Below are positions 1 to 44,940 of a stretch of DNA of 44,940 nt, piece by piece. The stretch is from Brenneria salicis ATCC 15712 = DSM 30166 (GTDB lineage Bacteria; Pseudomonadota; Gammaproteobacteria; Enterobacterales; Enterobacteriaceae): positions 1 to 44,940 of the forward strand of contig NZ_QNRY01000033.1 of the NCBI RefSeq assembly GCF_003315515.1, read 5' to 3'. A model generated the notes under the pieces. That model was not told the origin of the DNA. It did no database searches and saw only the letters and a program-made list of their open reading frames with translations. How positions within the stretch are numbered: position 1 is the first letter of the stretch; each line of letters opens with the position of its first letter. The translations under genes and the position numbers were made by a program.

Positions 1-64
1 TTTTATGGATGGTTTTCTGCATCCGACGTCGTTCGGTACGGGGTATTGGTGCTATGATCGGCAT
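1..64 (-). CDS. IS630-family transposase, N-terminal fragment cut by the window edge
   Basis: The minus strand from 64 downward starts with ATG and encodes MPIIAPIPRTERRRMQKTIH, then runs off the window after 21 codons. From memory this strongly resembles the N-terminus of the Shigella sonnei IS630 transposase, a DDE-type enzyme of about 343 residues that moves the element into TA targets. Only the first part of the N-terminal region is visible; the catalytic DDE residues are outside. The same fragment appears on the plus strand at 44877-44940. Whether the full gene is intact cannot be seen. Confidence 0.75.
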   Translation of the reverse strand, partial: MPIIAPIPRTERRRMQKTIHK

Positions 65-167
65 CGCTCAGTCCGGTTGGTGATTTGTGATTTTTAGCGA
101 TTGATCAGATCGCTCAACTCGGACTGAGTTCCCTCAAAGTGATCTACTATTTGGAACAGCTATTTAG
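1..167 (-). mobile_element. End of an IS630-family insertion sequence (left copy, 5' end of the element)
   Basis: These bases are the reverse complement of 44774-44940, so the same element end lies at both window edges, reading outward. The transposase start lies inside (see 1-64). The inner boundary is set by where the two copies stop matching: beyond base 167 the flanks differ. At both boundaries the element follows a C-T-A. IS630 elements duplicate a TA target and prefer CTAG (family knowledge), which fits. About 100 bases of noncoding element DNA precede the transposase start. The rest of the element is outside the window. Confidence 0.85.
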
Positions 168-1858
168 AGTGATTTAATGGTATTGATCCGATCAAGCAAC
201 GGCGGCTGCGCATCTTTATCAATCAGAACATCAATAACAGCAGGAGTGCCTTTCATGATGGCTGCACGTAATGAGGTTTCCAACTCGTCCGCCTGTGTGA
301 CCCTGACGCCATCTGCGCCCAACGCCGTGGCAAACAACGAAAAATCAACTTGGGGAATAACGCAGTCCAGCGGCGGGCGGTCTAACAGTCTCAATCCTTG
401 CCGACACATATTGTATTCGCCATCGTTCATTATCAGCCAAATAGCCGGTAACTGATAACGAACAGCAGTGCTGATTTCATTATTCATCAGCATGGAACCA
501 TCGCCTATGATACCAAGAGTTGTTTTTCCTGACGCGCTCAGGCCCACGATCCCGCAAGCATAATGGGCCATAGTGCCTAGCGCGGTACCAACCCGGTAGC
601 GGTTTGGTTTTTGAAAGTGTAAATATCTGTTGGTCCAAACAAAGGTATTTCCTGCGTCTGCGGCGATCAAACAGTCATGTTCTTCAATTGCTATCTTTTG
701 AATAATCGCCATTATCTGCTGCGGGTGAACGACGCCCTCCTTAGACGATATCGGATCGTATTTTTCGGGTTCCTTTCCATTGCGGAGAATTGGCGTGTTA
801 TGATGAATAGCGATTTTTTTTACTTTATCATATACGCCTTGCAGGAAATGAGAAATTTCCGCATCAATAATAACGGCGTTGGGGGGAAGGTTTTTTTTGA
901 TATCCTCATTTCCCAGACCAATATAATAAACATCAACATTGGTCATCTGATTTTGAATATATGAAGAGCTTAATTCTCCCAGTTTTGAACCCAATATAAT
1001 AATCGTCTTCAATGATGGATTGCTGAGCATATTTCCGATTTTTGAGCCATCGGAGCCTAATCCAGTGCTGCCGATATAAAGCGCATGATTTTCAGGGAAA
1101 ATCCCTTTTCCCCTCGGTGTAGACATTACCGGTGTATTTGTTTCAACAGCAAGGCGGGTTAATATCTCCGCGGCATGAAGACAACCAAATCCATTCCAGA
1201 GAATAGCACCTCCTCCCGCCAGCGCATCCGCTATTTTCTGTTGTTGATTCTCAGCGTTATTGTTCTTTTCGTAAGATGCCGAAGCAGGTGTAATGCGTGC
1301 TATATTTATTCTATTATTTTCTTTTAAAATTTCTTTTTGAATATTGGTTGGTATAAAAATACCCAGCACATGACCATAAGAAGTAGTGACATTATTGATG
1401 GCGGCGATTGCTTCAATTAACTTTTCTTGTTTGTCAACAAAGATAACACTATCAAAAAAACCGCTGATGCCATCGCCAGCAAGGTCTTTGATATCTTGAC
1501 GGGTAGTTTGTTGTAATCCCCATTTACCATTGTGTTCATCAACGGTGGTTGCTGAAATGAAAATCACTTTTCCACCATCTAACTTTGCCGTCCGCAATCC
1601 CGTCAAGGCATTGGTAATACCTGGCCCGGAGGTGGAAAAAGCGATTGCCGGGATATTTTTATATAAACTATACTCTGAGGCTGAAAAAACCGCTCCGCTT
1701 TCATGTCTGCAATGGATAACCTTGAGTGGTGACTCTGATAGTGCTTCCCACAAAGGAACAATAAACCCTCCTGAGACACCAAAAGCAACTTCAATACCTG
1801 CTTTTTTTAAACTATCGACTAATGCTTTTATAACCGTCAGTTGTTCTTCTTTGCTCAT
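164..1858 (-). CDS. Thiamine-diphosphate-dependent enzyme of the acetolactate synthase-like superfamily; substrate unknown
   Basis: This 564-residue protein has the architecture of the acetolactate synthase/benzoylformate decarboxylase group. An N-terminal PYR domain carries the cofactor-activating glutamate in HCRHESG (E53), a central domain spans about 200-340, and a C-terminal ThDP-binding domain has the motif GDGSMLMNN (452-460) with N478 completing the metal site. Such enzymes decarboxylate 2-keto acids or ligate them to an acceptor; the specific reaction cannot be told from sequence. The length is normal for the family. The start is supported by GAGGA eight bases before ATG. No acetolactate synthase small subunit or other pathway gene is adjacent, so a role in branched-chain amino acid synthesis is unlikely. 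The gene is visibly richer in A+T than the polysaccharide operon next to it, hinting at separate acquisition. Its stop codon TAA straddles the boundary of the IS630 copy (TA from the target, A from the element), so the protein is probably full length. Confidence 0.75.
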   Translation of the reverse strand: MSKEEQLTVIKALVDSLKKAGIEVAFGVSGGFIVPLWEALSESPLKVIHCRHESGAVFSASEYSLYKNIPAIAFSTSGPGITNALTGLRTAKLDGGKVIFISATTVDEHNGKWGLQQTTRQDIKDLAGDGISGFFDSVIFVDKQEKLIEAIAAINNVTTSYGHVLGIFIPTNIQKEILKENNRINIARITPASASYEKNNNAENQQQKIADALAGGGAILWNGFGCLHAAEILTRLAVETNTPVMSTPRGKGIFPENHALYIGSTGLGSDGSKIGNMLSNPSLKTIIILGSKLGELSSSYIQNQMTNVDVYYIGLGNEDIKKNLPPNAVIIDAEISHFLQGVYDKVKKIAIHHNTPILRNGKEPEKYDPISSKEGVVHPQQIMAIIQKIAIEEHDCLIAADAGNTFVWTNRYLHFQKPNRYRVGTALGTMAHYACGIVGLSASGKTTLGIIGDGSMLMNNEISTAVRYQLPAIWLIMNDGEYNMCRQGLRLLDRPPLDCVIPQVDFSLFATALGADGVRVTQADELETSLRAAIMKGTPAVIDVLIDKDAQPPLLDRINTIKSL

Positions 1859-2042
1859 ATGATTTTCCTCGCTAAAAATTCAATAGAGAGAGTTGTATTA
1901 CTTTTTAGTTATTTGCGGGATGTAAATATTAATTTCAGATATATATTGTAATGTGTTTTTTTTAAAAAATCTAAAAGTATTGATTCTTTTGTAAAAGTTA
2001 ATGTTTTTATTGATTTTTTAATTTAATTAAAATAGATTTCGT

Positions 2043-2061
2043 TAATAACTTATAGTTATTA
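2043..2061. promoter_or_regulatory. 19-base perfect palindrome, operator candidate
   Basis: The arms are TAATAACT and AGTTATTA around a three-base centre TAT. The site lies about 185 bases upstream of the ThDP-enzyme start. A dimeric repressor or activator site is possible, but chance palindromes are common in DNA this AT-rich. Confidence 0.3.
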
Positions 2062-2095
2062 TTTTTGTGATCATAATATTCGTTATCAATTTAAT

Positions 2096-2110
2096 CATCG
2101 ATTATCGATG
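2096..2110. promoter_or_regulatory. 15-base perfect palindrome CATCGAT-T-ATCGATG, operator candidate
   Basis: Seven-base arms surround a single T. Unlike the neighbouring palindrome this one contains G and C positions, so it is less likely by chance. It lies about 240 bases upstream of the ThDP-enzyme gene in otherwise noncoding DNA. The binding protein is unknown. Confidence 0.35.
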
Positions 2111-2501
2111 CTCTATGTCATAATTCTTTCTGATATTTTACTTTGTTTTTGAAATTCAATTTCAAATTCGCCAGTTCTCAGATGGAGTATTTTAAGGTAA
2201 TGCATTGTTTCTAATGGCCAATAATATTATTTTTTTGCAGCCTTGTTATTAATTGTTTTATGTAAATATATATGTTGAAGCGAATTTCCATTGCATGCAT
2301 CGCGTTGCTCATATTTAAATTTCCCCATATATTAAAATAACCTTCATATCTTGTGTATACCATGTCGTTAGGAAAGAGTTTATAACTAAAAAACCGCCCA
2401 CCGAAAATATTCCACCTTGCCAACTTCCCCAAGCTAAATAACGCTATGGATATAATACAGCCCGTCAACCATGCCGAAGTAGTACATAAAGAAAACGGTG
2501 G

Positions 2502-3809
2502 TCAGAACCCCACTTCAATGTTCAGCGAAAGATAAGCGTCAGGCTCACTTGCCTCGCTGTGCTGGCTATCGTTTTGCCGAAAGCGCGATGAGGGCATAAA
2601 CCAGCCGAAAATGGACTCCACTTCAATATTGTCGTCAGGTCGACAGCCAAACATTAACTCTACCGCTGAGCCAAGATGTTTGGTGGAAAGGCGATCGTAT
2701 CGGGGGCTGAGTTCTGTGGAATCCTCGCCCAATGATGCCAGTTGATCTTGCCGGTAATCGTGATAGACCAAATCCAATGACGCTTCCGGCGCGAGGTTGA
2801 TGCCAATGCCGCCCGTCAGGATATGGATGTTCGTCAGTTCAGGATTAAAGGTGCTGCCATAGATTTTATATTTAATGATCCCCCCGGAACGGGCTTCATT
2901 GGAATGCAATCCGGTTTGGCGATAGCCTTTATCAATGTTGTCGGCCTGATTACCATCGCCGCTGCCCCAGGCGTAGCCGAGCGTGATCCGCGGGCGTAGC
3001 GGCGTGCTATCAAAAATATAAGTGCCGCCCGCATCAACGGCATAGCCGCGTAAACGTTGGCTGGCTTCTCGCCCCTGCATGACGCCAAATTCAAACCAAT
3101 GCTGTAACCCTTGTTTGGGGAACGCATGTGAGCGGATACCGGTATTGATTTGGCGATTGTTATCGGTGGTGATGTCGCGTTGTATCACGCTATAAAGGCC
3201 AAGACGCCAGTTATCGTCCAGATAATAGCGCGCCAGAATACCGCCGGTGTTTACCGGATCCTGTTTTGTTTTGCCGTCAAAAAGATCTTTCTGCCAATGA
3301 TTAACGCGACCGGCGACGGCATCCACTTCAATATTTCCTTTGCTGAAGCGTGCATGAACGCCATCGAGATTTTCGTCAAACAGCCATTCGCGTTCATCGC
3401 GCATTAACCACCGGCCCAGACGTAACTCGGTATTCGGTATGATCTCATCGCTGATCTTCACATAAGCCTGATTCAGATTCAGGCTGGTGGTTTGCTGCTG
3501 CGCCTCGCGGGATTCGCGCTCAATTTTTTTTATCCATTCCAGTTCCGCCAGGCCGGAAAGCGGCGCATCTTTCATCATTTGTAAATGTAGTCGCAAAGCC
3601 GGTTCCAGTTCCGTGGCATTATCCTTTTTCTCCCCTTGCCTTAATTTTTTGTTGCGTTGGTGTTTTCCTTCCAGGATCAGACGAGGTTTTATGGTGACCC
3701 ACTGTTTCCGTTCTTCCCGCTCTGCTTGGGTGGCCGCGCCAGACATAGCGGCCTGCGCGGTCAGTGGCAGCAGTGATAAAAAAGGAAAAATAAGACAATG
3801 ACGTATCAT
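2502..3809 (-). CDS. AlgE-like outer-membrane beta-barrel (alginate export family), likely polysaccharide porin
   Basis: The 435-residue product begins with a signal peptide (MIRHCLIFPF, cleavage probably after AQA near residue 20) and ends in VGF with a terminal phenylalanine, the usual outer-membrane barrel end. The middle and C-terminal part carries elements I associate with the AlgE/alginate_export family: LRLGRWLMRDEREW, YAWGSGDGNQ, FRQ/YRQTGLHSNEARSGG and the phrase NPELTNIHILTGGIG. In Pseudomonas, AlgE is an 18-strand barrel through which alginate leaves the cell. No alginate synthase, epimerase or lyase gene is present here, so the cargo is probably another glycan. The start codon overlaps the stop of the upstream kinase gene in an ATGA, making this the last gene of the six-gene operon. 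A role as the outer-membrane exit is inferred from the family and the operon. Confidence 0.75.
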   Translation of the reverse strand: MIRHCLIFPFLSLLPLTAQAAMSGAATQAEREERKQWVTIKPRLILEGKHQRNKKLRQGEKKDNATELEPALRLHLQMMKDAPLSGLAELEWIKKIERESREAQQQTTSLNLNQAYVKISDEIIPNTELRLGRWLMRDEREWLFDENLDGVHARFSKGNIEVDAVAGRVNHWQKDLFDGKTKQDPVNTGGILARYYLDDNWRLGLYSVIQRDITTDNNRQINTGIRSHAFPKQGLQHWFEFGVMQGREASQRLRGYAVDAGGTYIFDSTPLRPRITLGYAWGSGDGNQADNIDKGYRQTGLHSNEARSGGIIKYKIYGSTFNPELTNIHILTGGIGINLAPEASLDLVYHDYRQDQLASLGEDSTELSPRYDRLSTKHLGSAVELMFGCRPDDNIEVESIFGWFMPSSRFRQNDSQHSEASEPDAYLSLNIEVGF

Positions 3810-6109
3810 AAATAATGCGATGATTGGCCTGATGAAGTACGAAGACGCGCTTCGCAGATATGCAACAATGCCTGCGTGGTCGGTGTTCGCTGGCTGAATT
3901 GAGTGCTTAGAAAGATGTGGCGGGCGAGAGATAGCGTGGTCAGCGCCTGAATTTCCGGCGCGGAGACGGTCGGCGAGTGGGCCAGAAAAGCCTGAATAAA
4001 AGCCGTTTCATGGACGCTCAATACCTGAATGTCGCCGAATTGACGCAATGCGAGTTCCTGAATATGCGCCAGGTAATTTCCCGCATCGATAGCAGGGCAG
4101 CCGATGCAGCATAGATCAAAATCGAGCAATACCACGTTATGCGGCGGCTTCGCATAAATCATGACCTGATCGGGATAAAAATCACGATGGATTGCGGTTG
4201 ATGCCGAAGGGACGAGGGACGTCGCCAGCCGCTCGCACCCGTCCAGCACCTGCTTGATGCGCACCGCCCATTGAGGTCGCAAGATTGCCGCCTGGGTCAG
4301 GCATTGTCGCAGTACCGTCGCCTCATCGGATAAGGTCCACTGTTTATCCGATGATAATTCACGCAACGCCTGACTTCGGTGTAATGCCGCCAACGACGCG
4401 CCTACTTTCTCTCCCAATACCGGTAAATCATGGCTGGCCGGGCGCAGCAGTTCGGTGAGTAGCTGCGCGCTGACTTTACGCTGTAGCCATAAGTGTTCCG
4501 CTGCCATGATCGCCAACGGCTCCGGCACGGACACCGATGATGATGTGTCAAACCCGCTCTGCCATAAGGCGCGCTGTTTTGCAAAAGAGGCGTGATCCGC
4601 GCCTTTCGCCCGATATTTCCCCAAGACCGTCATCGGCGCGGTTTGCCCCGGCAACGCCCACTGATAGGCAATTAGCGCCCGCCGGCCGGGTTTGTGCCGG
4701 ATAACCTCCGCGTTCAGCCATTGCGCGTCTTCAGGCAGCGACAGGGCCTGCCGCATAGGATTCGCGACATAGCTGGGATCCGTTAACGTCAGCAGCCGGT
4801 CGGCGGGGCGACGAATAGCCGATGTTTGCGCCTGTGCGATATAATGTGCCGCACGGCTTAACAGGGCTGCAATCTGTTCAGGCCAGCGGGGTGAGCGTTT
4901 GCGAAATGGTTCGGTCGCCAGACAGAGCAGCCTGGCTGCGACATACCAGGTTAAATGCGCTAAGGATTGTTGAATTTCAGGCGTTGCTTGCGCGGCGTAG
5001 CCCGATAAAAAGCAAGAAACGGCTTTATCCGCCTGAGCTTGTGTCACCGTTTGCTCAATCACCTGTAACTCAAGACGGGCCTGTAAAGTGGCGAGATCGA
5101 GCAGCGGCGAACCGCAGGCGGCATGATCCCAGTCTAAAAAGCACAGGCTCCGATCTGCGGCGTGAACGACCTGATCGAGCGAAAAATCGCCATGAATCAA
5201 TGTCGTCGTGGATTCACATTGCGGCAATGCCTGAGCGATCCGTTGTGCTAACTGACGAAAAGGTGTTGCCTGCGCCGGAGAAATAAATGACAAGGTGTTC
5301 AGGACATTCTGCAAGGCCTGTATTTCATCCGTTATCGTGCGCCGGGCCTGCGGCGTTAATGCGGATTGATGTATTTTCGCCAGCGCCTCTCCCGTTGGGC
5401 CAAGTGCGTTCGGCTGCCATTGCGGGTGCTGCTCCGGGCAGAGGATGTCGCCCGCCTGCCACTGGGTAAGCAGCAATCGTTTTCCGGCATCATGGCCCAG
5501 TATGCGGGTATGCCCCATTGATGCGCTCAGCGTTGCGCCAGCCAGCATGCCGTCAAAAGCGCTGGGGTGACAGCAGCGTAATACCGCATAGTGTCCTTCC
5601 GGCGTGTCCAGCGCCGCGATAAAACGTCGCTCAGGTTTGTAGCGTAAAAGCCGCCAGGTGATCGCGGATGTTTGCGCGGGCGGTAACAGGCCGGACAACA
5701 TATTGGTTGCCGATGATTGATAAAGTGGCCTGAGGTGGCTGATTACGGGATCATTCAGCGGGTGAAACAGTATCAGAGCGAACGCGGCGAGCGCGGTGGG
5801 CGCAAAGGGATCTTCCGTCTTCACCAGCTTTTGATAGCGCCGCCGCCGCCAGGTTTGCATAAAACGTTCCGTTGTCAGCGCATTGGCATAATAATGACAA
5901 CACTCTCCCGCGGCGGAGACAAGCTCCAGCCCGGCCACGCAACTGGTTCGCGGTTTGTAACGTAAATAGGTAACGCTCAGGGCGCGCGTGTCGGCAAAAC
6001 GTGGCAGACGGCGTAGCGTTCCCAACAGCGTTTCCGTGTCCAACAGCAATCTCAGACCGGGAAGCGCCGTATCGCTCTGCGTTATCGTGATGTCGGCATC
6101 CAGTAACAT
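3806..6109 (-). CDS. Tandem phosphotransferase (APH/choline-kinase fold) protein of a polysaccharide operon
   Basis: The 767-residue cytoplasmic protein (from the ATG at 6109) contains two kinase C-lobes of the aminoglycoside phosphotransferase type. The first has HGDFSLDQ at about 306 and LDWD at about 325; the second has HRDFYPDQ at about 641 and LDFD at about 662. In this fold the HxD aspartate is the catalytic base and the later DxD binds magnesium; the usual N of HGDxxxxN is Q in both. An N-lobe phrase of the type RYKPxR occurs three times (about 49, 155 and 470). A lysine in the expected ATP-binding strand is clear only in the last copy (VLGKYR), so the first domain may be degenerate. 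The start at 6109 forms TAATG with the ABC gene stop and has AGGA seven bases upstream; an ATG at 6157 would add 16 residues. The substrate is unknown: a lipid, a sugar or the end of a glycan chain. Confidence 0.65.
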   Translation of the reverse strand: MLLDADITITQSDTALPGLRLLLDTETLLGTLRRLPRFADTRALSVTYLRYKPRTSCVAGLELVSAAGECCHYYANALTTERFMQTWRRRRYQKLVKTEDPFAPTALAAFALILFHPLNDPVISHLRPLYQSSATNMLSGLLPPAQTSAITWRLLRYKPERRFIAALDTPEGHYAVLRCCHPSAFDGMLAGATLSASMGHTRILGHDAGKRLLLTQWQAGDILCPEQHPQWQPNALGPTGEALAKIHQSALTPQARRTITDEIQALQNVLNTLSFISPAQATPFRQLAQRIAQALPQCESTTTLIHGDFSLDQVVHAADRSLCFLDWDHAACGSPLLDLATLQARLELQVIEQTVTQAQADKAVSCFLSGYAAQATPEIQQSLAHLTWYVAARLLCLATEPFRKRSPRWPEQIAALLSRAAHYIAQAQTSAIRRPADRLLTLTDPSYVANPMRQALSLPEDAQWLNAEVIRHKPGRRALIAYQWALPGQTAPMTVLGKYRAKGADHASFAKQRALWQSGFDTSSSVSVPEPLAIMAAEHLWLQRKVSAQLLTELLRPASHDLPVLGEKVGASLAALHRSQALRELSSDKQWTLSDEATVLRQCLTQAAILRPQWAVRIKQVLDGCERLATSLVPSASTAIHRDFYPDQVMIYAKPPHNVVLLDFDLCCIGCPAIDAGNYLAHIQELALRQFGDIQVLSVHETAFIQAFLAHSPTVSAPEIQALTTLSLARHIFLSTQFSQRTPTTQALLHICEARLRTSSGQSSHYL

Positions 6110-7917
6110 TACGCCATCCTTAATGATGATGTGCGGCCCATGCCTTGCAGATGCCATAATTCCGCATAGCGTCCGCGGCGGGCGAGTAATGCGTCATGGC
6201 TGCCTTGTTCAAGAACGCAGCCGTCCTCAACAAAGATGATTTTGTCCGTCAATGCCGCGAACGCGAGGTTATGGGTGATCAACAGGCTGATGCGATCCCG
6301 CATCAGTCGCACCAGCGCTTCAATCACCGCCTGTTCATTCTCACTGTCCAACCCGGTGCTGGGTTCGTCCAGAACCAGAATTGGGCTATTGCGGATCGCT
6401 GCGCGGGCAATGGAAAGACGTTTCTGCTGCCCCCCCGATAATGATTGGCCGCGTTCGCTTAAAATGGTGTCGTAACCCTGGGGCAGCGCGGTAATAAACT
6501 CATGGACGTTCGCCAGTTTCGCCGCGGCGATAATTTGCGCCTCAGTCACTTCGCCTGACGCGGCCAGCGCAATATTTTCACGAATAGAGATGCCGAACAG
6601 CAGGCTGTCCTGCGGTACAAAACCAATCTGCCGGCGCAGGCTCTCCAGCGTGTAATCCCGAATATTTCGTCCATTAATCATGATGCGCCCGTCATGAGGG
6701 TCATACAGCCGTAATAGCAGACGCGCAATGGTCGATTTCCCTACCCCGGAGACGCCGGTAATGGCGACGGATTCGCCCGCCAGTAATGAGAAAGTAATAT
6801 GATCCAGTACCTGGTACTGCTGTTCGCCTTGTCCGTAGTGAAATCCCACCTGTTCAAAACGAATCTCATCGATCATGTTTTTCAGCGCAATCGCGTCGGG
6901 ACGATTGCTGATATCGGGTTGCTGTTGAAAAAGGTCGACAATACGTTCCCCGGCGGCCAGCGCTTTGGATAAGCGGCCCGTATATTTTGCGTATTCCCGT
7001 ATCGGCCGGAATGAATTCTTTAAATAAGAGAGGAAAATCACCAGTTCACCGACCGACATTTTGGCGTTCAGTACCGCCAGCGCGCCTTGCCACAACACCA
7101 GTGCGGCGGCGAACGCGATAATCAGATCCACGCTGCGTTCCAGACCGGCGGTTAAACGTTTGGAACGCACGTTTTGTTGCAGGCTGCTGGCGTCGTCGCG
7201 TTGGAGGCGTCGGATCGTTTCCGCTTCCAGAGAGAGCGCCTGTACGGTGCCGATAGCGCCCATGAATTCGGTGACCTTGGCCGCAAGAATACCCTCGCAC
7301 TGACGTTGTCTGCGGCTGGTGTCATGGATTTTCTGGCCGGTGCGCCGGGTATGCCAGATGAGCCACGGCATCGGCAACATCGCGCACAGCGTCAGTTGCC
7401 AGTTGAGGTACAGCATGATGCCCAGCATTCCGCTCAGGATCAGGATATTCACCAGCATGGGCATCAGCGCGGTAATGGTGGTTTCACGCAGCATACTGAT
7501 ATCACTGGTTAAACGCATGGCGAGATCGCCCGTTTTCACCTTGTGATGAAAGGTCAGCGATAGACGCTGTAAATGTGCGAAAAGGTCACTGCGTACCGCG
7601 CTAAGTACGCGGCTTCCCGCCAGCGCCAACCCGGTTGTGCTGAGATAACTCATGGCGGCTTGCAGGGCGGCAATCAGGATCACACTGACAACGCTCATCA
7701 GTAACAGCGTTGATGTATCCCAGGAATCGAACCAGCGAGAACGGCTTTTGTCGGTGGATAAAATATGATCGATGACGAACGCCAATGGCCACGGCTCCAG
7801 CAAACGCATACCGGTTGACAACAGCATGGCCGCTAATGCGCCGCTGATGAGCGGATAATGAACCCGGATATAGGGCCAGAATTGACGCGAGACGGCGCGC
7901 CAGGCGCGCTGTTTCAT
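6109..7917 (-). CDS. ABC exporter with fused membrane and ATPase domains (MsbA-like)
   Basis: The 602-residue protein is a half-transporter. Residues about 20-320 form a six-helix exporter membrane domain, with clear hydrophobic segments near 22-45, 72-95, 150-175 and 265-285. Residues 350-590 form the nucleotide-binding domain, with Walker A GVSGVGKST (388-396), Q-loop PQDS (435-438), signature LSGGQ (493-497), Walker B ILVLDE (513-518) and H-loop THN (548-550). All catalytic motifs are intact, so it should act as a homodimer pumping a lipid-linked or amphipathic substrate across the inner membrane. The start at 7917 overlaps the previous gene's stop as ATGA. A longer reading from 8070 would lie inside that gene in another frame and is rejected. 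The fused form differs from the separate Wzm/Wzt pair of O-antigen export and has no carbohydrate-binding extension. The cargo is inferred to be the product of the three neighbouring glycosyltransferases. Confidence 0.8.
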   Translation of the reverse strand: MKQRAWRAVSRQFWPYIRVHYPLISGALAAMLLSTGMRLLEPWPLAFVIDHILSTDKSRSRWFDSWDTSTLLLMSVVSVILIAALQAAMSYLSTTGLALAGSRVLSAVRSDLFAHLQRLSLTFHHKVKTGDLAMRLTSDISMLRETTITALMPMLVNILILSGMLGIMLYLNWQLTLCAMLPMPWLIWHTRRTGQKIHDTSRRQRQCEGILAAKVTEFMGAIGTVQALSLEAETIRRLQRDDASSLQQNVRSKRLTAGLERSVDLIIAFAAALVLWQGALAVLNAKMSVGELVIFLSYLKNSFRPIREYAKYTGRLSKALAAGERIVDLFQQQPDISNRPDAIALKNMIDEIRFEQVGFHYGQGEQQYQVLDHITFSLLAGESVAITGVSGVGKSTIARLLLRLYDPHDGRIMINGRNIRDYTLESLRRQIGFVPQDSLLFGISIRENIALAASGEVTEAQIIAAAKLANVHEFITALPQGYDTILSERGQSLSGGQQKRLSIARAAIRNSPILVLDEPSTGLDSENEQAVIEALVRLMRDRISLLITHNLAFAALTDKIIFVEDGCVLEQGSHDALLARRGRYAELWHLQGMGRTSSLRMA

Positions 7918-9098
7918 GTTTGTCTCTCCGGTAAGACCAGATCGGCAAGGCGTAAAATTTGTTGTACAACCGCATCCCAACTCTGATTCTGTATGATGGA
8001 TTGCCGCCCATTGGCACCTAGCTGACAACGCCAGCCGTAGTCGGCGACCAGGGTTTCCAGCGCCTGGCATAGCGCGCGAGGATTATCCGGCGCAACCAAC
8101 AGACCGGTTTCCCCGGCAATCACAATCTGCTCCAGATGCCCGACCTGCGTGGTGATGACCGGTAATCCCGCCGCCATATATTCATAAATTTTGAGCGGAG
8201 AGAAATAGAAATCAGGCAGCGCGGGGTAGGGGGCGACGGCGATATCCATTTCCGCTAACCGGGCCGGAATATCCGCATGGGGCAATGCGCCGGTGAAATG
8301 AACCCTGACAGACAGCCCCAGCCGTTCAACCCTGTCGGACAGAGACCCATATTCCAGGCCGTCGCCGACGATCAACAGGCGCACCGGATTTCCCCGATGA
8401 TGTAACAGTGCAAACGCGTCAATCAGCGTATCGACGCCATGCCAGGGTTTTAACGTCCCTAAAAAACCGATCACGGTGTCACGTTGTGAGTGATGTGTCT
8501 GGCGCTCCCGCCGGATGTTCATCGCCTGGCCGAAGCGCTGGGGATCAACGCCATTGGCGATGACATGAACTTTCTGCTGGGTTGACGGAAATTGCATTAA
8601 ATAGGTTTTTATGCCGGGCGAAACCGCCACGATGCGATCAGCGTTGGTTAATACCGAGTGTAGAATGCGCAACGCCTGCGCCTCCAGCGGTAATGTCCGG
8701 TAGCGTTTTTGCTCGTCAATCAACGGCGCGTTGACTTCCAGTATTCCTTTGCATCCCGTCTGTCTGGCATAAGCCATCCCCGCGTCGCTCCACAGTGCGT
8801 AACGTTCATACACCGCATCGAAAGGTGGATAACTCGCCAAAGCCTGAAGCAGCGCGTCGTTCGCCGCCAGCGCCGCCTGAGCGCGTAGCTGGGCGGTGTC
8901 ATCGGGCAACGCGGGCAAGCCGTGAAGAGGGATCGCCGCCAGATCCGCCGGCGGCTCCCCGCCGATGCGTTGTGCGAACAGGGTAATTTCCGCGCCTGCT
9001 TTCAGCAGACTGCGTAGTACTTCCTGGATGTGTATGGAGGCGCCTTTACAACCAAAAACAGGGATGCCCGGATCAGTACAGATATACGCGATTCGCAT
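7914..9098 (-). CDS. GT4-family glycosyltransferase
   Basis: This 394-residue protein has the GT-B fold pattern of family 4 retaining glycosyltransferases. The N-terminal Rossmann half begins MRIAYICTDPGIPVFGCKGA with the glycine-rich acceptor loop. The inter-domain phrase VHVIANGVDPQRF lies at about 177-189, and GFLGTLKPWHG starts the nucleotide-sugar half at 211. PLKIYEYMAAGLPVI at about 301-315 corresponds to the EX7E region that holds the donor. No membrane helix is seen, so it probably works at the inner face of the membrane. It sits between another GT4 gene (24-base gap) and the ABC exporter (ATGA overlap). Donor and acceptor sugars cannot be predicted. Confidence 0.8.
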   Translation of the reverse strand: MRIAYICTDPGIPVFGCKGASIHIQEVLRSLLKAGAEITLFAQRIGGEPPADLAAIPLHGLPALPDDTAQLRAQAALAANDALLQALASYPPFDAVYERYALWSDAGMAYARQTGCKGILEVNAPLIDEQKRYRTLPLEAQALRILHSVLTNADRIVAVSPGIKTYLMQFPSTQQKVHVIANGVDPQRFGQAMNIRRERQTHHSQRDTVIGFLGTLKPWHGVDTLIDAFALLHHRGNPVRLLIVGDGLEYGSLSDRVERLGLSVRVHFTGALPHADIPARLAEMDIAVAPYPALPDFYFSPLKIYEYMAAGLPVITTQVGHLEQIVIAGETGLLVAPDNPRALCQALETLVADYGWRCQLGANGRQSIIQNQSWDAVVQQILRLADLVLPERQT

Positions 9099-9122
9099 AT
9101 GGCGATTCCTTTTGAGTCGCTA

Positions 9123-10358
9123 TCAGTGAGCGTGTTTTACGCTGGCATGGAAAATGTCACGTAGCTGGCTGGCATTGCGGTTGATATCGTATTCAGCGCT
9201 GATCAGCGCCCGTGCGTTATGCGACAAACTGATGCGCTGCTCGTCATTTGCGAGCAGACTGGCGATCGCATCCGCTAATGCCTGTGGATCATGAGGCGGA
9301 ATACACAATCCGGTTTTTTGGTTTATCACCACTTCAGGAATACCGGCAACGGTGGTTGAAATCACCGGCGTACCCAGCGCCATCGCTTCCAGTAAAACGG
9401 TAGGCAGACCATCGCGGTCGCCATCATCGCTGATCACGCTTGGAACGACCAACATCGCGGCCTGCTGCATCTCGGCAATGACTTCCGGCTGAGGTTTCGC
9501 GCCGGCCAGCGTCATATGATCATGCAGCTTTAAGGTGTCGATCTGCTGTTGCAGCGGGGCAAGCAAGTCGCCGTTGCCTATCAGGGTACAGTGAAAGTCC
9601 AGGCCGCGTTGTTTCAACAACGCCAACGCTTTAATCAGCACGTCGAACCCTTTTTTCCTGACTAATCGGCCTACCGCCAAAATTCTCCTGGTGTTCGCTA
9701 CGGGAGGCGAATACGGGAATTGTTGCAGATCCACGCCGTTGTACAAACGCACCAGCCGATCGGCGCTGGCGCCATATTTTTCGCGTAAATAAGCGACGTT
9801 ATAATCCGATACGGTAATGGCGCAAGCCGCATCGCGCAGCTTGATGTCCAGGTCGGTTGCCTCGTCATAGTGGTAGTAAATATCTTTGGCATGGGCGGTG
9901 AATGAATATGTCACGCCGCTGAATATCGCGGCTAAACGCGCAACCGTGGTGGCGAGCGTGCCGAAATGCGCATGCAGGTGTTGGATGCCGCGGGCGCGCA
10001 CCGCCAACGCAAGTTTGATCGCTTGTGCGAACGAATGAGGAGATCCCCATTGCACCTCAATTAGCCGCTTGTCAAACTCAGGCAGTTGTTCGCGCGCGGT
10101 TTGCAGTAATTGCCAAAAGATTTCAGGATCGTACTGTCTGTCCTTATAACGTGTGACGGGGGCTTTTACGCGGGCAATACCGTCCTGAAAGTGGGGTTCA
10201 CTCACCGGGCCCAAAGCAAAAATATCTACTTTCATCCCGGCGCGCTCATGCGCCAGGATCTCATTTACGACAAACGTTTCTGAAAATCGCGGGTAACGTT
10301 TCAATACGTAGCCGACATAGAGGGGTTGATTGGTTGAATGCATGTTACTGGCCATCAT
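9123..10358 (-). CDS. GT4-family glycosyltransferase (WcaL/AmsK-like type)
   Basis: This 411-residue GT-B enzyme has the N-terminal phrase LKRYPRFSETFVVNEI typical of a GT4 subgroup that includes exopolysaccharide transferases such as WcaL and AmsK (recalled similarity). Further landmarks are HAHFG (129-133), FTAHAKDIY (about 153-161), LYNGVDLQQF (205-214), AVGRLVRKKGFDVLI (about 228-242) and GLPTVLLEAMALGTPVIS (317-334), the EX7E donor region. The start follows the previous gene's TAA almost directly; a GGAAG sequence just upstream could serve either the ATG at 10358 or the one three bases later. Donor and acceptor are unknown. Position implies it adds a sugar to the same product as its neighbours. 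Confidence 0.8.
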   Translation of the reverse strand: MMASNMHSTNQPLYVGYVLKRYPRFSETFVVNEILAHERAGMKVDIFALGPVSEPHFQDGIARVKAPVTRYKDRQYDPEIFWQLLQTAREQLPEFDKRLIEVQWGSPHSFAQAIKLALAVRARGIQHLHAHFGTLATTVARLAAIFSGVTYSFTAHAKDIYYHYDEATDLDIKLRDAACAITVSDYNVAYLREKYGASADRLVRLYNGVDLQQFPYSPPVANTRRILAVGRLVRKKGFDVLIKALALLKQRGLDFHCTLIGNGDLLAPLQQQIDTLKLHDHMTLAGAKPQPEVIAEMQQAAMLVVPSVISDDGDRDGLPTVLLEAMALGTPVISTTVAGIPEVVINQKTGLCIPPHDPQALADAIASLLANDEQRISLSHNARALISAEYDINRNASQLRDIFHASVKHAH

Positions 10359-10359
10359 A

Positions 10360-11547
10360 TTAAGCTTCCATTTTGGTGCGGAAAACGTCGGCGACCTGCA
10401 TGGCCACCTGTTCTAATCCCTTAAAATTTAGTATGTCACGCGGGTTGGCGTAGTTCTGAGGTTGGGCCAGCCAGCGCTGAATAACCGCAGGGCTTAATGC
10501 TTCAGGCGCAAGACACGTCACCAGGTTGCGTTCAGCCAGTTTGGTTGCCCGTATCCACTGCTCCTGACGGGGGGCGACACGAGGAATGATCAGCGCCGTT
10601 TTCTCAAGCGCCAGTATTTCCATGACGGTGTTGTATCCGCCCATTGATACAATGCGTTCCGCCCGGCGCATCAATTCCAGCGGTTCCGGCACAAATGCCG
10701 CCATTGTCATGTCATCGCGTTGGTTAACCCATTGACGCAGTTGCTCTCGTTCTTCGGGCGGCATCATGGAGCCGGTAATCAGCATCCCGGTGCGTCCGGC
10801 GGGTAACCGGGCGTGGACGAATGCCTCCGCCAGCGCATAGCCGTCTTGCCCCCCTCCCAGCATGCACAACGCGTAGGGCGCGTCGATCGGGCAGGCGGCG
10901 GAAGTCGGGGTTATTCCCTGAAGCCGTTTGGCGGCATCCAGATAACCCATAAAGGTGACTTTCCGCGTCAGTTCCGCATCAAACCCATATTGCCGGGTGA
11001 GATCGTAAAAATCGGCATCGCCGTAAACCCACACCTGGGTGAAATAGTTGCGAATGGCGTCCATATTTCCCAGCTTTGCCCATTGGCGTTGCACGGCATC
11101 GGGATGATCGATGATATCCCGCAGGCCAAGCACCATTTCTGTCCCTTTGGCCGCCAGCACCGGCAAAATGGTATCGAGTTCCGACATCGCGCCGCGCGGC
11201 ACATTATCCACCACCACCATATCGGGTTCGAATGCGCTCATGGCCGCATGAATTATGTCGGAACGCAGGCAGACCAGACGCTTGATATCTTTACCCAACG
11301 CCCTGGGCCGATAGTTTCCGTCAGGGGTTTTCAGGTAAGTCGGCAGCGTCACGATATCCGTTCCTTTTGGCAACGGAAATTGTGCGGCTTCACGTACGCC
11401 GGTAATTAACAGGATCTCGGCAGCGGGCAATAGGGTTAATACTGCCTGAGTCAGTAACATGTTTCTTCTTACGTGACCCAATCCCATTGTGTCATGCGAA
11501 TAAAAAACCACCCTCGGATTACGATGTCGTTTTGCTTTCTGAGGCAT
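10360..11547 (-). CDS. MurG-like (GT28-related) predicted glycosyltransferase, first gene of the polysaccharide operon
   Basis: The 395-residue protein has the N-terminal phrase YSHDTMGLGHVRRN (about 16-29), the glycine-rich acceptor loop of MurG-like enzymes. It also has VVVDNVPRGAMSELD near 112 and a C-terminal GGYNTVMEILALEKTALIIP typical of UDP-sugar binding in this clan. It matches what I recall as the COG4671 predicted-glycosyltransferase group, whose members often lack assigned substrates. MurG relatives commonly transfer a sugar to a lipid carrier, so this enzyme might begin the chain (inference). Ribosome-site complementarity before the ATG is weak. The gene is preceded by a roughly 460-base AT-rich leader if the promoter at 12015-12043 is used. 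Confidence 0.7.
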   Translation of the reverse strand: MPQKAKRHRNPRVVFYSHDTMGLGHVRRNMLLTQAVLTLLPAAEILLITGVREAAQFPLPKGTDIVTLPTYLKTPDGNYRPRALGKDIKRLVCLRSDIIHAAMSAFEPDMVVVDNVPRGAMSELDTILPVLAAKGTEMVLGLRDIIDHPDAVQRQWAKLGNMDAIRNYFTQVWVYGDADFYDLTRQYGFDAELTRKVTFMGYLDAAKRLQGITPTSAACPIDAPYALCMLGGGQDGYALAEAFVHARLPAGRTGMLITGSMMPPEEREQLRQWVNQRDDMTMAAFVPEPLELMRRAERIVSMGGYNTVMEILALEKTALIIPRVAPRQEQWIRATKLAERNLVTCLAPEALSPAVIQRWLAQPQNYANPRDILNFKGLEQVAMQVADVFRTKMEA

Positions 11548-11732
11548 AATATAGAATCCATATGGTGTTGAAGGTCATTATTCTTGAAAGCCTGAATACC
11601 CTCGTTTTCAAATCGCAGGCATATCAAGGGCTGAATGACAGGTATATTTTTCCGCGCTTCGTTTACGGTTACGTCATTTATTTTATTCAGTGTCAGGGAA
11701 TTTATTTTTTAATACTTCTCTGGTGCTTAAAA

Positions 11733-11755
11733 GCTATCGGATGTATCCGATAAGC
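11733..11755 (-). promoter_or_regulatory. Hairpin in the operon leader, possible attenuator
   Basis: TATCGGA and TCCGATA pair perfectly around TGTA, and GC pairs extend the stem past one bulged A. Read on the minus strand the hairpin is followed by GCTTTTAAGC, only four T's, so it would be a weak terminator at best. It could equally be an operator. It lies about 190 bases upstream of the first operon gene. Confidence 0.35.
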
Positions 11756-12014
11756 GCTCTTTTCCACACGCTATGAGTGGTTGTTAAATAGATTAAATAA
11801 CCGGTTAGAATTTAAATCCATATTTGTCATAAAACAGAGGCGCTGTTCATGTTTTTACTAATTCATTCCATTTAGTAATTAAATTTAATTATAGCTTTGT
11901 AATTATTTTTTCAGAATTAATTGATATTAATATTTTCTATTTTCTGATTGGTTCGCCATGTTTATTCAACAGTAATACTTATATTTGGTAAGGGCTATTG
12001 GATGCGTCGCTATA

Positions 12015-12043
12015 ATTAGAAGTCTATTTTTGGTAGGGGTCAA
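12015..12043 (-). promoter_or_regulatory. Candidate sigma-70 promoter for the polysaccharide operon
   Basis: On the minus strand TTGACC (12043-12038, five of six consensus bases) is followed after exactly 17 bases by TCTAAT (12020-12015, five of six). Transcription would start near 12008 and give a leader of roughly 460 bases before the MurG-like gene. It also lies just past the terminator of the convoy coming from the aminotransferase, consistent with a fresh start. Confidence 0.5.
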
Positions 12044-12075
12044 AAAATAATATTATTTTCCAATGTATTAGGATG

Positions 12076-12102
12076 AAATAAAAAGAGCCGATCATATCGG
12101 CC
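12076..12102 (-). terminator. Intrinsic terminator after the aminotransferase gene
   Basis: On the minus strand GGGCCGAT and ATCGGCTC form a GC-rich hairpin around ATG, followed by TTTTTATTTC. It lies about 36 bases past the aminotransferase stop. Confidence 0.75.
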
Positions 12103-12137
12103 CGTTGAGACAGGCGGTTACGCCGTATGTGCCTGAC

Positions 12138-13547
12138 TTAAATAAAGCCGTCGGCCCTGAGGGAGTCCAGCGTGACGCTGAATGCCTCATCCAGAATACC
12201 GACAACTTCGTCGATCACCTTTTGCGTCCAGATCAATGGCGGGGAAATAACAATAAGATGACCAATCGGACGGATAATCAAACCGCGTTTCTGGCATGAA
12301 TCGGCGATGCGATAACCTGCTTTTGCCGCCGCGGGGAACAGGGCTTTGGTTTGGCGATTGGCGACGCTCTCGATTCCGACCATGAAGTGGCTGCCGCGGA
12401 TATCGCCGACGATAGGATGGCGGGCAAGACGCCGCGTTAACGCTTCAATCAGGTACGGGCCAATTTCACGGACATGCTCACAAATCTTCTCGCGCTCGAT
12501 AATCCCGATGTTGGCAAGCGCCGCCGCGCAACTGACCGGATGCCCTGAATAGGTATAACCGATACTCAACACCCCGCCTCTGGCTTGCGGCTGACTTATG
12601 ACGGCATAGATCTTGTCGGAAATCAGAGTTGCCCCCAGAGGCGAGTAGCCTGATGTGAGGCCTTTGGCAATGTTGATGATGTCGGGTTTGACGCCGAACA
12701 CGGCTTCCGATGCAAAGAAGTGTCCGAGACGGCCAAAAGCGGTGACGACCTCGTCCGAGATATAAAGCATGCCGTTCGCGTGGCAAACGTCCAGCATTCT
12801 TTTGTGGTAGCCGTCGGGAGCCACCAGAACGCCGCCGGCGCCCATGATCGGTTCGGCAATAAACGCCGCTATATTCTCCGCGCCAAGACGCTCGATCGTG
12901 GTCTGAAATTCCTGAACAAGGTGGTCGCAGTATTGCGCATCGCTCATTCCCTCTGGTTTACGATAGCAATTCGCTTCGCTGATATACACCACCAGGTCTT
13001 CCACGGTATCGAATCCCAGATTAATCCCTTCGGTTGCCGTCAGACTGGCGGACAGATACGTCGTGCCATGATAGGCGCTTTTGCGGGAAATGATTTTCTT
13101 TTTAGCCGGTTGCCCAAGCTGATTGAAATAGTAATGCACCAGCCGGATAGTGGTGTCATTGGCCGTCGAACCGCCGCAACTATAAAAAACATGATTGAGA
13201 TCGCCGGGCGCCAGTTCAGCGAGTTTGGCTGCAAGCCGGGTCGCCGGAATATTGGTGAGATTATTGAACGATGAGTAGTACGCCATTTCTGTGGCTTGTT
13301 TGCTCATGGCCTCGCCGATTTCGCTGCGGCCATGACCGACATTGACGCACCATAAGCCACCTATGCCGTCGATAAAGCGATTGCCTTTATCGTCCTCGAC
13401 AAAGGTGCCTTCACTTCTGGTCATTACATCGCTGCCTTTTTCTTTGAACTGACTGAAATCGGTAAACGGATGGATAAAATGCGCTTTGTCCAGCATGTGT
13501 AAGTTATTCGGTTCGGTGATGGGTAAGTTCGGTGACGACAGCGACAT
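12138..13547 (-). CDS. Class III PLP-dependent (omega) aminotransferase
   Basis: The 469-residue protein has fold-type I class III landmarks: GGLWCVNVGHG near 63-73, YSCGGSTANDTTIRL (about 122-136) for cofactor phosphate binding, and AYHGTTYLSASLT (158-170). DEVVTAFGR at 265-273 carries the aspartate that pairs with the pyridine nitrogen, and K295 in NIAKGLTSG is the Schiff-base lysine. It resembles the SpuC/beta-alanine-pyruvate group, which moves an amino group from polyamines or omega-amino acids to pyruvate or another keto acid. The substrate is not determined. AAGGAG about eight bases before the ATG supports the start. It is transcribed in the same direction as a LuxR-type regulator and an APC permease, so the three probably form an uptake-and-deamination pathway for an amine or amino acid (inference). 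Two operator-like repeats lie about 140-175 bases upstream. Confidence 0.8.
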   Translation of the reverse strand: MSLSSPNLPITEPNNLHMLDKAHFIHPFTDFSQFKEKGSDVMTRSEGTFVEDDKGNRFIDGIGGLWCVNVGHGRSEIGEAMSKQATEMAYYSSFNNLTNIPATRLAAKLAELAPGDLNHVFYSCGGSTANDTTIRLVHYYFNQLGQPAKKKIISRKSAYHGTTYLSASLTATEGINLGFDTVEDLVVYISEANCYRKPEGMSDAQYCDHLVQEFQTTIERLGAENIAAFIAEPIMGAGGVLVAPDGYHKRMLDVCHANGMLYISDEVVTAFGRLGHFFASEAVFGVKPDIINIAKGLTSGYSPLGATLISDKIYAVISQPQARGGVLSIGYTYSGHPVSCAAALANIGIIEREKICEHVREIGPYLIEALTRRLARHPIVGDIRGSHFMVGIESVANRQTKALFPAAAKAGYRIADSCQKRGLIIRPIGHLIVISPPLIWTQKVIDEVVGILDEAFSVTLDSLRADGFI

Positions 13548-13685
13548 TGGATTTCTCCTTTAATTAGCCGGATAGCTCTCTGAACCGAGTCTACCGAAAG
13601 GCGCGGGAGAGGGCGTCCCTCTATGGTGGTATGGCTTGTCCGGCGTGATAACGGGATGAAAAATGCCGACAAATAACGTGAAAAC

Positions 13686-13723
13686 GCCCCCTTTCAAGGC
13701 ATTTTTGCCCCATTTAAAGGCAT
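13686..13723. promoter_or_regulatory. Pair of 17-base direct repeats, candidate binding sites for the adjacent LuxR-type regulator
   Basis: GCCCCCTTTCAAGGCAT (13686-13702) and GCCCCATTTAAAGGCAT (13707-13723) agree at 15 of 17 positions and start 21 bases apart, two turns of the helix. Each has partial dyad symmetry (GCC then GGC about ten bases on). They lie between the regulator's stop and the aminotransferase start, where an activator of the aminotransferase would bind. Confidence 0.5.
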
Positions 13724-13731
13724 AACCCGAT

Positions 13732-13750
13732 AACTTTGATTTTCAAAGTT
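13732..13750. promoter_or_regulatory. Perfect palindrome next to the direct-repeat pair
   Basis: AACTTTGA and TCAAAGTT flank TTT. There is no T-run on either side, so a terminator is unlikely. It may be a third regulatory site in the promoter region of the aminotransferase. Confidence 0.3.
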
Positions 13751-13817
13751 CAGCCGGAAACCGGTTGGCCGAACACTTATCAGCAACCCGCATGCCAATA
13801 AAGCGGGTTATGCGCAT

Positions 13818-14615
13818 TCAGGGTTTTCGATTATCGGGCGGTGGCGTGACGAACAAACTGCACAGTTGCAGTTCCGAATTGATGCCGAGTTTGGAATAGA
13901 TATTCCTGCGGTGCACCTTCACCGTTTGATAGCTGATATCAAGATGACGCGCCAAGGCTTTTGTCCCTTTGCCGGAGATCATCAGATTGACGATCTCACG
14001 CTCTCTCCCCGTCAGAATGCTGTTGATTTTTTTATGGTTATCGTCGGGTTCGTAGTTGATGACCGCGGTGCCGTCACAATGTGAGCGGTAATACCGGGTG
14101 AGGATGCTTTTTACCACGCTGTATATATTTTCCAGCGCGGCCAGTTCCTTGCTGGTTGCCGTCCGCTTGCGCCAATCCATCGATAGCACGATGGCATCGC
14201 CGTTTAGCATGGGAAACAACACGTCAATTTCATCCTTCAGATTGAGATGACGGTAATATTTCCTGTAATAGCTTGAGCCGGCCAGAGAGCAGGTCTGATG
14301 ATTGATTTGGACGATTTGCGCGCCATCGCGCAATTTTTCCAGCAGCGGATCTTCGAGACAGGCAAAAGGAAAATATTTGTCGAGATAAACCGCCTGCTGG
14401 CTGGCGGGAATATTGTGCGCCAGCACAAGCGGGAAATCACAATTCGCCCGGTATAACTTGATAATATAGGTTTCGTGATCAATGACGCCGTTAAGCATCC
14501 CGGAAAGTCGCTGCGGCAGGCTGGCGTCATCCGCATTTTCAAAGAGATCGGCAATATTTTCATGCCAGCGCAGGATATCGGGATGCATCAAAATAGTTGC
14601 CAGTTCCAAGCTCAC
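13818..14615 (-). CDS. LuxR/GerE-family transcriptional regulator
   Basis: The 265-residue protein has a C-terminal GerE helix-turn-helix at about 205-255. LTGREREIVNLMISGKGTKA is followed by LDISYQTVKVHRRNIYSKLG, the recognition helix and last helix. The N-terminal two-thirds has no receiver-domain aspartate pattern and no clear acyl-homoserine-lactone signature; it may be a small-molecule sensor domain. The start is a GTG at 14615; an ATG at 14588 is an alternative. The gene lies between an APC permease and a class III aminotransferase, all on the minus strand, so it most likely senses the transported amine or amino acid and controls these two genes (inference). Paired repeats immediately downstream are candidate targets. 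Confidence 0.75.
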   Translation of the reverse strand: MSLELATILMHPDILRWHENIADLFENADDASLPQRLSGMLNGVIDHETYIIKLYRANCDFPLVLAHNIPASQQAVYLDKYFPFACLEDPLLEKLRDGAQIVQINHQTCSLAGSSYYRKYYRHLNLKDEIDVLFPMLNGDAIVLSMDWRKRTATSKELAALENIYSVVKSILTRYYRSHCDGTAVINYEPDDNHKKINSILTGREREIVNLMISGKGTKALARHLDISYQTVKVHRRNIYSKLGINSELQLCSLFVTPPPDNRKP

Positions 14616-14713
14616 TCTCCCATCGATAATTTGCCTCTGATGCCGGAGTCAAGCAAATTTCATACCTATTTCCGACCACCGATGGATATTAGGGAAAGCG
14701 GCACGAACCGCAA

Positions 14714-14751
14714 GCGCGACCTGCTGTGTGTGAAACACACGCCTGTCGCGC
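14714..14751 (-). promoter_or_regulatory. Two-tier inverted repeat between permease and regulator genes
   Basis: GCGCGAC and GTCGCGC form the outer stem. GTGTGT and ACACAC form an inner stem with loop GAA, separated from the outer by short internal loops. It begins about 12 bases past the permease stop on the minus strand but has no following T-run. It may stabilise the permease transcript's 3' end or lower read-through into the regulator gene. Confidence 0.4.
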
Positions 14752-14762
14752 TGGCTACTGGA

Positions 14763-16160
14763 TTAAAAATGCTCGGAGAAGGCCACGGTGGGCGCTTTAC
14801 GACGAAAGCCGCGGGTGAGCCAGAGCAAATAGAGAAAAGCGGCGCCGCACCAGGACAGACCAATAATCAGGGTATGGGCCGACAGACTGGTCCACAGCCA
14901 CAGCGTCAGCCCCGTACCGACGGCGGGCAGCAGACCGTAACAGAGTAAATCCCGCGGGCGGCGGCGACCGTCTTGATACAGGTAGCTGCGGATCACCGCC
15001 ATGTTGGTTGCCGAGAACGCCACCAGTGCGCCAAAGCTGATCATGGAAGCCAGCGTCGTCAGGTCGGTGACGGTAGCTAACAGGGAGATCAGCGACACTA
15101 CCAGAATAGCCGTCACGGGCGTTTTGAAACGCGGCGACAGTTGGCCGAATATGCGCTCAGGCAGGATACCGTCGCGGCCCATGCAATAGATGATGCGGGA
15201 AACCGAGGTTTGCGAGGCCAGCGCTGAACCGGCGGCGCCGGCAACATAGGCTGCGGTGAACAGATTTGCCAGCAACGCGCCGCCGGCTTTGTACATGACT
15301 TCGTTGGCGGCGACCTCGGCATCCTTGAATACGCTGCCGGGGAAAACCCACTGGCTGACAGCCGCGAGCAAGGTGAACAGCAGTCCGGCGGCGATGGTGG
15401 TGATCACAATGGCGCGCGGAATATCCCGTTTGGGATTAGGCGTCTCTTCCGCCAGCGTCGAGACTGCATCAAAACCCAAAAACGACAGGCACAGGATGGC
15501 CGCGCCAGCCATGAGCGGCGGGAAGCCTGGCTGGGTGCCGTCGCCCAGAAACGGCGACATCACATTCAGTGACGGGACGCCGCTAAGATAGTTGACCGAC
15601 ATTGCGATGAATACCAGAACGAAGACAATCTGCGCCCCGACGATGATGTTGCTCAGACCCGCCACCGAACCGATGCCTATGGTATTGAACACGCTGACCA
15701 GCACGATAGCCGCCACCACGAAAACCCAGGCTGGCACTACCGTGAAGGCGATGTTCAGGAAAAGGCCGATAAGCAGATAGTTGATCATTGGCAGGAACAG
15801 ATAATCCAACAGCAGAGCCCACCCGGTCAGAAAACCCGCGCTGGGGCCGAATGTCAGGCTGGTATAGGAGTAGGTCGATCCGGCCACCGGATATTTCCGC
15901 ACCATGAAACCATACGAAACGTCGGTAAAGAGCATGGCGAACAGTGTCATCAGGTAAGCGCTGGCCGTGCGGCCGCCGGTAATTTCGGTGACCACGCCAT
16001 AGGTCGTGAACATGGTCAGCGGCACCATGTACACCAACCCGAAAAAGATCAACGCGGGGAGTCCGAGCACCCGGTGCAGACGGGTATCCTGTGTGTGCCG
16101 CACTGCGCCTTGCGCAGGCGGCGTGTTGATGGATGCGTCATTCTGATAATTCTTGCTCAT
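14763..16160 (-). CDS. APC-superfamily amine/amino-acid permease (PuuP-like)
   Basis: The 465-residue integral membrane protein has about twelve hydrophobic segments. The first, LGLPALIFFGLVYMVPLTMF at about 32-51, is the typical first APC helix. Other landmarks are YPVAGSTYSY near 85-94, a signature for this superfamily, and FLGFDAVSTLAEETPNPKRD, the family phrase around helix 6 and its following loop. The overall pattern resembles the putrescine importer PuuP and related permeases, but the substrate cannot be fixed from sequence. GAGGAG before the ATG supports the start at 16160. It heads a minus-strand set with the LuxR-type regulator and the aminotransferase, so its cargo is probably the aminotransferase's substrate (inference). 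It is divergent from ahpC and separated from it by a repeat array. Confidence 0.8.
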   Translation of the reverse strand: MSKNYQNDASINTPPAQGAVRHTQDTRLHRVLGLPALIFFGLVYMVPLTMFTTYGVVTEITGGRTASAYLMTLFAMLFTDVSYGFMVRKYPVAGSTYSYTSLTFGPSAGFLTGWALLLDYLFLPMINYLLIGLFLNIAFTVVPAWVFVVAAIVLVSVFNTIGIGSVAGLSNIIVGAQIVFVLVFIAMSVNYLSGVPSLNVMSPFLGDGTQPGFPPLMAGAAILCLSFLGFDAVSTLAEETPNPKRDIPRAIVITTIAAGLLFTLLAAVSQWVFPGSVFKDAEVAANEVMYKAGGALLANLFTAAYVAGAAGSALASQTSVSRIIYCMGRDGILPERIFGQLSPRFKTPVTAILVVSLISLLATVTDLTTLASMISFGALVAFSATNMAVIRSYLYQDGRRRPRDLLCYGLLPAVGTGLTLWLWTSLSAHTLIIGLSWCGAAFLYLLWLTRGFRRKAPTVAFSEHF

Positions 16161-16469
16161 AGCGTTACTCCTCGTGAAAGTAGCGTAGTGTTCCAGGGTG
16201 GATGCGCGCTGGCGAAGAGGTCACTTTATATGCGCTAAGTCACATTTGGACATATACCGATAGGGGTAGCGAGAGGGGATTGTTTATTGATAGGTAGTTA
16301 TCGAAATAGATAGTTATCGAAATAGGTAGTTATTGATAAGTGGTTATTGATAAGTCGCGCCTGTCGTCAAGAAAGGTATTACTTATTGATTCGATAATGA
16401 CAACGGATTGGTGATGTCTGTCACGTTTCTGTACTTTACTCCCATGCCAACACACATGAGGAAAAAGTG
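16161..16469. other. Divergent intergenic region between the permease gene and ahpC
   Basis: It holds the upstream regions of both genes and the tandem repeat at 16278-16354. In E. coli ahpCF is activated by OxyR. A formal OxyR motif with four spaced ATAG/CTAT elements is not evident here, although several ATAG tetramers occur in the repeat. The ahpC ribosome site TGAGGA lies at about 16456-16461. Confidence 0.5.
16278..16354. repeat. Tandem array of five imperfect 14-16-base repeats upstream of ahpC
   Basis: The units are GATTGTTTATTGATA, GGTAGTTATCGAAATA, GATAGTTATCGAAATA, GGTAGTTATTGATAA and GTGGTTATTGATAA, end to end. Units 2 and 3 differ at only one of 16 positions. The core reads G-TAGTTAT-C/T-GA-ATA. 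The array lies about 115 bases upstream of ahpC and a similar distance from the divergent permease start. It may be an array of sites for one regulator or a recent slippage expansion. Confidence 0.7.
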
Positions 16470-17033
16470 ATGTCAGTAATTAATACTCAGGTTAAACCAT
16501 TTAAAAACATGGCCTTTAAAGATGGCCAATTCATCGAAGTGACTGAAAAAGATATCGAAGGCAAATGGAGCGTGTTTTTCTTCTATCCCGCCGACTTTAC
16601 TTTCGTCTGCCCGACTGAACTGGGCGATGTTGCCGATTACTACGATGAGTTCCAGCAGCGTGGCGTGGAAATCTACTCTGTTTCCACCGACACCCATTTC
16701 ACACACAAAGCCTGGCACAGCAGTTCTGAAACCATCGGCAAAATTAAATACACCATGATCGGCGACCCGACGGGCCAACTGACCCGCAACTTTGACAACC
16801 TGCGTGAAGCTGAAGGCCTGGCTGACCGTGGTACGTTCATCGTTGACCCGCAGGGCATCATTCAGGCTGTGGAAGTCACCGCTGAAGGCATTGGCCGCGA
16901 TGCGTCAGACCTGCTGCGTAAAGTGAAAGCCGCACAGTACGTTGCTTCCCATCCGGGTGAAGTTTGCCCAGCCAAATGGAAAGAAGGCGAAGCGACGCTG
17001 GCTCCGTCTCTGGATCTGGTCGGTAAGATCTAA
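16470..17033 (+). CDS. ahpC: Alkyl hydroperoxide reductase peroxidatic subunit AhpC
   Basis: The 187-residue protein is a typical 2-Cys peroxiredoxin. The peroxidatic cysteine is C47 in [10 protein letters not shown] and the resolving cysteine is C166 in [10 protein letters not shown], the same positions as in E. coli AhpC. It reduces hydrogen peroxide, organic peroxides and peroxynitrite in the cytoplasm and is recycled by AhpF, encoded next. The ATG at 16470 follows TGAGGA at good spacing; the in-frame GTG just before it is probably not used. A hairpin between the genes probably reduces transcription into ahpF, giving more AhpC than AhpF. It lies downstream of an unusual repeat array. Confidence 0.97.
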
Positions 17034-17060
17034 GTCAGACCCCGCTGAGAAATGTTTTTT

Positions 17061-17086
17061 ATCGGGTGCCATGCACCCGATTTTTT
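17061..17086 (+). terminator. Intrinsic terminator or attenuator between ahpC and ahpF
   Basis: ATCGGGTGC and GCACCCGAT form a perfect nine-base stem with a CAT loop, followed by a T-run. Partial read-through would supply ahpF, which begins about 20 bases later. Confidence 0.85.
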
Positions 17087-17102
17087 GCACGGAGAATAAC
17101 CA

Positions 17103-18671
17103 ATGCTCGACAATACAATGAAAGTCCAGTTGAAAGCCTACCTGGAAAAATTAACTAAACCTGTTGAGTTAATTGCGACTCTGGATGACTCAGCGAAATC
17201 GTCTGACGTAAGAGAATTACTGACTGAAATCGCCGGATTATCCGAGCAGGTCAGTTTCTCTGAAAATAATGAACTGGCGGTACGCAAACCCTCTTTTCTG
17301 ATTACTAATCCAGGATCGCAGAGTGGGCCGCGTTTTGCCGGCGCGCCGATGGGACACGAGTTTACCTCTCTGATCCTGGCGCTGTTGCAGGTTGGTGGGC
17401 ATCCGTCAAAAGAAGCGCAAGAATTACTCGATCAAATCCGCAATCTTGATGGTCAGTTCCATTTCGAAACCTATTATTCGCTGTCTTGCCACAACTGTCC
17501 CGACGTGGTGCAGGCGCTGAATTTAATGGCTGTTCTGAATCCAAATATTACGCATACCGCCATTGACGGCGGCGTGTTTCAGGATGAGATCCAAAGTCGT
17601 AACGTCATGGGCGTGCCGACCGTGTTCCTTAATGGCGAACACTTTAGCCAGGGCCGCATGAGTCTTAACGAAATCGTGACCAAAATCGATACCGGCGCTG
17701 GCGCCAGACAGGTTGAAAAACTGAATCAACGCGAAGTCTACGATGTGTTGATCATCGGCAGCGGCCCGGCAGGGGCAGCGGCGGCGGTTTATTCGGCGCG
17801 TAAGGGTATTCGTACCGGTTTGGTGGGCGAGCGTTTCGGTGGTCAGGTTCTGGACACCGTGGACATTGAAAACTACATTTCCGTGCCGAAAACGGAAGGG
17901 GCAAAACTTGCTACCGCGTTGAAAAGCCATGTCGATGATTATGACGTTGACGTGATTGACGCGCAGAGCGCTGAAGCGTTGATTCCAGGCAGCGAACCGG
18001 GTGCGCCACACCAGGTGATAACCGTTTCCGGTGCTGTACTGAAATCCCGCAGCGTGATCATCGCCACCGGCGCACGCTGGAGGAACATGAATGTTCCCGG
18101 CGAAGAACAGTACCGTACCCGCGGGGTGACTTACTGCCCGCACTGTGACGGCCCGCTGTTTAAAGGCAAGTCGGTGGCGGTGATCGGCGGCGGTAACTCC
18201 GGTGTTGAGGCGGCCATCGACCTGGCTGGGGTGGTGAAACACGTTACCCTGCTGGAATTCGCGCCGGAATTGAAAGCGGATTCCGTATTACAGGATAAAG
18301 TGCGCAGCCTGCCGAATGTTGACATCATTCTTAATGCGCAGACTACGGAAGTGAAGGGCGACGGTCAGAAAGTCACTGGTCTGAGCTATAAAGATCGCGT
18401 CAGCGATACGCAGCATGAACTGGCGCTGGAAGGGATCTTCGTTCAGATTGGTCTGTTGCCCAACACCAGTTGGCTGGAAGGGACGGTAGCCCGCAACCGG
18501 ATTGGCGAAATTGAAGTGGATGCCAAGTGCGAAACCAGCGTGAAAGGCGTATTCGCCGCCGGCGATTGTACCACCGTGCCGTACAAACAGATCGTTATCG
18601 CGACGGGTGAAGGTGCGAAAGCGTCCCTGAGCGCATTTGACTATCTGATCCGAACGCAGCCAGCAATGTGA
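17103..18671 (+). CDS. ahpF: Alkyl hydroperoxide reductase flavoprotein subunit AhpF
   Basis: The 522-residue NADH-dependent disulfide reductase recycles oxidised AhpC. The N-terminal domain has two thioredoxin folds with the redox pair CHNC (C129/C132), which delivers electrons to AhpC. The C-terminal part is thioredoxin-reductase-like: the FAD-binding [17 protein letters not shown] near 220, the active disulfide CPHC, the NADH-binding [10 protein letters not shown] and the C-terminal FAD motif [15 protein letters not shown]. Length and motifs match E. coli AhpF throughout. The start ATG is preceded by GGAG at correct distance. It is followed by a strong terminator. Confidence 0.97.
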
Positions 18672-18721
18672 TCCAGATCACGCAAGCAGAATAGATTTCC
18701 CTAAAAATCTGATCATATTTT

Positions 18722-18758
18722 CAACCCATTGAGCTATGCTCAATGGGTTGTGTTTTTT
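18722..18758 (+). terminator. Strong intrinsic terminator of ahpF
   Basis: CAACCCATTGAGC and GCTCAATGGGTTG form a perfect 13-base stem around TAT, followed by TGTTTTTT. Confidence 0.9.
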
Positions 18759-18969
18759 CCGGTGGCTAAAAAGCATAAAAAATGCGGAACAAGGCTTGCC
18801 AAGGCGCGATAACGAATCCATAATGCCGCCTCTTTTACATATGGCTGCAGTTGATTGCAACGTGCTCATCTGGTTCCTGCCCGTCATTGTTTGCGTGGTT
18901 GGCTTTTCCGCCCGGTTATTACTTTCTTACGATTAATCCACGTAAAAAATCATAATTTTTTGAACAGAC

Positions 18970-18978
18970 TTATCCACA
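18970..18978 (+). promoter_or_regulatory. Consensus DnaA box TTATCCACA
   Basis: This is the highest-affinity form of the DnaA 9-mer. It lies in noncoding DNA downstream of queG, 161 bases from a second consensus box in the same orientation. Confidence 0.5.
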
Positions 18979-19130
18979 GATAGCCTGTGAACGTTTTGTG
19001 CGTCATCTCATCTTGCTGACAAAACTGCATTCTCTATGCTATTGATATTTATGCATTAATTTTACTTATAAAACGTTATCATGATCACTTGCACTTTTTG
19101 TTACAGTTGATTGTCAAAGACTTTTTATAT

Positions 19131-19139
19131 TTATGCACA
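19131..19139 (+). promoter_or_regulatory. Consensus DnaA box TTATGCACA
   Basis: It matches TTWTNCACA at all positions. It lies 38 bases before the queG stop, in AT-rich DNA. Confidence 0.45.
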
Positions 19140-19176
19140 GGCAGGGATAAAAATTGATGACATTAACGCGTAGGAC

Positions 19177-20316
19177 TCAGGCGTCACGAGGCAAGCCTTT
19201 CTCCACAGCGCGAATCAGTCTGTTTTTGCGTGCGGATTGAACCTCAATTTCCTGTTCGGCGCGACGAGCCAACTGCTGCTTGATCGCCCAGTGGATATGT
19301 TCATCCAGCAGATCGCTTTCCCCCAGACGGCGCTGCAAGGCCAGTACGATATGATCCTCATAAGGCGCGTTGCCGAGCGCCACGGCAATGTTGCGTAACC
19401 AACGAACATGACCGATACGGCGTATCGCCGATCCTTCCGTTATGCGTAAAAATTTTTCTTCGCTCCAGGCAAACAATGCCGCCAGTTCCGGTGCGTGTAA
19501 CGCCGCGCGTGGGCTGAAATCCGCTTCATCGGTTAGTTGTGAAAAACGGTTCCAGGGGCAAATCAACTGGCAATCATCACATCCATAAATGCGGTTTCCC
19601 ATCAATGGACGGAATGCTTCCGGGATCGGGCCTTCGAGTTCAATCGTCAGATAAGAAATACAGCGCCGCGCATCCACGGTATAAGGCGCGACAATGGCGC
19701 CGGTGGGACAAGTCGTTATGCAGGCGACACAACGTCCGCACTGTTCTTCCTGTGGTTGATCAACAGGCAAGGGCAAATCGATAAGCAATTCACCGAGAAA
19801 AAACCAGGAACCCGATTCCCGGTTTAATATAAGTGAGTGTTTACCAACCCAACCAATACCGGCTTTGGCCGCCAGCGGACGTTCCATAATGGGCGCGGAA
19901 TCGACGAATGGACGAAAATTCAGTTCCCCGCAGTAGCGCTGGATCTGTTCGCCAAGTTTCTTCAGACGCTGGCGCAGCAATTTATGATAATCACGGCCAA
20001 GGGCATAACGGCTGACATAGCCTAACCGGGGATTTTTCAACGTACTGGCGAATGCTGCTTTGGCGGGGAGGTAGTTCATGCGTACGCTGATAACCCGCAG
20101 CGTGCCTGGCAGCAGTTCGTGCGGACGTGCACGCAGCATGCCGTGGCGCGCCATCCATGCCATTTCGCCGTGGTATTGTTTATCCAGCCAGTCCTGCAAT
20201 TTCGGTTCTTCATGAGATAAATCCGTGTCGCAGATACCAACCTGCTGGAATCCCAGCGCCTGGCCCCATTGTTTGATAAGTTGCGCTAATTCACTGAGAT
20301 CGTAGGGGTATGACAT
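19177..20316 (-). CDS. queG: Epoxyqueuosine reductase QueG
   Basis: The 379-residue protein carries the last step of queuosine synthesis, reducing epoxyqueuosine to queuosine in tRNA with a cobalamin cofactor and two [4Fe-4S] clusters. The N-terminal cobalamin-binding region has FVDSAPIMERPLAAKAGIGW. The two ferredoxin-like cysteine sets are CGRCVACITTCPTGAI and CDDCQLICPWN. The C-terminus contains the HEAT-like repeat segment seen in the family. The length equals that of E. coli QueG. It is divergent from nnrE, as in E. coli. On its 3' side the usual glycine tRNAs and orn are absent and ahpF is found instead. Confidence 0.95.
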   Translation of the reverse strand: MSYPYDLSELAQLIKQWGQALGFQQVGICDTDLSHEEPKLQDWLDKQYHGEMAWMARHGMLRARPHELLPGTLRVISVRMNYLPAKAAFASTLKNPRLGYVSRYALGRDYHKLLRQRLKKLGEQIQRYCGELNFRPFVDSAPIMERPLAAKAGIGWVGKHSLILNRESGSWFFLGELLIDLPLPVDQPQEEQCGRCVACITTCPTGAIVAPYTVDARRCISYLTIELEGPIPEAFRPLMGNRIYGCDDCQLICPWNRFSQLTDEADFSPRAALHAPELAALFAWSEEKFLRITEGSAIRRIGHVRWLRNIAVALGNAPYEDHIVLALQRRLGESDLLDEHIHWAIKQQLARRAEQEIEVQSARKNRLIRAVEKGLPRDA

Positions 20317-20462
20317 GACTGACCATAAGAAGAATAAACACCGGGCTATTTTACCACATTCCCATTAACTGGCCGATGTTGTTGGCGCGCCGTCTAATTC
20401 TGGCGATTGCTTCATTTGCTTGCTAAGTTGGAACCATTCAATGGTACTTTCCGGGGGATGTG

Positions 20463-21989
20463 ATGGCTGACCACCAACAGCGGGACGCAAAAGCTTTGCC
20501 GTGCGCGGTATTTGGCGCGGCATGGTTACGCGGTGAAGAAGCGAGGGCGGCCAGCGAGTCGGGCGTTTCATTAACCACGCTGATGCAACGGGCGGGCGAA
20601 GCGGCATTTCAGATCGCCTGCCGACAGTATCCCACAGCCCGTCACTGGCTTATTCTTGCCGGACACGGCAATAACGGCGGCGATGGTTATGTGGTCGCGT
20701 CGCTGGCGCTGGCCGCGGGAATAACGCCGTATGTGATGATCTGCTCCGGGCAACGTCCTTTACCTGAGGAAGCCCAGGCCGCACGTCAGGCATGGTTGGC
20801 TCAGGGCGGAGAAATCCATGAAGCGGAGGAATCATGGCCTGAAACGATTGACCTGATTATTGATGGGCTGCTGGGTACGGGGCTTTCCGCCGCGCCGCGT
20901 TCACCTTATGACACCTTGATTGCTCAGGCCAATGCTCACGCAGCGCCGATTGTTTCTCTGGATGTCCCTTCTGGATTAAATGCGGAAACAGGATGCTGTG
21001 CGGGCGAGGCTATCCGGGCGGCGCATACGGTGACGTTTATTGCGCTGAAACCGGGTTTGTTAACCGGGCAAGCTCGCGAACATATCGGCAAGCTACACTA
21101 TAGTGCATTGGGTTTATCCGGTTGGCTGGCCGGACAACCCGCCCCAATCAGGCGGCTTAGCGCCGCATCGCTGGCGGCGTGGTTAACGCCGCGGCGGGCG
21201 ACGGCACACAAAGGCGACAATGGTCGGTTGCTGATAGTCGGCGGCAATGATGGCACCGGGGGCGCGGTGTTGATGGCGGGAGAAGCCGCGCTGAGAAGTG
21301 GCGCAGGATTAGTGCGAGTACTTACTCACAAGCAATATTTGTCCGCATTGTTAGCGGCTCGTCCTGAACTGATGACGCAGGAATTAACCGCGGATTCATT
21401 GCGACAGGGACTGGAATGGGCGGATGTGGTGGTGATCGGCCCCGGTCTGGGACAGGACGATTGGGGGCGAAATGCGCTACGATTAGCAGAAAATTGTAAC
21501 AAACCCATGTTATGGGATGCGGATGCGCTTAACCTGCTGGCAATCAATCCCTATAAACGGCAGAATCGCGTATTGACACCACACCCCGGCGAGGCGGCTC
21601 GGTTATTGAACTGTCACGTGTCTGAGATTGAAAGTGATCGCTTACTTGCAGGTCAAAAACTGGTAAAACGCTATGGCGGTATTGTGGTATTAAAAGGTGC
21701 GGGAACAGTGATTGCCAGCGATCAAGGGGCGCTTGCCATTGCCGATGTCGGCAACCCTGGCATGGCGACGGGCGGTATGGGCGATGTGCTGGCTGGGATC
21801 ATTGGCGGTTTACTGGCGCAAAAATTATCGCTGTATGATGCCGCCTGCGCCGGTTGCGTCGTGCATGGCGCGGCTGCCGACTGGCTGGCGGAACAACGCG
21901 GAACCCGAGGTATGTTGGCAACCGACCTGATGCCTGTGTTGTCCCGGTATGTAAATCCTGAGCGGATACCCTTAGAAAAGACAGAATGA
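20463..21989 (+). CDS. nnrE: Bifunctional NAD(P)H-hydrate epimerase / ADP-dependent NAD(P)H-hydrate dehydratase
   Basis: The 508-residue two-domain enzyme repairs hydrated NADH and NADPH. The N-terminal epimerase domain has [13 protein letters not shown] near 60-72 and [12 protein letters not shown]. The C-terminal ribokinase-like dehydratase domain has [24 protein letters not shown] and [19 protein letters not shown], which form the ADP-binding and catalytic glycine-rich site. It corresponds to E. coli YjeF (also called Nnr). The ATG at 20463 has a GGGGG tract upstream; a GTG one codon earlier is possible. It overlaps tsaE by four bases (ATGA), so the two are translationally coupled. Confidence 0.93.
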
Positions 21990-22468
21990 AAAAAATTGTA
22001 TTACCTCTGCCCGATGAGGCGGCAACCATCGCGTTAGGCGCTGCGCTGGCTAAAGCTTGCGATAGCGCCACCGTTATTCATCTATATGGCGATTTAGGGG
22101 CGGGAAAAACCACGCTCAGCCGCGGCTTTTTGCAAGCGCTTGGTCATAAAGGGAATGTTAAAAGCCCGACCTATACGCTCGTCGAACCCTATGAACTTAC
22201 GCCGCTGGCGGTCTATCATTTTGATCTCTATCGGCTTGCCGATCCAGAAGAGCTTGAATTCATGGGGATCCGCGATTATCTGCAACAGGATGCAATCTGT
22301 CTGATAGAGTGGCCGCAGCAGGGCGCGGGCGTTTTACCCGACGCCGATCTTGAACTGCATCTGCATTATCGGGAACAAGGCCGACAAGCTGACCTCTGCG
22401 CTGTATCGGCGCAGGGGGAGACGATTTTGCAACGACTGGCCCGGCAGACAGGGATAAATGCGCCATGA
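21986..22468 (+). CDS. tsaE: tRNA threonylcarbamoyladenosine biosynthesis ATPase TsaE
   Basis: The 160-residue P-loop ATPase supports the TsaB-TsaD complex that installs t6A at position 37 of ANN-decoding tRNAs. The Walker A is [13 protein letters not shown] (about 34-46), the family sequence [13 protein letters not shown] follows, and the Walker B-like segment is [11 protein letters not shown]. The length is normal. ATGA overlaps join it to nnrE before and amiB after, as in the classical nnrE-tsaE-amiB-mutL operon. Confidence 0.95.
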
Positions 22469-24159
22469 TGAGCCGTATGATTAAGCTATTGTTGTGTGTA
22501 TGGCTAACGTTCGCCGGATCGGTCTGGGCGGCCAACCTGTCTGATATTCAAGTGGATAATGCATCCGGTCAGGCAACGCTCAGCCTGAGTTTCAGCGGCC
22601 AGCCTATCTATGCGTTCTTCCCGCTCAGTAACCCAGCCAGGGTAGTGATTGATATTCGTCAGACCGCCGTTGTCCAGGGGTTGCCGCTGGATTTTAGCGG
22701 ACAGAATCTGATTAAACGTATTCGCACCAGCAATGCGCAGGATGCGCAAAGCCTGCGCCTGGTGTTGGATCTGACGCAGCCAGCCAGAACCCGCGCCGTG
22801 ACGCGCAAAACAGGTTCCGGTTATACCGTGGTCTTTACGGTGACGGGAGATAAACCGAAAACGGTAGCGAGAAACACACCGACGGCTTCCCCTCAGCCAC
22901 GCCCGGCGGCGTCAGCGCCAGCGAAAAACCCGTTTGACAACAAGCCAACGGTGGTCGTCAATAGCAAGGCATCAGCCCGGAAGCCAGTCAGAACGCCGGC
23001 GAGGGCGATGGAGATCAATGAACGTGTGGTGGTGGCTATCGATGCCGGACACGGCGGGCAGGATCCGGGTGCGATAGGCCTGAACGGATTACGGGAAAAG
23101 AATGTCACCATCGCAATAGCCCGTAAGTTACAAACGCTGCTGAACAACGATCCCGCTTTCAAGCCGGTACTCACCCGTGACGGCGACTATTTTGTCTCGG
23201 TGATGGGACGTTCAGACGTGGCGCGCAAACATGGGGCCAATATTCTGATTTCTATTCATGCGGATGCCGCGCCGAATCGCAGCGCCAAAGGCGCTTCGGT
23301 ATGGGTATTGTCGAACCGCCGGGCGAACAGCGAAATGGCCAACTGGCTCGAACAGCATGAGAAACAGTCTGAATTGCTAGGCGGGGCCGGGGATTTGCTG
23401 GCTAACAGCACCGCCGATCCTTATTTAAGTCAGGCGGTATTGGATTTGCAGTTTGGGCATTCGCAGCGGGTCGGTTATGACGTTGCAACTCAGATGCTCA
23501 GTGAGTTGCAACGCATCGGCGGATTGCATAAGCGCCGGCCTGAACATGCCAGTCTGGGCGTGTTGCGTTCGCCGGATATTCCGTCGTTACTGATTGAAAC
23601 CGGATTTATCAGCAACGTAGAAGAAGAACGGTTGTTGGGCGACAGCGCCTATCAGGAGAAAATCGCCAGTGCGATTTATCAGGGATTGAGGCGTTATTTC
23701 CAAACGCACCCGCTGCAATCCGCCCCAAAGCAGGAAGGCCGCCCGGCGCAATCGGCGGCCAGTAAAAGCTCAACCAGCGTCGCTACGCCGGTTGAAAAAA
23801 GAAGCGGAAGTACTAACGGCGGGACAACTCGCCATACCGTCGTGCGCGGCGAAACGCTGTCTGCCATTGCCATGCGCTACGGCGTGAGCATGGCATCGAT
23901 CCGCGAGTTGAATAAGTTGAATAAAGACATCGTTTGGGTCGGGCAGCGCCTGGTGATCCCGACGACAGGATCAAAGTCGCGGGTTTCAACGGCGAATACG
24001 AAAAAAGCAGCGCCGGTGAAACATAAAGTGGTGCGTGGTGATAGCTTGAGTGCGATCGCTTCCCGCTATGGCGTCAGCATGATAGCGATCCAGCAGGCCA
24101 ATAATATGCGTTCAGGCGCCGTGCAACTGGGTCAGACGTTGATTATTCCGTCTGCATAA
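22465..24159 (+). CDS. amiB: N-acetylmuramoyl-L-alanine amidase AmiB
   Basis: The 564-residue periplasmic amidase splits septal peptidoglycan during daughter-cell separation. A signal peptide ([20 protein letters not shown], cleaved after VWA) is followed by an AMIN targeting domain (about 23-120), a proline/alanine-rich linker and an Amidase_3 catalytic domain. Zinc-ligand landmarks there are [12 protein letters not shown], the glutamate in LREKNVT, and [16 protein letters not shown] contains the catalytic glutamate. The C-terminus carries two LysM peptidoglycan-binding repeats ([17 protein letters not shown] and [17 protein letters not shown]). As I recall, E. coli AmiB is shorter (about 445) with one LysM, so this form has an extra module and longer linkers. 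EnvC normally activates it. Confidence 0.95.
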
Positions 24160-24208
24160 GACTGACTTACGCTGATTTTTTTATTCGGAAATGTTAGAGG
24201 GAAACGCC

Positions 24209-26122
24209 ATGCCGATTCAGGTTCTGCCGCCGCAATTAGCCAATCAGATTGCTGCCGGGGAAGTGGTGGAGCGTCCCGCTTCCGTGGTTAAGGAATTGGT
24301 GGAAAACAGTCTGGATGCCGGCGCGACGCGTATTGATATCGAGATAGAACGCGGCGGCGCCAGATTGATACGTATCCGCGACAACGGCGGCGGCATCGGA
24401 AAGGATGAACTGACGCTGGCGCTGGCGCGTCACGCCACCAGCAAGATCGCCACGCTTGATGATTTGGAAGCCATTGTCAGCATGGGATTTCGCGGCGAAG
24501 CGCTGGCCAGCATCAGTTCGGTTTCCCGGTTGACGCTGACGTCGCGCACCGCGGAGCAGTCTGAGGCATGGCAGGCTTATGCGGAAGGCCGGGACATGGC
24601 GGTCACCGTCAAACCCGCGGCGCATCCGGTCGGCACCACGCTGGAAGTGCTGGATCTTTTCTACAACACGCCTGCGCGACGCAAATTCTTGCGCACGGAA
24701 AAAACCGAATTTACTCATATCGACGAGGTGGTGCGCCGGATTGCGCTGGCGCATTTTAATGTCGCCATCACGCTGCATCATAACGGTAAGCTGATCCGGC
24801 AATACCGTCCGGCCAGCGATCCTTCTCAACATGAGCGTCGGCTTGGCAGTATCTGCGGTAGTGCGTTTTTACAGCATGCGTTAACGGTATTCTGGCAGCA
24901 TGACGATTTGACTATCCGTGGCTGGGTAGCCGATCCCGCCGGGGCGAAGCAATTATCAGAAATGCAGTATTGCTATGTTAACCGACGCATGATGCGCGAT
25001 CGGTTAATCAACCATGCGATTCGGCAAGCATATCAGGATCAGCTTAACGACGATCAGCAACCCGCTTACGTTCTCTATCTGGAGATCGATCCTCATCAGG
25101 TGGATGTGAATGTGCATCCGGCCAAGCATGAAGTTCGCTTTCATCAGGCGCGGCTGGTGCATGATTTTATTTATCAGGCGGTGATGACGGTATTGCAGCA
25201 GGCATCCGCGCCTGCGCTTGCCGTCACCGAACCGGCGATCGCGCAGCAGATAGCGTGGCGACAGGAAAATCGCACCGCCGCCGGTGCAAACCTTTTTGCC
25301 CGGCCCACTTCCGCGCCGACTGAAAAGTCTGGCGAACAGTCGGGTAAGGCGCGGGAACCTCACTATCCGGCGGGTTCTTCGTATCAGAAGAAACAAGGCG
25401 AACTGTACCGCAAGCTTTTGCAAGCCGACGACGCCGACGCGCCTTCATCCCGCCAGGTTTCGTCAGCGCCGCCGCCGCGTGTTCAGAATGTGGCGTCAGC
25501 GACGGATTCAGCCGCGGCGCAAGCTGAAAAAACGCGCGCCGTTATTGAGTCGCCGCTGGCGAGCAACACCGCTGGTTTTGGGCGCGTGCTGACGGTGTAT
25601 CCGCCTTGTTACGCGGTGCTGGAATATCGCAACGGGTTGGCGTTGCTGTCGTTGCCGGTGGCCGCCTGTTATCTGAAAGCGGCGCAGTTGACGCCGCCTG
25701 AAGATGGTCTACGGCCACAACCGCTTCTGATCCCGCAACGTCTGACGCTGAACAAGTCCGAACTTAACGTACTGGCGAGGCATCGGGCGTTATTGACGAG
25801 ATTTGGCATCGACGTGCTGGTCGAGGCGCAGCGCGCCACGCTAAGAGCCGTACCTTTACCATTACGCCAACAAAATTTACAAAACTTGATCTCTGAGCTG
25901 TTAGGCTATCTGGCCGATTATCAGACGGTCGAGCCGCAAGCGCTGGCCGGATGGCTGGCGGGCCGGTTACAGAGCGAACAGGCGGTTTGGGGGCATTCTC
26001 AGGCGATACAACTCCTGATGGATGTCGAGCGGCTTTGTCCTCAGTTGGTTAAGGCGCCGCCGCCCGAACTTTTACATATGATGGACATCGCAGCCGTCAT
26101 CAAGGCGCTGGAACATGAGTGA
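24209..26122 (+). CDS. mutL: DNA mismatch repair protein MutL
   Basis: The 637-residue GHKL ATPase links MutS mismatch recognition to MutH nicking and UvrD unwinding. The N-terminal ATPase motifs are [20 protein letters not shown] (about 13-32), RDNGGGI and [17 protein letters not shown]. The transducer domain has VNRRMMRD and [16 protein letters not shown] variable linker (about 340-440) leads to the C-terminal dimerisation domain. The endonuclease motif DQHAxxE of other bacteria is not present, as expected for species with MutH. The ATG at 24209 follows AGAGGGAA; an upstream ATG at 24191 is rejected because it would add six residues before the conserved MPIQVLPP start. It overlaps miaA by eight bases. 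Confidence 0.97.
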
Positions 26123-27056
26123 TTTTGCAAACACCACGCTGCCGCCCGCCATTTTTATCATGGGGCCGACGGCATCGGGTAAAACGGCGCTGGCGATGGC
26201 ATTGCGGCAATATTTACCCGTAGAGTTGATTAGCGTTGATTCAGCCCTCATCTATAAAGGCATGGATATCGGCACCGCGAAACCGAGCGCGGAGGAACTG
26301 GCTCAGGCGCCGCATCGCCTGATCGATATCCTCGATCCGGCGGAGTCCTATTCGGCGGCGGATTTCCGGCGCGATGCATTGCGGGAAATGGCGCAAATCA
26401 GCGCGTCCGGGCGAATTCCCCTGTTAGTCGGGGGTACAATGCTTTACTTTAAAGCGTTACTGGAAGGGCTTTCTCCTCTGCCTGGCGCCAATGCGACGGT
26501 ACGTCAACGCATTGAAGCGCAGGCCAGGGAAAAGGGCTGGGAAGCCATGCACCACCAGTTACGTGAGATAGATCCGGTTGCTGCGGCTCGGATTCATCCA
26601 AATGATCCGCAAAGACTTTCGCGGGCACTGGAAGTTTTTTTCGTTTCAGGTAACACTTTAACTGAACTGACAAAAATGTCTGGTGAAGCGTTGCCGTATC
26701 AGGTTCATCAGTTTGCTATCGCCCCGGCGACTCGCGAGTTGTTGCATCAGCGTATTGAACTGCGTTTTCATCAGATGTTGGCGGCAGGTTTTGAAACGGA
26801 GGCCCGGGCGCTTTTTGCTCGTAGCGATTTGCATACGGAATTGCCTTCCATTCGTTGTGTTGGTTATCGCCAGATGTGGTCGTATTTATCCGGTGAAGTT
26901 GATTACGATGAAATGGTTTATCGGGGAGTCTGCGCGACAAGGCAACTTGCCAAGCGTCAGATGACCTGGTTGCGTGGTTGGGATGATGTCTGCTGGTTAG
27001 ATAGCGAAAACCCAAAAGAAGCACTGGACAAGGTAATACAGGTTGTTAGTGCATAG
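26115..27056 (+). CDS. miaA: tRNA dimethylallyltransferase MiaA
   Basis: The 313-residue enzyme prenylates A37 of tRNAs reading codons that begin with U. The P-loop is [10 protein letters not shown] (about 17-26), followed by [19 protein letters not shown] with the catalytic aspartate, [10 protein letters not shown] and [16 protein letters not shown]. The C-terminal phrase [12 protein letters not shown] and the [12 protein letters not shown] segment are diagnostic. It overlaps the end of mutL and precedes hfq, the usual order. In E. coli several hfq promoters lie within miaA; the same may hold here. Confidence 0.96.
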
Positions 27057-27168
27057 GTTGAGTGATTGTGTACAATTGGCGAGTCTCAGCGCACAAATTT
27101 TTGACATCATTATTTTAGAACCATAGGGTTCTTTGTTACAAACAACAAACAAATAAGGAAAATATAGA

Positions 27169-27468
27169 ATGGCTAAGGGGCAATCCTTGCAAGATCCGTT
27201 CCTGAACGCATTGCGTCGCGAACGTGTTCCGGTTTCGATTTATTTGGTGAATGGCATCAAGTTGCAAGGTCAGATTGAGTCTTTTGATCAGTTTGTCATT
27301 TTGTTGAAAAACACGGTGAGCCAGATGGTGTATAAACACGCCATTTCTACTGTTGTTCCATCCCGTCCGGTGTCTCACCATAGCAATAATCCAGGCACCA
27401 GCAACTATCATGGCAGCAACCCGGCTGGTCAGCAGCAACAGCCCCAGGAAAGTGATGACGCTGAATAA
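27169..27468 (+). CDS. hfq: RNA chaperone Hfq
   Basis: The 99-residue Sm-like protein forms a hexameric ring that pairs small RNAs with target mRNAs. The Sm1 segment [20 protein letters not shown] and Sm2 segment [14 protein letters not shown] (with the YKH motif of the proximal RNA site) are intact. The C-terminal tail (about 70-99) is rich in N, S, G and Q and ends in the acidic tip ESDDAE, which helps release RNA in E. coli Hfq. The tail is slightly shorter than in E. coli (102 residues total). AAGGAAA precedes the ATG at 27169. Confidence 0.98.
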
Positions 27469-27560
27469 AGCGTATTTTCAATTCACCATGGCGGGGGCGC
27501 TGAACGTATCGTCAGTTTCCCTCGCCTTGGTGTTTTTTCTTCGTTTGAGAGGCTACTCGC

Positions 27561-28841
27561 TTGTTTGACCGTTATGAAGCCGGTGAACGGGCCATACTAG
27601 TTCATATTTACTTCTCGCAAGATAAAGATACGGAAGATCTGCTGGAGTTTGAATCGTTGGTGTCTTCCGCAGGTATTGAGTCGTTACAGGTGATTACCGG
27701 CAGCCGTAAGGCGCCGCATCCCAAGTATTTTGTCGGCGAAGGCAAAGCTGAAGAAATTGCTCAGGTCGTAAAAGAAACAAATGCGTTTGTGGTGCTGTTT
27801 GATCATGCCCTGACGCCGGCGCAGGAACGTAATCTTGAGCGTTTATGCGAGTGCCGGGTTATTGACCGCACCGGATTGATTCTGGATATTTTCGCCCAGC
27901 GCGCGCGGACTCACGAAGGTAAATTACAGGTGGAGTTGGCGCAGTTGCGTCACCTGGCTACGCGTCTGGTTCGCGGCTGGACGCACCTTGAGCGTCAAAA
28001 AGGTGGTATCGGTTTACGTGGACCGGGTGAAACCCAGCTTGAAACGGACCGTCGTCTGCTACGTAATCGCATCAGCCAGATTTTATCCCGTCTTGAACGG
28101 GTGGAAAAACAACGTGAACAGGGACGGCGGGCGCGAATGCGGGCCGACGTGCCGACAGTTTCACTGGTCGGTTATACCAACGCGGGTAAATCAACGTTGT
28201 TTAATAGGATGACATCGGCGGACGTGTATGCCGCCGATCAGTTATTTGCCACACTGGACCCAACATTGCGCCGTATTGAGGTGGATGATGTCGGGGATAC
28301 GGTGCTGGCGGATACCGTAGGTTTTATCCGTCAGCTACCGCATGATTTGGTGGCGGCGTTTAAGGCTACATTACAGGAAACGCGTCAGGCTTCCCTGTTA
28401 CTGCATATCGTTGATGCCGCCGACCCTCGTCTTGACGAGAATATCGAAGCGGTGGATAACGTATTGGCAGTGATTGAAGCGGATGAAATTCCTTCGCTGT
28501 TAGTAATGAACAAGATTGATATGCTGGAGGATTTTACGCCACGTATTGATCGTAATGAAGAAAATTTGCCGGTCAGAGTCTGGCTTTCAGCACAGACCGG
28601 CGAAGGTATTCCGTTGCTATTTCAAGCGTTGACCGAACGGCTATCCGGGGAAATTGCGCAATATACGTTGTCTCTTCCCCCGCAGGTTGGACGCTTGCGC
28701 AGTCGTTTTTACCAGCTTCAGGCAATAGAGAAAGAATGGATTGAAGAGGATGGGCAAATCGGTCTGGTTATCCGCATGCCGATTGCCGACTGGCGTCGCC
28801 TCTGTAAACAAGAGCAGAAACTGACGGATTATATTGCCTGA
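27561..28841 (+). CDS. hflX: Ribosome-rescue GTPase HflX
   Basis: The 426-residue GTPase splits stalled 70S ribosomes, for instance after heat shock. The N-terminal HflX domain has [20 protein letters not shown], a linker has [20 protein letters not shown], and the G domain has G1 [10 protein letters not shown]3 [14 protein letters not shown]4 MNKIDML and G5 LSAQTG. The start is a TTG at 27561, giving (M)FDRYEAGE in line with E. coli HflX, which as I recall also uses a rare start; no ATG or GTG start fits the conserved N-terminus. It lies between hfq and hflK. Confidence 0.95.
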
Positions 28842-28934
28842 CTGACATAACGGTCTGAACGGCGAAGAAATAGTCTGGCGGACTCTGGGACATTGAACCT
28901 GAAGAACATCTATCATAAAGAATGGAGCTAAAAC

Positions 28935-30194
28935 ATGGCGTGGAATCAGCCCGGTAATAACGGACAGGACCGCGACCCGTGGGGGAGCAGCAATAATAAT
29001 AGCGGCAACTCTGGCGGTAATAACAATAAAGGTGGTCGAGATCAGGGACCACCGGATCTGGACGATATCTTCCGTAAGCTGAGTAAAAAGCTCAGCGAAC
29101 TGGGAGGCGGAAGAAGTTCAGGTTCCAACGGCGGTACGTCCGGTGGTTCCGGCCTTGGCGGTCGGGTTATCGGTATTGTGGCGGTTGCCGCTGTCGTCAT
29201 CTGGGCGGCCAGTGGCTTCTATACCATTAAAGAAGCCGAACGCGGCGTAGTGACGCGTTTTGGTAAATTCAGCCATCAGGTGGAGCCTGGTCTGAACTGG
29301 AAACCCACATTCATTGATTCTGTCAGAGCGGTGAATGTCGAGTCAGTGAGGGAACTGGCGACGGCAGGCGTGATGTTGACCTCGGACGAAAACGTTGTGC
29401 GGGTGGAGATGAACGTTCAGTATCGCGTCACGGAACCGGAGCGCTACCTGTTTAGCGTGACCAACGCCGATGACAGCTTGCGTCAGGCCACCGACAGCGC
29501 TTTGCGCGGCGTTATCGGTAAATACACTATGGACAAGATCCTGACCGAGGGTCGTACCATCGTTCGTACGGATACCCAGCGCGTACTTGAAGAAACCGTG
29601 CGTCCGTACAACATGGGGATAACCCTGCTGGACGTCAACTTCCAGGCGGCGCGTCCGCCGGAAGAAGTAAAAGCGGCGTTTGACGATGCGATTGCCGCCC
29701 GTGAAAACGAACAGCAATACATTCGTGAAGCTGAAGCGTATGCCAATGAAGTTCAGCCGCGAGCCAACGGTCAGGCGCAGCGTATTCTGGAAGAGGCGCG
29801 TGCTTATAAAACACGTACCGTTCTGGAAGCGCAGGGCGAGGTTGCCCGTTTCGCCAGAGTACTGCCGGAGTATAAAGCGGCGCCGGAAATTACTCGCGAG
29901 CGTCTGTATATCGAAACCATGGAGCGTGTCCTGAGCCATACCCGTAAGGTGCTGGTCAACGACAAAGGCGGCAATCTGATGGTGTTGCCGTTGGATCAAA
30001 TGCTGCGCGGCCAGAATAGCGGCGATAATACCCAGAGCAACAACAGCAATGCCAACCCGTTGCGTTTGCCGGCCACATCGGGTAACAGCAGTGTGAACTC
30101 CAATCAGACACGAAGCAGCAACAGTGGAAATATCATGGATCAACGCAGAGCGAATGCGCAGCGTGATGACATCACTCGAGTAGGGAGAGAATAA
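28935..30194 (+). CDS. hflK: FtsH protease modulator HflK
   Basis: The 419-residue inner-membrane SPFH protein assembles with HflC into a large periplasmic cage that surrounds FtsH and limits its access to membrane substrates. A Gly/Asn-rich cytoplasmic N-terminus (about 1-70) precedes one transmembrane segment, VIGIVAVAAVVIWAASGFYT, near 77-96. Then follows the SPFH domain (AERGVVTRFGKF, LLDVNFQAARPPEEV) and a coiled coil with REAEAYANEVQPRANGQAQR. The C-terminal tail is low complexity, rich in N and S. It is separated from hflC by three bases and co-transcribed with it. Confidence 0.96.
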   Translation: MAWNQPGNNGQDRDPWGSSNNNSGNSGGNNNKGGRDQGPPDLDDIFRKLSKKLSELGGGRSSGSNGGTSGGSGLGGRVIGIVAVAAVVIWAASGFYTIKEAERGVVTRFGKFSHQVEPGLNWKPTFIDSVRAVNVESVRELATAGVMLTSDENVVRVEMNVQYRVTEPERYLFSVTNADDSLRQATDSALRGVIGKYTMDKILTEGRTIVRTDTQRVLEETVRPYNMGITLLDVNFQAARPPEEVKAAFDDAIAARENEQQYIREAEAYANEVQPRANGQAQRILEEARAYKTRTVLEAQGEVARFARVLPEYKAAPEITRERLYIETMERVLSHTRKVLVNDKGGNLMVLPLDQMLRGQNSGDNTQSNNSNANPLRLPATSGNSSVNSNQTRSSNSGNIMDQRRANAQRDDITRVGRE

Positions 30195-30197
30195 TCA

Positions 30198-31187
30198 ATG
30201 CGTAAGCCCTTACTATTTATTCTGATCCTGGTACTGATGGTGGTCTATGCGTCACTGTTCGTGGTGCAGGAAGGTCAGCGCGGTATTGTGATGCGTTTTG
30301 GCAAAGTGTTGCGTGATGATGAGAATAAACCTCTGATTTATGTACCGGGATTGCAGTTTAAAATTCCGTTCATCGATTCTGTGAAAATGCTGGATGCGCG
30401 TATCCAGACCATGGAGAATCAGGCCGATCGCTTCATTACCAAAGAACAGAAAGACCTGATCATTGATTCCTATATCAAATGGCGGATCAGCGATTTTAGC
30501 CGTTACTATCTGGCGACAGGCGGCGGAGATATCTCTCAGGCCGAAGTGCTGCTCAAACGTAAATTCAGTGACCGCCTACGTTCCGAAATTGGTCGCCTGG
30601 ATTTGAAAGGCATCGTCACCGATTCCCGTGGTCAGTTGATGACCGATGTACGCGATGCATTGAACACTGGGACTGGCGAAACCACTGAAGCGGATAACGC
30701 CATTGCTTCAGCAGCGGCCCGTGTTGAGCAGGAAACGACTGGCAACCAGCCGCATGTCAACCCGAACAGCATGGCGGCGTTGGGGATTGAGGTGATTGAT
30801 GTGCGCATCAAGCAGATCAACCTGCCGACGGAAGTGTCTGATGCCATTTATCAGCGTATGCGCGCAGAACGTGAAGCGGTTGCGCGTCGCCACCGTTCTC
30901 AAGGTCAGGAGGAAGCGGAAAAGCTGAAAGCAACCGCCGACTATGAAGTAACGCGCACGCTGGCTGAAGCTGAACGTCAAGGACGGATTACCCGTGGTGA
31001 AGGGGATGCGGAAGCCGCGAAACTGTTTGCCAACGCATTCAGTGAAGATCCTGATTTCTACTCCTTCGTTCGTAGTCTTCGCGCCTATGAAAGTAGCTTT
31101 AGTTCTAATCAGGATGTGATGGTACTGAGTCCGGATAGTGATTTCTTCCGCTATATGAAATCGCCGGAAACGACGATCAGCCGTTAA
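30198..31187 (+). CDS. hflC: FtsH protease modulator HflC
   Basis: The 329-residue partner of HflK has an N-terminal membrane anchor (LLFILILVLMVVYASLFVV), an SPFH domain starting EGQRGIVMRFGKVL and a C-terminal coiled coil with MRAEREAVARRHRSQGQEEA. Together they form the HflKC-FtsH complex. Length is close to the family norm; E. coli HflC has 334 residues. It is followed by a clear intrinsic terminator, so the hfq-hflX-hflKC transcription unit ends here. Confidence 0.96.
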   Translation: MRKPLLFILILVLMVVYASLFVVQEGQRGIVMRFGKVLRDDENKPLIYVPGLQFKIPFIDSVKMLDARIQTMENQADRFITKEQKDLIIDSYIKWRISDFSRYYLATGGGDISQAEVLLKRKFSDRLRSEIGRLDLKGIVTDSRGQLMTDVRDALNTGTGETTEADNAIASAAARVEQETTGNQPHVNPNSMAALGIEVIDVRIKQINLPTEVSDAIYQRMRAEREAVARRHRSQGQEEAEKLKATADYEVTRTLAEAERQGRITRGEGDAEAAKLFANAFSEDPDFYSFVRSLRAYESSFSSNQDVMVLSPDSDFFRYMKSPETTISR

Positions 31188-31212
31188 TCGTTATCCTGAG
31201 TAAAATCTGCCT

Positions 31213-31238
31213 AAAGCCCGTGTTTACGGGCTTTTTTT
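31213..31238 (+). terminator. Intrinsic terminator of the hflX-hflK-hflC unit
   Basis: AAAGCCCGT and ACGGGCTTT form a perfect stem around GTTT, running into seven T's. Confidence 0.92.
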
Positions 31239-31281
31239 ACGGCGGATTTTCCATGCCCGCACCGGGTTTTTGGGAGTTTTT

Positions 31282-31482
31282 ATGAATGAAACCGTATGGA
31301 TGGCCCTGGGGCTGGTGTTGATTATTGAAGGGCTGGGGCCTCTGCTGTTGCCCCGTCTCTGGCGGCGTATGATTTTGGCAATGGCGCAGTTGCCGGATAA
31401 TACACTACGGCGTTTCGGCGGAGGGATAGTGGTAGCCGGTTGTGTGATCTACTATATGTTGCGTAGCCGGATGGGAGGCTAA
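31282..31482 (+). CDS. yjeT: Small inner-membrane protein YjeT (DUF2065)
   Basis: The 66-residue protein has two hydrophobic segments, VWMALGLVLIIEGLGPLLLP (about 5-24) and GGIVVAGCVIYYML near 47-60, joined by a basic stretch LWRRMILAMAQLPDNTLRRF. This is the DUF2065 pattern, which in E. coli also lies between hflC and purA. The function is not established. The ATG at 31282 has GGGAG five bases upstream; a TTG at 31270 would add four residues. Confidence 0.9.
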   Translation: MNETVWMALGLVLIIEGLGPLLLPRLWRRMILAMAQLPDNTLRRFGGGIVVAGCVIYYMLRSRMGG

Positions 31483-31500
31483 AATTCCTCTAAAAAATGT

Positions 31501-31516
31501 GCGCAAACGTGTGCTA
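31501..31516. promoter_or_regulatory. PurR-type operator upstream of purA
   Basis: GCGCAAACGTGTGCTA matches 11 of 16 positions of the E. coli PUR box ACGCAAACGTTTTCGT, including the full central GCAAACGT. It lies 66 bases before the purA start. E. coli purA is known to be a PurR target, which supports the call. Confidence 0.6.
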
Positions 31517-31548
31517 AAAGTACTGAAAGCGAGCAAATGAGATGTTAG

Positions 31549-32880
<1,332 letters not shown>

Positions 32881-32923
32881 TCCTTGTGTTGTAAATGTGT
32901 TTAAAACGATAGATATAAAGAAG

Positions 32924-32947
32924 AAAGGACGGGATTTCCCGTCCTTT
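32924..32947. terminator. Bidirectional terminator between purA and mpl
   Basis: AAAGGACGGGA and CCCGTCCTTT form a hairpin with a short T-containing loop. On the plus strand it runs into TTTTGATT; on the minus strand into TTTCTTCTTT. It serves both convergent genes. Confidence 0.8.
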
Positions 32948-32961
32948 TGATTGATAATTAT

Positions 32962-34347
32962 CTATTCATCTGCGGCGCTTTCCGCTTGTTCCTTATGCTG
33001 CAAGGCATCCAGCAGTTTATTATGGATGTTGTTGAAGCCGCCGTTACTCATCACCAGAATGTGATCGCCTGGCTGGGCGGTTTTCACAATCATTTCAACC
33101 AGAGTATCAACGTCCGCGCTCCAGTGCGCCGGTTGGACGCACGCCTCTGTGACTTCGGCAACCTGCCAGGGAATATGGGCGGGCTGGAATAAAAAGACTT
33201 CATCAGCGCGGCCCAGCGAGGGCGCCAGTTCATTTTTACACATGCCCATTTTCATGGTGTTCGAACGCGGTTCAAGCACCGCCAGAATGCGGGCTGTGCC
33301 GCCGACCTTGCTGCGTAACGCGGCGAGCGTCGCGAGAATGGCGGTAGGATGGTGGGCGAAATCATCGTAGACGGTCACGCCATGCGCCGTGCCTCGTAAT
33401 TCAAGGCGACGACGTGCGTTGATAAATTTCCCAAGCGCACGACAGGCATCAGCCGGCAGGACGCCCACATGGTGGGACGCGGCGACGGCCATCAGCCCAT
33501 TGTGCATGTTGTGCTCGCCGACTAATTCCCAGTGGACTTCACCAACCTGTTCGCCATTAAGATAAATCTGATACTGGCTGGCGTCGGCGGTCATTTTTTT
33601 CGCATTCCACACACCGTCCTCGCCTACCAGTTCCTGCTCGCTCCAGCATCCCATAGCCATGACCTGCTTGAGGTGAACATCATTGGCGGGCAGGATGATT
33701 TTGCCGCTGCCGGGCACTAGACGCACCAGATGGTGGAACTGTTTTTGAATGGCTTTCAGATCGTCGAAGATATCGGCGTGATCGAATTCGAGATTATTGA
33801 GAACCAGTGTCCGCGGGCTGTAGTGGACGAATTTGGAACGTTTATCAAAGAAGGCGCAGTCATACTCATCCGCTTCGATAACCATAAACGGGCTGTCGCC
33901 CAGACGGGCGGAAACGCTAAAATTCCCCGGTACGCCGCCGATGACAAAACTGGGCTTATAGCCGCAATCTTCCAGAATCCAAGTCACCATGCCTGCCGTG
34001 GTTGTTTTACCGTGCGTCCCCGCCACGGCAATCACCCAACGGTCGCGTAACACATAATCGTGCAGCCATTGCGGACCGGACACATAGGATAATCCTTGTT
34101 CCAGAACGGCCTCAACGCAGGGATTTCCGCGCGTCATCGCATTACCCACGATAACCAGATCGGGAGCAGGGTCGAGTTGCGCGGGATCATACCCCTGAAT
34201 CAGCGTGATCCCTTGCTCTTCCAGTAAGGTACTCATGGGCGGATAAACGTTCGCATCTGAGCCTGTTACCTGATGCCCTAATGCGCGGGCCAACAGCGCC
34301 AGGCCGCCCATAAAGGTGCCGCAGATACCTAAAATATGAATACGCAT
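32962..34347 (-). CDS. mpl: UDP-N-acetylmuramate:L-alanyl-gamma-D-glutamyl-meso-diaminopimelate ligase Mpl
   Basis: The 461-residue Mur-ligase-family enzyme reattaches recycled murein tripeptide to UDP-MurNAc. The N-terminal UDP-binding domain starts MRIHILGICGTFMGGLALLA. The central ATPase loop is AVAGTHGKTTTAGMVTWIL, ADEYDCAFFDKRSKFVHY is the family metal/ATP segment, and DDFAHHPTAI starts the C-terminal domain. The start chosen at 34347 gives the conserved N-terminus; the 15-residue upstream extension is not conserved. It is divergent from fbp, the same pairing as in E. coli. Confidence 0.95.
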   Translation of the reverse strand: MRIHILGICGTFMGGLALLARALGHQVTGSDANVYPPMSTLLEEQGITLIQGYDPAQLDPAPDLVIVGNAMTRGNPCVEAVLEQGLSYVSGPQWLHDYVLRDRWVIAVAGTHGKTTTAGMVTWILEDCGYKPSFVIGGVPGNFSVSARLGDSPFMVIEADEYDCAFFDKRSKFVHYSPRTLVLNNLEFDHADIFDDLKAIQKQFHHLVRLVPGSGKIILPANDVHLKQVMAMGCWSEQELVGEDGVWNAKKMTADASQYQIYLNGEQVGEVHWELVGEHNMHNGLMAVAASHHVGVLPADACRALGKFINARRRLELRGTAHGVTVYDDFAHHPTAILATLAALRSKVGGTARILAVLEPRSNTMKMGMCKNELAPSLGRADEVFLFQPAHIPWQVAEVTEACVQPAHWSADVDTLVEMIVKTAQPGDHILVMSNGGFNNIHNKLLDALQHKEQAESAADE

Positions 34348-34453
34348 GCATTTTCCATCGTCAAGTGAGTCTGCGTCACATTCTAACGCCATGAATCCGG
34401 CATAAGAAATGGATTTGACTAGGTACTCGGTTTCTCTTTGGGCTACACTGCAT

Positions 34454-34469
34454 GCGCAAACGTTGGCGG
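34454..34469. promoter_or_regulatory. PurR-like (LacI-family) operator upstream of fbp
   Basis: GCGCAAACGTTGGCGG matches 12 of 16 positions of the PUR box consensus and includes the full GCAAACGTT core. It lies just downstream of a possible -10 sequence TACACT (34443-34448) in the mpl/fbp divergent region, a position suited to repression. Cra or another LacI-family protein cannot be excluded. Confidence 0.45.
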
Positions 34470-34514
34470 TGTATAAATGGAACCGCTTTTCATTCGTAGA
34501 TTCGGGATAGTGTT

Positions 34515-35519
34515 ATGAAAACGTTAGGCGAATTTATCGTCGAAAAACAGCACGATTTCTCTCATGCGACCGGTGAACTTACCGCGCTGCTGTCAGCGAT
34601 TAAGCTGGGCGCCAAGATTATCCATCGCGACATTAATAAAGCGGGTTTGGTTGATATTCTGGGAACCAGCGGCATTTCCAATATTCAGGGCGAAGTACAG
34701 ATGAAACTCGATCTGTATGCCAATGAAAAATTGAAAGCGGCTTTAAAAGCGCGTGGCGAAGTAGCCGGTATTGCTTCCGAAGAAGAAGACAATATCGTTA
34801 TCTTTGACGGTGACCGGGCCGAGAACGCCAAGTATGTGGTATTGATGGATCCGCTGGACGGTTCATCGAATATTGATGTTAATGTTTCCGTCGGCACCAT
34901 TTTCTCCATTTATCGTCGTATTGCTCCCCTGGGTCAGCCGGTGACGGAAGAGGATTTCCTGCAAGCCGGTAACAAGCAGGTGGCGGCGGGCTATATCGTT
35001 TATGGTTCATCCACCATGCTGGTCTACACCACCGGTCACGGCGTCCATGCTTTTACGTATGATCCGTCGCTCGGCGTGTTCTGTCTGTCGCATGAAAAGG
35101 TTTGCTTCCCGGAAAAAGGGAATATGTATTCCATTAACGAAGGGAACTACATCAAGTTTCCGAGCGGCGTGAAGAAATACATTAAATATTGTCAGGAGCA
35201 GGACGAGGCAACACAACGTCCTTACACTTCACGTTACATCGGTTCACTGGTGGCGGATTTCCATCGTAACCTGCTCAAAGGCGGCATTTACCTTTATCCC
35301 AGCACCGCCAGCTATCCGCAAGGCAAGTTGCGTTTGCTCTATGAATGTAACCCGATGGCGTTTTTGGCGGAGCAGGCTGGCGGCAAAGCCAGTGATGGCA
35401 AGAACCGTATTCTGGACATCACGCCGGAGAAATTGCACCAGCGTTCGCCTTTCTTTGTTGGTACAGAAGCCATGGTGAATGATGTGGAGCGTTTTATCCG
35501 TGAGTTCCCGGATGCGTAA
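34515..35519 (+). CDS. fbp: Fructose-1,6-bisphosphatase class I
   Basis: The 334-residue gluconeogenic enzyme hydrolyses fructose-1,6-bisphosphate to fructose-6-phosphate. The metal-binding motif [20 protein letters not shown] is complete and SEEEDN provides further acidic ligands. [20 protein letters not shown] and [20 protein letters not shown] form the substrate site. The lysine-rich [15 protein letters not shown] segment is typical of the enterobacterial enzyme. The length is close to E. coli Fbp (332). It is divergent from mpl and convergent with ruvX; in E. coli fbp is far from ruvX. Confidence 0.96.
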
Positions 35520-35554
35520 GCGCTGCTTTTTCACCGGGTGTTGCTGGTTTATTC

Positions 35555-35595
35555 TTCAGTGTGCCTGTGCCGCCAGGCGCACTGAACATACTTTT
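35555..35595 (+). terminator. Intrinsic terminator of fbp
   Basis: TTCAGTGTGCCTG and CAGGCGCACTGAA form a 13-base stem with one G-T wobble and a six-base loop, followed by CATACTTTTT. Confidence 0.75.
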
Positions 35596-35603
35596 TCCCC
35601 ATT

Positions 35604-36026
35604 TTACGATGTTTGCGCGGCAAACCAACTTTCCAGAATAATGACGGCTGATGCCGCGTCCACACTGCCTTTATCCAGCGCCCGAAAGCCACCTCGCTCA
35701 AACAGTTCAGCCCGTGCTTCTACCGTGCTCAAGCGCTCATCGTGCAGCGCTATCTGGACGCCAAAACGACCATGCAGACGATTGGCGAATTTTCTTGCCC
35801 GTGCGGTCAGCGGCTGTTCCGTGCCATCCATATTGAGCGGTAAGCCGACCACCACCAGGTCGGGCCGCCATTCCGCCAACAATTTTTCCACCTGCTGCCA
35901 GTCCGGTATTCCTTCCTGGGCTTTAAACGCGGTGAGGGGACGCGCGGTGCGCGTGATGTCCTGACCGATCGCCACGCCAATACTTTTGGTTCCGAAATCA
36001 AAAGCGAGAATCGTTCGGCTTGCCAT
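35604..36026 (-). CDS. ruvX: Putative Holliday junction resolvase / pre-16S rRNA nuclease RuvX (YqgF)
   Basis: The 140-residue RNase H-fold protein has the first catalytic segment [16 protein letters not shown] with the key aspartate near residue 8. [20 protein letters not shown] contributes the second acidic region, and [13 protein letters not shown] and [16 protein letters not shown] the last. Family members process the 5' end of 16S rRNA and were also proposed as Holliday junction resolvases. Its ATG shares one base with the yqgE stop (TGATG), so translation is coupled. It ends the metK-side operon. Confidence 0.93.
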
Positions 36027-36589
36027 CAGGCATGACCTGCTTCAGTGGAGATATTATGGATATCTATCCCCAGTTTTTTCCCCGCTAAGCGCCAGCGTTC
36101 GGCAATCGGCGTGCGGAACAGGATCTCTTTATCTGCCGGTGTGGTCAGCCAGGCGTTTTCCAGCAGTTCATTTTCGAGTTGGCCGCTGTCCCAGGCGGAA
36201 TAACCCAGTGCGACCAGCGTATTTTGAGGCTGCCTGGCGGTTCCCAACGTTTCCAGCACATCTTTGGATGTGGTGATCATCGTATCTTCGGAAATACCGA
36301 TACTGGAAGCAAAACCAGCGCATGGCGTGTGGAGGATAAATCCGCGATCGTCCGCTAACGGTCCGCCGGCGAAAACCGGTTTATCCAAACGGATGGCAGG
36401 CTCGCGTGGCGTAGGATCTATTTTCAGCTTTTTCAGCACATTTTCCACAGTAAACTGCTCCATGGGTTTATTGATGATCAACCCCATGGCGCCTTCTTCA
36501 TTATGTTCGCAAATATAGACCACCGAACGTTTAAAGACCGTGTCCTGTAGTGCTGGCATAGCGATGAGAAAGTGATGCTGTAAATTCAT
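36026..36589 (-). CDS. yqgE: YqgE (UPF0301/AlgH family) protein
   Basis: The 187-residue cytoplasmic protein matches the AlgH/YqgE family: [52 protein letters not shown] and [20 protein letters not shown]. The biochemical function is unresolved, although Pseudomonas AlgH affects alginate and virulence gene expression. Its partner gene ruvX follows with a one-base overlap, and gshB precedes it. Confidence 0.93.
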
Positions 36590-36682
36590 TATGTGATTTT
36601 ATCGATCCCTGTCGGCGTTTAGGAACGGCTCGCCATAAAAGACGAGCCGATTATTTATGCTTTTCCGGTTCGGCAAAACCGG

Positions 36683-37642
36683 TTAACAGTGGCGTGCGGC
36701 CAGGCGTGTTTCAATGGCATCCATCAGCATGCCCGTAATAGAGACATCCGGGTAGGCGGCTTCAATTTCACGCACACAGGTCGGGCTGGTGACGTTAATT
36801 TCCGTCAGTCGATCGCCAATAATATCCAGACCAACAAAAATCAGCCCTTTTTGCTTCAGCGTCGGTGCGACGTCACGCGCTATTTTCCAGTCGCTTTCGC
36901 TGAGCGGGCGAGCTTCGCCACGTCCGCCTGCCGCCAGATTGCCTCGGGTTTCGCCGCTTTTTGGAATACGCGCCAGACAATAAGGGACAGGTTCGCCATC
37001 AACCACCAGAACGCGTTTATCACCGTCTTTAATCGCCGGCAGATAATTTTGCGCCATGCAATAACGGCTGGCATGTTCGGTCAGGGTTTCAACAATAACC
37101 GAAACATTGGCATCATCCTGTTTCAGCCTGAAAATAGAAGCGCCGCCCATGCCATCCAGCGGTTTCAGAATAACGTCGCCGTGTTTCTGGTGGAACTGAC
37201 GCAGTTTGTCCGCGCTGCGGGTAACCAGGGTATCCGGTGTCAGATGCGGGAACCAGGCGGTGAACAGCTTTTCGTTACAATCGCGCAAGCTCTGCGGTTT
37301 GTTAACGATCAACGTGCCTTTCTCTTCCGCACGTTCCAGAATGTAGGTGGCGTAAATGAATTCCGTATCGAAAGGCGGATCTTTACGCATCAGCACCACA
37401 TCCAACTCTTCCAGCGCGATATCCTGCTCGCCGGAGAAATCATACCAGCCATCGTAATCATACTGGACGTTAAGACGACGCGTGGTTGCCCGAGCAACGC
37501 CCGCATGCAGATAAAGGTCATTCATCTCCATGTAATGCAGTTCCCAACCACGACGCTGTGCTTCCAGCAGCATGGCAAAGCTGGTGTCTTTCTTGATATT
37601 GATGGCGTCGATAGGGTCCATCACAATACCGAGTTTGATCAT
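36683..37642 (-). CDS. gshB: Glutathione synthetase GshB
   Basis: The 319-residue ATP-grasp ligase adds glycine to gamma-glutamylcysteine to complete glutathione. The N-terminus MIKLGIVMDPIDAINIKKDT is diagnostic. MRKDPPFDTEFIYATYILER binds substrate, and the ATP-grasp core is DVILKPLDGMGGASIFRL with the glycine-rich loop, then GGRGEARPLSESDW and INVTSPTCVREIE, the metal-binding end. The length is near E. coli GshB (316). An ATG preceded by GGAGAAAAT supports the start. It lies 11 bases after rsmE. Confidence 0.96.
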   Translation of the reverse strand: MIKLGIVMDPIDAINIKKDTSFAMLLEAQRRGWELHYMEMNDLYLHAGVARATTRRLNVQYDYDGWYDFSGEQDIALEELDVVLMRKDPPFDTEFIYATYILERAEEKGTLIVNKPQSLRDCNEKLFTAWFPHLTPDTLVTRSADKLRQFHQKHGDVILKPLDGMGGASIFRLKQDDANVSVIVETLTEHASRYCMAQNYLPAIKDGDKRVLVVDGEPVPYCLARIPKSGETRGNLAAGGRGEARPLSESDWKIARDVAPTLKQKGLIFVGLDIIGDRLTEINVTSPTCVREIEAAYPDVSITGMLMDAIETRLAARHC

Positions 37643-37653
37643 TATTTTCTCCT

Positions 37654-38388
37654 TTACCCCAGATCGCCGAAACGTACCTGTAAGGCTGTAATCGCGGTGA
37701 GTGCTGTTGTTTCTGTTCGCAACACTCGTGGCCCCAGCAGGATGTCGGTAAATCCGTATTCTGCGGTCATTGAAATTTCATTGGAGGAGAGACCTCCTTC
37801 CGGGCCAATCAGCAGTCGAACCTGACTGACCGGCAGCGGCAATGTATTGATGCTCTGTGTTGCTCGCGGATGCAGATTGAGTTTTAACGCGGCATCCTGT
37901 TCCGCACACCATGCTTCCAGTGTCATGGCGGAACGAATGGTTGGCAAGCGGTTACGACCACATTGTTTACAGGCGGCAATCGCGATTTTTTGCCATTGGC
38001 CGACTTTCTTCTCAAGACGCTCGGTATCGAGTTTTACCCCACAGCGTTCAGAGAACAAGGGAGTAATGATATTCACGCCAAGTTCGATGGATTTCTGAAT
38101 AGTGAACTCCATTTTTTCGCCGCGCGACATGACTTGTCCAAGATGCAGGTGCAATGGCGACTCTTTGTCTTCCAACTTACCTGCGGTGAAACGTACTCGC
38201 ACATTTTTTTTCCCAGCCTGTATGATTTCCGCGTCAAACACCTGATTACTGCCGTCGAACAATTCCAGTGGTTGGCCGGTATTCATTCGCAGCACGCGGC
38301 CTACATGGTTGGCGGCATCTTCGCTCAATTCGATTTCACCTCCAGCGCCGGGAAGGATTTCCGGATGAAAAATGCGCGGTATTCGCAT
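37654..38388 (-). CDS. rsmE: 16S rRNA (uracil-1498-N3)-methyltransferase RsmE
   Basis: The 244-residue SPOUT-family methyltransferase modifies U1498 of 16S rRNA. The N-terminal PUA-like domain starts [32 protein letters not shown] opens the SPOUT domain, and the knot-forming AdoMet site has [14 protein letters not shown] and [16 protein letters not shown]. The length matches E. coli RsmE (243). It lies between endA and gshB, the conserved order. Confidence 0.95.
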
Positions 38389-38451
38389 GCTGATGTTCTA
38401 ACCTTATGCGTAGTGAATTCGGGGTGGACAGCCTGCTATCCATGATAAACT

Positions 38452-38476
38452 AACCACCGTCATCTTGACGGTGGTT
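38452..38476 (-). terminator. Hairpin after endA, probable terminator
   Basis: AACCACCGTCA and TGACGGTGGTT form a perfect 11-base stem around TCT. On the minus strand it is followed by AGTTTATC, a weak T tract, so termination may be partial. Confidence 0.55.
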
Positions 38477-38511
38477 GTGCTGATTAACCGTTATAGTAGG
38501 TAGCTGGACAG

Positions 38512-39204
38512 TTACTGGCAAGCCTGTTGAACGTAAGGGTTGTGATTCCCTTGTTTCGCGGCAATCCGCTGGTCGCGCGTGCATTCCCACGGGGTGACGG
38601 GATATTGCTGGTTCCAGGCTTCGAATAGCTGGGTTTGCTGACGGGATAAACGCAACTGGTAGCGGTCGCGCATGTAGAAGTAGGCGCGGGCAATCGCGCC
38701 ACGGGCGCGGGCCGGGGGCTCAGCCAGATTATTTTTGAAATCGACCTTCATCTCGCATTGACCGTATTGCTCGCCGCCGCCGTTCCACTGTCCGTACATG
38801 GCATTCCCACGATCGCCATTCACTTCGCCGATGGCGGGTTGCAGGTTATGCAGATCGGTTTCCATTTCGCGGTACACCGGATCCTTAGTGCAATTTTTTC
38901 TGCCGCCATCCTGCCAGCACTGGCGTTGATGGCCGAACTGCCAGGCGGGTACGACATGTTCCCATTCGATGCGATTAGCCCGCAACGCGTTTTTTCTGAC
39001 CTGATAGCCGCAGGATTTGAGATCTGGCGTCCCTTTCTTGCCTTGCCATGTAATGTCGCAGCCACAGTAAAATGTTTTCGCGCCCTGATTGACTTCTACC
39101 GCAGCTGCTTTCGCCTGCGTGAAGTTATTTATGTTTTGGCTGAAGGCGGCGGCGGAAAAGAAGCCGATCCCAACCGCGGCGGTAGCGAGAATTTTACGTA
39201 GCAT
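38512..39204 (-). CDS. endA: Periplasmic endonuclease I EndA
   Basis: The 230-residue DNase has a signal peptide ([20 protein letters not shown], cleaved around FSQ). The mature beta-beta-alpha metal nuclease has [13 protein letters not shown] with the catalytic histidine, [19 protein letters not shown] and [14 protein letters not shown]. The eight or so cysteines are consistent with the disulfide-controlled periplasmic enzyme. The ATG at 39204 starts the signal peptide; the upstream six residues are not needed. In E. coli endA also lies between sprT and rsmE. Confidence 0.95.
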
Positions 39205-39301
39205 ATTCCAAATAATCCACAAGCAACAAAGCTGGCAGACTACCGGATGTCGCGACGGCAGGCAAATGCAAAAATTGGTTTTTAATGCTGAGAGTTTTAT
39301 T

Positions 39302-39814
39302 TTAAATGGAATTTATTACGTTGAATCGTAAGATTTTTCCACAATAACGACAGCGATATTCTGTTTCGCCGCGCTGAACCCGGTTATGGCGCCGCACGGT
39401 TAACTCATGGTGTCGACAATCACACTGATAAGAGAACGTTTGACCTTGCATGGACTGGACCGCAAAGCGGTGCGTGCGTCTTGCCGGAACCTGTAGCACA
39501 TGTTCCATCATCCAGCGCCATTCCTTGCCGTGCGGAGGAACTTTTCCGAAACGGGCAAAGACCAACAGATGAGCGAGTTCATGAGGCACCACCTCATCAA
39601 TGAAAGCCTGCTGGTTTTCTTGTAACAACAGGGGGTTCAACCGAATTTCCCAGTGCTGAAGCCAGGCGCTGCCCGCCGTTGTGCCACGTTGTTGGTAACT
39701 GACCGTCGGTTCCGGGTACTGGGTGTTCAGGACGACATTAGCCTGCTGTAACTTAGCGCGCAGGCAACGCATGACTGCCTGATGATGAGCGATGGGAATT
39801 CGTGGTGTGTTCAT
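39302..39814 (-). CDS. sprT: SprT-like zinc metalloprotease-family protein
   Basis: The 170-residue protein has the zinc-binding [22 protein letters not shown] segment in its middle (HExxH with a downstream histidine). Its C-terminal zinc ribbon is formed by YQCDCRHH and [10 protein letters not shown]. The group is related to Spartan/SPRTN, which cut DNA-protein crosslinks, but the function of enterobacterial SprT is not firmly known. The start at 39814 ([12 protein letters not shown]) is preferred; 12 further residues are possible upstream. It lies between metK and endA as in E. coli. Confidence 0.9.
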
Positions 39815-39885
39815 GGCAGGGAGCATAAATCGAGCGGCAGGGGGATGCAATAGATGGGCGGGCAGGAAAGATGCGGAAAGACATA

Positions 39886-39921
39886 ATGAAGAACGGCGAA
39901 TTTTTATTCGCCGTTCTTCAT
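39886..39921 (-). terminator. Long perfect hairpin between metK and sprT
   Basis: ATGAAGAACGGCGAAT and ATTCGCCGTTCTTCAT form a 16-base perfect stem with a TTTT loop. It lies about 36 bases after the metK stop. No T-run follows on the minus strand, so it may protect the metK 3' end rather than terminate strongly. Confidence 0.5.
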
Positions 39922-39957
39922 GCGCCGTGTTGGGCAGGTTATTGCGTCAACCGGGGA

Positions 39958-41109
39958 TTATAAACCTGCGGCTTCACGTAACTGTGCGGCCTTATCGGTT
40001 TTTTCCCAGGGGAAATGTTCGCGGCCAAAGTGTCCGTAAGCCGCGGTTTCCTGATAAATCGGGTGCAACAGATCCAACATCTGAATCAATCCGTAAGGAC
40101 GCAGGTCGAAAAATTCACGCACCAGTAGGGTAAGCTGCTCGGTGGCGATCTTCTCTGTACCAAACGTTTCGATCATGATCGACGTCGGCTCAGCCACGCC
40201 GATCGCATAGGAAACCTGGATCTCGCAACGATCCGCCAGACCTGCGGCCACGATGTTCTTGGCGACATAACGCGCAGCATAAGCGGCGGAACGGTCAACT
40301 TTCGACGGATCTTTACCGGAGAACGCGCCGCCGCCGTGACGCGCCGCGCCGCCGTAGGTGTCGACAATGATTTTACGACCGGTCAGACCGCAGTCACCCA
40401 TTGGGCCGCCAATAACAAAGCGACCGGTCGGGTTGATGAAGAATTTAGTGCCGGCAGACAACCATTCCGCAGGCAGAACCGGCTTAATGATTTCTTCCAT
40501 CACCGCTTCGTGCAGGTTTTTCTGAGAGATGTCTTCAGCATGCTGGGTGGACAGAACCACGGCATCAATACCGGCGATTTTGCCCTCGTCATACAGGAAG
40601 GTGACCTGGCTTTTCGCATCGGGACGCAACCACGGCAGCGTTCCGTTTTTGCGCACTTCCGCCTGACGTTGAACCAGGCGGTGAGCGTAAGTAATCGGCG
40701 CTGGCATCAGCACATCGGTTTCATTGGTCGCATAACCAAACATCAGGCCCTGATCGCCAGCGCCTTGTTCAAGCGGATCGCGGCGGTCAACGCCCTGATT
40801 GATATCGGGAGACTGTTTGCCGATGGCGCTCAGCACGGCGCAAGAGTTGGCATCAAAGCCCATCTCGGAATTCACATAACCGATATCGCGCACGGTTCGA
40901 CGCGTGATCTCTTCAATATCAACCCAGGCGCTGGTGGTAATTTCACCACCCACTAACACCATGCCGGTCTTTACGTAAGTCTCACAAGCGACGCGGGCTT
41001 TAGGATCTTGCTGTAGAATGGCGTCAAGAACCGCATCGGAAATCTGGTCAGCAATTTTGTCAGGATGTCCCTCAGAGACGGACTCAGACGTAAAAAGGTG
41101 TTTAGCCAT
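39958..41109 (-). CDS. metK: S-adenosylmethionine synthetase MetK
   Basis: The 383-residue enzyme makes S-adenosylmethionine from methionine and ATP, releasing phosphate and diphosphate. The N-terminal [20 protein letters not shown] includes the ATP-binding histidine. [16 protein letters not shown] is the flexible-loop signature and [19 protein letters not shown] the second MetK signature; [17 protein letters not shown] precedes it. The length matches E. coli MetK (384). The ATG at 41109 is used; the 28-residue upstream extension includes the operator region. A MetJ-type array lies about 55-87 bases upstream. Confidence 0.97.
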
Positions 41110-41164
41110 GAGTTTCTTTACCTTCAAATCAAAGCCGTTAAGCAGTATATCGGTTAATCGGTAT

Positions 41165-41196
41165 AGATGGATTAACATCTGGATGGCTATCATTCT
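41165..41196. promoter_or_regulatory. Array of four tandem met boxes (MetJ operator) upstream of metK
   Basis: AGATGGAT, TAACATCT, GGATGGCT and ATCATTCT lie end to end in an eight-base period. Each matches four or five of eight positions of the AGACGTCT consensus. Weak tandem boxes are typical of MetJ, which binds arrays cooperatively with S-adenosylmethionine as co-repressor. E. coli metK is a known MetJ target. Confidence 0.65.
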
Positions 41197-41816
41197 AGGT
41201 CACCTTCCGGCTTGAGTGCCAGTAGTTTTTCACGCGGACTTGCTATCTGTTTTTCGGCATCAGTATTATTTTCTTTTATCAGAGGCTGTCAGGGACATTT
41301 TCATTTTGCTTTTCCGGCGTCATATCTGTATAAACGGCGAGCGGTTTGTTACCCGTTATGTAATAGTCAACTGTTTCATAAGATAGCTGACCGCATAGTT
41401 TGCGGCGCGCGTGGAGGTGATAGGATTAATGATCCGTTGTTTACTGAGTGTGTTGCGCCCGCAACGCTTTTTTTCTGACGCGATAGTGTCGGCTGCTCAA
41501 CCCTTCTTTTTATTTGCCCGAAGTTGCCTGTCTTTAAATTCGACACAGGATTCCAGGGCCGGTTAATCCGCGACGTTTCCCTGGTTCAGATGTTTTTTTC
41601 CTGTGGTTTTACCACGCGTTTTTCTGACCCGTCCCACGGAGTCCGACAACGTGTTTTACACTAATAAGCGTAATAAAACGGCGGCAAACTGTTTTCTGAC
41701 CGGTTTTTTGCCGATGTTTTCACTGCCGATGCGGCATGTTGCAGGCATGCTTCTGCGGGCTACCAATAATGCAGGTACGGATGTGATTTGCAGTATAAAA
41801 AAAGAAGAGGTTCGTT
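41197..41816. other. Long intergenic region between metK and speA
   Basis: About 620 bases with no supportable protein gene. It contains a clear plus-strand terminator (41450-41474) that no annotated plus-strand gene precedes, so a small RNA or a leader transcript of speA may end there. Open frames at 41212-41478 and 41603-41824 (the latter overlapping the speA start) have no recognisable family. A GAGG ribosome site lies before speA. Confidence 0.5.
41450..41474 (+). terminator. Intrinsic terminator with no upstream plus-strand gene
   Basis: GTGTTGC and GCAACGC pair over seven positions (one G-T wobble) around GCCC, followed by seven T's. The T-run is only on the plus strand. It would end a transcript starting between the metK promoter and here, about 340 bases before speA. 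Confidence 0.7.
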
Positions 41817-43796
41817 ATGTCTGACGACATGATTCAACACGGCTCGTCAGCGACGGGTAAACATGAAAATTTGCGCTCAATGCAGGAGGTTGCCATGAAT
41901 GACCGGAATGCCAGCGAAATGCTTCGTACTTACAATATTGCCTGGTGGGGTAATAATTACTACGATGTCAACGAGTTAGGGCATATCAGCGTTTGTCCTG
42001 ATCCCGATGTGCCGCAGGCGCGTGTCGATCTGGCCAAATTGGTCAAAACATTGCAGGAGGAGAACCATCAACGTCTTCCCGCGCTGTTCTGCTTCCCGCA
42101 AATCCTTCAGCATCGTCTGCGCTCCATTAATGCCGCATTTAAACGGGCGCGCGACTCTTTTGGTTACCAAGGGGGTTACTTCCTGGTTTATCCCATCAAG
42201 GTAAACCAGCATCGACGCGTGATTGAATCTCTGGTCAGTTCGGGAGAACCGCTGGGGCTGGAAGCGGGCTCCAAGGCCGAACTCATGGCCGTATTGGGTC
42301 ACGCGGGCATGACGCGTACGGTTATTGTCTGCAATGGTTATAAAGATCGTGAATACATTCGTCTGGCGCTGATCGGCGAAAAGCTTGGCCACAAGGTGTA
42401 TCTGGTCATTGAAAAGATGTCCGAAATAGAGATGGTGCTGGAAGAAGCGGAGCGTCTGAATGTGATCCCGCGTCTTGGCGTGCGTGCGCGTCTGGCTTCG
42501 CAAGGTTCAGGCAAATGGCAGTCCAGCGGCGGCGAGAAATCCAAATTTGGTCTGGCGGCGGTTCAGGTTCTGCAACTGGTTGAAACGCTGCGTGCCGCAG
42601 GACGGTTGGAAAGCCTGCAATTGCTGCATTTCCATCTGGGTTCGCAACTGGCGAACATTCGCGATATTGCGACCGGTGTGCGTGAGTCAGCCCGCTTCTA
42701 TGTTGAGTTGCACAAGTTGGGCGTCAATATTCAGTGCTTTGACGTAGGCGGCGGGCTGGGCGTGGATTACGAAGGAACCCGTTCCCAGTCGGATTGCTCC
42801 GTCAACTATGGCCTGAATGAATATGCCAACAATGTGATTTGGGGTATCGGCGACGCCTGTAATGAACATGGATTACCGCATCCGACCGTGATTACGGAAT
42901 CGGGCCGGGCGGTGACGGCTCACCATACCGTGTTGGTGTCCAACATTATCGGTGTTGAGCGTAACGAATTCAGTGAACCGACAGAACCTGACGAAAACGC
43001 GCCACGCGCATTGGAAAGCCTGTGGTCAACCTGGCAGGAAATTAAACAACCGGGGAAACGGCGTTCACTGCGTGAGTGGTTACATGACAGCCAGATGGAT
43101 TTGCACGATGTGCATACTCAGTATACTCACGGCATGCTGGACTTAACCCAGCGGGCGAAAGCGGAACAGCTTTATCTCAGTATCTGCCAGAAGATTCAGC
43201 AGCAGTTGGATCCCAGTAACCGCGCTCACCGTCCGGTGATTGATGAATTGCAGGAGCGTATGGCGGATAAACTGTATGTGAACTTTTCATTGTTCCAGTC
43301 TATGCCGGATGCATGGGGGATCGATCAGTTGTTCCCGGTCATGCCGCTGGAAGGACTGGATAAACTGCCGGAGCGTCGCGCGGTTCTGCTGGATATTACC
43401 TGTGATTCCGATGGTTCCATCGATCACTATATTGATGGCGACGGTATCGCGACAACCATGCCGATGCCGCCTTATGATCCAGAAAACCCGCCGTTGTTGG
43501 GCTTTTTCATGGTCGGGGCTTATCAGGAAATTCTGGGGAATATGCATAATCTGTTTGGCGATACCGCGACCGTCGACATTTTTGTGTTCCCGGATGGCTC
43601 CGTCGAGATTGAAGAGTCTGATGAGGGGAATACGGTTGCTGACATGCTGGAATATGTGCAGTTGGATCCTGAAGTGCTGATGGCCCGTTTCCGCGATCAG
43701 GTTAAGGAAACCGATCTGGACATGGAACTGCAAGCACAGTTCCTGCGAGAGTTTGAAACCGGTCTTTATGGCTATACGTATCTGGAAGATGAATAA
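41817..43796 (+). CDS. speA: Biosynthetic arginine decarboxylase SpeA
   Basis: The 659-residue PLP enzyme converts arginine to agmatine, the first step of the arginine route to putrescine. The PLP lysine lies in [19 protein letters not shown] (about residue 128). [50 protein letters not shown] and [20 protein letters not shown] form the barrel domain. [20 protein letters not shown] contributes the substrate cysteine-aspartate of the second domain. Length and sequence follow E. coli SpeA (658) closely. Agmatinase (speB), which usually follows speA in E. coli, is not found here; a LuxR-like regulator is convergent instead. Confidence 0.97.
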
Positions 43797-43822
43797 GCCG
43801 TTGGCGTGAAAACGGCGTACCG

Positions 43823-44431
43823 CTAACGGAAAGAGAGTTGACCTACCAGGGGGTGTGGCGACACATCCCTTTCTTCCAATGTGCTGTCCCTGAAAAGGAT
43901 TTTAGCGATAAGCAGCAACGAATTTTTGTCCTGAACGCCATATTTATTCAGTAATCTTGATTTACTGTTCAATACGGATTTTTTATTTAATCCAATCATA
44001 TAGGCTATCGATTCCGCTGTGCAGCCAGCGCTCCAATACTTAAAAACCACATACTCGGATTTAGATAGCCTGACAGGGCAGAATAGGCGCTTGTCATGTT
44101 GATGCACCACACCCAAGAATTTATAAAAATAATCTATCGATGTCGCTTTAGAAACAAGAATGGTTTTTTCATCAATACATACCGGAAAATGAAGAGGTGA
44201 ATTATTGATGATAAGAAACGCTGAAGCCACATTATAAAAATGCGTTCTTATTGATTCATAGTATTCCTCGAACCCTTCACTGCTGCCGTCAATGATGAAA
44301 ATGCATTTTTTCTTTCCTTGTTGCAGAGTGAACCTATTAACGGGCCTAACGGTTAGCATCGGCATGCTGGACAGAATCTCCCGTAAGCCCACAGTCGTAA
44401 AGTTACATTTACTGTAAATTCTCACATCCAT
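43823..44431 (-). CDS. LuxR-like helix-turn-helix regulator of unknown target
   Basis: The 202-residue protein has a C-terminal GerE-like DNA-binding domain at about 120-180: LSKSEYVVFKYWSAGCTAES, IAYMIGLNKKSVLNSKSRLL, then NKYGVQDKNSLLL. The N-terminal domain starts MDVRIYSKCNFTTVGLREIL, like a degenerate receiver domain, but lacks an obvious phosphoacceptor pattern. The layout resembles RcsA/BglJ-type enterobacterial regulators, which work with a partner such as RcsB (recalled resemblance, not proof). The ATG at 44431 is preferred; a GTG at 44443 would add four residues. The gene is AT-richer than speA, lies next to an IS copy and is likely acquired or lineage-specific. Confidence 0.65.
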   Translation of the reverse strand: MDVRIYSKCNFTTVGLREILSSMPMLTVRPVNRFTLQQGKKKCIFIIDGSSEGFEEYYESIRTHFYNVASAFLIINNSPLHFPVCIDEKTILVSKATSIDYFYKFLGVVHQHDKRLFCPVRLSKSEYVVFKYWSAGCTAESIAYMIGLNKKSVLNSKSRLLNKYGVQDKNSLLLIAKILFRDSTLEERDVSPHPLVGQLSFR

Positions 44432-44773
44432 GGCTTTTAACACATATGCGTTTATTTTGAAGAAAGAACATAAACTAACAACAGTTGTTTATGTTGTTCA
44501 ATGTTACCCAGTTATTAAGAACGAGTAGCGCGTAAGTTTTTATAAAATAGATATCTGGAGATGATAGTTGGCACAGCAATAGGCTAAATCCATATCCATA
44601 TGATAATATTGGAAAATATTTTTCTAGCTGAAGTCATAGTATGCTTGATTTGTTGAACCATTTCTATCTTTAAAATACATCGGTCTGGTATTTTAAATAC
44701 AGACATTAAAAAAAATGAAATTTCATCAAAAAAAACTATTGAATCCACGATATCAATTCCATAAAGCTATCAA
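44432..44773. other. AT-rich region between the LuxR-like gene and the right IS copy
   Basis: About 340 bases. It should contain the upstream control region of the LuxR-like gene. A- and T-rich runs are frequent; no gene, clear promoter match or repeat was recognised. Confidence 0.4.
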
Positions 44774-44940
44774 CTAAATAGCTGTTCCAAATAGTAGATC
44801 ACTTTGAGGGAACTCAGTCCGAGTTGAGCGATCTGATCAATCGCTAAAAATCACAAATCACCAACCGGACTGAGCGATGCCGATCATAGCACCAATACCC
44901 CGTACCGAACGACGTCGGATGCAGAAAACCATCCATAAAA
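44774..44940 (+). mobile_element. End of an IS630-family insertion sequence (right copy, 5' end of the element)
   Basis: This is the reverse complement of 1-167. The element begins after a CTA in the flank AACTAAATAG, matching a TA target within CTAG, and reads out of the window on the plus strand. The two copies face away from each other across the whole window. Confidence 0.85.
44877..44940 (+). CDS. IS630-family transposase, N-terminal fragment cut by the window edge
   Basis: ATG at 44877 begins MPIIAPIPRTERRRMQKTIH and runs off the window after 21 codons. It is identical to the fragment at 1-64 on the other strand. The residues resemble the recalled N-terminus of the Shigella IS630 transposase. 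The catalytic region is not visible. Confidence 0.75.
   Translation, partial: MPIIAPIPRTERRRMQKTIHK

Follow-up and report, generated by a model that had tools for sequence, protein, structure and literature searches.

A six-gene cassette of Brenneria salicis, proposed to make and export a glycan, with a five-gene core that recurs across phyla

Several described systems share parts with the locus considered here. Alginate export in Pseudomonas (Alg8-Alg44-AlgK-AlgX-AlgE) has an AlgE-family barrel in common with it. The Wzm/Wzt O-antigen system of E. coli O9a likewise has glycosyltransferases, an ABC exporter and a kinase, WbdD, in one pathway, according to the excerpted text of PMC3482155. The PglK and MsbA flippases and the ChvA/NdvA glucan exporters belong to the same fused ABC exporter superfamily. 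Rhizobial and roseobacterial loci (annotated redA/redB in R. etli, and also present in Sulfitobacter and Ruegeria) carry relatives of the first two glycosyltransferases in the same order.

We analysed a 44,940-nucleotide stretch of Brenneria salicis, called the window below. It holds six intact open reading frames that all run in one direction on the minus strand, from 11547 to 2502. The first gene, GTa (10360..11547, 395 aa), encodes a GT28/MurG-like glycosyltransferase. It is followed by GTb (9123..10358, 411 aa), an EpsE/WcaL-like GT4 glycosyltransferase, and GTc (7914..9098, 394 aa), a GT4 glycosyltransferase. Then come ABC, a MsbA/ABCB-type half-exporter (6109..7917, 602 aa), KIN, a tandem APH-fold kinase (3806..6109, 767 aa), and an AlgE-family outer-membrane barrel (2502..3809, 435 aa). 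One base separates the TAA of GTa from the ATG of GTb (10362-10356), and the gap between GTb and GTc is 24 bases (9099-9122). GTc overlaps ABC by ATGA (7917-7914), ABC meets KIN in TAATG (6111-6107), and KIN overlaps the barrel gene by ATGA (3809-3806). All frames and junctions are as the original prediction of a one-strand set with overlaps and tiny gaps had them. A mechanical list of open reading frames puts the start of ABC at 8070 and that of the kinase at 6157, which would give the kinase 783 aa. We prefer the start at 7917 because of the ATGA overlap, and the TAATG start at 6109 because it fits several relatives. Compared with two genus-mates all six frames are open with dN/dS of 0.12-0.28, and the six genes are under purifying selection.

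The intergenic region upstream (11548..12137) is presumed to contain the promoter. Scans of 1860-12140 gave 7 promoter-like sites against 11.8 expected and 10 terminator-like sites against 12.8 expected, none above shuffles. With up to one mismatch allowed, there is no ops/JUMPstart-type element in 11548..12137. RfaH/ops control was rejected, as the pattern has no exact copy in the operon or in the gap before it; allowing one mismatch gives 14 scattered matches across the window versus 8.0 expected, four of them within the operon. An argument for an island was also dropped. GC per kb is 0.51-0.59 over 3001-11000 and 0.39-0.59 around it, which is not telling. Of 9 genus genomes, only G000 and G003 have a match to a flanking aminotransferase.

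Pfam and profile matches bear out the predicted parts list of glycosyltransferases, ABC exporter, tandem kinase and AlgE-like barrel. GTa matches Glyco_tran_28_C (30.7 bits), its nearest profile is MurG (1f0k, E 1.3e-4), and its YSHDxxGxGHxRR motif is found in all 93 loci counted. GTb matches Glycos_transf_1 at 138.9 bits and the NCBIfam model EPS_EpsE at 195.4 bits, under that family's cut-off of 400. A plain E-x7-E motif is found in GTb at 46 of 91 loci, and the GTb of the window is without it. GTc matches Glyco_trans_1_4 (111.5 bits) and has E-x7-E in 89 of 89 loci counted; Glycos_transf_1 is found on both GT4 proteins.

The ABC protein is a fusion of ABC_membrane and ABC_tran, and by sequence its gene product is classed with the ABCB-type fused half-exporters. 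In the PDB it matches ABCB4 and P-gp best, and MsbA ranks lower. It is not MsbA, PglK or ChvA proper, since it scores under every curated cut-off (MsbA_lipidA 375.9 bits versus 602, chvA 217.9 versus 585.4, PglK 150.2 versus 1000), and unlike those exporters it is kept with its own glycosyltransferases and kinase. Walker A, the LSGGQ signature and Walker B are all intact in the window's protein. Across loci, Walker A is found in 86 of 88, strict LSGGQ in 54 of 88 and LDEP in 83 of 88.

The kinase matches Pfam APH in two stretches. Domain 1 covers residues about 151-430 (4820..5659, minus strand; HGDFSLDQ...DWD) and domain 2 residues about 436-761 (3827..4804, minus strand; HRDFYPDQ...DFD), so the HxD and DxD catalytic motifs of the APH fold are present. 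An extra N-terminal part (residues about 41-97; 5819..5989, minus strand) resembles a kinase N-lobe. The structure model gives it three strands plus helices, and it matches the domain-1 N-lobe profile over 50 columns with a probability of 93.9%. Domain 2 is the half retained wherever just one kinase is found, and in many lineages a pair of kinase domains, or of kinase genes, is kept together. In a fold comparison of the model, which covers mainly kinase 2 with some rows of kinase 1 and hardly any of the first 120 residues, both domains resemble choline, homoserine, malto-, glucosamine and methylthioribose kinases. The maltokinase match is also found by sequence. The 50 entries shown do not include WbdD, but this excludes nothing. 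As modelled, the protein is an APH/choline-kinase-fold small-molecule kinase. The parallel drawn earlier with WbdD therefore survives as an analogy, a kinase beside glycosyltransferases and an ABC exporter, and not as an identity.

The barrel scores 87.3 bits against Pfam Alginate_exp (cut-off 25.2) and E 2.4e-27 in a profile comparison with solved AlgE. By eye it has a signal-peptide-like start and a C-terminal F. It is the sole PF13372 match in this genome. The excerpted text of PMC4118822 names residues of the alginate-selective pore ring of AlgE. By hand-mapping from the sequence alignment, in which six positions could be aligned and four could not, Asp162 and Asn164 are kept and Arg362 is replaced by Lys, while Arg129 becomes Asn, Arg152 Leu and Arg353 Glu.

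The alginate system shares the barrel, but the six genes are without its synthase, PilZ protein, AlgK scaffold and AlgX. As predicted, no Alg8/Alg44 or AlgK is found among the six genes or in a scan of the 20 other proteins of the window, and neither is AlgX, so membership fails at the locus. The ALGX family has no match in the whole genome either, but the control genomes are also without a match, so genome-wide absence does not follow. Membership of Wzm/Wzt fails because the exporter is a fused ABC_membrane-ABC_tran protein, not a separate permease and ATPase. A WbdD-type capping kinase was rejected too: WbdD, in the excerpted description, joins a methyltransferase, a eukaryotic-type kinase and a coiled coil, whereas the cassette kinase has two APH domains and no methyltransferase family. 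The predicted lack of Wzx/Wzy flippase and polymerase and of Wza/Wzc also holds among the six genes and the 20 other proteins scanned. The rhizobial and roseobacterial loci (32% identity for the R. etli GTa relative) differ in having another third glycosyltransferase. In R. etli and Sulfitobacter the ABC protein is longer and only distantly related, and kinase and AlgE have no match in the five such stretches searched. We found no paper on the rhizobial red genes among open-licence works. A search of the same literature for the cassette, judged by titles and abstract starts, returned no describing paper, in agreement with the original view that this is not a described system. The cassette would be a new form of glycan export by an ABC transporter.

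The distribution of the gene set was examined in 80 loci fetched with the GT28 protein. These are the best 80 of at least 587 confirmed, so the set is skewed to close relatives. All five core genes (the glycosyltransferases, ABC and kinase) are on the same strand in 65 of these best 80, across Proteobacteria, Cyanobacteria, Gemmatimonadota and Chloroflexota and in one archaeon, Ca. Methanoperedens (locus L114). Judged by ORF starts, 63 of these 65 full sets have the order GTa-GTb-GTc-ABC-KIN, and the other two, L086 and L107, are listed in a different order because an ORF start is over-extended. Three contigs occur twice among the fetched stretches (L033/L047, L035/L045 and L036/L042). The co-occurrence search called for earlier thus recovers the core in several phyla, and its presence on one strand elsewhere supports reading the genes as a single unit. 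Together with the dN/dS values, the 65 same-strand cores among the best 80 of at least 587 place the gene set beyond chance. Two Planctomycetales loci (L096 and L117) have no kinase past the ABC gene though the sequence continues. The five proteins diverge in a correlated way (0.78-0.89 over 76 loci, leaving out the near-duplicates L033 and L036 and loci with a kinase score of 200 or less), which we do not use as proof because shared ancestry is uncorrected. The ABC tree is mostly grouped by phylum, and this suggests a long-kept function.

The sixth gene is another matter. The predicted six-gene unit is better taken as a five-gene core with an optional, replaceable barrel: AlgE is found in 17 of the best 80 of at least 587 loci, and an OprB-type porin in 11 of the same 80, every one of them cyanobacterial (four of these porins were checked by profile). 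One or the other is visible in 28 of these best 80 stretches, and most show neither. Across a class-wide sample, the genome of the window included, GTa is found in 17 of 369 genomes and the kinase in 8, all within those 17. Nine of the 17 have no kinase match, with at most two candidates scored per genome. Six of the eight kinase-positive loci were fetched; the four free of contig-end cuts all have the five core genes, and AlgE comes next in three of the four. A set of 12 fetched stretches includes nine with all six genes (L035 is cut at a contig end), five genes without AlgE in L028, a diverged set without AlgE in L031 and none in L030. GTa is present in 10 of 246 family genomes and in 18 of 5426 E. 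coli genomes, plasmid-borne in all 18. The E. coli plasmid records annotate the members piecemeal, as 'glycosyltransferase', 'aminoglycoside phosphotransferase' and 'alginate export'.

Neighbours were clustered by BLAST and a subset of the clusters was identified. Two-component genes, a dehydrogenase and a porin recur. Several large clusters overlie two-component genes on the opposite strand and look like shadow ORFs. Of the histidine kinases only that of L014 was checked by profile, and the one counted at L082 is a 1,892-aa ORF. A UDP-glucose dehydrogenase-like sugar-nucleotide dehydrogenase lies near 9 of the best 80 of at least 587 loci, four of the nine being Lautropia loci with the gene about 3 kb off on the opposite strand. 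In Pasteurellaceae such a gene directly follows the kinase in 5 of 5 loci (gap 15-41 bases). It lies 32 bases past AlgE on an E. coli plasmid stretch (L015), and upstream in a genus-mate (G001), where it overlaps GTa. A nucleotide-sugar dehydrogenase lies immediately before the GTa-GTb relatives in Sulfitobacter. Two R. etli plasmids have one about 8 kb from those relatives, and the genes listed for the Ruegeria stretch include none. The three dehydrogenases tested are over the general nucleotide-sugar-dehydrogenase cut-off and under the UDP-glucose 6-dehydrogenase one. The window has no such gene, and the genome carries one elsewhere. That several lineages have such a gene beside the cassette makes an acidic glycan probable.

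We argue, with a probability of about 0.55, that the cassette is self-contained and serves to make and export a single glycan, which would be either secreted or part of the envelope. Of the sugars that GTa, GTb and GTc would add in the cytoplasm, to an acceptor made elsewhere, at least one is probably a uronic acid or has UDP-glucuronate as its source. The growing glycan or one building block would be phosphorylated by one or two APH-fold kinases, and the ABCB-type exporter would carry the product over the inner membrane. In this genome the AlgE-family barrel would be a dedicated outer-membrane exit. In some cyanobacteria an OprB-type porin fills that slot, and many loci are without a nearby pore gene. 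In favour of this reading are the same-strand cores, the confinement of the kinase to GTa-positive genomes in the class-wide sample, the neighbouring dehydrogenases and the AlgE profile match. Against it count the small number of loci with a dehydrogenase and its absence from the window, the many loci with no pore gene, the loci and genomes that lack a kinase match, the mostly lost arginines among the alignable AlgE ring positions, and the lack of a plain E-x7-E in the window's GTb. The gene families, their order, conservation and co-occurrence and the kinase fold are observed. We infer that the product is a glycan, that it is acidic and phosphorylated, and that its export follows this order, including the earlier wording that it is 'phosphorylated, flipped and released'.

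One can imagine instead a membrane glycolipid, with the glycosyltransferases acting on a lipid, the kinase on its head group, ABC as a floppase of the MsbA/PglK kind and the barrel as an accessory or serving another purpose. The exporter's PDB matches, the MsbA models among its best NCBIfam matches, the likeness of GTa to lipid-acting MurG, the core in an archaeon and the many loci with no visible pore gene all fit this. However, where the sixth slot is filled it is mostly by AlgE or OprB, pore families associated with soluble sugars or polymers, which a lipid-anchored product fits poorly, and no lipid-specific gene is among the recurring neighbours in the identified subset of clusters. We think a glycolipid unlikely, though a serious contender. 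The chance is about the same that the kinases, in a salvage or supply role, produce a sugar phosphate or other activated precursor and do not act on the glycan itself. Both domains do look like kinases of free small molecules, and the maltokinase match by sequence agrees. Against this, no nucleotidyltransferase is among the recurring neighbours identified, and many lineages retain the two kinase domains or genes together.

The APH fold would also suit self-protection, as in aminoglycoside kinases, if the product were a small glycosylated, phosphorylated secondary metabolite such as a growth inhibitor. The patchy spread of GTa and the dedicated exporter fit, but neither the core nor the identified subset of recurring neighbours has an aglycone-making gene, and the phylum-sorted ABC tree points to a long-kept function; we hold this to be improbable. 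It is least probable, to the point of being hard to credit, that the genes are a decaying remnant or form an ordinary operon of some known type for exopolysaccharide or LPS. Each gene is indeed from a common family, and in genus-mate G002 the kinase match is just 39 residues with a stop. However, the six frames are open and constrained, the six genes have no Wzx/Wzy, Wzm/Wzt, Wza or synthase, and the core is the same across phyla.

Beyond the self-contained cassette, a broader reading is possible and more tentative. Alongside the Wzx/Wzy, Wzm/Wzt and synthase pathways there may be an ancient further way of assembling and exporting glycans that has had no name so far. Its portable five-gene engine (a GT28, two GT4 enzymes, an ABCB half-exporter and one or two APH kinases) would function by itself at the inner membrane, in archaea as well as in bacteria. 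It would have interchangeable exits, AlgE in proteobacteria and OprB in cyanobacteria, and phosphorylation might be a signal for export or chain length. If the cassette reading holds, enterobacteria, marine roseobacters, cyanobacteria and bacteria of the mouth would all use one small gene set to produce a sugar that is secreted or displayed at the surface. Some 'antibiotic kinase' annotations would become glycan kinases, and AlgE-type barrels would gain a role outside alginate. The six-gene system would also be compact enough to rebuild in vitro.

The minus strand of the window carries six closely successive open reading frames, running from 11547 to 2502. The first encodes a GT28/MurG-like glycosyltransferase (GTa), the second and third encode GT4 enzymes (GTb and GTc), the fourth a fused ABCB-type half-exporter (ABC), the fifth a tandem APH kinase (KIN) and the sixth an AlgE-family barrel. 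The original prediction of a glycan synthesis and export operon listed the junctions between these genes, and the list is correct when re-read from the sequence. Because the genes overlap they are likely to be co-transcribed. No promoter stands out in a scan of the operon region. Purifying selection acts on each of the six (dN/dS 0.12-0.28 against the genus-mates G003 and G005). KIN is matched once in this genome, and the only protein with PF13372 is the operon's barrel. There is an extra third N-lobe-like segment at the start of KIN (5819-5989). The flanks (164-1858 and 12138-16160) encode a TPP-dependent enzyme, a class III aminotransferase, a LuxR-type regulator and an amino-acid permease; of 9 genus genomes, only 2 have a match to the aminotransferase. 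The remaining larger ORFs scanned (16467-43796) are housekeeping-like by their Pfam families. From these families we take the genes to be AhpC/F-like, queG, nnr, amiB, mutL, miaA, hflX, hflKC, purA, mpl, fbp, gshB, metK and speA-like.

Scanning named genomes with a GTa alignment gave at least 587 confirmed relatives, of which the best 80 were retained. GTa, GTb, GTc, ABC and KIN share one strand in 65 of these best 80 of at least 587. In twelve of the 15 incomplete loci the contig stops about 1 kb or less from the last core gene seen. Two Planctomycetales loci (L096 and L117) have no kinase found past ABC although the sequence continues. In L098 GTb was not found behind GTa; upstream, in divergent orientation, are two kinase genes and one gene of OprB type. 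The full core is carried by Pasteurellaceae, Enterobacterales, Lautropia, Thauera, Rhodobacterales and cyanobacteria, among others, and also by Gemmatimonadetes, a Chloroflexia bin and Ca. Methanoperedens. In a quick tree of 83 ABC proteins the grouping mostly follows phylum, with 6 label changes against a minimum of 5.

Counting the window's own genome, GTa is found in 10 of 246 genomes of the family (E up to 1e-20) and 17 of 369 of the class (E up to 1e-60). KIN is found in 8 of the 369 (E up to 1e-30), all within the 17; the other nine GTa-positive genomes have no KIN match at that threshold. Six of the eight class genomes with both were fetched as a check less biased than the best 80. The five core genes are complete in all four with contigs long enough to judge. 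Three of these four have AlgE after the core, and two have the order of ABC and KIN swapped. Among the nine genus genomes examined, six-gene sets are found in G000, G003 and G005. The five-gene set of G001, 44-64% identical, lacks AlgE and is preceded by a nucleotide-sugar dehydrogenase gene. The sole KIN match in G002 is 39 residues long and contains a stop; the remaining four genomes give none. The cassette is in 18 of 5426 complete E. coli genomes and is plasmid-borne in every case. The two plasmids read (L012 and L015) are typed as conjugative IncFIA/IncFIB, and plasmid-borne formate dehydrogenase-N genes adjoin the cassette. L015 carries AlgE, a nucleotide-sugar dehydrogenase and its kinases as two separate genes.

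The kinase domains are fused in most proteobacterial loci. They form two genes in L015, some cyanobacteria, Competibacteraceae, Chloroflexia and Methanoperedens, and many cyanobacteria have the C-terminal half alone. A UDP-glucose dehydrogenase-like gene is near 9 of the 80 loci, as well as L015 and L028. The dehydrogenases of L015, L028 and L038 match UDP-glucose 6-dehydrogenase best, at 568-577 bits, which is below the cut-off of 757; they do pass the cut-off for NDP-sugar dehydrogenases in general. In 30 of the 80 loci a histidine kinase gene is found no more than 3 kb upstream of GTa, usually divergent. In many loci of Rhodobacterales and Lautropia, and in some of cyanobacteria (L048-L107 and others), it is mostly accompanied by a response regulator gene. 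The histidine kinase that was profiled resembles the group of CztS, PhoQ, PmrB and QseC, and its partner is PmrA/QseB-like. No further recurring polysaccharide gene family was seen among the identified neighbour clusters, which are part of all clusters.

The route out of the cell varies. AlgE is within the fetched stretch in 17 of the 80 loci, after the core in 15 of them. An OprB-type gene adjoins the kinase in 11 of the 80, all cyanobacterial. Four of the eleven (L106, L112, L098 and L097) were tested and all match the OprB Pfam family; the other seven were assigned by membership of the same BLAST cluster. The NCBIfam name for the protein of L106 is iron uptake porin, so glycan passage is not implied. 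The gene after the kinase in the Gemmatimonadetes locus L113 (13748-15277 of that stretch) matches SlipAM at the cut-off and a carboxypeptidase-regulatory-like family, and is perhaps a third kind of exit. The fetched stretches of the remaining loci have neither AlgE nor an OprB-type gene. A profile of the window barrel matches the solved AlgE structure at E 2.4e-27. PMC4118822 names a ring of ten residues in AlgE as the presumed selector of alginate. Six of the ten positions could be mapped by hand on a sequence alignment, the other four being not alignable. Asp162 and Asn164 are kept, Arg362 is Lys, and Arg129, Arg152 and Arg353 are Asn, Leu and Glu. These changes would fit a pore of the AlgE kind for another cargo.

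It is worth considering whether this is a known system. Alginate and Wzm/Wzt/WbdD were both rejected as the pathway, as defining features of each did not hold for the cassette (for WbdD, as described in PMC3482155). The exporter scores below the family cut-offs of MsbA, PglK and ChvA. Rhizobial and roseobacterial loci share GTa-GTb with the cassette, but their third glycosyltransferase differs, and a search of five such stretches gave a match to neither the kinase nor AlgE. The ABC protein of the R. etli and Sulfitobacter loci is only distantly related. R. etli CIAT 652 annotates its GTa-GTb relatives as redA/redB; no paper giving the origin of that name was found in the open-licence literature. 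On the R. etli plasmids L121 and L125 these relatives have a long ABC exporter on one side and, on the other, an ABC importer annotated as specific for oligopeptides. Genes for an adenylate cyclase and for a protein annotated as cyclic-nucleotide-binding or as a regulator are close by, which hints at cAMP control there. No published description of the gene set was found in full-text searches of open-licence papers, with the hits judged by title and abstract start. We rate the cassette as a variant of ABC-dependent glycan export without a description found in that literature.

The analysis shows the families, gene order, selection, co-occurrence and kinase fold. Judging from the families, the glycosyltransferases would assemble a glycan from nucleotide sugars. 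A likely donor is UDP-GlcA or a sugar derived from it, because separate lineages have such a dehydrogenase with the cassette. The kinase would be a cytoplasmic enzyme acting on the glycan or a precursor, ABC would take the product across the inner membrane, and the barrel, where present, would let it out. The cassette has no priming transferase, polymerase, co-polymerase or scaffold, which suggests the product is short or assembled on a housekeeping acceptor. The archaeal occurrence and the many loci without a nearby pore gene suggest that the essential work of the core finishes at the inner membrane. The strongest open case is for a separate and ancient route of export whose exits through the outer membrane are interchangeable.
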